Positions 1 to 64,000 of a stretch of DNA of 64,000 bases are shown here, piece by piece (the first letter of the stretch is position 1; every line of letters begins with the position of its first letter). The stretch is taken from the NCBI GenBank assembly GCA_902500775.1, contig CABVRZ010000001.1, forward strand, positions 1 through 64,000. Direction: 5' to 3'. The notes under the pieces were generated by a model. That model had not been told where the DNA came from. It made no database searches and worked only from the letters and a program-made list of their open reading frames with translations. The stretch comes from an uncultured Nitrospira sp. Lineage in GTDB: Bacteria > Nitrospirota > Nitrospiria > Nitrospirales > Nitrospiraceae. A program made the translations under genes and the position numbers.

Positions 1-707
1 GCCGAGAGGACCGCCGCCTGATTCCATTTACACACCTATTGACAGGATCTCTTCACAATCAGTACACAGTACTATTTTTTCGACGTGGCCCCGTACGGAT
101 GTCATAGCCATACCTGTAGCGGGTGAGTAGCGGTGTCCGGGCTGCACTCGAAGATGACAATTGAGATAGATGCATATGGCTCGGCTCCCTCTATACAGAC
201 AGTGCATCAGACCACGGGGCTCGGAGCGACGCGAGTGCGACGACACCCCACCGGCTGGCGAGCGCCATTCTCCACTACCCAGGAATCACAGTTATCCCAC
301 CTTGCCCCCTCCAACGACAAGTCCGAGAAGACAGAGTACCGCAACCACAAGAAAGCCGACCACACATCCTATGGTGATAGTTGCTCCAAACTGCATTTCC
401 TTTGTCGTAGGAAACCAGTCAACAAGCACATCACAAGACTTTTTGCCGGCACCCCATGAACCGGCTGTTTCATGACCACACACAGCTATTCCATTCAAGC
501 GGTCTACCAACGTCAGATCTTCAGCTGGACGTTACCCTCTCCAATTTTATAGGGGCTGACGTGGCTAAGCAACTCCAGAAGGGACACTCCAGAAGGGACT
601 ACGCTTAACACATGCTCTTCCCCAGAAAGAGTCGGCTGCCCGTCCGAATCCAGCAGCGCAGGCTGTAACATTTCGTCGCGGGCACTACGGTATGAGCTTC
701 CGCAGAG
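1..707. other. Gene-poor stretch at window start
   Basis: I see no convincing gene here. Several short overlapping open frames exist on both strands, but none has a good ribosome binding site or a recognisable product. The only protein-like piece is a minus-strand frame of about 34 codons (about 396 down to 292) with one hydrophobic segment followed by a glycine-rich end; it could be a tiny membrane peptide but lacks support. A 14-bp tandem duplication lies at 572-599. The region continues into transposase remnants and looks like decayed accessory DNA. Confidence 0.5.
572..599. repeat. 14-bp tandem duplication
   Basis: The unit actccagaagggac occurs twice back to back (572-585 and 586-599) with no mismatch. 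It lies in non-coding DNA about 110 bases before the transposase remnant. It may be a slippage product or a scar of an insertion. Confidence 0.85.
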
Positions 708-820
708 TTAGTCACGCTCATCGGCTTCGATCTCACCTGAAAGAGCAACACCCTCTTGCTTACTGGTGACTAATTGACGGAGCCTCTGAAAAAAGACCAC
801 CACTGTCCGTCCTTGCACCG
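708..820 (-). mobile_element. IS1595-type transposase remnant, inverted N-proximal piece
   Basis: Read on the minus strand, this stretch encodes a run resembling the part of IS1595/ISXO2-like transposases just before and including the first catalytic acidic residue: a FFQRLRQL-type segment followed by LSGEIEADE. In the family this motif is followed directly by a YFGG segment. Here it ends in a stop, and the continuation is found on the opposite strand starting at about 822. It is therefore a broken piece. The longer open frame on this strand, up to 1256, is only the antisense of the second piece. Confidence 0.65.
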
Positions 821-821
821 T

Positions 822-1199
822 GGCTGTGGCGGGGTGCGCAACGGACGGCGCGGATGGGGTGCAGCTGAGAAAGTGCCTGTCTTTTGGATATGAACGCGAG
901 GCGGGAAGGTGTATACCGTAATCATCCCGGACGCCAAAGCCCAGACCTTGATTTCCATCATTCAAGAGAAAATGACCCCGGATCGCAGCGTCTCCACCGA
1001 TAGCTTTCAGATGTACGACGTGTTGGATGTCTCGGAGTTTCATCACACGCGTGTCAGTCACAGCAAAACCTTCGGGTGGAAACGCGGGCACCACATCAAT
1101 GGTATTGAGAACTTTTGGAACCAAGCGAAGCGGCACTTGCGACGCGTCAACGGCATCCCGAAAAGTAGTTTTTCCTGGTTCTTGAACGAATGCGAGTGA
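822..1199 (+). mobile_element. IS1595-type transposase remnant, C-terminal piece
   Basis: The plus strand encodes the middle and C-terminal part of an ISXO2-like DDE transposase: GGVRNGRRG, then KVPVF, RGGKVYT, VIIPDAKAQTL, a HSKTF segment, and the catalytic-region motif HINGIENFWNQAK, ending near LNECE. An in-frame TGA at 891-893 interrupts the conserved strand just before RGGKVYT, and the N-proximal piece lies inverted at 708-820. The element is inactive. I found no terminal inverted repeats. Confidence 0.75.
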
Positions 1200-1289
1200 C
1201 GGGTCACTGGTTCCGGTCATAACGCCTTGTTGAACCAACTGAAATCTTGATATCAATCCAAGGTCACCAATAGCTACATCAGTCCCATT

Positions 1290-3371
1290 TCATATCGTCG
1301 TCGGGGACGCCTGCATAGCAGACAATATCGCACTGTCTAATGACCGAGACGGCGGAAGTCCGGTTACCTCGAGGATCTCCAGCTCGTTCAGCGTTTCGCG
1401 AGAAAGCAGCGCATCGGCGAGTGCCTCGAGTTGTTTCCGGTGCGCCATAAGTAGTTCCTTGGCCTGCTCATGGCTGTCATGAATGATCTTCAGCACCTCG
1501 GCATCGATGGCGTTAGCCGTGTTCTCACTGAACGGTTTCGCCCCCATGAATCCAGGTGATCCATTCAAATACGGGTTGTCCTTCGGGGCCAGTTGAACCA
1601 AACCAAGCCTGTCGCTCATGCCCCATCGCGTGACCATCCGCCGCGCCAAATCGGTCGCCTGCTCGATATCATTCTCAGCTCCCGTGGTTTTGATTCCATA
1701 CACAACTTCCTCCGCTGCCCGTCCACCCAACATGCCGATGATCCGTGCGCGAAGATACGGTTCGGGATAGTTATAGCGATCGCTCTCAGGTCGCTGATAG
1801 GTGACGCCAAGGGCCTGTCCACGTGGAACGATCGTGACCCGGTTCACCGGATCAGCGCCTGGGACGACGAGGCCCAATATGGCGTGCCCACCCTCATGAT
1901 AGGCGATTCGTTCGCGATCCGCCTGGTTGAGAAGGATCGGACGCTCGGGGCCGAGCACGATTTTCTCCAGCGCATCGAGAAAGTCTTTCTGATAGACCTC
2001 GTTTTGACTGCGCCGAGCAGCCAACAGGGCCGCCTCGTTCACGAGGTTTCTGATATCAGCTCCGGAGAACCCGGGTGTCACAGCCGCAAGATCACCGAGA
2101 ATTGCACCGTTGGCGAGCGGCACGTTCCTGGTGTGGACTTTTAGGATTGCCTCGCGTCCCGCTTTATCCGGAAGATTAACCACAATCCGACGATCAAAAC
2201 GACCAGGACGTAACAACGCTTTATCCAACACGTCCGGCTGGTTCGTCGCCGCTAGGACGATGATGCCCTCTCGGCTCGAGAATCCGTCCATCTCGGTGAG
2301 GATTTGGTTCAGAGTCTGCTCCTGCTCGCTCGAGCCACCGATTGCCATCTGTCCCCGAGCACGACCAATGGCATCGAGCTCATCAATGAAAATAATCGCC
2401 GGGGCATGTTCACGCGCTTCCTTGAACAGATCCCGCACGCGGGCCGCCCCTACCCCGACGATCATTTCGACGAACTCTGCTGCACTCATGGAAAAAAATG
2501 GCACCCCAGCTTCTCCAGCCACTGCTCTGGCAAGGAGCGTCTTCCCGGTGCCAGGAGCACCAATCAGCAGCACACCTTTCGGGGCGGTTCCGCCCAGTCG
2601 GGTGTACTTACTCGTATCCTTAAGGAAATCCACGATTTCAATTAACTCGTTCTCAGCTTCGTCGATGCCTGCCACATCGTCGAATCTGACCTTCGTCTGT
2701 TTTTCTTGATCGTACCGACGTGCCTTGCTCTTTCCGATACCCATCAGACCCCCGCCCATCAATCCCCCGCCCTGTTGTGCCGCTCGTCGAAAGAGCCAAA
2801 TATAGAAACCTATAAAGAGGAGGCCTGGCCCGAAACTGAAAAGCACTGTAAGGAACGGACTGGCTTGTTCCTGAATCGGCTTGGCGCTGATTTCTACACC
2901 GTTCTTAATCAAGAATGCCTCCAGCCCCTGATCTACAAATGCAGGCAGAATGGTCGTGAAGTGTGTGGTCATGGTAGGGACACCAGTGGTTGGAGGTCTC
3001 TGCTGATTCCCTTTGCCCTGCCCGGAGTCTAATGGCTCCACACCCTTGCCCTCAATTGGCGGATAGGCCACCGGGGCAATGAAGCGACCGCTAATGGTTT
3101 CGCCTTCGCCATAAATCGCGCCGACGTTGCCGCTTCCTACTTGTTTCTTAAAGAATGTATAGGGCACAGTAGTCAGCTCCTCATGTGCGGGCAGAAAGAG
3201 CCTGACAATGAAGTAATTGATGAATAAGAGCCCTAAGAACCATACCCATGTATGACGCGGAGGCATGGTGGCTGGCTGAGTCCTGCCTGTGGCTCTTGGT
3301 TCACCTGGTTGATCAGCGAGGCGCTTATTCTGTTCAACGTATCGTCGATCAGCCATCAGTAATCCTGACAT
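1290..3371 (-). CDS. ftsH: ATP-dependent zinc metalloprotease FtsH
   Basis: Membrane-anchored AAA+ protease that extracts and degrades membrane and some soluble proteins at the inner membrane. The 693-residue product has a TM segment near residues 41-60, a periplasmic domain, a second TM near 173-193, Walker A GAPGTGKT (about 271-278), Walker B IIFIDELD (about 326-333) and the zinc site HEGGH (about 492-496). A further conserved Asp lies in [10 protein letters not shown] chose the ATG at 3371 because an AAGGAG lies nine bases upstream; an ATG seven codons earlier has no such site. The pore loop reads IVG where the family usually has FVG, and the N-terminal cytoplasmic tail is longer than usual, so this may be a diverged paralogue. 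The small lipoprotein gene lies just upstream on the same strand. Confidence 0.95.
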
Positions 3372-3594
3372 GGAGGTCGGCTCCTTCAGCATAATATTTG
3401 TGCTCCCGGTAAGCGTGACGTACTAGCAACCTGTTTCTTCGCCAACGTCGAAAACGCTTTCTCTCTGCGCGTTGGACAACTACTTGATCCTTTGCCCTTC
3501 AGGAATTCATCACTCAGGGTAAGACCCATGTTCCATACATGATCAGGTGAGTACTACTCATCACGATTCGACTACACCACACCAACAGGAACGG

Positions 3595-3855
3595 TTATCG
3601 CCCAGTAGGCCACCCGCCGGACAGGTTTTCTGTACCATTCATAATAGGTGGAGACCCAGCAGTATTTCCTGGAGGTGCTACAATGTTGCCGGCAGTGTTA
3701 GGATAATACGGAGGATGAGCCCGAGGAATGGTGCTGCCAGCCTCACCAGTATGCTGGGATAAGGAGTTCTTCGTTTCCTTCGGAACACAACTCACAGACA
3801 CGAGGATCAGGGCGACGACAGAGATCGCAAACAATCCGTGACCTCTCGGACTCAT
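3595..3855 (-). CDS. Small predicted lipoprotein, unknown function
   Basis: An 86-residue protein with a signal peptide and lipobox (VSVSC, Cys about 23), followed by a Pro/Gly/Asn-rich, probably disordered tail. After lipidation it should sit on the periplasmic face of the inner membrane or in the outer membrane. The start is secure: a full AAGGAGG lies five bases before the ATG. It sits between the peroxiredoxin pseudogene and ftsH, all on the minus strand, so it may be co-transcribed with ftsH. I recognise no family, and nothing in the sequence gives a function. Confidence 0.7.
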   Translation of the reverse strand: MSPRGHGLFAISVVALILVSVSCVPKETKNSLSQHTGEAGSTIPRAHPPYYPNTAGNIVAPPGNTAGSPPIMNGTENLSGGWPTGR

Positions 3856-3901
3856 ACGTCCTCCTTCGTTCAGATCTTCCCGACCAGATCAAGACCCGGT
3901 T

Positions 3902-4434
3902 TCAGTGTCTTTTCTTCAGCCTGCAGCTCGCTGGACAAACTTCGACGCCGCCCTGTTCGCTTACGAACGACGCCGCTTGCAGCTCGCAGAGCAACTCTTC
4001 CATATTGCGACCAATGGCGTGGTTAGGCACTTCACAGACACACTGTTTGCGGTCGGGATCGAAGACAACGGTGCCGCGTAGGGCCACTCCCTCTTGCGAC
4101 AGGCGCACATCAAGTTGCTGAGCCACGTCTCCACCGGGATCAGCCGCCAACGGGAACGGCAAGTCCTTGACGGCAGGAGACATGTCTCGCCAGGCTTTAT
4201 GAATGTGGGCGGAATTCGCACGGATCCCGAGCACTTCCGCGTTCAGTTTCTGAAACTCTGGATAGAGTATTCCCATCTTTGTAATTCCGTTGGACATATG
4301 AATGTGAAGTCGCCAGGCTAAAACATCATACTCAGCGACTTCACAGAGTAACTCTTCAATTCACTCTGCCTAATGTCATCTTGATGAAAGATTTGACAGA
4401 TTCCTTCCGGAATTTCTTGTCCGATCATTGGCAT
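3902..4434 (-). pseudogene. Peroxiredoxin (AhpC/Prx type) pseudogene
   Basis: Read with its lesions, this is a whole 2-Cys peroxiredoxin. It starts at ATG 4434 (MPMIGQEIPEG) with an AAGGAG upstream. The peroxidatic motif PGDFTFICPTEL follows, then YPEFQKLNAEVLG and, near the end, the resolving-type GVEVCPA. Two lesions break it. A TAG at 4320-4318 stands where the family has Tyr before PGDFTF. A one-base deletion near 4281-4277, in a short A run, shifts the frame between CPTEL and LYPEF. The 131-codon frame from 4297 lacks the peroxidatic Cys and should be inactive if made. The functional gene would have reduced peroxides in the cytoplasm. Two independent lesions make a sequencing error less likely. 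Confidence 0.8.
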
Positions 4435-4695
4435 GCATGACTCCTTCACGGTTCATAGTGCTGGGTGGCCTGATTATTCTTTTCACATCGTTTCCAACAA
4501 CCCCGTGTTGTTGGTGCTCATTTGGTGTTTCACCCCATCATGAGGCCCAGATCTTGCCCTTACTTCGTGTGGTCTGTCAGGTCGGCATTCATGCTCATTC
4601 ATCTCTGCCATCAGATATGTAGCTCGGGACTTTGGCAGTGTCTTACCCTATTCAAGCAGTTCTTGTGTATGTCGTGCAGCTAGCAACAACCCTAG

Positions 4696-5370
4696 GACAA
4701 GACCTGCCTTCATATCCGCGTCTTATATAAATGCATTGCCCGTGCCTTCTCAGAAGACGGAACCCTTGAGACTCCGAAGAGCGGCCATGGTCGAACCGTG
4801 GATCTTTCACAGGCCCTCACGGCGGTACTCGCTCGCCATCTCATGACCCTGAAACAAGATCGGCTGAAATACGGCTGGACGGATCAGACGCCCTGGCTGT
4901 TTGTGACGAAAAGCGGGACTCCATTGGATCCTGCCAATGTGCGTCGCGCGATGACCAGCGTGCTGAAGCAAGCCAAGCTTCCGCTCCACTTCACACCCCA
5001 TTGTCTCAGGTACACCTACGCCTCGGTTTTGCTTTCCGAGGGTATCCCAGCCCCTTACGTTCATGAGCAATTGGGACACGCGATGATTGAATTAACGGTG
5101 AGCACCTGTGGGAGATGGTTGAAGAAAAAAGCACCTGGAGCATTGGATCGCCTCAACGCGATACCGGCTCACTCGGAGAAGGCGGTAGCTCGTGGTAGCA
5201 GAAGGGGCTTCTGCACAGAATCCCCAGATCGGAGGAGTTCTGCAACTGCCATGAAATTTCATGGAAGAGTATGGAGCCGGCGACCCGGATTGAACGGGCG
5301 ACCTGCGGTTTACGAAACCGCTGCTCTACCAACTGAGCTACGCCGGCACCTTGGTGAGATGGGAGGATGA
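4696..5370 (+). pseudogene. Phage-type tyrosine recombinase, truncated
   Basis: C-terminal catalytic part of an integrase. It keeps the motif TPKSGHGRTVDLSQAL (about 4770 on) and the HCLRYTYASVLLSEG box holding the catalytic His and Arg. The last motif reads HEQLGHAMIELTVSTCGRWL, with Cys where the family has the nucleophilic Tyr. The N-terminal half is missing: a stop lies in frame at 4693. Recognisable similarity ends around 5165, and the rest of the frame runs into the antisense of the tRNA-Thr gene. A truncated integrase lying next to a tRNA is the usual footprint of an old island insertion. Confidence 0.75.
5275..5347 (-). tRNA. tRNA-Thr (CGT anticodon)
   Basis: The minus strand folds as a 73-base cloverleaf: acceptor GCCGGCG paired with CGCCGGC, D-stem GCTC/GAGC, anticodon stem GCGGT/ACCGC with loop TTCGTAA (anticodon CGT, reads ACG), and T-arm GCCCG/CGGGT around TTCAATC. 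The discriminator base is U. CCA is not encoded (TCC follows the acceptor). It lies immediately downstream of the integrase fragment and may have been its attachment site. Confidence 0.95.
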
Positions 5371-5449
5371 CTTGATAGGATATAACTCAGGCATGATAAC
5401 GACCACCGGCATGACTGTCAATTACAGTCTGCCGCGCCAACATAGTCCA

Positions 5450-7525
5450 TCATGGCCCAACCTGGATAAGGTTTTGAGGAGAAATGGAGTCCCTTGCTGA
5501 AGACTCCGGCGCCGTCGGGATTGAGGAGGGTTTTGGATTATTTCCCCTAGCCACAGGATAGATCCGAGCCATTCCTCCACGACCGACTTGTGGCAAGCAG
5601 AGAGGCTCTTGTTTCGTTCTCAATTGTTCACGCGTGACACCAATGACCTGACTACGCGCATACATACAGAGTTCCCCTGCTGTGACGGTATTATCTCGAT
5701 TCAGATCGGCTACGCCCTGCAGGCCCTTCAAGAGATAGTAGGTAAACAAGCCATGCTTGCCTTGGCCGTACGCCTGGGCTTCCTGCAACTTCCTGTTGCC
5801 CACCATCCACATCTCCACATCCTTCCTTGTCTCACTGAACCCCGACTCCCAATCCGGTGGGGGAATAACGGCAAGATCAGCACCGGGAACTGGGTCCAAC
5901 GAGACATCGAAGAAGAGCACCACCCGATGAATCGGAAGTCGTTGGATAGCTTCCTGCATCCGGCGGACTGGATAAAGTCCACTTGGCCCTGATGGCGCTC
6001 CATCATGCGCCATCAGAGACACCGCCCCCGTCCCACCATCGACGATGGCACGCCCAGAAAAAAACACATAGAGATCGGTGGCCGCATCCGCCCGTTTGCG
6101 TAACCATCCTTCAAACGTCTCTTCCAATTCCCCCAGCGAGGCTTGGCGATCAAGCAGTACTCGCATCCGCTCGCGTGGCACGTTCCCAATCGTGTGAAAG
6201 TATTCCGCCATCACTGCCGCATCGTGGCTGGCATGGTTAACCACCGGCACCTGCTCATCACGAAAGCGTCCGATACCGATCGAAATGATCACGGCCTTCG
6301 GCTCCTTAAACGCCGAAAGTGTGCTCGGCAGCTGATCAACAGCGGGACCCCTCTCACCATCGGTCTGCTTTGGCTTTGCCCTGAACGCAAAGTTCTTGGG
6401 AGGCGACACAAGACCCATCGGGCTCGCGGACCGGAGACTCAGCGAAAGTTCTCCGTAAATGGTGGCATCGGTTGCTGTAACCTGTTTCGTGAGCCTAGTG
6501 CGCCTGATTTCTCCAGGCTGGAGCGTCCCTACAGCTATCTCCCCCGGAAATACCGAGGCCAATTCGTCCTTTCCCTCAACCACGAGGACAACGTCCTTAG
6601 CCTCCACAGCCCCTTCATTCTTGATCTCGGCTTCGACCGTAATGGACTCGTCAGGATCCAAGAACTGGTCTCGGCTTTCATCTCGAATAATCGCTCGAAA
6701 ACTCAGTTGGGCGAGCTGTACAGCTTCAGGAGGAGTCGCCTGGCCCAGCTGACCCATTTCTGATGCCGTGGGGGGAGAAGGAATCGCTGCGTCACCGGCA
6801 GTTAAAGCTCTCGTTTCAGGTTTGGACTGGCTAGTAATTGGTTTCCACGTGTCTTTCGTCGCAGCATACTCTTGTATCTGGGACGAGAGCGCCATCTGCT
6901 TTGTCAGACTATCGGCTACCGAATCGATCGCTTCCTGCAGAATGCCGTCCAGTCCCTCAACGACACAAGAATGCTCGGCAATCGTCACCGTCCCTCGTCC
7001 AACCCCTTCCAATTTCTTACTGAAGAGCACAGTTCCATCGCGGGCCAAAAAAACCATTTCCATTCCGACTGTCGCCGTGGCTGGGTAGCTCCCATAGCCT
7101 TGGGGTGGAATGGCAAGTTGAACTCGTCGACTGCCAACACCGACTTCGACTGCCCCATCGGAAGCAAGTGGCTCCTCCACCTGTCCCTGCGTGATCACAT
7201 GGTTGAACGCGCCGTTCAATTTTTTGGGGATGGAAGTAACCAGTACATCCGCAAATGCCACCGTCTTCCTAGCACCACAGGGGGTATCATAAGACACTTC
7301 GGCAGCCGTCACGCTTGGCGAAAACCAGACGACCGGTGACAGAGGAATCACTTGTGGGTTACTGGGTGCTGGTGCCTGGGTGAATAGGGAGCAGCCAGCC
7401 ACGATCAGGATGCTCACCACAACACCACAGCAACGGACGAGACCGCAACTCGCCTTCAACCAATGGTTTTGAGGGAACCGGAGATTCTTCACAGAGTGGT
7501 TATACCGAATTCGCCGTGGTGTCAC
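5450..7525 (-). CDS. Caspase-fold lipoprotein, probably catalytically dead
   Basis: A 691-residue exported protein. A signal peptide ends in lipobox IVAGC (Cys45). A domain at about 60-215 has no family I can name. A CARDB-like beta-sandwich follows at about 273-380 (segments such as ITVEAEIKNEGAVEAKDVVL). A C14 caspase-like domain starts near 408 (AVIISIGIGRF). Where active family members have the catalytic SGHG, this one has SGRA (490-493); where they have the catalytic Cys after LDAC, it has FFDVSLD (538-544). The typical tail GLFTYYLLKGLQG and an EF-hand-like DLNRDNTVT loop (about 592-615) are kept. I infer a binding or scaffold role rather than proteolysis. The start is uncertain: the first GTG has no clear ribosome binding site. 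The gene is divergent from the prenyltransferase. Confidence 0.75.
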   Translation of the reverse strand: MTPRRIRYNHSVKNLRFPQNHWLKASCGLVRCCGVVVSILIVAGCSLFTQAPAPSNPQVIPLSPVVWFSPSVTAAEVSYDTPCGARKTVAFADVLVTSIPKKLNGAFNHVITQGQVEEPLASDGAVEVGVGSRRVQLAIPPQGYGSYPATATVGMEMVFLARDGTVLFSKKLEGVGRGTVTIAEHSCVVEGLDGILQEAIDSVADSLTKQMALSSQIQEYAATKDTWKPITSQSKPETRALTAGDAAIPSPPTASEMGQLGQATPPEAVQLAQLSFRAIIRDESRDQFLDPDESITVEAEIKNEGAVEAKDVVLVVEGKDELASVFPGEIAVGTLQPGEIRRTRLTKQVTATDATIYGELSLSLRSASPMGLVSPPKNFAFRAKPKQTDGERGPAVDQLPSTLSAFKEPKAVIISIGIGRFRDEQVPVVNHASHDAAVMAEYFHTIGNVPRERMRVLLDRQASLGELEETFEGWLRKRADAATDLYVFFSGRAIVDGGTGAVSLMAHDGAPSGPSGLYPVRRMQEAIQRLPIHRVVLFFDVSLDPVPGADLAVIPPPDWESGFSETRKDVEMWMVGNRKLQEAQAYGQGKHGLFTYYLLKGLQGVADLNRDNTVTAGELCMYARSQVIGVTREQLRTKQEPLCLPQVGRGGMARIYPVARGNNPKPSSIPTAPESSARDSISPQNLIQVGP

Positions 7526-7576
7526 AACCGGTTAAGGCCCGTTGACAGCCAATTTCCACTGGGCTAAGGTCGCAGC

Positions 7577-8470
7577 ATGTCTGCTCCAGCAGCGTCCTCA
7601 TCAGCGGCGTCTTCTGCCGTTCCTTGGTCTGCGCTTGCCAGATTGATCCGCTTACCGAACCAGACTGGCACGTATCTGTTGCTCTTACCCACCATGTGGG
7701 CATTGGTCCTCGCAGCGCAAGGGATTCCACCCATGAAGGTGCTGGTGATTTTTATCGGAGGCGCGTTCGTGATGCGAAGCGCCGGCGTCATTATGAATGA
7801 CTTAGCCGATCAGGCCTTTGATCGGCAGGTCACCCGCACCAAGACTCGGCCCTTGGCATCCGGAGAGTTATCTCGCCGTCAAGCATATACCTTGCTTGGT
7901 CTATTATTAGTAGTAGCAGCTGGCCTACTACTCGCTCTCCCCCCACTGGTTGCCTGGCTCTCCCCTGTGGCCGTTGGTTTAGCGGCGCTCTATCCTTTTT
8001 CCAAACGATGGATCCACATCCCTCAGGCTATGCTTGGAATTGCCTTTGGCTGGGGAACGATCATGGCGTGGGCCGCTGTACGAGAGCACCTGGACCTCTC
8101 TGCATGGCTCCTCTTTGCCGCAACCGCTGCATGGGCCATAGGCTATGACACAATCTATGCCGTGCAGGACGTAGAGGATGACCGGAGAGTCGGAGTCAAA
8201 TCAGCTGCACTCTACCTTGGCTTAAATCTCCACCGAGGTGTGGGGTTCTCTCTCGCGACCATGCTGGTTTTTTTGTCCACCGCGGGCTGGCTCAACCAGC
8301 TGCACTGGTCGTTCTATTGTATGCTGCTGGGCGTGGGACTGTTTTTCATGAATCAGGTGAAACACCTGCAACAACCGGTCTCTCCTCCCCAGGCCTTCGC
8401 TATGTTCCGCGCCCATGTCTGGGCTGGCGTCGCGATTCTTCTTGGATTGTTGGCAGGCGTTACAGTCTAA
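7577..8470 (+). CDS. UbiA-family prenyltransferase
   Basis: An integral membrane enzyme that transfers a polyprenyl chain onto an aromatic quinone precursor. The 297-residue protein has about eight hydrophobic segments. It carries both Asp-rich motifs: NDLADQAFDRQ near residue 74 and DVEDDRRVG near residue 196. It is closest in pattern to 4-hydroxybenzoate polyprenyltransferase (UbiA). The same subfamily includes the prenyltransferase of the futalosine menaquinone route, which would suit a menaquinone-using organism; sequence alone does not separate these. It adjoins the quinol-oxidising respiratory cluster. An AAGG lies upstream of the ATG. The 51 bases shared with the divergent caspase-like gene must hold both promoters. 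Confidence 0.85.
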   Translation: MSAPAASSSAASSAVPWSALARLIRLPNQTGTYLLLLPTMWALVLAAQGIPPMKVLVIFIGGAFVMRSAGVIMNDLADQAFDRQVTRTKTRPLASGELSRRQAYTLLGLLLVVAAGLLLALPPLVAWLSPVAVGLAALYPFSKRWIHIPQAMLGIAFGWGTIMAWAAVREHLDLSAWLLFAATAAWAIGYDTIYAVQDVEDDRRVGVKSAALYLGLNLHRGVGFSLATMLVFLSTAGWLNQLHWSFYCMLLGVGLFFMNQVKHLQQPVSPPQAFAMFRAHVWAGVAILLGLLAGVTV

Positions 8471-8599
8471 CAGAAGACTGTACGCATCATGTAGAGCAAC
8501 CTAAGCGGATGATCGACTCGAACGTGAGCCCGTTTCCCTTCTTCGGCTCATGATCGGTAGGGCACCTCAGTCGTGTTGCTCAGGCTGAGTGTCAATCTA

Positions 8600-9625
8600 T
8601 TACGGTTTCTCGACTGGTTTCACAACGACAGGTTCCGCTTTGGGAGCTTTGAGCGTGGACACATACAGTGTCACCGCCTTTGCATCTGCGTCGTTGAGAC
8701 CCAATGCTGGCATACGCGTATGGGAATCCATGGCCTGCGGGTTCTTCAACCAACGATAGATCCAGGTTGCGTTAAGGCGAAACCCTGCCCGATCTAAAGT
8801 CGGCCCAATCTTGCCACCCTCTCCCTCAAGGCTGTGGCACCCATTGCACCCGTACTTGTTCTCATACAGTCTCTTCCCGCGATCGACGGCCTTGGCAAGA
8901 TCTGCAGGCTTGGTGGTCAGATCGGGGCGAGGAATACTGACGCCTTTCCCTGGTCTGGTCGAAAAATTATTCAGTGCAACTTGGGCCACATCCAACTCTT
9001 TTTTGGCTTGTCCCATGGCAGCCTGTTCGGCTGCGTAGGCAGATTCATCGACGTCGACATCTTTCTTTAACTGTTCACTCTTCCGCTCCGCCTCATCGCT
9101 GGCTTTCTTCTCTGCCGCCTCATAGGCCTGCTTGGCTTGGTCAAACTTCGCCTGAACGGCCTTCAACCCCTCTTCAAGTGCTGTCTTTCGGCCAGCGACA
9201 TTAAACTCCATCTTCATCCCATGCAATGTGCGGACATGCCCGACGATTGCCCAAACTTCATCCTCGGAGAGCGTGTACTTAAATGTTGGCATCGTTGGGA
9301 CGGCAAAATCATCATCACCGATTGGATCTCCGCCTTCTTCGCTGGTATCCAACATATCCCGTGAGATCGTTGCAAAAAGTTCCTCGTCCTTGAAGGTGCT
9401 CATCTCTCCCTTGTTGGAGAGATCCTTTGGCTTCGGATCTGGCATGGACGACCAATTGAAGCCTTCGTTTTGCTTGCCGCTTTCACCATGGCAATCGCTG
9501 CAGTAGTGGGTATACAGATCGTGCCCTCGCTTCTCTTGCTCGTTCGCGCACCCCCCGGCGAGCAAAGCCGCGCCCCCGATCATTCCTACCGCTAATCCAA
9601 TGACACTCAGCCGTGCCGCCTTCAT
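8600..9625 (-). CDS. Dihaem cytochrome c lipoprotein with central coiled coil
   Basis: A 341-residue protein with a signal peptide and lipobox (LAGGC). A first class I cytochrome c domain has CSDCH (about 42-46), a Lys/Glu/Ala-rich coiled coil covers about 150-215, and a second cytochrome c domain has CNGCH and later a likely Met ligand in TRMPAL. It should carry two covalent haems in the periplasm, anchored by lipid. The coiled coil probably spaces the domains or drives oligomerisation. It is the last gene of the respiratory run and lies just downstream of the haem-binding EB_dh-like gene. I chose ATG 9625, which has AAAGGG eight bases upstream, over the GTG at 9631 that overlaps the previous stop. 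Confidence 0.9.
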   Translation of the reverse strand: MKAARLSVIGLAVGMIGGAALLAGGCANEQEKRGHDLYTHYCSDCHGESGKQNEGFNWSSMPDPKPKDLSNKGEMSTFKDEELFATISRDMLDTSEEGGDPIGDDDFAVPTMPTFKYTLSEDEVWAIVGHVRTLHGMKMEFNVAGRKTALEEGLKAVQAKFDQAKQAYEAAEKKASDEAERKSEQLKKDVDVDESAYAAEQAAMGQAKKELDVAQVALNNFSTRPGKGVSIPRPDLTTKPADLAKAVDRGKRLYENKYGCNGCHSLEGEGGKIGPTLDRAGFRLNATWIYRWLKNPQAMDSHTRMPALGLNDADAKAVTLYVSTLKAPKAEPVVVKPVEKP

Positions 9626-9627
9626 GC

Positions 9628-10455
9628 TCACTGCCCTTTCTTGAGTTTTCTAATCAGGACAAACTGAAACCCCAAGGCCAATGCGGCAGCGATTGCCGCA
9701 TACATGTAGCCGGAATAGTCCGGCGGGGCATCGGCGCGAAAATACCACCAAGATGAGACGGCCTTTTGCGACCCCTTCTCCACCAGATCTCCCGCTCCAT
9801 CTTTTCGACCATCCCACACGGCAAACGCGATGCTAATGAATTGCCCCGGTGTAATTTGAACATCGTCTTCAACATGCCCATTCGACAGGTCTCGGGCAAA
9901 CACGACTTTCCACGTCCCATTCGAATAGACGCCCTTCGCTTTCACGTCCTGGTGTTCTTGCGGCTTCAATGTTCCGAAGCCTTTCGCACTCATATCAACG
10001 GCCTTACCGGCCTTATTCTTCCAGAACCAAATATTCACCGGCCCACCTTCAACCTGTAGCATCGGTTGGCCGTGCGCAAAGTGCGCTTTCTTATCGCCCA
10101 CCATAAACTCGAGCGCGGCAGCATCGTCCGGATCTTGGGTCGGGTCACTATATTCAACAAGCACCGCAACTTGTTTCCCATCATGGAGGGCACGCACGAT
10201 GACGTCCTTTACGGTCGCTTCCTGGATACGATTCTGCCAATGTACTTGTGGCGACATTGGAAACGTAGCAGGTGGCGCACTACTCCAGGCTGCTGCAGTT
10301 GGATCGTCTATGGGGACTCCCCCGGTCATCAGCGTGGCTCGAACTGAGACACTCTCTTGAGCAAAGCTGAGGGTTGCCCCCCCAACTATCATGGCCATGA
10401 GCACGCCTATCCCACCACACAGAACCCGCCCTCTCATCTGATTCGCCGGTTTCAT
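9628..10455 (-). CDS. EB_dh/DMSO reductase gamma-like haem-binding membrane protein
   Basis: A 275-residue protein with a signal peptide, a beta-rich periplasmic domain and one C-terminal TM helix (about 247-268) ending in a basic tail. The pattern WSSAPPATF, VKDVIVRALHDGK, VAVLVEYSDPTQD and later VWDGRKDG matches the haem-binding domain seen in gamma subunits of type II DMSO reductase-family enzymes (ethylbenzene, chlorate and nitrite oxidoreductase relatives). In those enzymes it passes electrons through one b haem. Here it sits inside a bc-type cluster without a molybdenum subunit, so it probably links cytochromes. ATG 10455 follows GAGGGCAGC; the earlier ATG at 10479 is less likely. Confidence 0.75.
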   Translation of the reverse strand: MKPANQMRGRVLCGGIGVLMAMIVGGATLSFAQESVSVRATLMTGGVPIDDPTAAAWSSAPPATFPMSPQVHWQNRIQEATVKDVIVRALHDGKQVAVLVEYSDPTQDPDDAAALEFMVGDKKAHFAHGQPMLQVEGGPVNIWFWKNKAGKAVDMSAKGFGTLKPQEHQDVKAKGVYSNGTWKVVFARDLSNGHVEDDVQITPGQFISIAFAVWDGRKDGAGDLVEKGSQKAVSSWWYFRADAPPDYSGYMYAAIAAALALGFQFVLIRKLKKGQ

Positions 10456-10508
10456 GCTGCCCTCATTCTCCCTACACATCTATATCCATCCACGCCAGGT
10501 TGTTCCCG

Positions 10509-11225
10509 TTATTCCCAGGTTCGTGGGGACTGATGGGCTCCGTCGTACTCCCCCATGATAATCTTCCAAATCCATTCATCGGGTAACTCAACTTCCCAGC
10601 GAGGCATCGCAGACTTCCATGGCGCACCTTCGATCGGGAGCCCGACACCACCTTTTTTAATTCGCCAGAACAGATAGCTCTCTTGCAACATGGCAATCGT
10701 CGTGGGATCGGCGAAGTTGGCCGGTGCCGGGATAAATCCCCTTGCAGCGGGTCCCTTCCCATCGAAGTTTCCACCATGACAGGGTGAGCAATAGGCCGCA
10801 TAAAACCCCTTCCCCTGCATGATATTTTCAGGAGTCTTGGGGACAGGGTTTGACAGACCGGTATATTCTCCCGGCGGTGCCGGATGAATCGTTCGGCTTT
10901 CGGTCGGAGGAAGATCGCTCACGGCAGTACTCCCATACGTCTGCCACCCTACCAGAATCGGAAATAGAATCAACACGCCATAGCGAAGGGCTTGTAGACC
11001 TCTAATATTCTCTCCGGTGAGAAACCGTTGGATGGGTCCCCAAAACGCATCTTTTGATTCTCCGCTCAATGTTTCAAAGATGACGATGCCAGAGGCCGTC
11101 AACAAGAGATAGAGGAATATCAAGCTGGAGGGAAGGGGTGCAGAGCCAGGTATGTTCGGCAATACAAACTTCAAAAACACATACATGGCTACCATGAGAA
11201 TGATTGGTTTCCCTAACGCCCCCAT
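10509..11225 (-). CDS. Membrane-anchored monohaem cytochrome c
   Basis: A 238-residue protein with three hydrophobic segments in the first 95 residues (about 7-25, 33-52 and 80-98), then a periplasmic class I cytochrome c domain with CSPCH (about 144-148) and a downstream Met in SAMPRW. It should carry one covalent haem and act as an electron carrier tethered to the membrane. Start: AGGAGG five bases before the ATG; that ribosome binding site overlaps the stop of the upstream cytochrome gene, so the two are translationally linked. It is probably one of the c-type subunits of the local respiratory complex. Confidence 0.9.
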   Translation of the reverse strand: MGALGKPIILMVAMYVFLKFVLPNIPGSAPLPSSLIFLYLLLTASGIVIFETLSGESKDAFWGPIQRFLTGENIRGLQALRYGVLILFPILVGWQTYGSTAVSDLPPTESRTIHPAPPGEYTGLSNPVPKTPENIMQGKGFYAAYCSPCHGGNFDGKGPAARGFIPAPANFADPTTIAMLQESYLFWRIKKGGVGLPIEGAPWKSAMPRWEVELPDEWIWKIIMGEYDGAHQSPRTWE

Positions 11226-11234
11226 ACATTCCTC

Positions 11235-11858
11235 CTAGTTGGTGTGTGCGTTGGCCGCAAGTGCTGCTGACGCTGCTTTTACGGGCACAGCCGGCGTCTT
11301 ACCCGGAATTTCGAGCTCAGATATATTGACGGAAATCGGCTCGCCGCTCATTTGCTGCAAAAACGCGATGATCGCCAAGATTTCATTCTTCGAGAGCCCG
11401 ATTGGGTCCTTATTGATAGCAGGCATGGTTGCTGGATACTCCTTCGGTGCCCCACCATGTCGGTAGTCCTGGTAAACAAACGCCTGTGGATCCGTCAGAC
11501 TTTCATAGAGAAAATCCTTACTCAACTTGGCGCCAATCCCCTTCAAATCAGGACAACGGGCTGACTCGCTTGGCCCAATTGAATGACACAGCGCACATTG
11601 GCCTTTGCTAAAGAACACCGTTTGTCCAATAGCAGCAATGTCTGTTGGTGTCTTAATGCTGGTGAGATCTATTTTTTCTTCAGCGGGAGGGAGAGAAGCC
11701 AGCTGAGGCACCGCCAATGACATGAGCGAGAACAACCCCAGCACGATGAAGACAAATCCCGTGACCCGAACAAACACCGCCTTGATGAACAGGAGGATCA
11801 GAATCCCGACTCCTACGATCGACAGTGCAATCAGCTGTAGTTGCGCGACTTCGCTCAT
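11235..11858 (-). CDS. Membrane-anchored monohaem cytochrome c
   Basis: A 207-residue protein with two N-terminal TM helices (about 7-30 and 32-52) and a periplasmic cytochrome c domain with CALCH (about 88-92) and a likely Met ligand in YPATMPAI. The C-terminal tail is Ala/Pro/Val-rich and of low complexity. The ATG has GAGGG five bases upstream. It lies between the bd-like subunit gene and the next cytochrome c gene, all on the minus strand. The likely role is electron transfer within the cluster's membrane complex; its exact partner cannot be read from sequence. Confidence 0.9.
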   Translation of the reverse strand: MSEVAQLQLIALSIVGVGILILLFIKAVFVRVTGFVFIVLGLFSLMSLAVPQLASLPPAEEKIDLTSIKTPTDIAAIGQTVFFSKGQCALCHSIGPSESARCPDLKGIGAKLSKDFLYESLTDPQAFVYQDYRHGGAPKEYPATMPAINKDPIGLSKNEILAIIAFLQQMSGEPISVNISELEIPGKTPAVPVKAASAALAANAHTN

Positions 11859-11933
11859 ATGCCCTCTAATTTAAAGTACTGAGTGCGTCGTGCTGAGTCG
11901 TACGGTTCTCACTCAACACTGACAACGTAGAAC

Positions 11934-13814
11934 TCAAAACTCCTTCTCTCTACCTAATCCTTGTGGCCGATCATCTGGAGCCCCTCCAGCCATCGCCGGA
12001 ATGCCGTGCGGAAGTTCTCCCTTTCCTGCTCCGGCAGCCGTTTTGTATTTGTCACCCATGGTTGCAACCCAGAAGATAAACGCCACGAGAATACAAAAGA
12101 AAAATGTACAGAAGGCCATAATCAAGGACGCGCTTCCGAGTGCCGGTGAATAGGCATAAGGTGACGTGTCACGCATAACTCCGTACACATGCCAATGGAC
12201 CCGTGACGATGACCGTGCATACCCCATCAACGTCATGAGCAGAATGACCATGACGGCGTTGAGCACCAGCGCATACCCAGCGCGAGGGGGCATACTGCCC
12301 CACACCATCTCCGTCGTCGTCTTCGAACTTTTGAGCAACAGCGCCGTTAATGGCGTGATCGTCAGAATCACAAAGCCGACGATGGCCACCTGGGACGTTG
12401 AGAAATAATTGATACGGACGATGGCCGGAACGAAGTAGCCCCAGATCCCAAGAACAATGACCGTAATGCTTGCCAGAACCAAGATCGCGCCCATCACCGC
12501 CTTCCCAAGCTTCGCCCACCCTGCGGTATCTTGTTTTCCTGCACGCCAATACATGACGAAGCTCATGAAGGTAATCAGAATCATGAGGTTGGAGACAGTC
12601 ATCTTGGCCGACATCACGCCCAGAACCCCGAGCAGAGGATGGTGCGCCCCCCCCATTTTTTGAGCTTCCTCGATACTCGCGACGAGTGAGTGCGGCGTCA
12701 TCCAGACGGCGAGACAGAGCAGCAAACTGACGAGCATCATCAGCATTGCCCGCCGGTACTTAGCCTCCGACCCCGGAATGCGATGGGTAATTCCCAGCCA
12801 GAAGTAGTAATTCGAACCAAGAAAGAGCACCCCGATCAACATGGCTTGGATGATAAAGAGCCAGGAGAGGAATCCGCCCATCAGCGTGATACCCATCTGC
12901 TGGTTATACTGGTAGATTTCACGCATCAGCCAGTACCCGGCAAACGGCAGCGCCAGGAGCCCAAACACTCCGATAAAGTTCCCGACATACCCCATCCAAT
13001 CGTAATGCTCTCGATCCTCCGGGCTCTTCACGGAAAGATAGCGAACACCCGCATAGGCCCCGCAGATATAACCACCTAATACGACGTTGGCGATTAACCG
13101 GTGAATATTGATCGGCCACCAGGTTGGATTCCACGTTGCGGCCCAGGCACGCTCAAATGCCGTCCCATCAGCAATGACGACCGGACTCGACTGAAACGTA
13201 GCCCAGGCATTCGGCACGATCATGATGAATAGGGCGAAGAAGTTCAGCAGGAACCCAAGGAACACGTGCAAGGTTTTCTTCTTGCCGTATTGCATCGCAT
13301 CCCACCCGTACCAATAGAGATACAGGGTTGCGGTTTCAAGGAGAAAGAGCAGGCAGTACAGAAGGAACGATGGGAAAAACACGTCCGTCAGGTAATTCAT
13401 GAGCTTGGGATAGAATGCGACCAGGAGGAATAGAAGAATTCCCCCGAACAGCGCGGTTGTCGCATAGGCTGACGTCAACAGCTTGGTAAACTCCTTGGCC
13501 AATTTATCGTAACGCTTTTCCCCGCCTCTCCATGCAATGACTTCACAGAGCCATGCAAAAATAGGAACACCCAAGACGAATCCCGCCAGCAAGAGGTGGA
13601 GCTGCGCCACGATCCAGACAAGGTTCCGACTACCGATGTACGGAATGTCCCGATATTCAGTCGGTCCCGCTGTAGTTCCCTCAGCTGCGAGGCCAAGTGA
13701 AGGAAGGAGGAACCAGCCTACCGTCAACAAGAGACCAACAAGCCATCGCCCTTGACCACCGATGGCCCGGAGAGCCCGTTGAATCGTTTCGACCTCCTGT
13801 ATGGCACTCACCAC
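11934..13814 (-). CDS. Cytochrome bd-like membrane subunit (CydA-like)
   Basis: A large integral membrane protein (626 residues from GTG 13814) with many TM helices. It resembles subunit I of cytochrome bd quinol oxidases. VWIVAQLHLLLAG contains a His in the place of the CydA high-spin haem ligand, and WPINIHRLIANVVLGG a second conserved His. I cannot find the GWxxxExGRQPW-type quinol-binding motif of true CydA, so quinol oxidase activity should not be assumed. An N-terminal signal-like segment precedes the first helix. A longer frame up to 13937 would overlap the upstream gene; the GTG follows that gene's stop by 11 bases with GAGGTGAT nearby. A paralogue lies at 17785-19497. Confidence 0.85.
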   Translation of the reverse strand: MVSAIQEVETIQRALRAIGGQGRWLVGLLLTVGWFLLPSLGLAAEGTTAGPTEYRDIPYIGSRNLVWIVAQLHLLLAGFVLGVPIFAWLCEVIAWRGGEKRYDKLAKEFTKLLTSAYATTALFGGILLFLLVAFYPKLMNYLTDVFFPSFLLYCLLFLLETATLYLYWYGWDAMQYGKKKTLHVFLGFLLNFFALFIMIVPNAWATFQSSPVVIADGTAFERAWAATWNPTWWPINIHRLIANVVLGGYICGAYAGVRYLSVKSPEDREHYDWMGYVGNFIGVFGLLALPFAGYWLMREIYQYNQQMGITLMGGFLSWLFIIQAMLIGVLFLGSNYYFWLGITHRIPGSEAKYRRAMLMMLVSLLLCLAVWMTPHSLVASIEEAQKMGGAHHPLLGVLGVMSAKMTVSNLMILITFMSFVMYWRAGKQDTAGWAKLGKAVMGAILVLASITVIVLGIWGYFVPAIVRINYFSTSQVAIVGFVILTITPLTALLLKSSKTTTEMVWGSMPPRAGYALVLNAVMVILLMTLMGYARSSSRVHWHVYGVMRDTSPYAYSPALGSASLIMAFCTFFFCILVAFIFWVATMGDKYKTAAGAGKGELPHGIPAMAGGAPDDRPQGLGREKEF

Positions 13815-13827
13815 ATCACCTCGCAAG

Positions 13828-14832
13828 TTACGGTTTCGAATTGGCTGGTGAACCAGAGGGGGCTGCCCCTGCTGTCTTCCCCTTGCCCTTATCCTTTGGG
13901 CCCTTGGCATCAGACTTCTGTTTTTCCATTGCCTCAACTTGGGCAGTCAACGCGGCCAGCCGTTTGGTGTTCTGGTTCAATGCGTCGGCTGGTTTGTACT
14001 GTGGCTCCGCTTGAACCTCCGGCTTCTGGCAACACTCATGGGGATGGGGAGTCGTCACAGGAAGCAGCGTCCAGAAGACCAATGAGAGAACCACACCAGC
14101 TCCGGTCAAGACGGCCAACAACAGCCCTTGGTCATTCGGCACACGCATCAGATCCCAACGCGTGACGAGCCCTTGATAGTTTTCCGGAGCCGGACGCGAG
14201 TTTTCAGCCATTCGCCGAATGACTTGCCCTAGGACGGAGACGCCGATTACCGACAGCACCATGAGCACGCCAACCGAAATTGATCCCCACACCGTCAGCT
14301 CGAGACCAATTCGCTCGGCAACCGGTAATCCGGTATTAAAGATGTGCCGCAAGGCTTCCATATCAGCCAGTGAATGCGAGGCGCTGATGGCGGTGTCCGT
14401 GACTTTACTGACAATCCCCCAAAGAATTGGCATGATCACGATGCCAATGAGCGCAGTCCTCCACCAGATCGCAAACCCAAGCCCATCGTGAGGCGGCTCT
14501 TTCTTGAGACGCTCCAGAAAGAACGTTCGGCCTACGAGACCTAGCGCCCAGATATCCACGGGAATCGAGGCTCCAAAAATGAGCGGGAGACCTATTCCCT
14601 CACCAAAATGCGTGTCGTAAATCGCCATGATCACCGGTGCTGAGAAGACCGTCACCGGGCTGGCGAGCAGCATCAGGAACGCAAGCCCAAACCTTCCCTC
14701 GAAATGGACTAGTCCCATCGTCATGGCCATTACTGCAAACACAGCCTTGATGGGTATCCCAGTCCAACAGGCTGACCAGAGAATGCCAAACCCTATCTTC
14801 GTCGGAGACATTGAATCGCGTTCGTCAGCCAT
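13828..14832 (-). CDS. Conserved-looking polytopic membrane protein, unknown
   Basis: A 334-residue protein with about five or six hydrophobic segments. The C-terminal tail holds an HPHECC cluster (possible metal binding), then a short coiled-coil stretch and a Lys/Gly/Pro-rich end. I recognise no family. It lies between cytochrome b and the second bd-like gene and is the only non-haem subunit candidate in the run, so it may be a structural subunit of the complex. I chose ATG 14832 (MADERD), which lies 25 bases after the cytochrome b stop; the longer frame to 14997 overlaps cytochrome b coding sequence. No strong ribosome binding site is visible, so coupling to the upstream gene is likely. 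Confidence 0.7.
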   Translation of the reverse strand: MADERDSMSPTKIGFGILWSACWTGIPIKAVFAVMAMTMGLVHFEGRFGLAFLMLLASPVTVFSAPVIMAIYDTHFGEGIGLPLIFGASIPVDIWALGLVGRTFFLERLKKEPPHDGLGFAIWWRTALIGIVIMPILWGIVSKVTDTAISASHSLADMEALRHIFNTGLPVAERIGLELTVWGSISVGVLMVLSVIGVSVLGQVIRRMAENSRPAPENYQGLVTRWDLMRVPNDQGLLLAVLTGAGVVLSLVFWTLLPVTTPHPHECCQKPEVQAEPQYKPADALNQNTKRLAALTAQVEAMEKQKSDAKGPKDKGKGKTAGAAPSGSPANSKP

Positions 14833-14857
14833 GGGCGTCAGTTCGTATGAATTGTTG

Positions 14858-15985
14858 CTAGTCCAGGAACTCTCGATTAATAACGGCCGCAACGGTAAAG
14901 AGGGCAATGACGACCATGATTGCAATCCAGATGATGAGCGCAATCGGCCGCTTGAAAATATTCCGCTCAGGGTCCTTATCGAAAAACGGCAAGGCAACCA
15001 TTAACCCCATAAATATAACGGGTAGCGCAACGGCACCGATAAATTGCCCAAACTGGCCAGCGAAGAGCTTCAGTCGCAGTAGCTGAAAATAGAAGAGAAA
15101 ATACCATTCAGGCTCAGGATGGTACTCCCCAGGATCTGGAGTAGCCTTGTCAAGCAACACAACCGGCTCCCAGAGCGCCAAGGCACAGATGCCGACAAAG
15201 ACAAACGCCATCCCGACGATGTCTTTCCAGATTTGACGGGGGAAAAAATAGTCGGTTTTCGCTTTGATCTCTTCCGTCGTACCGCTGAACGGTCCTGCTG
15301 GTGCAGCCACACGAAACAGGAAGATGTGCAGCCCTGCCAATGCCATCAATGCTGCCGGCAGGATCATCACATGGAGAACAAAAAAACGGCTCAACGTCAT
15401 TTGCCCAGGGCTTGCACCGCCCTTCAAAAATCTCGCGATAAAATCACCGATGATCGGAGTCTTATCCAGAATTTCGACGCCTACGAGCGTCGCCCAGAAC
15501 GCACGTTGGTCCCAAGGAAGGAGGTAACCGGTAAAGCCGAATGTAATGACGATTCCAAAGAGGGCGAGTCCGACCAGCCAGAGAAGCTCCCGTGGCTTTT
15601 TGTATGCCCCCCACAGAAAGACTTGGGACATATGTGCAAACACGCAGACCACCATCGCACTAGAACCCCAGAAATGGTAGCTGAGCAAGAACCAGCCGTA
15701 ATCCACGTCATGGATAATGTACTGCGTACTATCGTAGGCATGGTCTGCGGTCGGCACATAGTAGAACATGAGCAGAGTGCCGGTAACCGCTTGCATCGCG
15801 AAGATGAACAGCAAGATCGAGCCGAATACATACGCCCAGCGAGAGCCTCCAGGAATCGGCTCATTGAGCATCTTCGCCTGCATTTCCTTGAGCCCAAGCC
15901 GCTCATCAAGGAAGGCAAGAACCTTTTCCGTGGTACTTGGCTGATGATCAGGGATCGCCGCAGGAGATGAGTGCTTCATATCCAT
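14858..15985 (-). CDS. Cytochrome b of a bc-type complex (b6-like spacing)
   Basis: Core quinol-oxidising subunit, 375 residues with about eight TM helices, so the N- and C-terminal halves are fused as in mitochondrial-type cytochrome b. The haem His pairs are visible: the first is H-x13-H in SYHFWGS...FAHM. The second, in FVLHVM...AGLHIF, is H-x14-H, the spacing known from b6-type cytochromes rather than the x13 of mitochondrial ones. The Qo-site motif PEWYF is present near residue 270. It oxidises or reduces the menaquinone pool together with the adjacent Rieske protein. Its gene follows the Rieske gene by about 12 bases. Confidence 0.95.
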   Translation of the reverse strand: MDMKHSSPAAIPDHQPSTTEKVLAFLDERLGLKEMQAKMLNEPIPGGSRWAYVFGSILLFIFAMQAVTGTLLMFYYVPTADHAYDSTQYIIHDVDYGWFLLSYHFWGSSAMVVCVFAHMSQVFLWGAYKKPRELLWLVGLALFGIVITFGFTGYLLPWDQRAFWATLVGVEILDKTPIIGDFIARFLKGGASPGQMTLSRFFVLHVMILPAALMALAGLHIFLFRVAAPAGPFSGTTEEIKAKTDYFFPRQIWKDIVGMAFVFVGICALALWEPVVLLDKATPDPGEYHPEPEWYFLFYFQLLRLKLFAGQFGQFIGAVALPVIFMGLMVALPFFDKDPERNIFKRPIALIIWIAIMVVIALFTVAAVINREFLD

Positions 15986-15997
15986 TATGCTAAGAGC

Positions 15998-16933
15998 TCA
16001 CACAATCCTAATTTGAGACTTGGTACCGGCCTTGAATTCCATATCAATGATCTCAACCTCACCGGATGCTGAAACTTTCAGGGGCAAGGCGTCCAAACCC
16101 CGAGGAGCCGGTCCATCGAGGACTTTCCCTCCCGCATCATAGATACTCAAATGACAAGGGCAGAGAAAGACTTGCCCGAGCGTCTTATGCTGGCGCCACT
16201 TGAAGCCACAGCCAAGATGGGGGCACTTACCGGAGAATGCAATATAGGGAACATCCTTTTTATTTGTCCAGATCGCTTTCCCTTTGGCATCGTGAAACTC
16301 GACATCCTTCCCGTCATACACCTTCTCTAGCAGATCGGGCGTCGTTTTAAGGATCCAGACGTTCTTTTCGACCTCATACTCGGGCATGTACACTTCCTTG
16401 ACCGTCTTCTTGTATTTAAACTGGGTCCCAACATCCTCCTGCTTGATCTTGCTAATGTTCCCGACTTTCAGCCAGGCATTGTCAAAATCCGCATACATCG
16501 GTTTCATCAAAAACCGGAGAATGGGGTAGGCGAAAGGAAGACCGATTAAAAACCCGATAACATGGGTAAAATTCATGAAGAATGCACGACGCTTGACGCT
16601 CTTCTCCAGATCAGGCAGAGGAACTAAAACCTCGCCAGGCGTGACATGAATATTGTCTTCCAAGTGGGAAATCTCTACTTCGTGCGTCGTGACGTAGTCT
16701 TCGCGCTTGAAGGGAGGCAACGCCAAAATATCAGAAGAAGGAGCCCGGAGTTGAACCACGTCTTCCGTGACGTCCAATACCTGCCCCATCGTGACCTGCC
16801 GCTCCCCACTACCGTTCATGGAGACAACGATATGGCTGATTTCATGGGAAAGGGGATCGAGCACCACCCGGGTGACTTCCCCAATGTCGTGATCCGTACA
16901 CCGGACCTTAGATTTCAGTTTAGGTTGCAGCAT
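15998..16933 (-). CDS. Rieske iron-sulfur protein with N-terminal PRC-barrel-like domain
   Basis: A 311-residue protein. Residues 1-75 look like a PRC-barrel domain (KLKSKVRCTDHDIGEV, ISHIVVSMN), followed by a linker, a TM helix near 130-150, and a C-terminal Rieske domain. The cluster motifs are CPHLGCGF and CPCHLSIYD, giving two Cys and two His for a [2Fe-2S] centre. The second box has Leu where CPCHGS is common. It shuttles electrons from quinol to a c-type cytochrome. The ATG at 16933 overlaps the preceding cytochrome c stop by one base (TAATG), so the longer frame to 16993 is not needed. A PRC-barrel in front of Rieske is unusual; it may serve assembly or regulation. Confidence 0.9.
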   Translation of the reverse strand: MLQPKLKSKVRCTDHDIGEVTRVVLDPLSHEISHIVVSMNGSGERQVTMGQVLDVTEDVVQLRAPSSDILALPPFKREDYVTTHEVEISHLEDNIHVTPGEVLVPLPDLEKSVKRRAFFMNFTHVIGFLIGLPFAYPILRFLMKPMYADFDNAWLKVGNISKIKQEDVGTQFKYKKTVKEVYMPEYEVEKNVWILKTTPDLLEKVYDGKDVEFHDAKGKAIWTNKKDVPYIAFSGKCPHLGCGFKWRQHKTLGQVFLCPCHLSIYDAGGKVLDGPAPRGLDALPLKVSASGEVEIIDMEFKAGTKSQIRIV

Positions 16934-17745
16934 TACTTTTTCTTGATGGGCTTGGGAGTATTGACTGCAGTGTTCTTGAAGGACCCTAACCATGTCGCGA
17001 GCGCGAGAAGCTCTTTCGGATCCATGAGGTCCTTGAACTTGTCGGGCATAATACCCTTTTGAAATTCCTTGTCATAACCTTCGGCCATCATACTCTTTGG
17101 GTCGGCAATTTTTTGTTGAATCTCTTCGACAGTCAACAAGGTGCCGATGTTATCTAACTCGGGACCTCGCTTCTTGCCTCCCTCCCCTCTCAGCTTATGG
17201 CAGTTGTAGCACTCCTGTAATTGCCACTGCTCTTCACCAACTTTCATGATGTCACCGGAAGCTCCACCACCACCTGCAGCAGCAGGTTTTTCTCCGGCGG
17301 TCGGAGCCTGTGTCGTTGCCACGGCTTGCCCCCCACCGATCCCCTTGAGGCGATCTTCCAGCGCTTTCACTTGTTGATCAAGAGCCTTGGCGCGAGCAAT
17401 CAACTCTTCGGTCTTCCCTTGTGCCGACTGCTTGCGCTCCTTCTCGAGGAGTTTGCCGATCTTGGCCTTTTCATCATCAGGTTCAAACTGCGGCAGGAAC
17501 GATGCTCCGGCAACACATACGGTGATTAAAAAGACCCAGAAGACTGTCACGACAAGGAAGGACTTCCCGCCGCTCATGGTGTTCAACGTCTGTGCGTCAA
17601 GGAGCGCAAACATCATGGCCCCGATGAGCGAGACAATGAAGAACAGGAGCTGGAAGCTAAACGGAACTTCCTGCGAATTGGCAATGGCGACCAGCCCGCC
17701 ACCTATCACAAACCCGACCGCTAGTTTTTTGAATAAATTCCACAT
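16933..17745 (-). CDS. Membrane-anchored cytochrome c with coiled coil
   Basis: A 270-residue protein with three N-terminal TM helices (about 6-26, 29-48 and 58-80), a Glu/Lys-rich coiled coil (about 95-135), a Gly/Ala/Pro linker and a C-terminal cytochrome c domain with CYNCH (about 182-186) and a Met in KGIMPDKF. It is likely the c-type partner of the Rieske and cytochrome b proteins encoded directly downstream; its stop overlaps the Rieske start as TAATG. The start is uncertain: ATG 17745 is preferred, and an upstream GTG at 17772 sits too close to its GGAG. Confidence 0.85.
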   Translation of the reverse strand: MWNLFKKLAVGFVIGGGLVAIANSQEVPFSFQLLFFIVSLIGAMMFALLDAQTLNTMSGGKSFLVVTVFWVFLITVCVAGASFLPQFEPDDEKAKIGKLLEKERKQSAQGKTEELIARAKALDQQVKALEDRLKGIGGGQAVATTQAPTAGEKPAAAGGGGASGDIMKVGEEQWQLQECYNCHKLRGEGGKKRGPELDNIGTLLTVEEIQQKIADPKSMMAEGYDKEFQKGIMPDKFKDLMDPKELLALATWLGSFKNTAVNTPKPIKKK

Positions 17746-17784
17746 GTGATTTCTCGCTGCCTCGCTAGACACTCCACAGTGTGA

Positions 17785-19497
17785 TTACTTGACCGGAACT
17801 GGAATCGGGCTCCCTTCAGGCTCCTTGACCTTCGCCACGGACGGCCGAATAGCAATAAGTGCCGCCACCGTCACAACGGCGAGGAAAAATACCGTGATCG
17901 CGGTAATCCATCCAGCGGAGTAGGAGAGCGTAGGAGTAAATGACTCCGCACTGAGATCCGACACTAGGCTGTAGGTATGGAAGTACTTCTTTAAGAGCGA
18001 GCGCACCGCCCCCATCAACCCCATGATCCAGGTGGACGTGAACGCTAGGAAGATCAGCACAAATTGGGCTGCAAAATCGATTTTCCCCCAGAGAATCGTT
18101 CCCTGCTTAATCGCACGGTTGTACAGGACAAAGTTGACGATCGTAACAAAGACCAGCGTGAAGATGGCCGAAAGCTTTGCCGGCATCGACGACAAGTAAT
18201 CCCACCCTTCCGGCAACTTCATCTCATCAGGCATATCAGTCCCAGTTGCCACAAAACCAGCGGGCGTGAGCCAAACCGCATCACTGATAAGCATGATGAT
18301 AAACCCGATCTTAATCACCGTTCTCGCAGAAACCGTCACCGGGACAAACCGACCAAGAAGGAACGGAGAGAGCGTCAATGGGAGGAGGAACGCTAAGGAC
18401 ATCGGATCCGGAATCCACCAGCTATTCATGACCCACATCGTAACAGGGAGCAAGACGATCAAGACGATGGGAGCCAAGACAGTAATCCGAACGTTATCAG
18501 CCCCCTCAATACGCTTCACGCTCAGCCAGCTATAATAGTTGATCCCCAAAAAGAGCAGCCCGATCATTATCCCTTGCATCTCAAAGAACATCGAGAGTTG
18601 ATCGGCCATCATGTAGGGACAGAACGAGAAATCGTAATCGCACATCTCATAGGCCAGCAACAGCCCAGTGAACGGCTGCAACAGCGAGCCTCCAACCGCG
18701 ATCCAGATGGCGACGAACCCCATCCAATCGTAATAGGCGCGCTCTTCCTTGGTCTTGGCTGCCATATACAGGTAGGCGGCGATCATGCCGGCGATAAAGC
18801 CCCCGAACGCGACATTGCCATCGATTCGATGCAGGCTCAGAGGGAACCAACTTTGGTTCGCAATCTTGTCCCACAAGGTTGCCGTGGCAAGAAAGTCTTG
18901 CGGTGAAATACCTTCGGCCTTCGGCGGTGTGTTCATAAACGACGTGGGCCCGTTGATCACGAATAGAATCAGCAAACACACCAGGTTCAAAAGCACACCC
19001 AATGCAATGTGTCGCCCCTTCTTCTCCCCTTTCCAAATATCCCACGTATAGAGGTAGGCATACATGAGGATTGTCTCGGTGATAAACAACGCGGGATATA
19101 GAATAGCGAAGACAACGTAGAATTGATTGATAAACGATGTCGTGAACTGCGGATAGGCGGCCAGAAGAACGAAGATAAACAATCCACCAGTGACCGCCGT
19201 CATGCTGAAGAGAATGACCGTCACCTTGGTCACTTCTTTTGCGAGACGATCGTAGCGAGGATCCTGTTTCCGATAACCCAACCATTCGGAAATTACGACG
19301 AAGATTGGAGCGCCGAGAATGAACGCGGCAAACAAGATATGGAGTTGCGCCACGATCCATACGGCCGTTCGATTTCCGGTGTAGGGGAAATCCACAACTG
19401 ACGTTCCAGCTTCCTGCGCGAACACGTCGGGAACACCTAGTATGCTCAGCAACGCTAGCAGAGTGAGAGTCAGGAGACTGCTCGAATGTGTTTTCAC
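17785..19497 (-). CDS. Cytochrome bd-like membrane subunit, second paralogue
   Basis: A 570-residue polytopic protein with a signal peptide, homologous to the protein of 11934-13814. It keeps VWIVAQLHILFAAF and FPLSLHRIDGNVAFGG, with the two conserved His. The typical CydA quinol-loop motif is not found. The distal half differs from its paralogue in helix-loop sequence and includes a CDYDFSFCPY loop with two Cys. The GTG start has GAGGCACC just upstream. It heads the tight part of the respiratory run, followed 39 bases later by a cytochrome c gene. The two paralogues flank the bc core, suggesting a heterodimeric membrane module; an oxidase role is not proven by sequence. Confidence 0.85.
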   Translation of the reverse strand: MKTHSSSLLTLTLLALLSILGVPDVFAQEAGTSVVDFPYTGNRTAVWIVAQLHILFAAFILGAPIFVVISEWLGYRKQDPRYDRLAKEVTKVTVILFSMTAVTGGLFIFVLLAAYPQFTTSFINQFYVVFAILYPALFITETILMYAYLYTWDIWKGEKKGRHIALGVLLNLVCLLILFVINGPTSFMNTPPKAEGISPQDFLATATLWDKIANQSWFPLSLHRIDGNVAFGGFIAGMIAAYLYMAAKTKEERAYYDWMGFVAIWIAVGGSLLQPFTGLLLAYEMCDYDFSFCPYMMADQLSMFFEMQGIMIGLLFLGINYYSWLSVKRIEGADNVRITVLAPIVLIVLLPVTMWVMNSWWIPDPMSLAFLLPLTLSPFLLGRFVPVTVSARTVIKIGFIIMLISDAVWLTPAGFVATGTDMPDEMKLPEGWDYLSSMPAKLSAIFTLVFVTIVNFVLYNRAIKQGTILWGKIDFAAQFVLIFLAFTSTWIMGLMGAVRSLLKKYFHTYSLVSDLSAESFTPTLSYSAGWITAITVFFLAVVTVAALIAIRPSVAKVKEPEGSPIPVPVK

Positions 19498-19815
19498 GGT
19501 GCCTCGATGCCCCCTATTCCTAGAGAGAAGATTCCAATAGTGAGGAGCCTATGACTCACGACCACCTCTGCCATGAGCAAGCTACCATCGTCCTAACCAC
19601 TCCGAGAAACCCAGCAGACCTCAATGTACCTCGACAAACCTGGCTACCAAGAAGCCATCGAGAGCTAGTCCACAATTACTCCCCACCGATCATCGAAGAA
19701 AAGACGGCGCGAGTATCTCAGATTTGTCGACCATAACCGAATAAGTGAATCCCTGAGCCCCTCGCAAAAAAACGCCTGAGCCCTTAGCTCACACGATCTG
19801 CGATGTGAAGATGGA
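19498..19815. other. Gene-free gap in the respiratory cluster
   Basis: Between the bd-like gene and the upstream lipoprotein cytochrome. A 61-codon plus-strand frame (19551-19736) lacks a ribosome binding site and any family resemblance. This gap probably holds the promoter of the main minus-strand respiratory operon; I could not identify unambiguous -35 and -10 boxes. Confidence 0.5.
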
Positions 19816-20298
19816 TTATTTTGCGCCAGCCTCTACCCACTGATTCTTTTCCACGCTCCAAACTTTTCCCGGCAAGCCAAAATTCCGCTCGAACAGAACA
19901 AGTTTCCATCGGTCATCATCCGAGAGCTTGCTCTTCCATCCCTTCATCTTTGTATTGGGTACACCTTCAGAGATCCGCCAGAACCACACGGCATCTGAAT
20001 AGAGCTTCATTCGCTCGGGATTTCGAAAGTCTGTAGCCCCCGCCTTGACCGGCTTTCCATCTTTTCCATGGCAACTGGCACAATTGACATCTGGGTTCGT
20101 CTCACCAAGAAAAAGCTTTCGCCCCTCTTCCAACTTCTGCGCATCCCCCCACCAACCCGATGGCATGTGCTTTTCCACATATTCGACCGGGGCTGGAGGT
20201 GGAGGAACGATTGGTCCCTCACCATCCCCACCGCCACTGCACGCGACTAGCAGCCCAAGACTCAGTACAGCCGGGGCATAAACAGCTTGGAACCTCAT
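19816..20298 (-). CDS. Monohaem cytochrome c lipoprotein
   Basis: A 160-residue protein with a lipobox (LLVACS, Cys about 20), a Gly-rich and Pro-rich linker, and a cytochrome c domain with CASCH (about 73-77). The segment WFWRISEGVPNTKMKGW resembles the one around WRIKKGG in the cytochrome of 10509-11225, so the two domains are related. It is likely a periplasmic electron carrier anchored by lipid. The ATG lies only three bases beyond the upstream stop and there is no strong ribosome binding site, so translation is probably coupled to the upstream gene. Confidence 0.85.
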   Translation of the reverse strand: MRFQAVYAPAVLSLGLLVACSGGGDGEGPIVPPPPAPVEYVEKHMPSGWWGDAQKLEEGRKLFLGETNPDVNCASCHGKDGKPVKAGATDFRNPERMKLYSDAVWFWRISEGVPNTKMKGWKSKLSDDDRWKLVLFERNFGLPGKVWSVEKNQWVEAGAK

Positions 20299-20301
20299 GA
20301 A

Positions 20302-20919
20302 TCAGTGATGCCCCCTTTTCTTATCTTGAGGCCTTCCCTTGCCTTTTGCCTTTTCACCACTAGATCGAAGGAGCCTCATCCCAATTACGCCACCGGCAAC
20401 CACAAGAGCCGAACCGCCTCCCCACCAGATCCAAGATGAGGTGTTACCGCCACCACAGTTATTCCCAAAATCAACCCGAACCTTCCGTTCACTCTCGAGA
20501 TCCTTGGAGTCAAACTCAATTTTTAGATTCTTCTGCTCCCCCCTCGCTTCAATGAGCAGTGGGTCACCAAGATTGTCGTTGTGAAGATGGAACATGGCTT
20601 TATAGTAGCCATCTCCATCGGTCCTCACGACCTGGCCATAGGAGATCTTGGTATCTTTGACGAGGACATCAGTGTTCGACACACCTACTCCGCCTTCTCC
20701 ACAGACATACCCTTCGACCATGAAGCGATGATCCGCCTCGTGCGTCGCAAAGGTTATGGGTGGGAAGCCAGCGCTCACGACAATGCAGCACGCAACTACG
20801 AGTGGCCATCCCGGCGATCTCTTGGCAAACTTCACACTCAATTGCGAACTCTTTGCTCCTTGAAAATGACACGCCACTGGAGCCAGAGCGCGCTGCATCG
20901 GGGCACGGGTTTCTAGCAC
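20302..20919 (-). CDS. Exported Ig-like/carboxypeptidase-regulatory-like domain protein
   Basis: About 205 residues: a long N-terminal region with a hydrophobic signal or anchor (about 38-58), a beta-sandwich of carboxypeptidase regulatory-like type (EGYVCGEGGVGVSNTDVLV, then RTDGDGYYKAMFHLH), and a C-terminal TM helix followed by a strongly basic tail. Two further Cys may form a disulfide. It is probably a periplasmic accessory or copper/haem chaperone-like partner of the cytochrome that follows it by three bases, but its function is not known. The start is unclear: GTG 20919 and an ATG at 20898 both lack ribosome binding sites. Confidence 0.65.
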   Translation of the reverse strand: MLETRAPMQRALAPVACHFQGAKSSQLSVKFAKRSPGWPLVVACCIVVSAGFPPITFATHEADHRFMVEGYVCGEGGVGVSNTDVLVKDTKISYGQVVRTDGDGYYKAMFHLHNDNLGDPLLIEARGEQKNLKIEFDSKDLESERKVRVDFGNNCGGGNTSSWIWWGGGSALVVAGGVIGMRLLRSSGEKAKGKGRPQDKKRGHH

Positions 20920-21167
20920 AGCAACTGGTCTTTGTCAATGAACAGACAGGCTCTTTGGGAGAGCCGAGCATGGCAGGAACTATCGTTCGTTAGGATCTAG
21001 AATACACGTATAGAAGGTGACGTTGGCAGGGATAGATACTCTGTTGGCGTCGCTCATTCGTCCTGACAGACCTCTACCAAAGAGATGACGGACAGGGCCT
21101 GTCCTGGAGAGCGCTACGTGACATTCATCAACATGTCGAGAGCATCGACAGGCGTTCTAACCAGCGA

Positions 21168-21560
21168 CTAGAGGTAACCCCGCGTACGTGCGTCCGCCTC
21201 GACGCGAGCGGCTTCTGCGCGGCGCTCGGATTCTTTTTTCGACGCCCAAGCCTCCCACGACTTACCGTTTGCCGTATCTTCGCCGGTAAAGGCGATCGAG
21301 ATGATCGATGCGTAGGGGATAGTGCGAGGGGAGGGATTGTCCTCGGGAAAAAAATCGATGGAGAGATGCTCTCCGCTGGCGTGGCGGTTAAAGAGAAACC
21401 CGACGATGCGCTCACCAGATGCCAGCTCAAGTGTTACATCGCCACGGTAATCGAAGGCCATCTCAATGGCCTCCGCCTTTTCTTGTTCCGTGGCCGGCGT
21501 AAACATACGGCCTTCCAATGAACCGGATGGACTGGATGAATGGCTCTTGGTATCAGTCAT
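21168..21560 (-). CDS. Hypothetical protein, 130 residues
   Basis: A soluble protein with no signal peptide. The centre (about 30-95) looks like a small beta-barrel (VTLELASGERIVGFLFNR, LSIDFFPED, IPYASIISIAFTGED), similar in style to LSm/PilZ-like folds. The C-terminal third is a charged helix rich in Lys, Glu, Arg and Ala. I do not recognise the family. It lies 65 bases upstream of nothing obvious on its own strand and downstream of hpnH (minus strand), so it could be the second gene of an hpnH operon. The ATG has a GGGG at about seven bases. Confidence 0.6.
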   Translation of the reverse strand: MTDTKSHSSSPSGSLEGRMFTPATEQEKAEAIEMAFDYRGDVTLELASGERIVGFLFNRHASGEHLSIDFFPEDNPSPRTIPYASIISIAFTGEDTANGKSWEAWASKKESERRAEAARVEADARTRGYL

Positions 21561-21625
21561 GACAAGGCCCCGTCAAGCGTGCGTAAAGACTCGTGCCATG
21601 GTTCGACGAATGACGTGTGACGCAA

Positions 21626-22642
21626 TTATCGCGAGGTGGGCATTAAGGTTAACTTCGCCGTGCGCGCAAAGCCTGACACAGTGCCGAACGTATCACTTAC
21701 CGCCGAAGCCTCATATCCACAATGGACCATGCATTCGGCGCATTTCTCGTTGGCGCTTGTGCCGTAGTCCTGCCAGGCCGTCGTCTCCATCAACTCGAGG
21801 AAACTCTTCGCATACCCTTCCTGCAAGAGGTAACAGGGCTTCTGCCAGCCGAACACATTGTACGTGGGATTCCCCCAGGGCGTGCACTGATACTCTTTCT
21901 TCCCCATCAGAAAATCCAGGAAGAGCGGCGACTGATTGAACTTCCACGACCCCTTCGGCTGACCGAGAATCTTCGAGAACAGCTCCTTTGTCTTGGCCTT
22001 CTTCAGGAAATGTTGTTGATCCGGCGCTTTGTGATAACTATAGCCCGGCGAAATCATCATGCCTTCCACGCCGAGCGACATCATCTCATCAAAGAACTGG
22101 CGCACCCGATCCGGATTGGCATCGTCGAACAGCGTGGTGTTCGTCGTCACGCGATGGCCCAGCTTCAGCGCTTCCTTGATCGCCTTGACCGCCACGTCGT
22201 AGACCCCGTCTCGGCAGACTGCGAGATCGTGCTCCTTCTTCAATCCATCCATATGTACACTGAACGTCAGATACTTCGACGGTGTGAACTCTTTGAGTTT
22301 GCGTTCCATCAAGATCGCATTCGTGCAGACATAGAGATAGCGCTTCTGCGCCACCAAGCCCTCGACGATCCGTCCGATTTCGGGATGGATCATCGGCTCC
22401 CCTCCTGGGATCGCGACGATCGGCGCACCACATTCCTCAGCCGCGGCCCAGCACTGTTCCGGGGTCAATCGTTTATCGAGCACATGGTCGGGATATTGGA
22501 TTTTCCCGCAGCCGGCACAAGCCAGATTGCAGCGAAACAGCGGTTCCAGCATCAACACCAAGGGATATCGCTTGATCCCCTTCAGCTTATTCGAAAGGAC
22601 ATAACTCGCCACGGTATACATCTGGGAAATCGGAACAGCCAT
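21626..22642 (-). CDS. hpnH: Hopanoid biosynthesis radical SAM protein HpnH
   Basis: HpnH joins the 5'-deoxyadenosyl radical to hopene/diploptene to form adenosylhopane, the first step of extended hopanoid synthesis. The 338-residue protein has the radical SAM cluster motif CNLACAGC near residue 38, the GGEP motif (PIVAIPGGEPMIHPE), and further Cys in the C-terminal part, including EKCAECMVHCGYE. AAAGGAG lies six bases before the ATG. It belongs with the shc and hpnG genes about 10 kb away, giving a cyclisation, adenosylation and nucleobase-removal route. A dyad operator-like sequence lies about 55 bases upstream. Confidence 0.95.
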   Translation of the reverse strand: MAVPISQMYTVASYVLSNKLKGIKRYPLVLMLEPLFRCNLACAGCGKIQYPDHVLDKRLTPEQCWAAAEECGAPIVAIPGGEPMIHPEIGRIVEGLVAQKRYLYVCTNAILMERKLKEFTPSKYLTFSVHMDGLKKEHDLAVCRDGVYDVAVKAIKEALKLGHRVTTNTTLFDDANPDRVRQFFDEMMSLGVEGMMISPGYSYHKAPDQQHFLKKAKTKELFSKILGQPKGSWKFNQSPLFLDFLMGKKEYQCTPWGNPTYNVFGWQKPCYLLQEGYAKSFLELMETTAWQDYGTSANEKCAECMVHCGYEASAVSDTFGTVSGFARTAKLTLMPTSR

Positions 22643-22696
22643 TCCGCTCTCCTTTACCTAACCGATTGTGCTTTTAAGAGCCCTATCTATATCTGA

Positions 22697-22717
22697 ACAG
22701 CTACATCGTATAGCTGT
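22697..22717. promoter_or_regulatory. Possible operator dyad upstream of hpnH
   Basis: ACAGCTA and TAGCTGT form a perfect 7-bp inverted repeat with a 7-base spacer, about 55 bases upstream of the hpnH start. The size and symmetry suit a dimeric regulator site. It could also be a weak hairpin in the leader. No regulator gene is adjacent. Confidence 0.3.
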
Positions 22718-22751
22718 ACTTGGAGGCACAAGAATGTTCGGGATTGTAACA

Positions 22752-22915
22752 TCTCATCTATAGGTCGTCAATTTTCTTATCGACCATACTACACTACGCG
22801 AGAAGTCACCCAATGATTACTTCCCGACTCATTTCCACCGGCCCGACCTCAGCACGTATTTGCTCGTTGAAGCCTCCTCTCTTGTCAGAGGCTTTCCCAG
22901 ACACTATAGATGAGA
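22752..22915. repeat. 12-bp inverted repeats 140 bases apart
   Basis: TCTCATCTATAG at 22752-22763 is the exact reverse complement of CTATAGATGAGA at 22904-22915. The enclosed DNA contains no gene. A smaller hairpin AGCCTC/GAGGCT lies inside at about 22870-22892. It could be a small non-autonomous element or chance. Confidence 0.4.
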
Positions 22916-23229
22916 ACGATGTCCTTGGTGAACCCAATGTCGGCAACAGGATTTTCCCCCTGCCTCGGATAGGCATCACATGAAAGCGCATGAGTAAGAG
23001 AATCCATCTTGCGGGTACAAACGCTCAACCTGATTCACTGGCAAAACCGAAGAGCGTCCCAGTTTTTTGTTTGTGCGAGCAGCAACGACCAACAAGAAGG
23101 CACCCACAGTCAACGGATCAAAGGGAAGAGAATAGGTGGTAATCCGAAGAACTCTTGAAGAGTGTATTCCATGACTATATGGATGAAGAATGCAGTTCGA
23201 TGAGCTGGACGACGGAAGCGAGAGATTGG

Positions 23230-23301
23230 AGGCGCCGAGCGGGTTCGAACCGCTGCATCGCAGTTTTGCAGACTGCTCCCTTACCACTTGGGTACGGCGC
23301 C
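23230..23301 (-). tRNA. tRNA-Cys (GCA anticodon)
   Basis: A 72-base cloverleaf on the minus strand: acceptor GGCGCCG paired with CGGCGCC, short D-stem CCC/GGG, anticodon stem GCAGT/ACTGC with loop CTGCAAA (anticodon GCA), T-arm AGCGG/CCGCT around TTCGAAC, and discriminator U as in other tRNA-Cys. TCC follows; CCA is not encoded. Confidence 0.95.
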
Positions 23302-23364
23302 CCGGGGATCGGCATTATAATCTCTTCGTTTTCTAGAACTCAAGACAAGAACCGCACAAGAACA

Positions 23365-24771
23365 TCAGGTCTCATTTGCAACACGAGGGGATCTTGGGAG
23401 CAGAGGCTCTGATTGTAAGTTAGACCCAGACCGTCGGCACATCGTACTGAGAAGCAATCCACACAAGATGAGCATGGCGATGCCGAGGTGATGATAACTT
23501 TTCAAGGCCTCCCACCTGGCCGACCCAACGACCTCATAATTCAGCACCATCGTTAGCACGACATAGGCGCCTAGCATTGCGTATCCTGTACGGCTCAACG
23601 TACCCTGTACTTGCAAGGCCGCTGCAACGACAATACTCGCGGCCGGAATCATCCAGACCAGATGTTGATCCCATGTGATCGGCGAAAAGAAGAGGGCTAA
23701 CATCAGCGTGCCGGCACAATCGCGTGCCCATGACGGATCACCCGGCCCTTGAAACGGCCCCCTGCTGGACCAGGCAAACAGGCTGAGCAGACTGAGCCCA
23801 GCAACCCCAACGATCGCATTGGCAACGGGTGACGGCAGGTCTAGTACCGGCTTGTATGCATTGTCTATTTGTCGAAGCCGATGCTCTGGTGGGTAGGTGA
23901 CCAAATAACGTAGTAGGGTATGCCGGAGCGAGAGATTGGCTTTCTGCAGTTCATTTTCTTGCCGGCCCTCAGCCTGTCGGTCAAGCACAGACAACACGGC
24001 ATTCCTGGTCCACTCCGTGTGATGATCCCACCAACTTATAGGGCCCATGTACAAGATGGGCAACAGTACCCACAGAACGGTTGCGAGTACCGTGTACGAG
24101 GCCACCCGCCATTGCCGTTTCCATAGAAATAGCAGCACGAAGAGCGCAGGAGTGATTTTGAGCACAATGCCCAGACCGACTAACGCTGCCCCTAGCTGTT
24201 CTCGCCCAATCCATATCGCATAGACCCCTGCTGAGATAATCCCCAACAATATAAGATGTGGGCCGCCGTCATCGAGATCGTTCAAGATAAATTGCAGCGT
24301 CAGTGCTCCCGCACCCACGCCAACCAAGAGCCGCCTCCATCCACCTTGGTCAGATATCCCGCACAGCATGCGATGGAACATCACGACTGTCATGACGAGG
24401 CACCCGATCGCGACGGCATAACGCAGCGCCAGACTTGGGTTTCTGTCAAGAATCAGCAACGGAGCAAAGTAGATCCCAGTGGTGGGCAAATACATGTAGC
24501 AGTAGTCATTGGCATAGAGATAGTCACCGGTGAGAAAACGCCTTCCAATTTCGCGATGAATGTCAATGTCTCGGAAATGGTATGACCGGCCAAAGGAAAT
24601 GATGTACCCATGCACCATGGCGGCAATCATCAACCCAAGCTTCGCCAACCTTGTAACAATGGAAGACTTGGCGACCTCGCTGGCCCACTGAATGATCGAT
24701 GATGATTCCATGGAGGAGGGACAGTTACATGACGAGCGTACGCCCGTCAATCGTTTCTTTACCGAGAGCAC
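23365..24771 (-). CDS. GT87/DUF2029-like membrane glycosyltransferase
   Basis: Up to 468 residues with about ten TM helices. The layout is that of GT-C glycosyltransferases of the DUF2029/GT87 family, which use polyprenyl-phosphate sugars. There is an early periplasmic loop with acidic residues after the first helix (HFRDIDIHREIGRRFLTGDYLY), then YLPTTGIYFAPLL, and the typical LGIVLKITPALFVLLFLWKRQW segment. It may glycosylate lipids or surface polymers; because it sits next to isoprenoid and hopanoid genes, a lipid substrate is possible but inferred. The start is uncertain (GTG 24771 or ATG 24711; neither has a clear ribosome binding site). Confidence 0.75.
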   Translation of the reverse strand: MLSVKKRLTGVRSSCNCPSSMESSSIIQWASEVAKSSIVTRLAKLGLMIAAMVHGYIISFGRSYHFRDIDIHREIGRRFLTGDYLYANDYCYMYLPTTGIYFAPLLILDRNPSLALRYAVAIGCLVMTVVMFHRMLCGISDQGGWRRLLVGVGAGALTLQFILNDLDDGGPHLILLGIISAGVYAIWIGREQLGAALVGLGIVLKITPALFVLLFLWKRQWRVASYTVLATVLWVLLPILYMGPISWWDHHTEWTRNAVLSVLDRQAEGRQENELQKANLSLRHTLLRYLVTYPPEHRLRQIDNAYKPVLDLPSPVANAIVGVAGLSLLSLFAWSSRGPFQGPGDPSWARDCAGTLMLALFFSPITWDQHLVWMIPAASIVVAAALQVQGTLSRTGYAMLGAYVVLTMVLNYEVVGSARWEALKSYHHLGIAMLILCGLLLSTMCRRSGSNLQSEPLLPRSPRVANET

Positions 24772-24811
24772 CTTGCAGATAGTTCAGTGAGAATACGCTT
24801 GAAGAATCCAG

Positions 24812-25996
24812 CTATCTGTGGGGCAAGACCGGGATTGCCTTCCCAAGCGTTGAGGGGTGATCTGACTGAGGAACGAGAGGTTCCCAATTGTTGGAGGAAA
24901 CAGGAACAACCTGCTCGCCATTTTGCTCCGCCTCTTTTTCCTTCGCGAGCTGCTCCACTTCTGCAATAAGCGTGTCCATTAATTCTTCCATCGGGACCTT
25001 CCGAACGAGCTTCCCTTTCTTAAACAGTATGCCTTTCCCCTCGCCACCGGCGATCCCAATATCAGCTTCCTTCCCTTCTCCGATTCCATTCACCACACAG
25101 CCAAGCACAGAAACATTCAAGGGTGTTGTGATGTGGCCGAGTTTTTTCTCAAGCTCATTCGCCATCCGGACGACGTCGATTTCGACACGCCCGCAAGTGG
25201 GGCAGGCAATGACATTGATCCCTCGATGGCGCAGTTCCAGCGATTTCAAGATTTCAAACCCAACCTTCACTTCTTCAACTGGATCGGCAGCCAGCGACAC
25301 CCGCAACGTATCGCCAATGCCATGAGCCAGCAGATACCCAAGCCCCATGGCCGACTTTACCGCGCCGGTCAATGCCGTACCTGCCTCGGTGATGCCGATA
25401 TGGAGTGGATAGTCCGATTGATGGGCGAACAGCCAATAGGCATCGATGGCATGGTGCACATCGGAGGCTTTCAGGGACACCTTTATATTGGTAAAGCCCA
25501 CGTCTTCAAGCGCATGCACCGCATTCAGTGCTGACTCGGAGAGCGCTTCCGGTGAAGGCCAACCGTATTTCTCCAGCAACGGCCGTTCGAGTGATCCACC
25601 GTTGACGCCAACCCGGATCGGAATACCACGATTGTTGACGGCCTTGATGACTTCTTCCACCTTCCACCAGGCGCCGATGTTGCCGGGATTAATCCTGACA
25701 CAGTCGACGACAGCGGCAGCTTTCAAGGCCAGGCGATAATCGAAATGGATATCTGCGATCAGCGGCACTGTCATGGCCGCTTTGATCTTCGGCAAGGCCG
25801 CAGCGGCTTCGTCGTCGGGAACTGCGACGCGGATGAGTTCACAGCCGGCAGTCTCGAGCTGGCGGATCTGCTCAACGGTCTTGTCTACATCCCGCGTGTC
25901 GGTCGAGCACATCGACTGTACAGACACGGGGGCGTCCCCACCGATCTTTACCGAGCCAACTTGAATCTGCCGTGTCTTACGCCTTGAAATATGCAT
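24812..25996 (-). CDS. ispG: 4-hydroxy-3-methylbut-2-enyl diphosphate synthase IspG
   Basis: The penultimate enzyme of the MEP isoprenoid pathway; it converts MEcPP to HMBPP using a [4Fe-4S] cluster. 394 residues: N-terminal TIM-barrel part (VQSMCSTDTRDV, ELIRVAVPDDEAA, ADIHFDYRLAL, INPGNIG) and the C-terminal cluster domain with CPTCGR and GCVVNGIGEGKEADIG supplying the Cys ligands. A C-terminal extension of about 35 residues past the usual end is Glu/Gln/Pro-rich. The gene follows dxs by 37 bases on the same strand, so the first and a late MEP-pathway step are probably co-expressed. The start is at ATG 25996 with only a weak GAG upstream. Confidence 0.95.
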   Translation of the reverse strand: MHISRRKTRQIQVGSVKIGGDAPVSVQSMCSTDTRDVDKTVEQIRQLETAGCELIRVAVPDDEAAAALPKIKAAMTVPLIADIHFDYRLALKAAAVVDCVRINPGNIGAWWKVEEVIKAVNNRGIPIRVGVNGGSLERPLLEKYGWPSPEALSESALNAVHALEDVGFTNIKVSLKASDVHHAIDAYWLFAHQSDYPLHIGITEAGTALTGAVKSAMGLGYLLAHGIGDTLRVSLAADPVEEVKVGFEILKSLELRHRGINVIACPTCGRVEIDVVRMANELEKKLGHITTPLNVSVLGCVVNGIGEGKEADIGIAGGEGKGILFKKGKLVRKVPMEELMDTLIAEVEQLAKEKEAEQNGEQVVPVSSNNWEPLVPQSDHPSTLGKAIPVLPHR

Positions 25997-26033
25997 CCAG
26001 TTACTCGCCTTACCCCTTACCCTTCACGGCTCA

Positions 26034-27980
26034 TTAGCTTCCCTGTTCATCCCCATGAGGAAGATGATGGCCAAGCGATGCACCAGCCAACTGAGACTGT
26101 GCCGAGGAACCCTTCCCCATCAACTCTTTCACACCCTGATAGATTCCTTCAGTCGTCAACCCATACCGTTCCCGAAGGAGATCTTGCGGCCCTTGCTCAA
26201 TATACCAATCGGGAAGGCCCATGACTTTTGTCTTCACATTCGTCACACCGGCTTCAGAAAGGGTTTCGAGGACCCCGGAACCGAACCCACCGATCTTCGA
26301 GCCTTCCTCAACCGTGATCACATACCGAACCCGTTTCGCCACATCCACGATGAGGTCTTCATCCAACGGTTTGGCGAAGCGACCATTGACCACGGCCGTT
26401 GAAATGCCTTCTTCGCCCAGCCGTTTGGCAGCCTCAACAGCTGGCCAGACTGAGACTCCGATCGCAATAATAGCTACATCCGTTCCCTCTTGTATGAGTT
26501 CACCCTTTCCGATCGGCAAGGCCTGTGGAGCTGGATCCATCTTCACTCCAAGACTCACCCCGCGCGGATAGCGTACAGAAATCGGGCCATTAAACTCCGT
26601 GCACGTTTTAATCATGTGCTGCAATTCATTTTCATCTTTCGGTGCCATCACGACCATATTGGGCACATGTCGCAGAAAGGCATAGTCGAACGCGCCATGA
26701 TGGGTCGTCCCGTCCTCAGCCACAAGCCCACCGCGGTCGATGCAGAATGTCACTGGGAGATTCTGCGTCGCGACATCATGGACAACTTGATCGTACGCGC
26801 GCTGAAGGAACGTGGCATACATCGCAACAACCGGCTTCAGACCTTGGGCTGCAAGTCCTGCCGCGAATGTGACGGCATGCTGTTCTGCAATACCAACGTC
26901 ATACAGTCGGTCTGGAAACTCCTTTTCAAAGGCGGTGAGTCCCGTCCCTTCGCACATCGCCGCAGTAATCGCCACAATGCGTTTGTCCTCACGAGCAATC
27001 TTCACAAGCGCATCGATTGCGATGGCCGTATAGGAAGGACGTGCGGCCTTCTTCGCAGGGGCACCGGTCTCCCGAACAAACGGGGGACAAGCATGGAACC
27101 ACACCGGATTCTTCATCGCCGGTTCATACCCGAGTCCCTTCTTGGTAATGATATGGAGAAGGACCGGCCCTTTCATCTTCAGCACGTTCTCGAGTGTTGG
27201 AAGGAGATGCTCGAAGTTGTGCCCGTCGATGGGACCACTGTATTGAAACCCAAGCTCCTCAAACAGCAATCCAGGAAGAATCACACCTTTGGCCAGCTCC
27301 TCCGCACGGCGGGCGAGTTTTTGCATATCGCCTCCGATGTGAGGGATCTTGCCCAACAGCTGCCCCGTCTCCTCACGCATCTTCCCGTAAAATTCACCGG
27401 TGATCGTTCGGCTCAAGTAGGCAGAAATTGCCCCGACATTTTTCGAGATCGACATCTGATTGTCGTTTAAGATCACGAGGAAATCTTTCCCGAGTCCTCC
27501 GGCATGATGTAATCCTTCGAGCGTCATGCCAGCCGTCATCGCTCCATCACCAACGACACACACGACTTTATGTTTCTGCTTCAGTTGCTCCCGCGCTTCG
27601 ACCATACCAAAGGCAGCTGACACCCCTGTCCCAGCATGCCCGGCATTGAATGTATCGTGTTCGCTTTCTTCCCGTTTGCAGAACCCGCTTAGCCCTCCAT
27701 ACTGACGAAGCGTATGAAACTGCTCGCGACGACCGGTCAGCAGTTTGTGCGTATAGGACTGATTGCTGGTATCCCACACAATCTTGTCGGTCGGTGTATC
27801 CAGAAGATACTGCAGCGCCACCGTGAGCTCGACCACCCCCAGATTTGAGGCCAGGTGTCCGCCCACATTGGAGACCGCGCCGATAATCTGTTCACGAATC
27901 TCTTGGCACAATGCCGGAAACCGGTCTGGAGATACTCGCTTCAGATCAGCCGGACTATGGATCTTCTTCAAGATGGACAT
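26034..27980 (-). CDS. dxs: 1-deoxy-D-xylulose-5-phosphate synthase
   Basis: Thiamine diphosphate-dependent first enzyme of the MEP pathway, joining pyruvate and glyceraldehyde 3-phosphate. 648 residues: TPP-binding domain with GDGAMTAGM and NDNQMSISKNVG, the pyrimidine domain (DVGIAEQHAVTFAAGLA, with the conserved Glu) and the C-terminal transketolase domain. An early GGHLASNLGVVELT carries the catalytic His. ATG 27980 is chosen because GAAGGAGA lies seven bases upstream; the frame to 28007 has no such site. With ispG, ispH and shc in the same window it marks an isoprenoid-to-hopanoid block. Confidence 0.97.
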   Translation of the reverse strand: MSILKKIHSPADLKRVSPDRFPALCQEIREQIIGAVSNVGGHLASNLGVVELTVALQYLLDTPTDKIVWDTSNQSYTHKLLTGRREQFHTLRQYGGLSGFCKREESEHDTFNAGHAGTGVSAAFGMVEAREQLKQKHKVVCVVGDGAMTAGMTLEGLHHAGGLGKDFLVILNDNQMSISKNVGAISAYLSRTITGEFYGKMREETGQLLGKIPHIGGDMQKLARRAEELAKGVILPGLLFEELGFQYSGPIDGHNFEHLLPTLENVLKMKGPVLLHIITKKGLGYEPAMKNPVWFHACPPFVRETGAPAKKAARPSYTAIAIDALVKIAREDKRIVAITAAMCEGTGLTAFEKEFPDRLYDVGIAEQHAVTFAAGLAAQGLKPVVAMYATFLQRAYDQVVHDVATQNLPVTFCIDRGGLVAEDGTTHHGAFDYAFLRHVPNMVVMAPKDENELQHMIKTCTEFNGPISVRYPRGVSLGVKMDPAPQALPIGKGELIQEGTDVAIIAIGVSVWPAVEAAKRLGEEGISTAVVNGRFAKPLDEDLIVDVAKRVRYVITVEEGSKIGGFGSGVLETLSEAGVTNVKTKVMGLPDWYIEQGPQDLLRERYGLTTEGIYQGVKELMGKGSSAQSQLAGASLGHHLPHGDEQGS

Positions 27981-28352
27981 GGAGGGTCTCCTTCGTTTAT
28001 CTACCATCGACGCTCATCGCCTTTGGCAGGAATACGCTGCCTCTTCTATAAATTCAAGGAGCGATTTTTGGCTGAAGTGTCACACAAGAACTACATGAAG
28101 TCAAGTACTTACGAAAGTCGAACTGGCCTCTGAAACCTCTGAGGAGGTTCGCGGTCGGAACCCCGACGGAGTCGCCTATTTTTCTCCCAGTGGAGAACGA
28201 GCAAGAGATTGGAAAAATAATTTCCTTCGTACGCATCTTGTTCAAGTGCCCAGAAGGCTCCATCAAGGTACAGAGATGGATTTGTCTATCCCCCCGCCAG
28301 GAACTTTTGGATCAGGTGTCATGGGAGCAAGAAAGAGCTTTTCATCGGATTG
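27981..28352. other. Gene-free gap upstream of dxs
   Basis: No supported gene: short frames on both strands lack ribosome binding sites and resemble nothing. It probably contains the promoter of the dxs-ispG unit and the transcript end of the shc operon. I saw no clear terminator hairpin with a T run. Confidence 0.5.
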
Positions 28353-29561
28353 CTAATAGGGAAAATCGAGGCCGGCAAAAATGGCTCCCCCTTCTTTACT
28401 AAAACCATAGTCGATTCGCCCCACGACGTTCGGACGAATAATTCCCCGAAACCCGATGCCCGGTGTAATCCGATAGTCTTTGAAGCTCACATTCTTGAAC
28501 GAGTTAAACACTTGTCCGGTATCAAGAAACGGCGCAAGCTCAAAATCTGCCATAACTCCGGCGAGACGAGCTCGCAGGATATGAATTCGCTCTTCGACAC
28601 TAAACGCGATCATCTGTTTGTCGATGTATCGATCCACGCCAAACCCACGCAATGAGTTTTGTCCACCGAGCGAGCTCTGCTCAAAAAAAGGCACATCCGT
28701 CCCGATCGTTGCTTGTAGTTCTCCGTGAATGACCAGAATAGCCCGTTTGGACTCACTGGCAAACATCTTCTTCACATCAATCCCGTACCGCGAATACAGT
28801 GGGTGCTCGCTGTTTTTAAAGTTATAGTTCAGCTCGGCATAAGCTGTGACCGCCGTCCCGTCTGTTGGAGTGACAAGGTTATTGCGCGTATCGTAATGGA
28901 AGCTGATCCGCTGGCCGAGGATGGTTGCACCATCGACACCCGGAGCATTGGGGAAATTCGCACCTGAAAAAGGAAGGTCTGTCGCCCCTTCCTGGATCGA
29001 TTGCATATGGCGGAGTCGCTGACTCACTGCAACCTGCGTGACTTCATTGGCATAGACACCAAATTTCCAGTTCAACCTCGTTTCGGCTGCCGTATAGTTC
29101 GTCTCGTCATCCCTCTTCGTTGTCGGCCCAATCCCAAAGAAGCGCACCGTGGCATTTTTGAAATGCATCGCGCTGAAGCCAATGCTATATCGGCCATTAC
29201 TAAAACCTGGATCGACATAGCTTAAGAGAAACTTTCTCTCGATCCGCTCAGTCCATGAAGCGATTCCCCGCAGTTCCTTTCCACCCGGTTCATACCGAAA
29301 CAAATTGACGGTGCCGCGCGTCCCAACGATCGAGTTGTAGACCACCATCGGGGCAACGAGATACTTCAGATCCCCATCCGGCCCGGTAAAGAGAGCAGGC
29401 GCAATCAGTCCGATATCGCTGCCGTCGTTTTTGCTGCTGCTGATGGCAGGGATTGGGAATAGTTTCACCTCTGCCCGTGCCACAGAGAGAGGCACAAGAC
29501 CAAAGGTCACGATCAATACGAAAACAAGGCTACCCACCAGCCTGCGCATACCCGTGGTCAT
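28353..29561 (-). CDS. Omp85/BamA-type outer-membrane beta-barrel protein
   Basis: About 402 residues from ATG 29561: signal peptide, then beta-rich sequence through to the end, closing with alternating strands and a C-terminal aromatic (AGLDFPY). Segments such as GDLKYLVAPMVVYNSIVG, SLGGQNSLRGFGVDRYIDKQMIAFSVEERI and DTGQVFNSF are typical of the surface-antigen (Bac_surface_Ag) barrel of the Omp85 family, including the conserved RGF motif. No POTRA domains are visible. It ends the shc-hpnG-mla run, so it may be the outer-membrane partner of that lipid transporter; this is an inference from position. The frame upstream to 29711 overlaps mlaC and is unlikely. Confidence 0.8.
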   Translation of the reverse strand: MTTGMRRLVGSLVFVLIVTFGLVPLSVARAEVKLFPIPAISSSKNDGSDIGLIAPALFTGPDGDLKYLVAPMVVYNSIVGTRGTVNLFRYEPGGKELRGIASWTERIERKFLLSYVDPGFSNGRYSIGFSAMHFKNATVRFFGIGPTTKRDDETNYTAAETRLNWKFGVYANEVTQVAVSQRLRHMQSIQEGATDLPFSGANFPNAPGVDGATILGQRISFHYDTRNNLVTPTDGTAVTAYAELNYNFKNSEHPLYSRYGIDVKKMFASESKRAILVIHGELQATIGTDVPFFEQSSLGGQNSLRGFGVDRYIDKQMIAFSVEERIHILRARLAGVMADFELAPFLDTGQVFNSFKNVSFKDYRITPGIGFRGIIRPNVVGRIDYGFSKEGGAIFAGLDFPY

Positions 29562-29577
29562 CACTTCAGAACCGGCG

Positions 29578-30213
29578 TTATGGTACCTTGAGCTTGTCGG
29601 ACTTTTTGCGGAGCTGATTGACGAGATCTTCGTAGGAAGAGGCACGAAGAATTTTCGAAAACTGTCCGCGGTAGTTATTGACGAGACTAATATTGTCCAC
29701 GACGACGTCATAGACCCGCCATTCGTCGGATCTATTGATCAGTCGGTAGTCCAAAGGAATTTCGGTTTTTCCGGAGAGGACCTTCGTCCGAACTTCAGCA
29801 TACTCTTTCTCGATGCGCTCATTCAGATATTCTACGCCTTCACCGGAATAGGTCTCGATCTTATCCGCATACGAATTCGTCAACAACGTTTGAAACAGAT
29901 CGACAAACTCGTGTTTCTGTTGGTCCGTCAGCTGATTCCATGGGGCGCCAAGAGCCCGCCGAGACATCTCCGTATAGTCAAATCGAGCCGCCACTACGGT
30001 TTCAAGCATGTGTCGACGCGCGTCGGATTTCGCCGGCTGTTTGAGTTCTTTATCTCGTACGATACGGAGCACTTCATCGATGGTCGCCTTCATGGCTGTC
30101 GTGGCTGCCCCCGCCTCACTCGGGACGGGTATCGCCACGAATGCCATCGCCATCAGTACACATGCAATGGCCGGCCAACGGAATGTGCCCGCACTGCTCC
30201 TCCCCCTCGTCAT
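29578..30213 (-). CDS. mlaC: MlaC/Ttg2D/HpnM-family periplasmic lipid-binding protein
   Basis: Periplasmic shuttle that carries phospholipid (or, in hopanoid clusters, is proposed to carry hopanoid) between the inner-membrane Mla complex and the outer membrane. About 211 residues: signal peptide, then the family pattern RRHMLETVVAARFDYTEMSRRALG, LTDQQKHEFVDLFQTLL, and WRVYDVVVDNISLVNNYRGQF. The ATG at 30213 has GGTGGAG eight bases upstream; an ATG six bases earlier is too close. The gene follows mlaD on the same strand. A diverged paralogue lies at 43169-43825. Confidence 0.9.
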   Translation of the reverse strand: MTRGRSSAGTFRWPAIACVLMAMAFVAIPVPSEAGAATTAMKATIDEVLRIVRDKELKQPAKSDARRHMLETVVAARFDYTEMSRRALGAPWNQLTDQQKHEFVDLFQTLLTNSYADKIETYSGEGVEYLNERIEKEYAEVRTKVLSGKTEIPLDYRLINRSDEWRVYDVVVDNISLVNNYRGQFSKILRASSYEDLVNQLRKKSDKLKVP

Positions 30214-30285
30214 CGCCATTTCTCCACCTTTCCCCTTGATTCGATGGCTCATTCCCTGTACACGGATCGACACGACCGATTTTCG

Positions 30286-30729
30286 TTAATTGACCTTCCC
30301 GTGCACATATTGGCTAACCAATTCCTCCAAATCGAGCCCGGACTCCGTATCTCGAATGATATCACCCGGCTTCAACGGATCGCCCCCTCCACCCGGTGAG
30401 AGCGCCAAATACTTTTCACCGATGATCCCTCTCGTCTTGATCGATGCAATGGTATCGGAATAGAGCTTCGTCCCATTGTGGAGCCCAAGCCGTACAAGCG
30501 CCCGATCCTCCTTCAGACTGATGCCCTTGACTCGGCCCACTTCAACGCCAGCAATTTCTACAGCTGCTCCAGATTTCAATCCGGTCGCGGAGTTGAACAG
30601 CGCATCGACTTCGTAGACATCTCCGCCGATCAGTTCCAATTTCCCAAGCTTGATGGAGAGATACCCCAATGAGATGACCCCTATCAATACAAATACACCG
30701 ACGATCATCTCTAGTTTGGTTTTCTCCAT
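30286..30729 (-). CDS. mlaD: MlaD-type MCE-domain protein
   Basis: Inner-membrane-anchored MCE protein that forms a hexameric lipid channel on the MlaEF transporter. 147 residues: one N-terminal TM helix (about 7-25), then a single MCE domain (YEVDALFNSATGLKSGAAVEIAGVEVGRVKGI, kept short here only as landmark segments) and the GEKYLALSPGG end. ATG 30729 overlaps the mlaF stop as TGATG, with GGAG seven bases upstream, so I prefer it to the GTG one codon earlier. Confidence 0.93.
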   Translation of the reverse strand: MEKTKLEMIVGVFVLIGVISLGYLSIKLGKLELIGGDVYEVDALFNSATGLKSGAAVEIAGVEVGRVKGISLKEDRALVRLGLHNGTKLYSDTIASIKTRGIIGEKYLALSPGGGGDPLKPGDIIRDTESGLDLEELVSQYVHGKVN

Positions 30730-31490
30730 CACAGCACTCCTTTAGCTGAGGAAGCCATCGGCAGCGTCCCTCCTACCGAAATAAACTCCTTGATCTCAGG
30801 ATCAGTGGTTCGTTGGAACTCAGCCGGCTCAGCCATGGCCGCAATCTTCCCGCGCTTCAAGATCGCCACGTAATCCGAAATCCCGAAAATTTCGGGAATT
30901 TCATGACTCACCATCACGGCAGTAAACCCAAACTTCCGTTGCATACTCGTAATCAAATCATGAATCGACTTGGCCATGAGCGGATCAAGCCCTGTGGTTG
31001 GCTCATCGAACAGCATGATCTCCGGCTGCATCACTAACGCACGTGCCAGTCCGGCACGTTTTCGCATTCCTCCGCTCAATTCCGCAGGAAATTTATGCCC
31101 CATCCCGGCCAAACCGACTTGATCGAGTTTTTCCTCAACCCGGGTGGTCACGTCCGCTCCCTTCAGTCGAAGCTTTTCCCGGAGAGGGAAGGCGACATTT
31201 TCAAAGACCGTCAGGGAATCAAACAGTGCTGCCCCCTGGAATAGCATCGCAAACCGCTTCCGCACCTCGTTCAGGGCATGCCCACGAAGCCTCGAAATCT
31301 CGACATTGTCGACCCACACCTCTCCCGAATCTGGCTGAAGCAAGCCAATCATGTGTTTCAGCAGGACACTCTTACCTTCCCCACTGCGTCCGATGATCGT
31401 CGTAAGCTTCCCCTGCGGAACCACGAGGTCGACCCCTCTCAATACCGGCTGCCCCCCCAATGTCTTGGTCACCCCGACAAGCTTCAACAT
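30729..31490 (-). CDS. mlaF: Mla ABC transporter ATPase MlaF
   Basis: Cytoplasmic ATPase that powers lipid movement through MlaE-MlaD. 253 residues with Walker A GRSGEGKS near residue 33-40, signature LSGGMRKRAGLARAL, Walker B IMLFDEPTTGLDP and the switch His in MVSHEIPE. The stop overlaps the mlaD start, and the start lies four bases after the mlaE stop, so the three are one transcription unit. The family also includes Ttg2A toluene-tolerance ATPases; Mla is the better call given mlaE, mlaD and mlaC beside it. Confidence 0.95.
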   Translation of the reverse strand: MLKLVGVTKTLGGQPVLRGVDLVVPQGKLTTIIGRSGEGKSVLLKHMIGLLQPDSGEVWVDNVEISRLRGHALNEVRKRFAMLFQGAALFDSLTVFENVAFPLREKLRLKGADVTTRVEEKLDQVGLAGMGHKFPAELSGGMRKRAGLARALVMQPEIMLFDEPTTGLDPLMAKSIHDLITSMQRKFGFTAVMVSHEIPEIFGISDYVAILKRGKIAAMAEPAEFQRTTDPEIKEFISVGGTLPMASSAKGVL

Positions 31491-31494
31491 ATCG

Positions 31495-32268
31495 CTACAG
31501 GTTAAAGAGCAGGGCGGTCAAAAAATAGTCCCATACAAGAATAAGAACCGACGACAACACGACCGCCTCGGTCGTGGCATTACCCAGGCCTTCGGCACTC
31601 ATTTTGGTAAAGAAGCCCTTATAGCAACAAACCCAGCTGATAATCAGCCCGAAACTGATGGATTTGAGGATGCCGCCGTATACGTCTTTCCACTCAACGG
31701 CGGACTCGATGGAGTTCCAATACGTACCGGAATTCACCCCGAGCAGCTCGACGCCCACCACGTGACCGCCATAAATTCCCACGACATCAAAGATGGCGAC
31801 CAGGAGTGGCACACCGATCAGGCCCGCGATCAATTTCGGCGCGATCAAGTATTGGAGTGGATTGACGGCCATCGTATCGAGGGCATCGATCTGCTCTGTA
31901 ATCCGCATGATTCCGATCTCTGCCGTCATGGCTGACCCTGCCCTTGCCGTCACCATCAGCGCCGCTAACACAGGCCCAAGCTCACGAATCATGCTAACCG
32001 CCACGGCTGCTCCGAGCAACCCTTCTGATCCGAACTTCCGCAACGTATGATATCCCTGCAATGCCAGCACCATCCCTGTGAAGGTCGCGGTCAGGACGAC
32101 GACAAATGTTGACTTATACCCGATAAAATGGAGTTGCTTCACGGCCTGAAAGGCGCGAAACGGAGGGCGTGCCAACCAGCCAAAGGCCGACAGCACGAAG
32201 ATCAGCATGCGACCCATTTCGGCCACGTAAAAAAGAGCCCATCGGCCTAGTGCTTCAAGAAAGTTCAT
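31495..32268 (-). CDS. mlaE: Mla lipid transporter permease MlaE
   Basis: 257-residue inner-membrane permease of the MlaE/YrbE family, with an amphipathic N-terminal helix and about five TM helices. Family segments include VVLTATFTGMVLALQGYHTL, SMIRELGPVLAALMVTARAGSAMTAEIG (landmark only; the ELGPVL and AGSA pieces are most conserved), QIDALDTMAVNPLQYL and the ATTEAVVLSSVLILVWDYF end. ATG 32268 lies two bases after the hpnG stop (TGACCATG), so the two are translationally coupled; a frame extending to 32439 overlaps hpnG and is not used. Confidence 0.93.
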   Translation of the reverse strand: MNFLEALGRWALFYVAEMGRMLIFVLSAFGWLARPPFRAFQAVKQLHFIGYKSTFVVVLTATFTGMVLALQGYHTLRKFGSEGLLGAAVAVSMIRELGPVLAALMVTARAGSAMTAEIGIMRITEQIDALDTMAVNPLQYLIAPKLIAGLIGVPLLVAIFDVVGIYGGHVVGVELLGVNSGTYWNSIESAVEWKDVYGGILKSISFGLIISWVCCYKGFFTKMSAEGLGNATTEAVVLSSVLILVWDYFLTALLFNL

Positions 32269-32270
32269 GG

Positions 32271-33098
32271 TCACACGGATGATGAGGCACTCTTCTGTCT
32301 GAGATGAGCCATTGCCGCGACATATTGCCGAAAAAATACCGTCAACGCGTCTGCCGCAATCATACTCTGCCGACGCAGCCGACCGAGCCCCAAGAGAGAC
32401 GACGGAGCAGCCAGAATACTCCCGATCCCTTTGAGCCACCCAGTGGGCCTGAGAAAGAGATTGAAGTCAAGTGGAAGATCTTCATCGAGGAGATCCGAAA
32501 CCGTTCGAATAATGATAAAGGGAGTATGGGCTCGATTCGCTTCTGCCGCCAAGGCTGAGCTCTCCATATCAAGGCCTATCGCTTCTGTCTTTTCTGCAAA
32601 TGCCCGTTTTCCCTGAGCCCTACCGATCACCTGATTAGTTGAGACAAACCGTCCCATGTGGCTCGGTAACACCATAGCCTGGATACACTCGACAATACGA
32701 TCCCGTTCTTCGCCTGGCACATCGATTGCCGGCAAGGGCTCTGCACCCCCGCTATCGCTATACACCACCTCCTGACCGACTAAGAGCATGCCGATGTCTC
32801 CTGCGACTAGAGCACAAGCAAATCCTGTTGAGATCATGAGAGAGAAAGTCTGGTGCTCAAGCAGCCGGGCCGCACAGTCCCGTGCTCGCTCCGGCCCAAC
32901 ACCGGTCTGAACGAGCCAATATTCCCGCTCTCCGACCGCATGCACAAGCGCATGAATCCCGGCGACATGTCGCTCGACGACCGGATCGAAGGCAGGCCTG
33001 ATCGCCCTCAGCTCCCACGGTGTAGCGGCAAAGATGGCGATGCGCGTACTCGATTGTTCGTTCACACTAGGTGGAGGAAGAAGACCAGCGGGGGTCAA
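32271..33098 (-). CDS. hpnG: Hopanoid-associated nucleoside phosphorylase HpnG
   Basis: A 275-residue enzyme of the MTA/SAH nucleosidase (PNP_UDP) family. In hopanoid pathways HpnG cleaves adenine from adenosylhopane to give ribosylhopane, the step after HpnH. Family features: RIAIFAATPWELRAI near the start, TGVGPERA, the catalytic-region GLDMESSALA and TVSDLLDEDLP. The start is a TTG that overlaps the shc stop (TTGA), so translation is probably re-initiated after shc; no better ATG or GTG exists before the conserved core. The C-terminal extension of about 50 residues beyond the nucleosidase core is helical. Confidence 0.88.
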   Translation of the reverse strand: MTPAGLLPPPSVNEQSSTRIAIFAATPWELRAIRPAFDPVVERHVAGIHALVHAVGEREYWLVQTGVGPERARDCAARLLEHQTFSLMISTGFACALVAGDIGMLLVGQEVVYSDSGGAEPLPAIDVPGEERDRIVECIQAMVLPSHMGRFVSTNQVIGRAQGKRAFAEKTEAIGLDMESSALAAEANRAHTPFIIIRTVSDLLDEDLPLDFNLFLRPTGWLKGIGSILAAPSSLLGLGRLRRQSMIAADALTVFFRQYVAAMAHLRQKSASSSV

Positions 33099-35278
33099 TG
33101 CTTGGCCCGAGATAGATCAGGCCCTTTGAGGTGATGGCGAAGTTCGTCAGCTCGCGTTTTCCCACGAGAGCGCAGGTTGCGATACATGGCCAACGCCCAC
33201 AGGGGGAAGTACTGGCAATACCAGTGGTACCGAAGGTAAAAGACACGAGGGAATCCCGTGCCAGTATGGACGATTTCCTGCCATGAGCCATCCTTCCTCT
33301 GCTGCCGAATGAGGAACTGGACGCCTCGGGCCACGCTGAAGGAATCGACGGCTCCAGCCGACATCAGACCCATAAGTGCCCATGCAGTTTGGGATGGCGT
33401 ACTTTCCCCTTTTCCATGGTGATCACGATCGTCACGATACGAGAGACAGGACTCACCCCATCCACCGTCAGGATTCTGTTTTGATTCCAGCCAAGAAACC
33501 GCCCGACGAATATAGGGAGCCGAAAGGTCTTCGCCAATGGCACGCAGCCCAGCCAACACGGACCATGTCCCATAGATGTAGTTGACACCCCACCTTCCAT
33601 ACCAACTCCCGTCCTCCTCCTGCTCTTTCTTCAAGAACGCCATCGCCGGTCCAGCGGAGGGGTGAGACTGGTCATATCCTAAGGCACCGAGCATTTCCAA
33701 GCATCGTCCAGCCAGATCAGCCGTACTGGGATCCAACAAGGCCTTGTGATCGGCAAACGGAATGTAGTTGAAGACGACTCGGTTATTGTCTTTGTCATAT
33801 GCGCCCCAACCACCGTCGGAACCCTGCATGGCTAAGACCCATTGCATGCCGCGACTCATCGACTCGTCCAAGTTACTTTCTTGACCCTGAATTTTCAATT
33901 TCGAGAGTGCCATGATAACAACGGCGGAATCATCAACATCCGGGTACAGCTCATTTTCAAACTGAAAATACCAACCACCCGGCTGTGCGTTCGGCGAGGA
34001 GATGATCCAATCCCCCACGGTCTTGGTTTGGCGAGACATCATGTAGCAACCTGCCTTCTGCAGTGCTGGGTGATCCTGTGGCACACCGGCCTCAATTAAC
34101 GCATTCGTCAACAACGCCGTATCCCAGATAGGAGAAAAGCACGGTTGCAAATGCACGGTCGACACAGACTCGCCGTCCATCATCACTGAATCGTAGACTT
34201 CCAGCTCTTCGATCTCACGCAAGGCCTTGAGGACAAGTGGGTCATCGGCTTTGTAGCCCAAACACTCGAGTGCCATGATGGAATTCGCCATGGCCGGATA
34301 GATTGCACCGAGCCCCCCAGATCCTTTGATATGATCCATCATCCAGGACGCTGCTTTGTGCAGGGCCTTCTCTCGTAATGCCCGCATCGGCATTCGGTCA
34401 TACAACTTCAACATGACATCCAAGGCAACAAAGAAATTGTGTGGTGTAAACCACGCCTGATCCTTGTTGAACGGAGGATACTTCCAGTATCGCACCGTCT
34501 CACGCGGGATTGGGTACAGCTCGTCGATCCCCTGGTCTTTTGGAATCCGACAGACCGGCCGATGTGCAAAGATAATCAGTAGGGGAATCAAGACCGCCCG
34601 TGACCAATAGGAAATGGCGTAGATACTGAAATAGAACCTCTTGGGAAGCAACATGATCTCCACAGGCATGTGGGGAACGCCTTCCCAATCGTACTGCTCG
34701 AATAACGCGAGTGTGATTTTCGTGAAGACGTTGGCCTGGAGGACCCCACCCATGGCCAAAATCCGTTCCTTCGCCCGAACCATGAACGGTTCATCTGCTG
34801 ACACCCCGCTCAACTTCAGAGCAAAATAGGCCTTCACTGAGGCGCTGATCTCCGATGGTCCCCCATAATAAATTGGCCATCCACCATCAGGAAGCTGCAT
34901 CGAACGAAGGTATCGAACCGCCATGAGCTCTCGTTCGGGATCCACCCGATCGAGGAATCGGCGAAGCATCAAATATTCGGACGTTAACGTGGTATCTGCT
35001 TCCAGCTCTGCAACCCAGTATCCATCCGCATGCTGGCGAGTGAAAAACCACGATTGGCTCCGCCTGATCGCATCATCAACCGAATCCGGCTGACCGACCG
35101 CATGACCAATAGGACGACGGACGGTGGACGCCTCTAACGAGGAAAGCACAACCGGCTTCTCCGACACCAACCGAAGCGATGTCACAGGAGTGAATTCGGT
35201 CGCAGGATTAAGTCGCCCCGGTGTCCCAGGGAGCAGACTATCAGAGAGGCGGTTAAAAAGCGCCTTGATGAGGTTCAT
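33095..35278 (-). CDS. shc: Squalene-hopene cyclase
   Basis: Monotopic membrane enzyme that cyclises squalene to hopene, the base hopanoid skeleton. 727 residues. The protonating acid motif DVDD (YPDVDDSAVV, near residue 430) and several QW repeats are visible (for example GSDGGWGAYD, QNPDGGWGESC, QRKDGSWQE). Substrate-channel landmarks include WPIYYGGP and SPIWDTALL. It opens the run shc-hpnG-mlaE-mlaF-mlaD-mlaC-barrel. The ATG at 35278 has no clear ribosome binding site. Production of hopene implies a squalene source elsewhere in the genome. Confidence 0.97.
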   Translation of the reverse strand: MNLIKALFNRLSDSLLPGTPGRLNPATEFTPVTSLRLVSEKPVVLSSLEASTVRRPIGHAVGQPDSVDDAIRRSQSWFFTRQHADGYWVAELEADTTLTSEYLMLRRFLDRVDPERELMAVRYLRSMQLPDGGWPIYYGGPSEISASVKAYFALKLSGVSADEPFMVRAKERILAMGGVLQANVFTKITLALFEQYDWEGVPHMPVEIMLLPKRFYFSIYAISYWSRAVLIPLLIIFAHRPVCRIPKDQGIDELYPIPRETVRYWKYPPFNKDQAWFTPHNFFVALDVMLKLYDRMPMRALREKALHKAASWMMDHIKGSGGLGAIYPAMANSIMALECLGYKADDPLVLKALREIEELEVYDSVMMDGESVSTVHLQPCFSPIWDTALLTNALIEAGVPQDHPALQKAGCYMMSRQTKTVGDWIISSPNAQPGGWYFQFENELYPDVDDSAVVIMALSKLKIQGQESNLDESMSRGMQWVLAMQGSDGGWGAYDKDNNRVVFNYIPFADHKALLDPSTADLAGRCLEMLGALGYDQSHPSAGPAMAFLKKEQEEDGSWYGRWGVNYIYGTWSVLAGLRAIGEDLSAPYIRRAVSWLESKQNPDGGWGESCLSYRDDRDHHGKGESTPSQTAWALMGLMSAGAVDSFSVARGVQFLIRQQRKDGSWQEIVHTGTGFPRVFYLRYHWYCQYFPLWALAMYRNLRSRGKTRADELRHHLKGPDLSRAKH

Positions 35279-35812
35279 GAATGGTTAGGACTCAAAACAA
35301 TAAAGCTCGGCAGGAAAGAAACCGTCATCTAGAATAGGTCTCCGCGTAGGTGATCAAAAAAACCTACACAAGCACTGCTGCGTTATAACAGACGCCTAAA
35401 ATCGAGTCAAGCATGGGTCTACTGAAGTGCCTGATGTAACTACTAGATTCGGATGCTATAGGCAGTGCAACCACGGTGATCCTGGATAGAGAGAATCCCA
35501 CCATGTAAAAACCATGGGCAAAGTATTGATTCGCAAACCCTGAGCCTCCCCCTGGCCCTCCCTGCAGCTGTAGATCCGTGTCAACATTCTTTGATGCCTG
35601 ATGCCCTGTCACAAGATAACTGTGCCCAACACGGGACAATCAACAGAATTCCGAAAAAACTCACACAGATCTCGGCAGATTCTGATGGGATCGGTGGGGG
35701 GTAGCACGCACCGTGCGTCTCCATGGAATTTGGTTGATTTGGGATAGAACAAGAAACCCACGAAGAACATTTCCTGAAGACCACGACATCACACCAACGT
35801 AAGAAAGACAGA
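35279..35812. other. Gene-free stretch upstream of shc
   Basis: No supported gene in 534 bases. Overlapping minus-strand frames (35364-35954) have no ribosome binding sites or family features. The stretch should contain the shc operon promoter; I could not assign boxes with confidence. Confidence 0.5.
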
Positions 35813-36070
35813 TCACCAGACCAAGGCAACACTCAGGAGAATGACGCCCCATATGACAACGGATACCTTCAGCCCGTTGATAACCCCGATTGCAGGCGCC
35901 AAGGGATGATGCCCCAGCGTCTCTCGCCTCTCCGCATCTTCTCGGCAAATACATTCCCCATCCAGCTTCTCACGAGAGGGGCACAGCGTCTCCAGGATCA
36001 CTCGAGCACGAGCGAGATCGTCAACCGATTGCGGATAGGGGTGTCTCACTGATCCTTGTACAGGTCTCAT
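35813..36070 (-). CDS. Small membrane protein, unknown
   Basis: An 85-residue protein: a polar N-terminal part with two or three Cys (ETLCPSREKLDGECICREDAER is the landmark region, spaced as C-x11-C-x-C) and a single C-terminal TM helix (about 62-84) ending at the last residue. The start is convincing: GGAGGT lies five bases before the ATG. The topology suits a tail-anchored or small sensor protein. The gene stands alone, divergent from rlpA. The family is not recognised. Confidence 0.6.
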   Translation of the reverse strand: MRPVQGSVRHPYPQSVDDLARARVILETLCPSREKLDGECICREDAERRETLGHHPLAPAIGVINGLKVSVVIWGVILLSVALVW

Positions 36071-36367
36071 GATGACCTCCGTGTGATCAATACTATCCTC
36101 CCTGTTGCTTCATCTCCAGAATACCCCAACCTCTTCTTTCTCCCATACGAAAACCATCTTTCCAGCTGGATGATCAGTAGGCCACCCTACTTGCTCACGC
36201 CATGAATCGCCTCCCCTTTTCACCCTCCAGAATTCATAGGCACTTCAACTACCACCAAGAAGTTGCTGCGACGGGCGTCCCTTGCCACATACAAACAACT
36301 AGGCCATCATTGCGGGCACTGTGAAGTCCGATCTGAGTGCTGTCTGATTCTTTCTGCGAGAAGGCAG

Positions 36368-37081
36368 ATGAACCACATCACATTCCCACTCTGGTTACTG
36401 AGCATCTTCATGCTGACACTCACGTCCTGCACTCTACTCAAGACAACCGCCTCAACCATGAAGATCGGCTATCGAGTTGCCAAGGGCACCGTCAAGGGAA
36501 CGATATGGGTTGTGCGAGGAACGTATGAATTGACCAAGGGGGCGACCGTGCTCGCCTATCACATCGGGAGGTTTACATTTGAGGTCGTCCGTGCTCCGCT
36601 GGAGTCTCCGTTGACGAACGATGACATCCAGACAATCGATGGGCTCCCGGTCAAAGAGGCGATTCGACTGGGACGTGTGAAATTGGCTCCCTATACCGTC
36701 AACGGCCGTCATTATGTGCCAATGACCGTTGCTCGTGCCCAGACCTACGAAGAAACGGGCTTGGCCTCCTGGTATGGAGAAGAAACCAGACGACAACCAG
36801 GAGGCGTCATGACAGCGAACGGTGAACGGTTCAACCCCAAGGGATTCACGGCAGCCCATAAGTATTTACCTCTCCCAACTCATGTGCAGGTAACGAACCT
36901 CGAGAACGGACGATCGATCATTGTACGAGTGAATGACCGTGGTCCCTTCCCAAGTCAGCACAATCCTGACTCTGGGAAGCGGATCATTGATTTAAGTTGG
37001 GGAGCAGCCGAACAACTCGGGTTTGTCGAACAAGGGACAGTCCGAGTCCACGTCGAGACGATTCAGCTGCAAGAAGGATAA
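36368..37081 (+). CDS. rlpA: RlpA-like lipoprotein (septal/peptidoglycan)
   Basis: A 237-residue lipoprotein: signal peptide and lipobox TLTSC (Cys21), a linker, then the double-psi beta-barrel domain of RlpA near residues 130-235. Segments ETGLASWYGEE, GVMTANGERFNPKGFTAAHK, VTNLENGRSIIVRVNDRGPF and RIIDLSWGAAEQLG match, including the catalytic-type Asp in VNDRGPF. RlpA is a septal protein; in some species it is a lytic transglycosylase on denuded glycan. No SPOR domain is present. ATG 36368 has AGAAGGCAG just upstream; the longer frame to 36263 precedes the signal peptide and is unlikely. Confidence 0.88.
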   Translation: MNHITFPLWLLSIFMLTLTSCTLLKTTASTMKIGYRVAKGTVKGTIWVVRGTYELTKGATVLAYHIGRFTFEVVRAPLESPLTNDDIQTIDGLPVKEAIRLGRVKLAPYTVNGRHYVPMTVARAQTYEETGLASWYGEETRRQPGGVMTANGERFNPKGFTAAHKYLPLPTHVQVTNLENGRSIIVRVNDRGPFPSQHNPDSGKRIIDLSWGAAEQLGFVEQGTVRVHVETIQLQEG

Positions 37082-37162
37082 CCAGTGGCCAGATAACCGC
37101 CCACTGAGTAGCTCGCCAAGAAGGCGTGGCTTCAATATCTTGCGTAAGAGGGCAAGAGCACC

Positions 37163-37180
37163 GCGCCGTTCTCACGGCGC
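37163..37180. terminator. Hairpin between convergent rlpA and smc
   Basis: GCGCCGT and ACGGCGC form a perfect 7-bp GC-rich stem with a TCTC loop in the gap between the 3' ends of rlpA (plus) and smc (minus). No T run follows on either strand, so it is at best a partial or factor-assisted terminator. Confidence 0.4.
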
Positions 37181-37187
37181 ATACCGT

Positions 37188-40100
37188 TTAGGCCGGCTGG
37201 AGCTCGCCGAGCCTGACGGACACCAACTTCGAGACACCCGGTTCTTCCATCGTGACACCGAAGAGCGAATCGGCGATGCTCATCGTGCGTTTATTGTGTG
37301 TGATGACGAGAAATTGGGCATTCTGCGCTAAGTCTTTCAAGACCGCCGTGAAACGCCCGATATTTTCCTCATCCAGCGGCGCGTCAATTTCGTCCAACAG
37401 GCAGAACGGCGTCGGCCTGATGAGAAAGCTTGCGAACAAGAGCGCCATCGCAGTGAGAGTTTTTTCTCCACCCGACAACATAGTAATGCTTTTCAACCGC
37501 TTGCCGGGAGGCTGAGCTACAATCTCAATGCCGGGCTCTTGATTGCCGGACGGTTCTCCGTTTTCCACGGGCGGTTCCTCAACCAACTGCAATTCTGCCC
37601 GCCCTCCAGGGAAAAATTGCCCAAAGACCTCGGTGAACTTCTGCTGCAACTCGTCATAGGTCGCGGCAAACATTTCCTTCGTGGTCCGGTTAATCCGCTG
37701 GATGATCTCCTTCAGCGAGGCAATCGAATTCGACAGGTCTTGCTCTTGCGCCGACAGAAAGGTGTGGCGTTCTTCCAATTCCTGATGCTCACTGATCGCA
37801 GCCAGATTGATGGGCCCCATGCGATCCAGACGATCACGGAGTTTCTGCAACTGTTCTTTCAGCTCGGCGTCTGATCGCCCCTCCGTCGCCTGTGGTAGGG
37901 CAACCTCCGCTTCGCCCATACCTTCATTGGATTGTGGCGGAGCATCAACCAATGCGAGTGGATCAAGCTGATAGGTGCCAGCCAAGGTACCCTCCACCGT
38001 CCCCAAGTGCAGACGCACCTCGGCACGACGAACCTCCACGGTCATTCGAGCCTCTCGAACGACCGACATTCCTCGCCGTACCTCCTCCAAGCCAGCTTCA
38101 AACGTTTGACTCGTTGTCATGTGCTGCGCCTGTCGCTCCTGAGCCGCGACCAACTCTCCTTTGACTCGCCCAGCGGTCACACCGAGATCTTGACACAGTG
38201 TCTCCTGCCGAACCTGCTCTTCTCGGCTCTGCTCAATCAAACCCTTCAAGCTGTTCAGGTGTTCACCCAAAGCTCGGCGCCGCTCTTCGGCCTCCTGTAT
38301 CTGCTGCGTAACGCGAGCCCGATTCAGCTGTTCATGCTCCCGCTTCGCACGTAATCCTTCTACCGTGAGCTTGGCCTGAGTGACATGTTCCTGGTGCGTT
38401 CTCATGCTCTGATCAAGCAGACCCAGGCGTTCCCCGACTCTCGCAACCAAGGCATCTTGCCCATTTTTCTCTGCGACCCACTGCCCCAATTGAGCCTGCA
38501 CTGATTGCGACTCTTCCTCCATTCGCCCCCGCTCGCTGAAGCCTTCTTGAATCTCTGCATCCACGGCTTGCAAGCGATGATCGAGATCGCTCAGCACATG
38601 CTGGAGTTTCTCCTCATCTTTGCGCAACGAGAGATTCTGCATTTCGGCTTCGCGTAAGGCATCGCCGAGCTGGCGCTCCTGCTGGGTAAGCATCTGAATT
38701 TGTGCAAACACCATATCCCGTTGTTGCTTACTTTGATCAAGTTCCGTCACGAACGACTGTCGTTTGGCATCGAGATCGATGACCTCTCGACGACGTTCAA
38801 GCAGACCCGGGGTGCTTTGCACCTGACCACCCGTCACGATACCCGAGGCATCTACCATTTCCCCATCCAGCGTGACGAGAATGGGCCCGTGAGGAGCACC
38901 CCATTCATATCGCTCCCACAGCTGCAACGCCTGGTCCAAGGATCGGATGATCACCACGCGATCGAACAGGGCATCGCGAGCCGCCGTTCGAGCGGCATCG
39001 GTTTGGATCAGATCCACCGCTCGCCCAACCACACCGGGGTCTGTAGAGATCGTCGGCCACCAGGACGGTGTCGAGCTTCCGTCCCATCGAGGACGTTGCG
39101 GGATAAAGCTGCCTCGCCCGAGCGCCTCCTGCTGGAGAAACCGAACCAGCCGTTGACCGACCGACGGTTCATCCACAAACCATCCTCGCACACGCTCCCC
39201 CAATACCGCCTCAACCGCACGTTCCATCCCTGACGGAATGACCAGCCATTCAGCAACCGCATCGCGCACACCTTCGCAAGACTTCAGGGCCGGACCTTGT
39301 TGCACGCCCTGCCGGCCATAGCCCATTTCTTCACGCACCACACTTTGGAGCGCCTCAAGACGTGAATCGACTCCCGCCAGTTCCTCTGAACGGCGCAAAA
39401 TCACTTGATCCAACGATTGCATGCTCCCCACGGCCTGGGCGGCCTCTTCTTGCACCACCCGCAGTTCCACGCGCAGTTCCGACACCCGCCGATCGGCCTC
39501 TCCATACTCTTTCCGTAACGACTCATGCCGATCAATCGCCGTGGCACGCTGGCCGCCAAGTTCTTCTCGCTCCGCCGTCAACCGTGCATCGCGCCCCACG
39601 AGATCTTCCATCCGTCTCGCCAATTGCGAGATGGCCTGTTCGGTATTGGCAACGAGCACAGCGAGCTGCAATACATCCTTGCGCCCTCGCTCCTCCTCCG
39701 AGACGGCCGCGGCCCGCTGACTGACTAATCGCATCAGCTCCTGATCTAATGCCTCGAGCGCCTGAGCCCGAAGCATCATCTCCTCTTCAACGGACCGTAA
39801 GGAGGTCTCGATCGTCTGCAGCGTCTCGGAGACCTGCCCCTGTGAACGAACTAACTCCTCGAGTTCAGCCGATTCCTGCACCTGTTGCTGATCAAATAAC
39901 TGTCCTCGGCTCCGTTCAACCTCCGCCGCGGTCAGCGCCTGGGCCTGTTGCTGTTCGACACCTCCTAATTCTTCGCGAATCTTGGCAATGGTGTCCGACA
40001 TGGCAATTGTATCGAGCCGGGCCTGTTCGAGTTCGGTCGTGAGTCGAGCCTGTTCAGCCGCCTTTTCTGATTCTTGCTGGTCGAGATTCAATACTTCACT

Positions 40101-40868
40101 CTCAACCTCCTGCAACGCGTGTCGCAAGATCCGGAACTCCTTGGTCAGGAGCGCCACTTCAATCTCACGCACTTCCCCTTGCAGCGTCTGATAGGTTCGG
40201 GCCTGGCGCGCTTGTCGCTCAAGAGAATTCAACTGCTTCTTCACCTCGGCCACGATATCTCTGACACGGAGAAGATTTTGTTGGGTCGCCTCCAGCTTGC
40301 GCAATGCTTCGGCCTTTTGTTTTTTATAGCGGACGATCCCGGCCGTCTCCTCGATCAACTCACGTCGATCTTGGGGAGACGCGTTCAAGATCTGGTCGAT
40401 CTGCCCCTGGGCAATCACCGTATGGCCTTTGCTCCCCGCGCGCGTATCGAGCAGTAAGCTACGAATGTCCTTGAGCCGACAGTGGATTTTATTGAGGAGA
40501 TACTCGCTTTCGCCATTACGGTACAAGCGACGGGTAATCATCATCTCCTGCATTTCGGTCAATTCGCTGGGAAGGCTCGAGTTTCCATCGAGCTTCATCA
40601 TCGTGGGATCTAGCCCTCCAATCACCAGAGACACCTCAGCCATACCCAGGGGCTTTCGGAGTTCAGTCCCATTGAATATGACATCTTCCATCTTTTCACT
40701 TCGGAGTGTCTTGGTACTCTGCTCACCCAACACCCATAGGATGGAGTCCACGACGTTGCTTTTTCCACTGCCATTCGGACCGACGATTGCGGTCACTCCC
40801 TCGGGAAATTCGATCTTGGCCTCAGCAAACGATTTGAAGCCCGTCATCGTCATGGTCTTTAAATGCAT
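37188..40868 (-). CDS. smc: Chromosome segregation protein SMC
   Basis: A 1226-residue condensin-type ATPase that compacts and helps segregate the chromosome. N-terminal Walker A GPNGSGKSN near residues 30-38, long heptad-rich coiled coils (about 170-510 and 690-1030), a hinge around 515-670 (CEGVRDAVAEWL, VVIIRSLDQALQLW, DASGIVTGG), and the C-terminal head with signature LSGGEKTLTAMALLFAS and Walker B FCLLDEIDAPLD. It is slightly longer than Bacillus SMC. AAGGTGA precedes the ATG. No scpA or scpB is adjacent. Confidence 0.97.
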   Translation of the reverse strand: MHLKTMTMTGFKSFAEAKIEFPEGVTAIVGPNGSGKSNVVDSILWVLGEQSTKTLRSEKMEDVIFNGTELRKPLGMAEVSLVIGGLDPTMMKLDGNSSLPSELTEMQEMMITRRLYRNGESEYLLNKIHCRLKDIRSLLLDTRAGSKGHTVIAQGQIDQILNASPQDRRELIEETAGIVRYKKQKAEALRKLEATQQNLLRVRDIVAEVKKQLNSLERQARQARTYQTLQGEVREIEVALLTKEFRILRHALQEVESEVLNLDQQESEKAAEQARLTTELEQARLDTIAMSDTIAKIREELGGVEQQQAQALTAAEVERSRGQLFDQQQVQESAELEELVRSQGQVSETLQTIETSLRSVEEEMMLRAQALEALDQELMRLVSQRAAAVSEEERGRKDVLQLAVLVANTEQAISQLARRMEDLVGRDARLTAEREELGGQRATAIDRHESLRKEYGEADRRVSELRVELRVVQEEAAQAVGSMQSLDQVILRRSEELAGVDSRLEALQSVVREEMGYGRQGVQQGPALKSCEGVRDAVAEWLVIPSGMERAVEAVLGERVRGWFVDEPSVGQRLVRFLQQEALGRGSFIPQRPRWDGSSTPSWWPTISTDPGVVGRAVDLIQTDAARTAARDALFDRVVIIRSLDQALQLWERYEWGAPHGPILVTLDGEMVDASGIVTGGQVQSTPGLLERRREVIDLDAKRQSFVTELDQSKQQRDMVFAQIQMLTQQERQLGDALREAEMQNLSLRKDEEKLQHVLSDLDHRLQAVDAEIQEGFSERGRMEEESQSVQAQLGQWVAEKNGQDALVARVGERLGLLDQSMRTHQEHVTQAKLTVEGLRAKREHEQLNRARVTQQIQEAEERRRALGEHLNSLKGLIEQSREEQVRQETLCQDLGVTAGRVKGELVAAQERQAQHMTTSQTFEAGLEEVRRGMSVVREARMTVEVRRAEVRLHLGTVEGTLAGTYQLDPLALVDAPPQSNEGMGEAEVALPQATEGRSDAELKEQLQKLRDRLDRMGPINLAAISEHQELEERHTFLSAQEQDLSNSIASLKEIIQRINRTTKEMFAATYDELQQKFTEVFGQFFPGGRAELQLVEEPPVENGEPSGNQEPGIEIVAQPPGKRLKSITMLSGGEKTLTAMALLFASFLIRPTPFCLLDEIDAPLDEENIGRFTAVLKDLAQNAQFLVITHNKRTMSIADSLFGVTMEEPGVSKLVSVRLGELQPA

Positions 40869-41130
40869 CAGCTCACCTTATGGTTATGGGCGATACCCGC
40901 ACTCCACACACGCGCGCTTGGGAAGGAAAAACCCCGGGACCTTGTACCATAGAGATTTCAGGAAATCAAAATCAAAACACTGTGGGTAGGGGATGGAAAT
41001 TAAACCCCCTACAATTTATAGATTTGATTAGGAACAGAGACTAAAAAGGAGATCACCACCAACAACCCGTACCCTCCCACACCTGCGATAAGGAGGAATC
41101 GGGCCTCGATCGGCTTGCTTGCTTACGACG

Positions 41131-42093
41131 CTACCTGGGAACGCCGGCCATCGGCTTCTTCGAGGACTCAATCTGGACGAGCTCCTTTGGCAGAAGGAAC
41201 TCGACATCTTCCTCGATGACGGTCAACTCTTCCACGTCAAATGGCTCCGACGCTCGTAAAAACGCTACTACTTCCGTGACCAAAATCTCCGGCGCCGAGG
41301 CACCAGCAGCAATGCCGACGGCTTTGGCTCCTTCGAGCCAGACGGGATCGATATCGGCAGCTGAGTCGATGAGGTAGGACGGAATGCCGCACTGCTCTCC
41401 AAGTTCCCGCAGGCGGTTGGAATTGGAGCTGTTTGGCGAACCGATGACCAGAATGACATCCACCAGGCGCGATAACTCCTTGACGGCATTCTGCCGGTTC
41501 TGCGTGGCGTAACAGATATCTTCTTGATGAGGCCCCTTAATGTTCGGGAACCGCTTATGCAGCGCACCTACAATGTCCCGACACTCATCGACACTCAACG
41601 TGGTTTGCGTGACATACGAGAGGTTGACGGTGTTATCCACCGTCAGCTTTTCGACGTCTTCGACCGACGACACCAGATGAAACTTGTCGGGAACCTGGCC
41701 TAGTGTCCCGATCACTTCCGGGTGACCAGCATGACCAATGAGAATCAGCTCATACCCCTGGGTGTAGTCACGGTTCACTTCATTATGCACTTTGATCACG
41801 AGCGGGCAAGTCGCATCAATGACATGCAACCGTCGCTGATTCGCTTCTTCCCACACCGATTTTGCCACACCATGGGCACTAAAAATCACGACCGAGCCTT
41901 CAGGCACCTCGTTCAACTCTTCCACGAACACTGCGCCCTTGCGCCGGAGCGAATTCACGACATGGCGGCTGTGGACGATCTCATGCCGAACATAAATGGG
42001 CGCGCCGTATTTCTTGAGCGACAGATCCACGATATCGATCGCCCGATCGACACCGGCGCAAAACCCACGAGGATTAGCGAGATATATCTTCAT
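41131..42093 (-). CDS. ispH: 4-hydroxy-3-methylbut-2-enyl diphosphate reductase IspH
   Basis: Last enzyme of the MEP pathway; it reduces HMBPP to IPP and DMAPP. 320 residues with the three conserved cluster Cys: [12 protein letters not shown] (Cys12), IDATCPLV and [11 protein letters not shown]. Further family landmarks are [29 protein letters not shown] and [13 protein letters not shown]-terminal tail of about 30 residues extends past the usual end. AAGGAG lies 11 bases before the ATG. It lies 262 bases upstream of smc on the same strand. With dxs and ispG it gives three MEP steps in the window. Confidence 0.97.
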
Positions 42094-42353
42094 GGTCGTC
42101 GTAGCTCCTTCGTTCAGGCTCTACAAGACAGGCTTCGACTCTGACAGCATTGACCGCTCACGATACGTCAGATCACTAGGGTCCGTCAACAGAATAGCCA
42201 AGCAGCATACATATACCGTCTGCAACTCCGTACTCGCCCGCTTGACTCACACCCCCCTACTCCGTAGGCTCAGTCCTGAGTGGGACTTCTTCTCATTGAG
42301 CGATCCGAAACTGTTGTCTCTTCGGTTCTGGAATTGTAAAGGAGGCATCTCAC

Positions 42354-42737
42354 ATGGCTCAGCGACCTTTTCAAACTGGGGCAGTCGTCAATCTGAGTGC
42401 TGGAGAAAGCGTCAAGGATGTCGTCGTGTGTACCGTTCCTGCCAGAAAGCGATTCGATATCAAATTTCTCGGCATCAATGGGTTTGGACATCCGAACCAG
42501 CCCCTCTTCTACGCCGTCCACGTCACAACAAAATCGGCACTCGGCATCTATCCCATTGCACCGACCGGCATTTCTGAAATAGCCGAACCCGAGTTTCCGA
42601 TGCGGTATTTTGGGAGCCAGGACGTCGCACTCTACGCGGATCCAAAATCCCAGTTAATCTTTTCCGTCGCCCGAAAAGGCACGACAGGAAACATACGAGT
42701 GTTCATCAGTCTCTGCGGAATGCTCATTGATCTCTGA
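42354..42737 (+). CDS. Hypothetical protein, 127 residues
   Basis: A predicted soluble cytoplasmic protein with no signal peptide or TM helix; the sequence reads as mostly beta strands (GAVVNLSAGESVKDVVVCTV, FDIKFLGINGFG, FYAVHVTT, VALYADPKSQLIFSVARKG). The fold may be a jelly-roll or Ig-like sandwich, but I recognise no family. The start is strong: AAAGGAGG eight bases before the ATG. It stands alone with a palindromic repeat element beginning right after its stop, which could act as its transcript end. Well expressed, judging by the ribosome binding site; role unknown. Confidence 0.7.
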   Translation: MAQRPFQTGAVVNLSAGESVKDVVVCTVPARKRFDIKFLGINGFGHPNQPLFYAVHVTTKSALGIYPIAPTGISEIAEPEFPMRYFGSQDVALYADPKSQLIFSVARKGTTGNIRVFISLCGMLIDL

Positions 42738-42738
42738 C

Positions 42739-42913
42739 AGGATACTCAAAAAGTCCGCCAGCGGTGTGCTCGCGTGATTCCAAATGCGTGAAACGCATCT
42801 TTTGAAAGGTCGGCTATTTGCAATGCGGTATGCGCGAGCGGCCTTGCTCGATGAAAGTCGCGTCTTGGCGCAATGGGGAGCAGGTGAGAAACCACCTCCT
42901 TTTTGAGCATCCT
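42739..42913. repeat. Palindromic intergenic repeat element, copy 1
   Basis: A 175-bp element bounded by 15-bp terminal inverted repeats: aggatactcaaaaag at 42739-42753 and ctttttgagcatcct at 42899-42913 match at 14 of 15 positions. It starts two bases after the stop of the hypothetical gene and carries no gene. The ends are shared with the element at 55194-55316. This looks like a small non-autonomous (MITE- or REP-like) family. Confidence 0.7.
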
Positions 42914-43168
42914 CATGTTCTTGTGCCATGAGCCTCGCACGGAACATTCCAGCGACAAGGATTGGTAATGACTAGATTTCTCCGTAACCTCATCGAGGAT
43001 GGAGCCAGCAACGAATCGCTGAAAGCATTCTCAACCCTGGCACCGACCACTCGAACTAGGGCGCCCAGGAGACCGCACGACATTCATTGCGCATGTAAAG
43101 GTGAACCGTACGCATTCGTTATCAGAAGAAGGGCAGCTCGTTGGGAGGAGGGATGAGGACACACACTA
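42914..43168. other. Intergenic sequence downstream of repeat
   Basis: With the repeat this makes a gene-free stretch of about 430 bases between the hypothetical gene and the mlaC paralogue, whose 3' end it borders. Short frames here lack ribosome binding sites. I see no other structure. Confidence 0.5.
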
Positions 43169-43825
43169 TTATCGTTTTGATGTCGATTCGTCGACGGCAG
43201 TTCGTGCGCGCAATTTTTTGACCAGTTCCTCGTAGGAGCTTTCACGGATAATCTTCTGAAACTGGCTCCGATAGTTACTGACCAAACTGACACTGTCGAT
43301 GATGATGTCGTAGGCGGACCAGCGACCATCCTTCAGAGATAGACGGTAATCCATCGGGATCGTCGTTTTTTCAGACCGAAACTCCGTCCTCACTTCGGCA
43401 TACAGACCATCTATCCGTTCCGTCAAGTAACTCACTTCTTGTTTTCGTCCGGTATAATCCTCGATTCGTCCTGCATATTTGTCGGAGAGAAAGCTCTTGT
43501 ACACCTCAACGAACTCGTTCTTCTGAACCTCAGTGAGCGGCTTCCAATAACTGCCGAGCACGCGCTTCGACATTTCCGCATAGTCAAACCGGCTGGCAGC
43601 GATCTCTTCCAATAGACGTCGCCGCTGCTCACGCTTGTTTGGATCTTTCAGCGCAGGATCGTCCAGAATACGGAGGATCTTGGTGACAGTCTCTCGCACC
43701 GCCTCCAACGGGGTCTCTGTGCCTGACAGAGAAACGGCACCCGCAATCGACACGAGAAGGAAGAGGGTAACTGACACAGTCCACCAGAGCCGTGCAATGC
43801 CCACCCTCTTGACCAGGCTTAACAT
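43169..43825 (-). CDS. MlaC/Ttg2D/HpnM-family protein, second paralogue
   Basis: A 218-residue exported protein with an N-terminal signal/anchor segment and the MlaC-family core: RRRLLEEIAASRFDYAEMSKRVLG, LTEVQKNEFVEVYKSFL, and WSAYDIIIDSVSLVSNYRSQF. It is clearly homologous to the protein of 29578-30213 but diverged. It is a stand-alone gene, without MlaD, E or F beside it, so it may bind another lipid or serve the same transporter. In hopanoid-producing bacteria a member of this family is named HpnM. ATG 43825 has GAGG eight bases upstream; the longer frame to 43876 is not supported. Confidence 0.88.
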   Translation of the reverse strand: MLSLVKRVGIARLWWTVSVTLFLLVSIAGAVSLSGTETPLEAVRETVTKILRILDDPALKDPNKREQRRRLLEEIAASRFDYAEMSKRVLGSYWKPLTEVQKNEFVEVYKSFLSDKYAGRIEDYTGRKQEVSYLTERIDGLYAEVRTEFRSEKTTIPMDYRLSLKDGRWSAYDIIIDSVSLVSNYRSQFQKIIRESSYEELVKKLRARTAVDESTSKR

Positions 43826-44239
43826 AGGCCGTACCTCTTTGCGCCTTGTCAATCCAAGACAACCGTCACCTTTCAATCTACATGATACAAAGCCATCTTG
43901 TCATTCTCAACCAAGACCTGTGGCGCCTTCATACAAACCGACTTGATATCGTGAATCGTCTTGGAGACAGACGACTGGGGCGATTCGCCAACCCTTCCTC
44001 ATTACATACTTTTACAACGGTAACGGATGAATGAAGAGCTTTATATATCTTGATAGATACTTACTCGATATACAGTAGCATTGCCCTTCCGCAAACACAA
44101 TTCAAGTGGATACCGGTGGTTTCTAAGAACGGTGTAACCCATCGCCTGCGCGATGGGTTAGAGACAACGAGGGGTCCTTTTCCAGGATGCAGCCAGTCAC
44201 TTGACTCTCTGTCCCCTCCCCCGTACGCTGACTGCCATC
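43826..44239. other. Divergent promoter region between mlaC paralogue and phoB
   Basis: About 414 bases with no supported gene. The middle is AT-rich (about 44035-44080) and probably holds the phoB and/or mlaC-paralogue promoters. A strong hairpin lies at 44135-44160 in the presumed phoB leader. I could not identify a clear PHO box. Confidence 0.5.
44135..44160 (+). promoter_or_regulatory. Hairpin in the phoB leader
   Basis: TAACCCATCGC and GCGATGGGTTA form a perfect 11-bp stem with a CTGC loop, ending 79 bases before the phoB start. It is not followed by a T run, so it is not a simple terminator. It could be a regulator dyad or a structured leader. Confidence 0.5.
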
Positions 44240-44941
44240 ATGGGAACCGCCACCGGCAAAAAGATCCTCATCATCGAGGACGAACAGGATATTGTGCAAC
44301 TCGTCCAGCACTATTTACAGAAGGAAGGCTTTCGATCCGTCACGGCCACGAGCGGCATTGAGGCCGTGAAGAAGGTCAAGGAGGAGAAACCTGATCTGAT
44401 CATCTTGGATTTGATGTTGCCCGAACTAGATGGACTCGAAGTCTGTAAGCGAGTCCGCTCCAACCCTGATACCGCACTGCTGCCGATCATCATGCTCACC
44501 GCCAAGGCTGAAGAATCGGACACCATTGTCGGACTGGAGTTGGGCGCCGATGACTACGTGACCAAGCCGTTCAGTCCTAAAGCGCTCATCGCCCGCGTGA
44601 AAGCCTTACTGCGGAGGCTTGACCGTGCCCCCTCAAGCGGTGCAGAGCTCTATCAGTACGGTGCCCTGACTATGACTCCTGCTCGTCACGAAGTCACACT
44701 AGAACAACAAGAAATACCTTTGACAGCCAAGGAATTTGGCCTTTTGGAGCACCTGCTTCGCCATCGCGGCCGTGTCCTAACCCGCGAGGTATTGCTCAAC
44801 GCGGTCTGGGGGTATGATTACTATGGTACGACCAGAACAGTGGACGTGCATATCCGCCGGCTGAAACAGAAGCTGCCACTGCTAGAAGACGCCATCGTGG
44901 CCGTGAAGTCGCTTGGATATAAACTCAAAGATTCCGACTGA
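44240..44941 (+). CDS. phoB: PhoB-type response regulator
   Basis: A 233-residue OmpR/PhoB-family regulator. Receiver domain: acidic pocket ILIIEDEQD, phosphorylated Asp in LIILDLMLPELDG, conserved Lys in YVTKPFSP. C-terminal winged helix: LTAKEFGLLEHLLRHRGRVLTREVLLNAVWGYDY, seen as separate landmarks, then DVHIRRLKQKL. It probably activates phosphate-starvation genes; the assignment to Pho rests on sequence similarity and on phoR plus phosphate transporter genes next to it. I chose ATG 44240 (MGTATG) just before the receiver; no strong ribosome binding site is visible. Confidence 0.9.
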   Translation: MGTATGKKILIIEDEQDIVQLVQHYLQKEGFRSVTATSGIEAVKKVKEEKPDLIILDLMLPELDGLEVCKRVRSNPDTALLPIIMLTAKAEESDTIVGLELGADDYVTKPFSPKALIARVKALLRRLDRAPSSGAELYQYGALTMTPARHEVTLEQQEIPLTAKEFGLLEHLLRHRGRVLTREVLLNAVWGYDYYGTTRTVDVHIRRLKQKLPLLEDAIVAVKSLGYKLKDSD

Positions 44942-44946
44942 TTCGC

Positions 44947-46806
44947 ATGTCATGGTCGATTCGATGGAAGGTCGCAATAGGCACACTCGTAGCGGTGGCT
45001 TGTGGTCTGCTGATCGCCGGCTGGATGACGGTCCGATCTCTTGAACAACAGTCCCTCACTCAATTCAGCGAGACCCTTGAGGCGAAGGCCAAACTCGTCG
45101 AGTACGCATTTCAGTCCCTCGTTCAGTCGTCCACGCTCCCGGTCACTCCTTCACGCCTGCAGGACACCACGCGTGATCTCGGTAGTCGATCCTCTGCACG
45201 CATCACCCTGATCGCGTCGGATGGTACCGTCCGGGCCGACAGTGCCGTCCGTGATACCGACCTCCCAGCCCTGGACAATCACACCTCACGTCCCGAAGTG
45301 ACCCAAGCATTCGCGACCGGCCAGGGACAAGATGTTCGCCCCAGCCACACAACCGGCGAACGGACGATGTATCACGCGAGACTGCTGAAAGTGCCACATG
45401 ACACCGCCCCCTGGGTGGTGCGCGTGGCCCTTCCGCTCGCCCATGTGGACCGTGCGAGCGACGAATTCAAGCACCAGCTTTTTCTTGCCCTCGGGATCGC
45501 CTTTCTCCTCGCCGTGATGCTGAGTTTTTGGCTGGCTCACAGCATTACCAAGCCCCTCTCCGAAATCGCCTCCGTCGCTCAGGCTCTGAGTTCGGGCAAT
45601 CCGGCCATACGCATCAAGACGACCGCACAGGACGAAGTGGGGCTCCTGGCGTCGACCCTGAATCAGATGGCGGATCAACTCCATACCAAAATCGAAGAGC
45701 TCTCGGAAGACCGCGCACAGCTCTTGGCCGTGCTGACCTCAATGGTTGAGGGCGTCATGGTGTTAGATGCTCGCAGCCATGTGCTACAGATCAATCCTGC
45801 ACTCGAGCGGATGTTCGGCATTGCACGGGTGGAAGCCCGCGGGCGCCCCTGCGCCGAGCTGTTTCGTCATCAACAGCTCAATACCCTCGTGTCGACGATT
45901 CTTGATACTCGCATACCGCGTGAGGATGAAATCCTGCTCCCGCTCAGTGGGCGTCATCTCCACATCGAAGCCACCCCCGCAGGAGGCGAACGGGAAAACG
46001 AAGCCTGTATCGTGCTGGTGTTTCACGACGTGACGGACTTACGACGGCTGGAAAAGATTCGGAAAGACTTTGTCGCGAATGTGTCACACGAGCTACGAAC
46101 CCCGCTGACATCGATCAAAGGATATGTCGAAGCGCTTCTGGACGGCGGCAAAGACGACCCCGCTGTCGCTGGACGATTCTTGGACATCATCCTGAAACAG
46201 AGTGACCGGCTCAATCTGATTATTGAAGATCTCCTCGAACTCTCCAAGATTGAATCGGGTCAGATCTCGCTCAAGGAGGAACCGCTCGACTTGCGAACGT
46301 TGGTGGACCGGACCCTGTCCACGATTACCCCGATTGCCAACCGAAAAGGCCATCGGCTCGTGACCACGCTTGATCCTTCATTACCCCTGATTGCAGGGGA
46401 TGACGACCGTCTTGTGCAAATCTTAACGAACCTGCTCGATAACGCGATCAAGTATACTCTCGCGGGCGGGACCATCACGATCAGTGCCACCGCAGCGCCC
46501 TCGGCCAACAGGGACGAGCCGTCTCCCAACGCGATCGACCTGATCGTCGCCGACACAGGCATCGGCATCCCCGAACGAGATCGTCCTCGTATCTTTGAGC
46601 GGTTCTACCGCGTGGATAAGGCTCGTTCGCGAGATCTGGGTGGAACCGGGTTGGGGCTCGCCATCGTCAAGCACCTCGTTGAGGGACATGGCGGCCAGGT
46701 ATGGGTCGAAGCCAATCACCCTCAAGGCAGTCGTTTCGTTGTTCGACTCCCGATCAAGGGTGGAAAGCGATTTCCCGCTCAGTGGAACCAAGACAACACG
46801 GTATAG
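44947..46806 (+). CDS. phoR: PhoR-type sensor histidine kinase
   Basis: A 619-residue membrane kinase that pairs with the regulator five bases upstream. TM1 near 10-30, a periplasmic domain of about 135 residues, TM2 near 177-197, HAMP (about 198-250), a PAS domain (about 255-365), HisKA with the H box VSHELRTPLTSIKG, and HATPase with N, G1 (DTGIGIP) and G2 (GTGLGLAIV) boxes. A large periplasmic sensor is longer than in E. coli PhoR, as in many PhoR proteins outside the enterics. The 3' end overlaps the convergent pit gene by 28 bases. Confidence 0.9.
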   Translation: MSWSIRWKVAIGTLVAVACGLLIAGWMTVRSLEQQSLTQFSETLEAKAKLVEYAFQSLVQSSTLPVTPSRLQDTTRDLGSRSSARITLIASDGTVRADSAVRDTDLPALDNHTSRPEVTQAFATGQGQDVRPSHTTGERTMYHARLLKVPHDTAPWVVRVALPLAHVDRASDEFKHQLFLALGIAFLLAVMLSFWLAHSITKPLSEIASVAQALSSGNPAIRIKTTAQDEVGLLASTLNQMADQLHTKIEELSEDRAQLLAVLTSMVEGVMVLDARSHVLQINPALERMFGIARVEARGRPCAELFRHQQLNTLVSTILDTRIPREDEILLPLSGRHLHIEATPAGGERENEACIVLVFHDVTDLRRLEKIRKDFVANVSHELRTPLTSIKGYVEALLDGGKDDPAVAGRFLDIILKQSDRLNLIIEDLLELSKIESGQISLKEEPLDLRTLVDRTLSTITPIANRKGHRLVTTLDPSLPLIAGDDDRLVQILTNLLDNAIKYTLAGGTITISATAAPSANRDEPSPNAIDLIVADTGIGIPERDRPRIFERFYRVDKARSRDLGGTGLGLAIVKHLVEGHGGQVWVEANHPQGSRFVVRLPIKGGKRFPAQWNQDNTV

Positions 46807-47771
46807 GCACCGGCTCCTAGCAGCGCAGCTCCAGGAAGGGTGAAGATCCAGGCTGAGAGGATCTTACTCGTGACCCCCCACCGAACAGCAGAGAGACGTT
46901 TGGTCGAACCGACTCCTAGGATGGACGAGGTGATCGTATGGGTCGTACTCACCGGAAGACCAAACTGAGCCGTAAACAGCAAGACCGTCGCCGCTCCCGT
47001 CTCAGCGGCAAATCCATGCACCGGTTCGAGTTTGACCATTTTCATACCCAAGGTACGGATAATGCGCCACCCACCGACGGTTGTTCCCAACCCCATCGCC
47101 AAGGCACAGGACACAATCACCCAGGTCGGCACTTCGGTCGATGTCAGTTGGCCCGAAGCCACGAGAGCCAGCGTGATGACGCCCATCACCTTTTGCGCGT
47201 CATTCGCCCCGTGACTGAACGCCATGAAGCTCGCCGAGACAAGCTGAAGCCGACTGAACAGTTTTGTCGCCACACCTCGATGAACACGGAAAAACGACCA
47301 GCTCACCAGCACCATGATAAGAAATCCCATCCCAAACCCCAACAGTGGGGACAGGATCATGGCTTCAAGAATCTTATTCAGCCCTTTGAATTGCACGACT
47401 GCCCAACCTCCATGGGCAACTGCCGCACCCACGAGGCCACCGATTAATGCGTGAGAAGAACTCGTCGGAAGCCCAAGAATCAACGTGAACAGATTCCAGC
47501 AGATGGCACCCGCCATTGCACCAGCCACGACGACGTTTGTAATCGCGTCTGGAAACACAATTCCACCGCCGATCATTTTCGCAACGGCGGTCGAAAAGAA
47601 GGCACCGGCAACGTTGAGTGCCCCGGCCAGCAATACCGCTGTCAGCGGTCTCAGGACGCGCGTGGAGACAACCGTCGCCACGGCGTTCGCACAATCGTGC
47701 CATCCGTTCGAGAAATCGAACAGCAGGGCCAACACCACAGTCGCCAACAATAATCCGCTTAATTCAGGCAT
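46779..47771 (-). CDS. pit: Pit-family inorganic phosphate transporter
   Basis: A 330-residue polytopic carrier for phosphate, usually as a metal-phosphate complex with proton symport. Both Pit signatures are present: FSNGWHDCANAVATVVSTR near the start and FSHGANDAQKVMGV near residue 195, with about ten TM helices. ATG 47771 is preferred; a TTG two codons earlier is possible. It lies 102 bases after the DUF47 gene on the same strand, a common pairing in which the PhoU-like protein modulates the transporter. Its stop end overlaps phoR by 28 bases. Confidence 0.95.
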   Translation of the reverse strand: MPELSGLLLATVVLALLFDFSNGWHDCANAVATVVSTRVLRPLTAVLLAGALNVAGAFFSTAVAKMIGGGIVFPDAITNVVVAGAMAGAICWNLFTLILGLPTSSSHALIGGLVGAAVAHGGWAVVQFKGLNKILEAMILSPLLGFGMGFLIMVLVSWSFFRVHRGVATKLFSRLQLVSASFMAFSHGANDAQKVMGVITLALVASGQLTSTEVPTWVIVSCALAMGLGTTVGGWRIIRTLGMKMVKLEPVHGFAAETGAATVLLFTAQFGLPVSTTHTITSSILGVGSTKRLSAVRWGVTSKILSAWIFTLPGAALLGAGAYTVLSWFH

Positions 47772-47873
47772 GGGCAATCTCGTTCTTGTTCAGAAAAACA
47801 GAGTGGGGTCACTGACCTGCGAGGGAGAGTCCTCGAATTGTACGCCCTGAGAATATCGTCTGATTAGAAGCAC

Positions 47874-48494
47874 CTACGCCTGCTTGAGGACGATACATTC
47901 GATCACGTTGGCGACGTCCTCACAGCGATCGGTTCCCTCTTCAAAGGTCTCGTAGATCTCCTTCCACTTGATGACGGCGATCGGGTTCGTTTCTTTTTCG
48001 AAGAGCGCGGAAATCGCGTCACGGGAGACCCGATCGGCTTCATTCTCGAGACTGTTCACCTCGACGCTGTACTGCTTCACTTCTTCATGCGACATGCTGA
48101 TCCGATCCACGCCGCGCCCTACCGCGACGGACGCCCGATGAAGGATATCCGCCAACCGAATCGAACAGGGCGTCGGCCGTTCGATCTTATAGATGGCAAA
48201 TCGATCTGCCACCGCCTCAATCGCATCAAGGATGTCGTCCAACGCACTGGCGAGATCATGGATATCTTCCCGATCAATCGGCGTGATGAAGGTTTGATTG
48301 AGGCGCAGGGCAATGTCATGGGTGATGCCATCCCCGATGTGCTCTACCTCTTTAATGCGTGCAATTTTCTCCTTGATATTCGTGTAGTCTTCCATCAGGC
48401 CCTTAAGCAACCGACTACCTTCAATCACATTGTGGGCCGCCTTTTTAAACAGTTCAAAAAAGGCTTCCTCTTTGGGAAGTATGCTGAAGATCAT
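47874..48494 (-). CDS. PhoU-like DUF47 protein
   Basis: A 206-residue all-helical protein of the DUF47/TIGR00153 family, related to PhoU. Landmarks: FFELFKKAAHNVIEGSRLL, IKEVEHIGDGITHDIALRLN, the metal-binding-type FITPIDREDIHDLASALDDILD and WKEIYETFEEGTDRCEDVANV (only as landmark regions). Such proteins sit beside Pit transporters and are thought to regulate phosphate uptake. AGGAG lies about eleven bases before the ATG. It is the first gene of a two-gene unit with pit. Confidence 0.92.
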   Translation of the reverse strand: MIFSILPKEEAFFELFKKAAHNVIEGSRLLKGLMEDYTNIKEKIARIKEVEHIGDGITHDIALRLNQTFITPIDREDIHDLASALDDILDAIEAVADRFAIYKIERPTPCSIRLADILHRASVAVGRGVDRISMSHEEVKQYSVEVNSLENEADRVSRDAISALFEKETNPIAVIKWKEIYETFEEGTDRCEDVANVIECIVLKQA

Positions 48495-48571
48495 GATCCG
48501 CTGTACTCCTGAATCAGGCGCTCACTCCAAGGGGAGAGCAGGTACTGGTCTGCCCCTCTTGATCATTGTCG

Positions 48572-49576
48572 TTACCACCGCACAAGACTCGTGGCCCAAG
48601 TTAGCCCTCCACCAAAGCTCCCCAGGAGTACCAACTCTCCCGGTGCAATATGTCCATTTCGGACAGCATCATCCAACGCGATCGGAAGCGAAGCTGAAGA
48701 CGTATTGCCATACCGCTCAATCACTGATGCGACCCTGGACCGCTCAATCCCTAATCGATTGGCGATCTGATCCAAGATGCGTCCGTTCGCCTGGTGCAAT
48801 ACCATCTGCCTCAGATCCTCCGCACCTACACCGAACTCCTTCAAGATATCGTGTACGGCCTGTTCAACTCGCCGGATCGCAACTCGAAACAGCGACGAGC
48901 CTCGCATCCGCAACATATGCTCTCGCTTCTTGACGGTATCTGCCGATGCCGGGCTCCGTGACCCTCCACTCGGGATTCGAATGAGTCCGTGAGACGCCCC
49001 ATCCGCATACAGTCTGATTCCAAGGATCCCTCGCCACTCCGGGGTGGAATCAGGCTCTCCTCGAAGGACGGCGGCCCCGGCTCCATCTCCGAATAACAGC
49101 GCGGTCGCAGGATCCTGACCGTCGAGCGTACGAGACTTCACCTCAGCCGCCACAACCAGACAGGTCTTCACCTGGCCGCTTTGAATCATGGCCTGTGCCA
49201 TAGAAAGCCCGTACAAAAATCCCGAGCAGGAGGCGGACACATCAAAGGCCCCCACCTGCTTGCAACCCAAGCCTCGTTGCACCAAGCAGGCCGTCGACGG
49301 GAACGCCATGTCCGGGGAAGTCGTAGACAAGACTATCGCATCAATGGCCGAGGCCTCACAGCCCGCAGCCTCCAGCGCCCGGCGCCCCGCCACTATCGCC
49401 AGGTCGGATGTAGCCTCCTGGTCCCCCGCCCAATGACGAGAGCGAATCCCGGTCAACCGTCGGATGTTGGTCGGGGATACCCCGACAGTCTGAGCAAGCT
49501 CTTCGTTCGACACAACTCGAGATGGAAGGTAGCTCCCCGTTCCAATCACTCGTGTTCGAATCATGGCCCTACCCAT
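48572..49576 (-). CDS. fabH: Beta-ketoacyl-ACP synthase III (FabH)
   Basis: Condenses acetyl-CoA (or another acyl-CoA starter) with malonyl-ACP to begin fatty acid synthesis. About 334 residues. The catalytic triad is visible: Cys in DVSASCSGFLYGL, His in VLHQANGRILDQIA and Asn in ERYGNTSSASLP. Other family features are FGDGAGAAVLRG and the C-terminal LGSFGGGLTW. Two starts are possible: ATG 49576, with GAAG at six bases, or ATG 49564 (MIRTRVIGTG), which fits the family length better. It stands alone rather than in a fab cluster, so it could also make a specialised starter unit. Confidence 0.92.
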   Translation of the reverse strand: MGRAMIRTRVIGTGSYLPSRVVSNEELAQTVGVSPTNIRRLTGIRSRHWAGDQEATSDLAIVAGRRALEAAGCEASAIDAIVLSTTSPDMAFPSTACLVQRGLGCKQVGAFDVSASCSGFLYGLSMAQAMIQSGQVKTCLVVAAEVKSRTLDGQDPATALLFGDGAGAAVLRGEPDSTPEWRGILGIRLYADGASHGLIRIPSGGSRSPASADTVKKREHMLRMRGSSLFRVAIRRVEQAVHDILKEFGVGAEDLRQMVLHQANGRILDQIANRLGIERSRVASVIERYGNTSSASLPIALDDAVRNGHIAPGELVLLGSFGGGLTWATSLVRW

Positions 49577-49708
49577 TTACTTCTTCAATCACCTACGATA
49601 CACCTTGCCAGAACCCAGATGCGGAGCGGGATTATAGGGACGGTTAGGCAGGGAGGTCAACAAAACCGCGCCCCCGATTGCTTTTTCTCTGTATCCTTGT
49701 TATCTCTG

Positions 49709-50704
49709 ATGATGCCGACGCCGCCTATGCACACAGATTTCCCCACTCACTTCAGGCCATCCGGTCTCTGCTTGGCGACCTGGCTGGGCCTCCACTGCCT
49801 GCTGCTGGCCTCCTGCGCCGGCGATCTTTCCGTTCATGACGTCCGGAGTGGAATCAAGAAAGCTCTGAGTGGGACAGACGAGCAAATCTTTCTCGGAGAT
49901 ACGGTCGATAACCACTACCACCCCAATGTGATCATGAAGCGTGGCGAAGCCTACTTCGAGAAGGAAGAGTATTCGGAAGCACTCGTTGAATATAAGCACT
50001 TCCTGGAACTTCATCGGAATCACGTTCTCGCCCCCTATGCTGCCTTCAGGATTGGCGAGATTCATTTCAAGATGGCGAAGACGATCGATCGCGACCCTGA
50101 ACCAATGCAAAAGGCGATCACCGCTTTTGAGCAGATGCAGAGGGAATTTCCCGGAAGTCGCTATGACACGCAAGCACAGCAAAAACTCGACGAATGTCAC
50201 GATTGGCTGGCACAGATGCATCTCTTTGTGGGACAGTTCTACTACCGGAGAGGCTCGTACCTGGCGGCCGCACACCGATTCGATCAGGTACTCAATGCCT
50301 ATCCCGACAAACCTGTCGCCTCAGACGCCTTGTACTTTCTCGCCAAGTCGTACCACGAGATGGGAGCGGACGATTGGGCAAGAGATCAACTCATGGTCTT
50401 GGTGGAAAAACACCCAGATAGCAAATTCGCCAGCGATGGGAAGGATCTACTCGCTAAAATCAGTTCGGCTCAGCCAACAACACTGTTGGCACAGCAAGCG
50501 GACTCAGCGTTGCTCTCGGATGCTGGTTCGGGCATCGCACGAAACAGCCAATCCAGTTTCTCCGCTCAACCCTCTGCCGGTTCTGTTCCACCATCTTTGA
50601 CGCGTACACTTGATGCCCCACCATCACTCGATCCCCTTAAGGGCCCTGCAGCCAATTCACTGCGATCCGGATTCACCGCTTGTCGACTTGGCGCCTGGTG
50701 CTAA
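49709..50704 (+). CDS. bamD: BamD-like outer-membrane assembly lipoprotein
   Basis: A 331-residue lipoprotein: signal peptide with lipobox LLASC, then TPR-like repeats typical of BamD/YfiO: IMKRGEAYFEKEEYSEALVEYKHF, PYAAFRIGEIHF, AITAFEQMQREFPGS, and QFYYRRGSYLAAAHRFDQVL (landmarks). BamD is the essential lipoprotein of the beta-barrel assembly machine and contacts BamA. A Ser/Pro/Ala-rich, probably disordered tail of about 75 residues follows the repeats and is longer than usual. The start is uncertain among ATG 49709, 49712 and 49727; none has a ribosome binding site. The open frame upstream overlaps fabH in antisense. Confidence 0.87.
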   Translation: MMPTPPMHTDFPTHFRPSGLCLATWLGLHCLLLASCAGDLSVHDVRSGIKKALSGTDEQIFLGDTVDNHYHPNVIMKRGEAYFEKEEYSEALVEYKHFLELHRNHVLAPYAAFRIGEIHFKMAKTIDRDPEPMQKAITAFEQMQREFPGSRYDTQAQQKLDECHDWLAQMHLFVGQFYYRRGSYLAAAHRFDQVLNAYPDKPVASDALYFLAKSYHEMGADDWARDQLMVLVEKHPDSKFASDGKDLLAKISSAQPTTLLAQQADSALLSDAGSGIARNSQSSFSAQPSAGSVPPSLTRTLDAPPSLDPLKGPAANSLRSGFTACRLGAWC

Positions 50705-50797
50705 CCCGAAAGGACCGAGTCCCGAGCATTGAGTAGAGGGACGACTACTTGATGAAGACAGGGGGGGTGATCGAATCAGGTTTGCAGATAACCTCGT

Positions 50798-51544
50798 TCA
50801 CTGTCCCAGATACCAACCGATTCCGTATCGCTCCAAGAAGCTGGTGATGATTGTCAACGAATTGGCGTAGATCATCACCCCCACGACGATCAGCAGCACC
50901 CCACTCACGGTTGAGACACCCCACAAATAGGCCCGTACCTCTTTGAAGTAGGCTAAAAACCGATCGACGCCCAATGCCGTCAGAAACAACGGCAGCCCCA
51001 AGCCCAACGAGTAAAAGGTCAACAACACGACCCCACTGAACAATGAATCGGTCGTGCTCGCATAGAGCAGAATCGATCCCAGAACCGGTCCCACGCAGGG
51101 CGTCCATCCGGCCGCAAATGCCACACCGATCAAGAACGACCCCAAGTACCCAGCCGGTCGATTACGAAACTGATACCGATGCTCCATCTTGAGGAACGTG
51201 AGGTTGAGAATCCCGAGCAAGTACAGCCCAAACAGAATGATCACCACACCGCCAATGCGGCGGATGAGATCTTGATGACTAATCAACACCTGTCCTAAAA
51301 AACTCGCCGAGGCGCCAAAGGCAATGAACACCGATGAAAACCCGCCGATAAAGAGCAAAGAATTGACAATGATTGCCTTCTTGAATTTTTCACGTTCGGA
51401 GGCATCGGTGAGTTGTTCCACTGAGAGTCCGGTGATGTAGGAAATGTAGCTCGGCACCAGCGGGAGAACACATGGGGACACGAACGACAGGAGTCCCGCG
51501 GAAAAGGCTGCAATCAGTGAAATCTGTGGAATTGACTGCGTCAT
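50798..51544 (-). CDS. ccdA: CcdA-type cytochrome c biogenesis protein
   Basis: A 248-residue inner-membrane thiol transporter with six TM helices. The two redox Cys are visible in SPCVLPLVP (about Cys25) and TPCVGP (about Cys151). CcdA passes reducing power from cytoplasmic thioredoxin to periplasmic thioredoxin-like proteins that keep apocytochrome c CXXCH motifs reduced. This fits the many c-type cytochromes of the window and the thioredoxin-like gene upstream. Its ATG overlaps the stop of the preceding small frame (ATGA). Confidence 0.93.
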   Translation of the reverse strand: MTQSIPQISLIAAFSAGLLSFVSPCVLPLVPSYISYITGLSVEQLTDASEREKFKKAIIVNSLLFIGGFSSVFIAFGASASFLGQVLISHQDLIRRIGGVVIILFGLYLLGILNLTFLKMEHRYQFRNRPAGYLGSFLIGVAFAAGWTPCVGPVLGSILLYASTTDSLFSGVVLLTFYSLGLGLPLFLTALGVDRFLAYFKEVRAYLWGVSTVSGVLLIVVGVMIYANSLTIITSFLERYGIGWYLGQ

Positions 51545-51786
51545 CGCATACCCACATTATTTATGACGGTTTGTGCCCCATCGCCCACCTCAGGGTCCTG
51601 AGCATCGCCGAGGAACGAAACCGACTTGAGGCTCCGCATGCCCGTCTCACCTGGCGTCAAGGGATTGAGGAATACACGAAACAGCATCTCAAGGTCGCGA
51701 GGAACGAGCTTGCCCACCTGGTCGCAGAAAACTTGCGGCCAGGCTAGCCGCAGCGGCGTGTCGGTAGTTGCAGTAGGCGTGTTCAT
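51541..51786 (-). CDS. Possible small protein in the ccdA operon
   Basis: An 81-residue frame that fills the gap between the thioredoxin-like gene and ccdA, with its stop overlapping the ccdA start as ATGA and its ATG 15 bases after the previous stop. This tight fit is the only support. The sequence (PQVFCDQVGKLVPRDLEMLF, then VSFLGDAQDPEVGDGAQTV) has no family I know, no TM helix and no ribosome binding site. Confidence 0.45.
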   Translation of the reverse strand: MNTPTATTDTPLRLAWPQVFCDQVGKLVPRDLEMLFRVFLNPLTPGETGMRSLKSVSFLGDAQDPEVGDGAQTVINNVGMR

Positions 51787-51801
51787 AAATACATGTGTGG
51801 G

Positions 51802-52359
51802 TTAGGACTTCATCAGCGCATGAATCAAGGAACGAGCCTCTGGCGAGTCCCAATCGCGCGCGCCAAATATTTTTTGCCGTACGACCCCTTGGCGATCGAC
51901 CATGAAGGTGATCGGGATCGTCCGTGCGCCATAGGCCAGTCCAACCCGATACTCCGAGTCATGAAGAATCGGGAAGGTAAAGCCCATCTGCTTCTGGAAC
52001 GGGCGTGTCACGGCTACTCCCTGGGGATCCGTCGACACGGCTAAAATCTCGAACTGTCCTCTCGGTAATGTGCGATAGAGTTGTTCCATCGCCGGCATCT
52101 CGACTCGACAAGGTCCGCACCACGTGGCCCAGAAATTCAGCAGCACAACTTTCCCTTTGAGCTGCGATAAGCTGATGACGTTTCCCTCGAGGTCTCGCAA
52201 CATGAAATTCGGGGCTTCATCGCCGACGTGGACGACTCCGCGTTCAGCATCCGCCCGCTTGACCACTTGCGGTGGTTGCGCATCGACCACCGACGCCATG
52301 ACTAACCCACCAATCGCGAGAGCCGTGGAGAGAAGCACGCTCGTTCGACGAGACTTCAT
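51802..52359 (-). CDS. TlpA/ResA-like periplasmic thioredoxin
   Basis: A 185-residue exported thiol-disulfide oxidoreductase: N-terminal signal or anchor (about 6-28), then a TlpA/ResA-type thioredoxin fold with GDEAPNFMLRDLEGN, the active site FWATWCGPCRVEM, and the cis-Pro segment RTIPITFMVD. ResA proteins reduce apocytochrome c before haem attachment, using electrons delivered by CcdA, whose gene follows. ATG 52359 (MKSRR) places the charged residues at the start of the signal; a start five codons earlier is possible. Confidence 0.9.
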   Translation of the reverse strand: MKSRRTSVLLSTALAIGGLVMASVVDAQPPQVVKRADAERGVVHVGDEAPNFMLRDLEGNVISLSQLKGKVVLLNFWATWCGPCRVEMPAMEQLYRTLPRGQFEILAVSTDPQGVAVTRPFQKQMGFTFPILHDSEYRVGLAYGARTIPITFMVDRQGVVRQKIFGARDWDSPEARSLIHALMKS

Positions 52360-52663
52360 ATCTATGCCCAGCACTTCATTTCGAGGGTTTCACCTTTGCA
52401 AGGGTTAGAGGCTACGCAACAATCACGCATCTATCGACATCCGCCATGTTATGTTACAAGTCCCTAAAATCCTGAGTCAAGCAAACGAGGCATGCCAGTT
52501 TTTCCTACGAAAGAGTGATACGAAATGATGGACAAAGCCAACCAATTTCCTCTAAAATATAACTTGTTTGTGCGTGGCTTGTCTCAGCAGTATTTTCTCA
52601 CATTGACACAATCCTCAGACAGACCAGCGCGGGATTTCTACAACCTCAACCCACGAGGGGCAT
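52360..52663. other. Intergenic region upstream of metK
   Basis: No supported gene in about 300 bases. It separates the divergent thioredoxin-like gene and metK and must hold both promoters. I looked for a SAM or SAH riboswitch before metK and could not recognise one. Confidence 0.5.
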
Positions 52664-53812
52664 ATGCGAGACAATTTTCTCTTTACCTCTGAGTCGGTGA
52701 CTGAAGGGCATCCCGATAAAATCGCCGACCAAATCTCAGACGGCATCTTAGATGCCATTATCGCACAGGATAAATATTCTCGTGTCGCCTGCGAGACGAT
52801 CCTCACCACCGGGATCGCCCTGGTAGCGGGCGAAATCTCGACCAAGGCCTATGTTGAAATCCCGGACATTATCCGGGAAGTCATCAAAGAGGTCGGGTAT
52901 TGCGATGCGTCGTGGGGGTTCGACTATCATACCTGCTCGGTTCTCACCGCCATTCACCAACAATCCGGCGATATTTCCATGGGAGTAGACTCCGGCGGAG
53001 CCGGCGATCAGGGCTTGATGTTCGGCTATGCCACCAATGAAACGAATGAGCTCATGCCGATGCCCATCGTCTTGGCTCACCGGTTGACCAAGCGTCTCGC
53101 CGAAGTGCGCAAAAAGAACATTCTCAAGTGGGTAAGACCAGACGGCAAATCTCAGGTCACCGTCGAATATAAGAAGGGCAAACCCGTTCGGATCGATACA
53201 ATCGTCGTCTCCACACAACACAGCCCCGATGTGACCAATAAGCAAATCGAACGGGATATCATGGAAAAGGTGATCAAGCCGGTCATGCCGAAGGGCCTGT
53301 ATGACCCGACCGGTGTGAAGCATCACATCAACCCGACTGGTCGATTCGTGGTCGGCGGCCCCATGGGCGACACCGGTCTCACCGGGCGTAAGATCATCGT
53401 GGACACCTATGGCGGCCATGGCAGCCATGGCGGTGGAGCCTTCTCCGGAAAAGATCCAACAAAGGTCGATCGATCTGCTTCCTACATGGCACGCTATATC
53501 GCAAAGAACCTGGTCGCTGCTGGATTGGCCGAAAAATGTGAGGTGCAGTTGGCCTATGCCATCGGCGTCGCCGATCCCGTTTCCGTGCTGGTCGATACCA
53601 AAGGCACGGAAAAGGTATCCGTTGATCAGCTCGACAAACTCGTGCGCAAACACTTCCCCATGACGCCACGTGGCATCATTGATCATCTCAAGCTTCGCCG
53701 GCCAATTTTCAAAAAGACGGCGGCCTATGGGCACTTCGGCCGCAACGAGCCTGAGTTTACCTGGGAGAAAACCGACAAGGCCAAGGCCCTGAGCAAGGAC
53801 GCCAGACTATAA
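52664..53812 (+). CDS. metK: S-adenosylmethionine synthase
   Basis: Makes SAM from methionine and ATP. 382 residues with the family landmarks [14 protein letters not shown] at the N-terminus, [13 protein letters not shown] in the centre, a Lys-containing [24 protein letters not shown] (landmark region only) and [18 protein letters not shown] near residue 250. Length is normal for bacterial MetK. GAGGGGCAT precedes the ATG. It is followed after 120 bases by ahcY; together they form and recycle the methyl donor needed by the radical SAM hopanoid enzyme and other methyltransferases. Confidence 0.98.
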
Positions 53813-53821
53813 GCTTCGTGA

Positions 53822-55192
<1,371 letters not shown>

Positions 55193-55193
55193 C

Positions 55194-55316
55194 AGGATGC
55201 TGAAAATGCCCCCCAGCGTTGTTCTCCGTCGCCCGTCTCCCTGCAACGTACCGCAAGGGTACGCTTCGGTCGCCGAACTCCCTGCGGCCTAGCCGGGATG
55301 CCATTTTGAGCATCCT
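55194..55316. repeat. Palindromic intergenic repeat element, copy 2
   Basis: A 123-bp element with terminal inverted repeats aggatgctgaaaatg (55194-55208) and cattttgagcatcct (55302-55316), 14 of 15 matching. It begins right after the ahcY stop. The ends match those of the element at 42739-42913, while the interiors differ. Inside is a CGTACC/GGTACG hairpin. Confidence 0.7.
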
Positions 55317-55398
55317 GATTCGGGCGATGCTCGCGGGGTCAAGAGCGCGCGCAGAGGAGAGTACCCGAGCCGCGCAGCAGTAGAGAGGAAAAAGAAAG

Positions 55399-55424
55399 GG
55401 CCGCCTGAAGAAGGCGGCCTTTTT
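55399..55424 (+). terminator. Rho-independent terminator after ahcY
   Basis: GGCCGCC and GGCGGCC pair perfectly around a TGAAGAA loop and are followed by TTTTTATTT. The stem is preceded by AAA, so it could also act on the minus strand. Confidence 0.85.
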
Positions 55425-55534
55425 ATTTGTGAGTGAGCTTGCACATTCTCTCCCGCTGGGACCCTTTGGAGCTTGCTTGACAAGCCGATTGCAATCTCAT
55501 GAAGGAGTGGTAGAGTGAGGGCAAAGAGGGCTCT

Positions 55535-56737
55535 ATGAACTCCCACACCTTCCAGCCATTATCTCTCGCAGATTTTGGAATCTCTCCTGAGCGGGGGTTC
55601 CTCCCGTCGGATCCTTGCGAAACTCTTCCCGACTGTCCCACGCTGAATCATTTAAGTCTAGAGCTGCCCAAGTTATTGAGTGCGCGTCAGGTCCATCGAT
55701 TTATTGATGATCAATCGTCATTGCTCCCATCCATTCCATCGCGTTGGGCTGAGGATGAGTACCGAACTGCAATGCGGATCCTTTCATTTGCCGGTCACGC
55801 CTACGTGTGGGAAACGCCGGGCCAACCAGTCCTTACGCTCCCCTCACAACTTGCACGGCCCTGGTATGAGATAGGCCAAAAGCTCGGCCGTCCTCCGGTC
55901 CTGTCCTATGCCTCTTATGCGCTGGACAACTGGCGCCGCCTTGATAAAACAAAACCGGTTCAGCTCGACAACATTGTGCTGCTGCAAAATTTCCTCGGTG
56001 GGCTGGATGAAGAATGGTTCGTCGTGGTGCATCTGCAGATCGAGCATCAAGCGGGACCAGGCCTAGCTGGACTGGTACGGGCGATCAACGGAGCCGTGAA
56101 AAGAAACGGCGACGAGGTGCTCGTGGGTTTACGAACGCTGGCGTCGGCTCAAACCACCATGCGAAATACGCTTCTCCGTATGAAAGAGCGGTGCGATCCC
56201 TATATCTATTACACCCGCGTAAGGCCCTACATTCACGCCTGGAAGAACAACCCGTCGCTCCCCGATGGCCTTATCTATGATGGTGTCGAAGCCTACGCTG
56301 AAAGGCCACAACAGTTTCGTGGCGAGACCGGTGCGCAAAGTTCAATCGTGCCGTGCCTGGACGCGGGACTAGGCATTGATCATGCGCCCGATCCACTGAC
56401 GGTGTATCTGCAAGAAATGCGAGAATATATGCCACCCCGCCACCGAGCTTTTCTTCAGGCTCTGGAGAGTCAGACTGACGATAAGAGTCGCGCCCTCCTA
56501 TCCGGCTATGTTCGTGATCACAGGGGGAGTCATCCCGAACTCTGGTCCGCCTACTGTGCTTGCGTCGACCTGTTGGCCCAGTTCCGAGAAATCCACATCG
56601 GCTACGCCGACAGTTACATCAACCGCCAGCACCAGACCAGTTCGACCAACTCAACGGCAGTAGGCACCGGCGGTACACCCTTCATGACGTATCTGCAGAA
56701 GCACCTGGACGAAACGAAGCAGGCTATCACGGCATAG
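55535..56737 (+). CDS. Indoleamine 2,3-dioxygenase family protein
   Basis: A haem dioxygenase that opens the indole ring of tryptophan or a relative to N-formylkynurenine. 400 residues. Family landmarks: RILSFAGHAYVWETP and RPPVLSYASYALDNW in the N-terminal half, FRGETGAQSS (261-270), the proximal haem-ligand region FREIHIGYADSYI (His354) and GTGGTPFMTYL near the end. GAGGG lies just before the ATG. A predicted cyclase/formamidase-family gene lies two genes downstream, which would take N-formylkynurenine on, but that protein is exported while this one has no signal. Bacterial members may use other indoles; the substrate is not shown by sequence. Confidence 0.88.
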   Translation: MNSHTFQPLSLADFGISPERGFLPSDPCETLPDCPTLNHLSLELPKLLSARQVHRFIDDQSSLLPSIPSRWAEDEYRTAMRILSFAGHAYVWETPGQPVLTLPSQLARPWYEIGQKLGRPPVLSYASYALDNWRRLDKTKPVQLDNIVLLQNFLGGLDEEWFVVVHLQIEHQAGPGLAGLVRAINGAVKRNGDEVLVGLRTLASAQTTMRNTLLRMKERCDPYIYYTRVRPYIHAWKNNPSLPDGLIYDGVEAYAERPQQFRGETGAQSSIVPCLDAGLGIDHAPDPLTVYLQEMREYMPPRHRAFLQALESQTDDKSRALLSGYVRDHRGSHPELWSAYCACVDLLAQFREIHIGYADSYINRQHQTSSTNSTAVGTGGTPFMTYLQKHLDETKQAITA

Positions 56738-57023
56738 CCTACAGATTACTGAGACCCCACACTTCTCTTCCCGCGACATACCAATTACTCAAGCACTGCG
56801 CATGCGGATAAATCCCCATCCCAGAACACTTGTAGGCGGCCTATGGGACTCAGTGCATACATTGATGTATGATCAGTACTCCTAAGCCTTGGTCTGGGAT
56901 GGACAACCGCTTACTAGCTCCTGCAGCGTCACTGCACGATGTAGCCATGAAGCATCTCCAACTTATTAAAAAGTATTCGTCGAGTCACGCTAATCCTATC
57001 TGCACTTTCTCAGCTGTCTTACC

Positions 57024-58154
57024 GTGAAATTGGCTCAATTAACCAGCACAGCAAAAAACATCTTCATCAGCCATATTAATGAAGAGGCTTCGCTGGCAAT
57101 TGGCCTAAAACAGAACATAGAGAAATCGTTTGGGGACCGATGCACTGTATTTGTAAGCAGCCACCCCAAGGATCTTCCAGCTGGCACAAGATGGCTCGAA
57201 GAGATAAACCAGGCGTTGGAGAGCGCAAGCCTACTGATTATCCTGTGTAGCCCACACTCACTTGGTCGCCCATGGATCAACTTTGAGGCCGGGTGTTGCT
57301 GGAACCGAAACATACCTATCGTGCCGGTTTGCCACTCCGGCCAGCGACGGAACGAGCTTCCACCGCCACTCTCAACCTTCCAGTCGCTAGAGTTGCAAGA
57401 TGACAAGTTTTCAGAGCTTCTAATTCAAGCAATAGTTGCTCATCTTACTATTAGGCCTATTTCTGGATTGGACCTCCATGGAATCAATTATGAATTGCTG
57501 CAAACTGTTCCGACAGACAATGGCGACACTATTAGGCGACAATCACTCCGCTTGAAAGTAAGGGACGGGAGTCTTGAACTTGCTCGCGTTCTCGAACAGC
57601 AGGACAGAATGAAGCGGGCTAACCACATGGTCAAGCATATGCTGCCATCGCCTCTAAAGATCGAATTTGAAAATGACCATTCTGTCGAGTGGATTCCACG
57701 GCCTCACCCGGCTTTACCTGCTCAACATGTTCGCCATAAGGTCTATGGAGTCGTGATCTATAATTCAGCTGGCCATGATATAGACAACGTGACTGTTGAG
57801 CTGGAACGCGTTGAAGATCTAACGGACCAGCATTCGGCAGATAAACAACCACCTCCGTATATCGGCCACAAGTTGATTTTTCAGAGGAACGGGAAGAATA
57901 CAATGAAATTCTCCCCAGACTTGCGAGATCGCGTCAGGCTGATTTCCCATGGTACTGGCATCATGATGCGTCACTCATTTCAAATTGAAGGCAACGACAA
58001 TTATTCCATCGATGCGGAGCATCAACATCGAATCTTCCTCAAGGTCACTGGTGATGGCGTGAAGCCATCCAAAGCCTCTTTCATCGTGCAGCTGGGCAGA
58101 CAGGGAATATTCCACATGACGAGAGAGAACAAGACCCCTTCACCGCAGACCTGA
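57024..58154 (+). CDS. TIR-domain protein with unknown C-terminal domain
   Basis: A 376-residue protein. Residues 10-145 form a TIR fold: first strand NIFISHI, the BB-loop region SSHPKDLPAGTRW, LLIILCSPHSL, and the W84-x3-E88 motif (WINFEAG), where Glu is the catalytic residue of TIR NADases. The C-terminal part (about 160-370) has a helical stretch and then a beta-rich domain (VYGVVIYNSAGHDI, MKFSPDLRDRV, RIFLKVTG) that I cannot place. TIR proteins in bacteria often deplete NAD or make nucleotide signals in phage defence, but a usual partner gene (Thoeris ThsA, SAVED, pAgo) is not seen next to it. The GTG start lacks a ribosome binding site. Confidence 0.85.
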   Translation: MKLAQLTSTAKNIFISHINEEASLAIGLKQNIEKSFGDRCTVFVSSHPKDLPAGTRWLEEINQALESASLLIILCSPHSLGRPWINFEAGCCWNRNIPIVPVCHSGQRRNELPPPLSTFQSLELQDDKFSELLIQAIVAHLTIRPISGLDLHGINYELLQTVPTDNGDTIRRQSLRLKVRDGSLELARVLEQQDRMKRANHMVKHMLPSPLKIEFENDHSVEWIPRPHPALPAQHVRHKVYGVVIYNSAGHDIDNVTVELERVEDLTDQHSADKQPPPYIGHKLIFQRNGKNTMKFSPDLRDRVRLISHGTGIMMRHSFQIEGNDNYSIDAEHQHRIFLKVTGDGVKPSKASFIVQLGRQGIFHMTRENKTPSPQT

Positions 58155-58594
58155 AGAATGTGGAGAGACGAAGACCCAGAGGTCCAGACTAAATTCCGCA
58201 AGACATGCAACGTGCAGTTCCAGCGAGATGCCGCAGGTCCCACTCAGGACTTCACTGAACGGGAGTTGTTCAGTTCGTAACAGAAATCGGAGAGGTGCAA
58301 TGCAATGGTGAGCCGTTCTTCCGGGCTCTGACGCCTCGCCCGCTCAATCTTCTCGTCAGCAAGCCGCTGACTCAGCTTGCTTGGTCGCCGTCCAGTTGCT
58401 TGAGAAGCAGCCGGTTGCTGAGGCTTCATACTACACAAGTATACATGCGTCCTCAGAAACCTGAAAGAATGAAGAGGCAACTGCTACAGTCTCCCGATCA
58501 GGACACTCTAAGGGCCGATGTTTGGCCGTGGTTCAGAATCCTCTCCCATGCCATCAACCAGATTAAATATCCAAGTGTAGTTCGGTCCTGAATG
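58155..58594. other. Intergenic stretch after the TIR gene
   Basis: About 440 bases between the convergent TIR and cyclase-family genes. The only possible gene is a small minus-strand frame at 58244-58429, listed separately. I see no terminator with a T run. Confidence 0.5.
58244..58429 (-). CDS. Possible small charged protein
   Basis: A 61-residue frame from ATG 58429 (MKPQQPAAS): Pro/Ala-rich start, then a basic helix (RLADEKIERARRQSPEERL) and TIALHLSDFCYELN. The helical end with SPEERL and LSDFC has the look of a small conserved protein, but I know no family. No ribosome binding site is visible. It lies convergent to the TIR gene and could be antitoxin-like or simply spurious. Confidence 0.4.
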   Translation of the reverse strand: MKPQQPAASQATGRRPSKLSQRLADEKIERARRQSPEERLTIALHLSDFCYELNNSRSVKS

Positions 58595-59425
58595 CTAGCG
58601 GGAGGTCGGTGGCACAGCAATGATCCGTAGCGGCCCGCCTGTACCGCCGGCAATTTTCATAGGCAGCGCGATGACGTCGAAACCGCGATCCGGAAGATCA
58701 TTCAGATTGGCAAGATTCTCGAACACCGACACGTTGTGAGAAAGAAGTGCAACATGGGTTTCGAATTTCGTCGACTGGCCATAGTCGATCGAGGCGGTAT
58801 CAATCCCCACTGCCTTCACGTGCCGTTCACGCACCAGCCATGCAGCCGCCTCCGGATGCAGTCCAGGAAAATGTAATGCCCGCGCTCCCTCCTGCCCTCT
58901 CAGTTCCGTACCCAGATAGTCCTTCCGACTCGGCCAGAACTTGGCGTAGCCTGTATTCAACAATACGATCGAGTCGTTCGGAATCCGGCCATGCTCAATC
59001 TCCCAGCGTGTAATGTCTGAGATAGCCACAAGGTAATCTCGATTATGAGCACATTGCACAGCAACATTGATTTGCACACCCGTCCCCACCAATTTCTCCA
59101 GAGGAATCTGATCCACCGTCTGCTTCCCTTTTGAAAAGTGGATCGGTGCATCGATGTGGGTGCCTCCATGCTCAGGCAACTCCATACGATTTGACGCGTA
59201 GTAGTACTCACCAGCTGTATGCTCTGCATGCTGAACGATGAGCTTAAACTCGTTTTCCGTCGGCCAGACGATCGTATCCGCCCCGAATGAATGCGTCAGA
59301 TCGACAATCCTCGATTGTTCCCAGGTGAACTGACCATGCTGAGGACTAGCGACACATCCAATGCCTGAGATGAAGCACAGCGCTGCGATTACCATACTCG
59401 CCAGGTGCGTGAGTCTTCTCAACAT
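58595..59425 (-). CDS. Exported cyclase/kynurenine formamidase-family protein
   Basis: A 276-residue member of the Cyclase (PF04199) family, which includes kynurenine formamidase. The metal-binding motif H86-G-G-T-H90-I-D92 is present, with RIVDLTHSFG near the start of the domain, and later GIDTASIDYGQS. It has an N-terminal signal peptide and a possible lipobox (SGIGC, Cys24), so it should be periplasmic. Cytoplasmic formamidases lack this. The nearby dioxygenase suggests tryptophan catabolism, but the export signal raises doubt, and another cyclic amide or ester may be the substrate. It is convergent with the TIR gene. Confidence 0.8.
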   Translation of the reverse strand: MLRRLTHLASMVIAALCFISGIGCVASPQHGQFTWEQSRIVDLTHSFGADTIVWPTENEFKLIVQHAEHTAGEYYYASNRMELPEHGGTHIDAPIHFSKGKQTVDQIPLEKLVGTGVQINVAVQCAHNRDYLVAISDITRWEIEHGRIPNDSIVLLNTGYAKFWPSRKDYLGTELRGQEGARALHFPGLHPEAAAWLVRERHVKAVGIDTASIDYGQSTKFETHVALLSHNVSVFENLANLNDLPDRGFDVIALPMKIAGGTGGPLRIIAVPPTSR

Positions 59426-59665
59426 CAGACTCTTCCTTCTCTCTCCGTCACAAGTCTCAGATGGAACGGGTGCGCGACGAGGCTCGCGACATGGCAGGAA
59501 TTGCTACATCTGTTGGAAACTGTGTCGGATGTGACGGCATTGCGACGGACGTCGCAGCCTTAGCGGAGCATCCGATGAAAAGAAAAGAGATCGTGGGCTG
59601 CTTGGCGCTCTAGCATTGTGGCGCAACCGAGCTACGCGCACCGTTCGCCAGACGAGACTTCCCGC

Positions 59666-59989
59666 TTACTTTCCAAATGCTTTTTTCAGCAGCGGCTCGA
59701 TCTCTCCCTTGGCAGCCATTGGATCCAAGATATCGGTATCCCCATAAAAGCTGCCATCGATGAACACCTTCGGGAGCGTCGGCCAGTTGGTCATCTTCGT
59801 CAGCGCTTCGCGTTTTGCCGGCTGCGACAGGACATCAATGAGTTCGTACGGGTACCCATACTTGTCAAAAAACTGCATGGTCTCTCTGGTAAACCCGCAC
59901 ATCGGCATGGCTTTGGTTCCCTTGCCGTAAATCAAAATTTTATGAGCCTTCACTTCCTTCTGAATTTCTTCGTCTATCTGGTCGGCCAT
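59666..59989 (-). CDS. grxD: Monothiol glutaredoxin, Grx4/GrxD type
   Basis: A 107-residue CGFS-class glutaredoxin that binds or transfers [2Fe-2S] clusters. The active site is KGTKAMPMCGFTRETM with Cys in CGFT instead of CGFS, and the family pattern YGYPYELIDVL, NWPTLPKVFIDG and GDTDIL is present. ATG 59989 has AGGAGG five bases upstream, and that site overlaps the bolA stop region (gap nine bases). GrxD and BolA proteins form cluster-binding heterodimers, so their adjacency is meaningful. A gap of about 240 bases without a gene separates it from the cyclase gene. Confidence 0.93.
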   Translation of the reverse strand: MADQIDEEIQKEVKAHKILIYGKGTKAMPMCGFTRETMQFFDKYGYPYELIDVLSQPAKREALTKMTNWPTLPKVFIDGSFYGDTDILDPMAAKGEIEPLLKKAFGK

Positions 59990-59998
59990 CATCTCCTC

Positions 59999-60238
59999 CT
60001 ACGCTTCGTCGTTCGTTCGTGCCGTCAGTTCCAAGGCGTGGATCCGCCCATCCTTCATCGGCGCATCTAACGCTTGATAGATCATGCGATGCCGATCCAG
60101 GAGGTTCTTCCCCTGAAACCCATCCGAAACAATCACCACTTTGAGGTGGTTCATCGTTCCCGTACGATCTGTCACCGTCACCACCGCATCGGGCAAGGAC
60201 CTGCGAATATAGTCGGTCAGCACATCTGGGGTAATCAC
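59999..60238 (-). CDS. bolA: BolA-family protein
   Basis: A 79-residue BolA/IbaG-type protein. It has the VTVTDRTGTMNHLKVVIVSDGFQGK region (landmark), the conserved His in RHRMIYQAL and the C-terminal RIHALELTART. BolA proteins bind [2Fe-2S] clusters with monothiol glutaredoxins. I chose GTG 60238 (GGAGG four bases upstream); the longer frame to 60322 adds residues that do not fit the family. It is transcribed with grxD, divergent from the response-regulator operon. Confidence 0.9.
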   Translation of the reverse strand: MITPDVLTDYIRRSLPDAVVTVTDRTGTMNHLKVVIVSDGFQGKNLLDRHRMIYQALDAPMKDGRIHALELTARTNDEA

Positions 60239-60486
60239 TGGCCTCCACTCCTCTGTTTTCACTACCCTAGCCCAAATCAACGGCGAAAGGCAACGTGCCC
60301 TTCGCCTGGTGGTTTTCAACATGTTGGTGGTGCATATCAGCCAACTGTCTGCAGGGCCTCGTTATCCCAAACACTGAAAGCATTGAAAAGATGCGCCTTC
60401 GTAATTCTCACAGTTCGGCACCGACCTTGCGACATCTCAGATGTATAGACGGAAACCAATCGCCGCTGTTCACCAAGGAGGTTGTC

Positions 60487-60921
60487 ATGAGCGAATTTAA
60501 GTCTGGATTCTTCGTTGGAGGTGAGAGCTGCAATGGGCGAGTACTGGTTGTCGATGACGAGCCCGACATTCGTAAGGTCGTCCGTATGACGCTCCAAAAA
60601 GGCGGGTATGATGTCCTCGAAGCAGAAAACGGAGAAAAGGCCATTGAGGTGATCAACTCCGGCGAAAATCGGCTGCTCCTCGATGTCATCATCTGCGACA
60701 TCCGGATGCCCAAAGTCAACGGGATCGAAGCGATTGCCTACTTCCGTCAGAACTATCCTCGCGTCCCACTGATTGTTCTGACTGGATTTCCGGACACCGA
60801 CATGGCCACCTCATTACTCCGTCAGGGCGTGGTGGACTATTTGGTGAAGCCAGTCGAGGGTGAGAAGCTGAAGGCCTCCGTTGCACGAGCCATGGAGCAA
60901 CGTGAACTGGCCCATCTCTGA
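60487..60921 (+). CDS. Stand-alone response-regulator receiver protein
   Basis: A 144-residue CheY-like protein: a short N-terminal tail (about 15 residues) and a receiver domain with VLVVDDEPDIRKVV, phosphorylated Asp in IICDIRMPKVNG, and Lys in DYLVKPVEG. No output domain. AGGAGG lies five bases before the ATG. It opens a signalling operon with two histidine kinases downstream, so it may be the phosphate acceptor for one or both, or an NtrC/PilG-type intermediate. The DNA-binding output must lie elsewhere. Confidence 0.92.
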   Translation: MSEFKSGFFVGGESCNGRVLVVDDEPDIRKVVRMTLQKGGYDVLEAENGEKAIEVINSGENRLLLDVIICDIRMPKVNGIEAIAYFRQNYPRVPLIVLTGFPDTDMATSLLRQGVVDYLVKPVEGEKLKASVARAMEQRELAHL

Positions 60922-60950
60922 TCAGCCGAGTCACAGCTGGAGAATCACAT

Positions 60951-62048
60951 ATGGCGATCTTTTCACCGACCATTTCCCACCGACGAACCGAGCCTCAAGC
61001 GGCTACGCCGCCTCCGATGAGAGTCGCCATCATCGGAGCGGGCCGCGGAGGAACGGCCCTCCTTGATGTGCTTCATCAAATCGGCACAATTGAAGTCGTC
61101 GGGGTCATCGACAAAAATCCAACGGCACCAGGACTCAGGCGAGCCCAAGAACTCAACGTGGCCGTCTATGACCAGGTACCGGACCTGATCAAGGACCAAC
61201 ACCCTAGCCTTGTGATGGATGTGACTGGTGATCCCGCAATGGAGTCATCTCTCCAGGAACAGGTGCCTCCCGGAACCGGCATCGTTAATGGGCAGACATC
61301 TCGGTTACTGTGGCTACTGGTGCAACACGAAACCACGTTGCAGACGGAGTTGCTTCATGCGGAGAAACTTGCAGGAATCGGCTCGTTTGCCGCCGGCATC
61401 GCCCACGACATCAATAATCCTCTTCAGCTCATTCTAGGCTTGGCCGAGAATCTCACCGACGAAACAGACCTGGAGGCCGTCCACGCTCAAGCCGAAGATA
61501 TTATTGACGCCGTGAAGCGAACGACGGCGATTTGTCGGGACCTGACGTCCTACTCTCGCCGTACATCCCTTCGACCAGATGGACTCATCAGTGTAAACGG
61601 TAAGCTCGATGAGGCTCTGAAGATTGCCCGCTACGCCGTCGCCCTCCAAGACATCGAGATTCGCAAAGACTACCAACCGGACGTGGTCGCAAAGGGAAAC
61701 CCTGATCAGCTCCTCCACGTGTTCGTCAACCTCATTACCAATGCGGTTCAAGCCATGGAACACCAAGGGATCTTGACTCTGGAAACCGCTACGGTAGACG
61801 GAGGAACGCAGGTCCGTGTGTCGGACACCGGCAGCGGAATTGCGCCGGAATTGCTGAACCGTATTTTTGACCCGTTCTTCACCACCAAACCGCCGGGTAA
61901 GGGAACCGGTTTGGGTCTCTACAACATCAAAAATGTCATCCACCATATGCATGGGAGCATCAGCGTGGAAAGTCAGGTGGGGCGTGGGTCAACATTCACG
62001 CTTACATTCCCAGGAGAAACCGGCCAGGCCGAGGGGGAAGCATCATGA
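60951..62048 (+). CDS. Histidine kinase with N-terminal Rossmann NAD(P)-binding-like domain
   Basis: A 365-residue soluble kinase, no TM helix. Residues 24-125 look like an NAD(P)-binding Rossmann domain: [10 protein letters not shown] (GxGxxG), the acidic end VVGVIDKNP, and [11 protein letters not shown] short linker leads to HisKA with the H box [12 protein letters not shown] (His152) and a HATPase domain ([30 protein letters not shown]). I infer that the Rossmann domain senses a pyridine nucleotide or other ligand and controls the kinase. It lies 29 bases after the receiver gene and overlaps the next kinase start as ATGA. GGAG lies eight bases before the ATG. Confidence 0.88.
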
Positions 62049-64000
62049 GGGAAACCTCGGCCCCTCCATCAACCAGAGCCAGATGGGGGCTCAAGACGAA
62101 GATTATCTTATCGATGCTGCTGGTTGGTCTGTTCCCACTCGTTGTTGGCCTGGGCATGGCCTTCTGGCAGGGGTCTCAAGAGATTCGGGATGTCAGCGGG
62201 GAAAGCTTCAAAGCCTTAGCCACCGAAGCAGCCCGTAAACTTGACCTGCTTGTGGTTGAAGAGATCGCACACACTGCCCGAATCGCGAACGATCCCATCA
62301 TCATCCGTGAGTTGGAGCGCCGGCGTGATGCTCCAAACCAAGCCAAAACAAGCACGGACGTGGAGCGGCGATGGATGAACCGAGAGAACGCTGCCATCAA
62401 GTCCATCACAGACAACCAGCTCAGTGCACTGATCCATGAATACTTTTCTGGAGCCCACAGCGCACCGGGACAGTTGCTTCCTCAAGTGGTTCGCTCTTCG
62501 ACAAAGATGCTGTTCCTGACCGACGCCCAAGGCGCGCTGGTCGCGACCATGACCGACCAGCCGGTGTTTCGTCATTACGACGCCCGATGGTGGCGAGGCG
62601 CCTTCAATAAAGGCGTCGGCAAGCTCTACATCGAGGATATCCATTTTGACGAGAAAGTGAACGCCTATGTGTTCACCATCTCCCTTCCGATCATGGATAG
62701 TCTCCGACATGGCGCCGTCGGGGTGCTCCACCACGTGATCAATGCCAAAGGATTCTTCTCCCCTTCCACCCATGCCATTCGATTCGGGAAAACCGGCCAC
62801 GTCATGTTGATCGATACCAATGGCATCGTCATCAGTTGTCCTATTCTGCCGACCGGCGTTCCGCTGTCCGACCCGAGTTTGCTTCCACTCATCACACCGA
62901 ACCATCCCGGATGGGTCCAAGCCTCGAGCGACGGCCACGGAGGCCTTGAGACTTCCGTCATCGGCTTTGCCCCACTCCCTGAAACCAGCCGAGCGACCGG
63001 TGGCTCACTCGACCAAGGCTCTTGGCACACGTTTGTCTGGCAGTCATCTGACGAGCTCTTCGCGCCAATTCAACATCTGTTCAGTTGGGTGCTGATATTC
63101 GGCGTGGTCGCCATCATGCTCCTAGCCTCACTCGGCTATCTCGCCGCAGGCCGCATCGTTACACCAGTCCGACAACTCCAACAAGCGGCGCAGGCCATTG
63201 GGCGTGGTGGACTGGAGATGCCGATCCAGATCAGTACCGGTGATGAATTGGAAGACCTAGCCGGGGAATTCAATCGGATGAATGCGCAGTTGAAAGCTGC
63301 ATTTGCGGGCCTCAATGATCAGGTGAGACTAAAAACTCAAGAAGTCCAGGTCCTCCAGCAATCAACGGATCAAATCTTGGACGCGGTTCCTACGCCTATC
63401 CTCTTGATCGACACCCATGAGGTTGTGCGCTACATCAATCAGGCCGCTCGACAATCGTTCAAGGTGCAAGAACCATTGACGGACTCATCGTTGTTCTCAA
63501 TTCTTTCCCTCGACCCAGCAACGCAACAACAGCTTCGGACAGCGTTTCACACGAATGGAACTCAATCAACCACACCAACCGATCGTGGGCCTGAAGCGGT
63601 ACCGAGGGATCCCTTATTGCCCAATCACGAGGACACATCGGCCAACCTTCGCTCTGAGCTTCAATTCGGGTCACGCATCTATCAGTACCAATGGTTTCGA
63701 TTACCGGCGAGACCTGGAGAAGAAGATACTATTGGGCTGGTGCTGCGAGACACCACGGATGACAGTCAATTACAAGACCAACTCGTCCAGGCAGAAAAGA
63801 CTGGAAGTCTTGGGGTGCTCACCGCTGGCATCGGCCATGAACTCAATAACCCCTTGTTCGGAATTATCGGATTAGGCGAAGTCATCCAAGATGAACGAGA
63901 CCTGGAGGCAATTAAGAACTACGCCAAAGATATCGTGGCTCATGGTCGTCGCATGGCGACGATCATTCGAGATTTTACCGGTGTGACAAACCGTGAAGTG
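62045..64000 (+). CDS. Membrane sensor histidine kinase (partial at window end)
   Basis: The first 652 codons of a kinase that runs off the window. The ATG at 62045 overlaps the previous stop (ATGA). TM1 near 20-42, a large periplasmic Cache-like domain (about 43-345, with MLFLTDAQGALVATMTD, AYVFTISLPIMD and MLIDTNGIVI), TM2 near 348-375, HAMP (about 376-428), a coiled coil, a PAS-like domain (about 445-580), and the start of the HisKA domain with H box GIGHELNNPLFGI. The frame stays open over its whole length. The catalytic ATPase domain lies beyond the window. It probably works with the upstream receiver and Rossmann-kinase genes. Confidence 0.88.
   Translation, partial: MRETSAPPSTRARWGLKTKIILSMLLVGLFPLVVGLGMAFWQGSQEIRDVSGESFKALATEAARKLDLLVVEEIAHTARIANDPIIIRELERRRDAPNQAKTSTDVERRWMNRENAAIKSITDNQLSALIHEYFSGAHSAPGQLLPQVVRSSTKMLFLTDAQGALVATMTDQPVFRHYDARWWRGAFNKGVGKLYIEDIHFDEKVNAYVFTISLPIMDSLRHGAVGVLHHVINAKGFFSPSTHAIRFGKTGHVMLIDTNGIVISCPILPTGVPLSDPSLLPLITPNHPGWVQASSDGHGGLETSVIGFAPLPETSRATGGSLDQGSWHTFVWQSSDELFAPIQHLFSWVLIFGVVAIMLLASLGYLAAGRIVTPVRQLQQAAQAIGRGGLEMPIQISTGDELEDLAGEFNRMNAQLKAAFAGLNDQVRLKTQEVQVLQQSTDQILDAVPTPILLIDTHEVVRYINQAARQSFKVQEPLTDSSLFSILSLDPATQQQLRTAFHTNGTQSTTPTDRGPEAVPRDPLLPNHEDTSANLRSELQFGSRIYQYQWFRLPARPGEEDTIGLVLRDTTDDSQLQDQLVQAEKTGSLGVLTAGIGHELNNPLFGIIGLGEVIQDERDLEAIKNYAKDIVAHGRRMATIIRDFTGVTNREV

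Follow-up and report, generated by a model that had tools for sequence, protein, structure and literature searches.

A small insertion hotspot carrying a TIR-domain gene between the genes of an indoleamine dioxygenase and a probable lipoprotein hydrolase in Nitrospira

The window analyzed here is a stretch of 64,000 nucleotides from an uncultured Nitrospira sp. (positions 1 to 64,000 of contig CABVRZ010000001.1). Three neighboring genes that had been pointed out in an earlier note were confirmed: indoleamine 2,3-dioxygenase (IDO; 55535..56737, + strand), a 376-residue protein with an N-terminal TIR domain and a C-terminal beta domain (57024..58154, + strand), and a cyclase-family (PF04199) metal hydrolase that is a probable lipoprotein (58595..59425, − strand). 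The orientation given there, with the cyclase gene facing the other two and an export signal predicted on its product, also held. The left flank consists of metK and sahH (52664..55192, + strand), which are present in most genus-g1 relatives. A terminator-like hairpin followed by a T run, recognized by consensus match only, lies in the interval between sahH and the IDO gene (55399..55427), and IDO therefore need not share a transcript with metK–sahH. The right flank (59666..62048) comprises glutaredoxin, a following ORF which we take to be BolA-like, a response regulator and a sensor kinase, and this gene order is constant across the genus-g1 relatives.

IDO matches PF01231 over its full length (290.8 bits; cut-off, 26; profile positions 2–412), and its nearest solved structures in a PDB sequence search are mammalian IDO2 and IDO1 (E = 2.7e-57). 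The heme-ligand histidine, H354 in the motif FREIH, is conserved across 32 aligned homologues. The cyclase-family hydrolase scores 143 bits against the PF04199 Cyclase profile. Like bacterial KynB (TIGR03035, EC 3.5.1.9), it has the HxGTHxDxPxH motif (H86, H90, D92, and H96), a further histidine (H224), a glutamate of the second metal site (E236) and an aromatic tryptophan near the N-terminus (W54) (PMC4243253, PMC6117287). At least 97% of the 39 homologues keep these ligands and W54, and the alignment ranges agree with residues 50, 54, 56, and 60 of BaKynB. Unlike KynB, the protein carries a lipoprotein signal: a hydrophobic N-terminal segment ends in Gly-Cys with the cysteine at residue 24, and this arrangement is found near that position in 39/39 homologues, although the lipobox position −3 of the window protein is Gly where Leu is usual. 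Since the cysteine is kept in all homologues, the cyclase is probably an envelope lipoprotein. IDO, in contrast, is cytoplasmic.

IDO and the cyclase adjoin (gap below 5 kb) in 40 Nitrospira-family genomes and in two gene orders, which makes IDO and this KynB-like, probably lipid-anchored hydrolase a pair that recurs within Nitrospira. Both enzyme activities are likely. In the cytoplasm, IDO would convert tryptophan to N-formylkynurenine; the hydrolase, acting in the envelope, would cleave this product or a different amide or lactone. The earlier note had read the two genes as a tryptophan-to-kynurenine route that also leads to NAD. The first part of this proposal gains from the recurrent pairing, the KynB-type ligands and the single PF04199 gene, while its extension to NAD did not hold. 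Kynureninase gave no match in the window genome and no match above the cut-off in any of 172 family genomes, and NadA is present in the window genome; a route from tryptophan to NAD is thus unsupported, and the chemistry of the pair would not supply NAD synthesis in this organism. A search for 3-hydroxyanthranilate dioxygenase gave no match in the window genome or in any control genome. The literature searched held no paper on IDO in Nitrospira.

What the pair does was weighed between two readings, the first of which, with a chance a little short of even, is that IDO and the cyclase are neighbors merely through a shared gene frame and that the substrate of the cyclase is another cyclic amide or lactone, as for isatin hydrolases. 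The best PDB sequence matches of the cyclase, 8f9x followed by isatin hydrolases, which belong to the same PF04199 fold family, point in this direction. Furthermore, IDO follows sahH also in genomes where a neighboring cyclase is missing, and two genomes (G117 and G118) hold the two genes ~95 kb apart. This reading has to face the occurrence of the cyclase on either side of IDO and also away from metK–sahH. In addition, the isatin hydrolase signature is GLQC or GLAS, whereas the cyclase has VFEN there, with Glu in place of Gln (or Ala) (PMC6117287). The same glutamate, Glu236, corresponds to the Glu of KynB, where isatin hydrolase A has Gln (PMC6117287), and it is among the points in favor of the second reading, an envelope-associated tryptophan-to-kynurenine route, unconnected to NAD, whose product would be released for signaling, redox or nitrogen use. 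We regard this route as possible but doubtful. It is consistent with the adjacency in two layouts, with the co-occurrence in the genus (both genes in 45 genomes, neither in 14, IDO only in 13, and cyclase only in 7), and with the searches of the genome, in which this cyclase was the only PF04199 gene and no TDO was found. However, the two enzymes would reside in different compartments, the cyclase resembles KynB less, overall, than it does isatin hydrolases and 8f9x, its score against the arylformamidase model TIGR03035 (the NCBIfam KynB equivalog) is 83.2 bits, below the cut-off of 223.05, and many genomes with IDO have no cyclase that reaches 60% identity.

The interval between the two genes is of a different nature. 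Nucleotide homology with 21–22 relatives reaches as far as the IDO stop codon, breaks off there and restarts at 58268, and this break, together with gap statistics and cargo, delimits a variable segment at about 56740..58267. Among relatives, the gap between IDO and the cyclase ranges from −52 to 4431 bp; the gaps in the flanks vary by tens of bp (32–61 for MetK–SAHH, 108–184 for BolA–response regulator, and 18–53 for response regulator–sensor kinase). A conserved small ORF of 61 residues (58244..58429, − strand) follows the cyclase gene in the same orientation, and in the window its last codons lie where it meets the variable segment. In relatives it is often followed by an AbiEii-like nucleotidyltransferase gene, and its match to the Rv0078B antitoxin is weak and sub-threshold (14 bits). 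Neither this ORF nor the sharp edges of the segment had been mentioned in the earlier note.

In other genomes the site is either empty or occupied by varied cargo, with ORFs called mechanically. The cargo includes an AbiU2-type HEPN protein (HEPN_AbiU2) with an AbiEii-like nucleotidyltransferase (MNT), an FRG protein, a HaeII-like (restriction-enzyme-like) gene, patatin, DUF429, Band 7, and IS elements with IS21/DDE transposase genes, and some of it is not known as defense genes (Band 7 and DUF4344) or has no named domain. In genome G060, a 305-residue N-terminal domain fused to TIR is accompanied by a HepT/MntA-like pair; this domain was found solely there among 172 genomes, and no remnant of it was found upstream of the TIR gene in the window. 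Short repeats that would mark integration were sought at the segment edges, and nothing convincing was found. Defense-gene insertion hotspots between conserved genes are known from other bacteria. The window site resembles them in its fixed flanks and its exchangeable defense and toxin-antitoxin cargo. It differs in being very small (0–4.4 kb), in lying between convergent genes (IDO and cyclase), and in the scanned cargo, in which no integrase was seen and a few loci had transposases. We read the gap between IDO and the cyclase as a small hotspot at which single defense or toxin-antitoxin genes insert.

The occupant of this site in the window has a TIR_2 domain at residues 13–129 (48.5 bits against a cut-off of 28). 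The glutamate expected of an NADase, as had been proposed earlier, is in place as Glu88 in the motif PWINFEAG (codon at 57285..57287, + strand), and the homologue in G060 reads PWINFES at this site. A structure model of modest confidence (pLDDT 63.8, pTM 0.40, 4 sequences) resembles the NADase TIR domains of SPARTA TIR-APAZ (Z 11.2, 138 aligned residues, 3.7 Å) and SpbK (Z 11.0, 148 aligned residues, 3.6 Å), and, judged by how the aligned ranges of the structures are offset, Glu88 corresponds to E192 of SpbK within one residue. The C-terminal domain (residues ~205–367; 57636..58124, + strand) has no Pfam name. When modeled alone (pLDDT 76.6), it matched immunoglobulin-like beta sandwiches with Z up to 7.2 (transglutaminase 3 and Kir7.1); since a common arrangement also reaches such values, no family is claimed. 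The same domain is shared with proteins that have one or two predicted transmembrane helices in other Nitrospira-family genomes, and no viral relatives of either domain were found in IMG/VR.

SpbK, a TIR NADase of Bacillus subtilis that acts in abortive infection, has an N-terminal sensor part which binds the portal protein of the phage (PMC11984713). The window protein is likewise encoded by a single gene and combines a TIR domain of matching fold and conserved Glu with a second domain, which, unlike that of SpbK, is C-terminal and all-beta. It shares the TIR fold with SPARTA TIR-APAZ as well, but there is no Argonaute partner gene within the variable segment, and no relation of its C-terminal domain to APAZ was detected. 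The protein is most likely an abortive-infection NADase: the C-terminal beta domain would sense or bind a trigger, the TIR domains would then assemble, and Glu88 would support the cleavage of NAD+. A role against phage is probable. Membership in Thoeris was rejected because of sub-threshold scores (ThsB_TIR, 20.2 bits, below 21.2; ThcB4, 21.4 of 220) and because no ThsA-like gene lies beside the TIR gene in the variable segment. More broadly, we consider it quite unlikely that the protein produces or receives a signal within a Thoeris- or CBASS-like system of several genes instead of acting as an effector on its own. The weak ThsB and ThcB4 matches and a TIR-STING protein as the best PDB sequence match favor such a part, but those scores are under the family cut-offs and the segment holds no partner gene, be it for ThsA, a cGAS-like protein or another component.

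A full-length relative of the TIR protein was found in one of 174 other genomes, where it adjoins the cyclase and IDO is absent; G076, which the MetK and cyclase trees place as sister to that genome, has no such TIR gene. The G+C content of the TIR gene is 0.48–0.50, against about 0.52–0.57 in the flanks. Between the window and the genome with the relative, the TIR protein is 66% identical; the cyclase and the small ORF come close to this value, at 68% and 62%, so the gene may be of old vertical descent with many losses.

The earlier note had regarded NAD synthesis and destruction in one locus as a striking prospect. In the synteny survey of 175 genomes, the triad of IDO, TIR, and cyclase was found in no other genome, the outcome that the earlier note had named as speaking against this prospect, but the IDO–cyclase pair does recur. 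The TIR gene seldom occupies this variable site, and its one close relative is in a genome lacking IDO. A locus of NAD homeostasis, in which kynurenine made by IDO and the cyclase goes towards NAD and the TIR protein breaks NAD down, all within a single functional unit, would account for the physical closeness of the three genes, the KynB-type ligands, and the catalytic Glu. We judge it very improbable, given that kynureninase is undetected in a genome with NadA, that TIR almost never accompanies IDO or the cyclase, that the segment holding it is hypervariable, and that the cyclase is predicted to be exported. In the literature searched, kynurenine together with TIR defense came up in general papers only. 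Because the site holds other defense or toxin genes in related species, the TIR gene is better understood as a passenger than as part of an NAD make-and-break circuit. We therefore favor, with good confidence, a conserved IDO–hydrolase pair with an unrelated TIR passenger, likely an abortive-infection NADase, in a small hotspot of defense genes. A farther-reaching version appears rather unlikely, namely a two-compartment, NAD-independent kynurenine step (IDO in the cytoplasm, a lipoprotein formamidase in the envelope) with release of kynurenine or a related product to the outside, combined with a new modular family in which a beta-sandwich sensor is fused to TIR or transmembrane effectors.

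The locus illustrates that a striking three-gene story can arise when a cargo gene lands between two genes of metabolism. The precise small hotspot, from the IDO stop codon to 58268, is a place to find defense genes in nitrite-oxidizing bacteria, and the TIR protein offers, at its C-terminus, a candidate sensor domain that has no name yet. The recurring pair of IDO and a lipoprotein hydrolase without kynureninase raises a question about the use of tryptophan by Nitrospira.

The three neighbouring genes lie where the earlier note had placed them. A full-length indoleamine dioxygenase (IDO; 55535–56737, plus strand), related to mammalian IDO2 and IDO1 among solved structures, and a PF04199 hydrolase (the cyclase; 58595–59425, minus strand) were identified by profile matches. 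The ORF between them (57024–58154, plus strand) was assigned by a profile match and sequence reading to a TIR protein with an N-terminal TIR domain and Glu88 at the expected place. As had also been noticed, the cyclase faces opposite to the other two genes and carries an export signal, which ends in Gly-Cys. Of the 175 family genomes, 118 contain IDO and 119 give a cyclase match, whatever its strength. By coordinates, the two are less than 5 kb apart in 40 genomes (30 convergent as in the window, 10 divergent). Within the genus, 45 genomes have both, 14 neither, 13 IDO only and 7 cyclase only (Fisher p = 0.0004, kinship between genomes ignored). TIR matches occur in 27/175 family genomes, for the most part as the TIR domain alone, and the only full-length relative in the family survey (66–67% identity) is that of Nitrospira sp. 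UBA2082 (G060), where it adjoins the cyclase in a genome with no IDO. The proposed synteny therefore recurs for the IDO-cyclase pair, which is common, whereas the triad is unique to the window genome among those surveyed.

The pair had been proposed to form a tryptophan-to-kynurenine route leading to NAD. The cyclase motif HxGTHxDxPxH (H86–H96), together with H224, E236 and W54, is conserved across 39 homologues at a level of 97% or more; the kynurenine formamidase KynB from B. anthracis relies on H50, H54, D56, H60, H161, E173 and Trp20 (PMC4243253). Isatin hydrolases have Gln or Ala at the position of the KynB Glu, in a GLQC/GLAS signature (PMC6117287), and the window cyclase differs in having VFEN; nonetheless, isatin hydrolases and 8f9x are closer to it overall than KynB is. 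An arylformamidase model scored far under its cut-off on this protein. The cyclase is probably a lipoprotein, since Cys24 is preceded by Gly in 39/39 homologues, and the IDO sequence has no evident signal, so that a two-step route would require export of N-formylkynurenine. NadA is present in the window genome, and neither kynureninase nor TDO was matched there; a tryptophan-to-NAD route is therefore unlikely in this genome. A search for 3-hydroxyanthranilate dioxygenase (3-HAO) matched neither this genome nor any control genome. Kynureninase exceeded the cut-off in 0/172 family genomes, six of which (G131, G105, G108, G109, G107 and G073; loci L132–L137) have full-length kynureninase-like matches below it (about 143–152 bits vs 246).

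Anchor genes gave the genus order CcdA-TlpA-MetK-SAHH-IDO-[gap]-cyclase-glutaredoxin-BolA-RR-HK, in which the name BolA is our presumptive assignment. The IDO-cyclase gap ranges from −52 to 4431 bp (median 1459; negative values are a product of stretching partial matches to full length), and the other gaps are 32–61 bp (MetK-SAHH), 8–109 bp (GRX-BolA), 108–184 bp (BolA-RR) and 18–53 bp (RR-HK). The SAHH-IDO gap is also variable in one clade, where a gene of 276 aa (271–283 aa across the loci) without a Pfam match sits there (L113, L114, L116, L117 and L118; before the cyclase in L123). Where IDO has no neighbouring cyclase, the next gene is often of the VIT1 family (L147, Pfam-tested; L149, L150, L153, L158 and L159), followed by an apparent radical-SAM gene (read by eye).

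Nucleotide homology of the window to 21–22 relatives stops at the IDO stop codon and restarts at 58268, and between these edges G060 is the sole matching genome. The G+C content of the TIR gene is 0.48–0.50 vs about 0.52–0.57 in its surroundings. In relatives the site holds HEPN_AbiU2 with an AbiEii-like nucleotidyltransferase, further AbiU2/MNT genes, DUF5677, patatin, Band 7, DUF429, FRG, HaeII-like and DUF4344 genes, and IS21 and DDE transposases; it is nearly empty in G083, G098 and G068. At its right edge, downstream of the cyclase, a 61-aa ORF (58429–58244, minus strand) was recognized by its conservation in 32/79 genus genomes (29 strong matches). It is on the cyclase strand in every genome with both on one contig, exactly 168 bp from the cyclase in five genomes including the window, and an AbiEii-like nucleotidyltransferase gene often comes next in relatives. 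The first 54 codons are conserved and the window's final codons are shared with G060 and G076 only, which places the edge of the variable segment inside this ORF. A weak match to Rv0078B suggests a possible antitoxin-type partner.

The G060 homologue of the TIR protein (L161:4507–6558, plus strand), near HepT- and MntA-like cargo genes, has 683 aa, in which an additional N-terminal 305 aa, seen in G060 only among 172 genomes searched, precedes the TIR and C-terminal domains. From sequence reading, the C-terminal domain also follows one or two predicted membrane helices in G106, G144, G117, G058 and G053 (L162:5542–6486, L163:5716–6486, L166:1489–2241, L167:1447–2250 and L168:1483–2328). It was not found outside the family in a 395-genome phylum sample or when two conserved peptides were used to scan 84,980 genomes. 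AlphaFold modelled the whole protein with modest confidence (pLDDT 63.8, alignment of four sequences) and the C-terminal domain by itself with a pLDDT of 76.6. The best structural alignments of the modelled TIR part are to SPARTA TIR-APAZ and SpbK, which are NADases (PMC11984713). The C-terminal domain is predicted to be an immunoglobulin-like sandwich, and a structure search with it gave no convincing match. The window and G060 are wide apart in the MetK and cyclase trees, and G076, the sister of G060, has no TIR gene. This distribution fits repeated gain but may also reflect repeated loss of an old TIR gene, since the window-G060 divergence is similar for the TIR gene, cyclase and small ORF.

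In Nitrospira, IDO and the hydrolase are a recurrent pair, and the TIR gene between them is probably a defence gene set into a small hotspot. The parts are of known kinds; new in detail are this particular site, the 61-aa ORF and the TIR protein's C-terminal domain.
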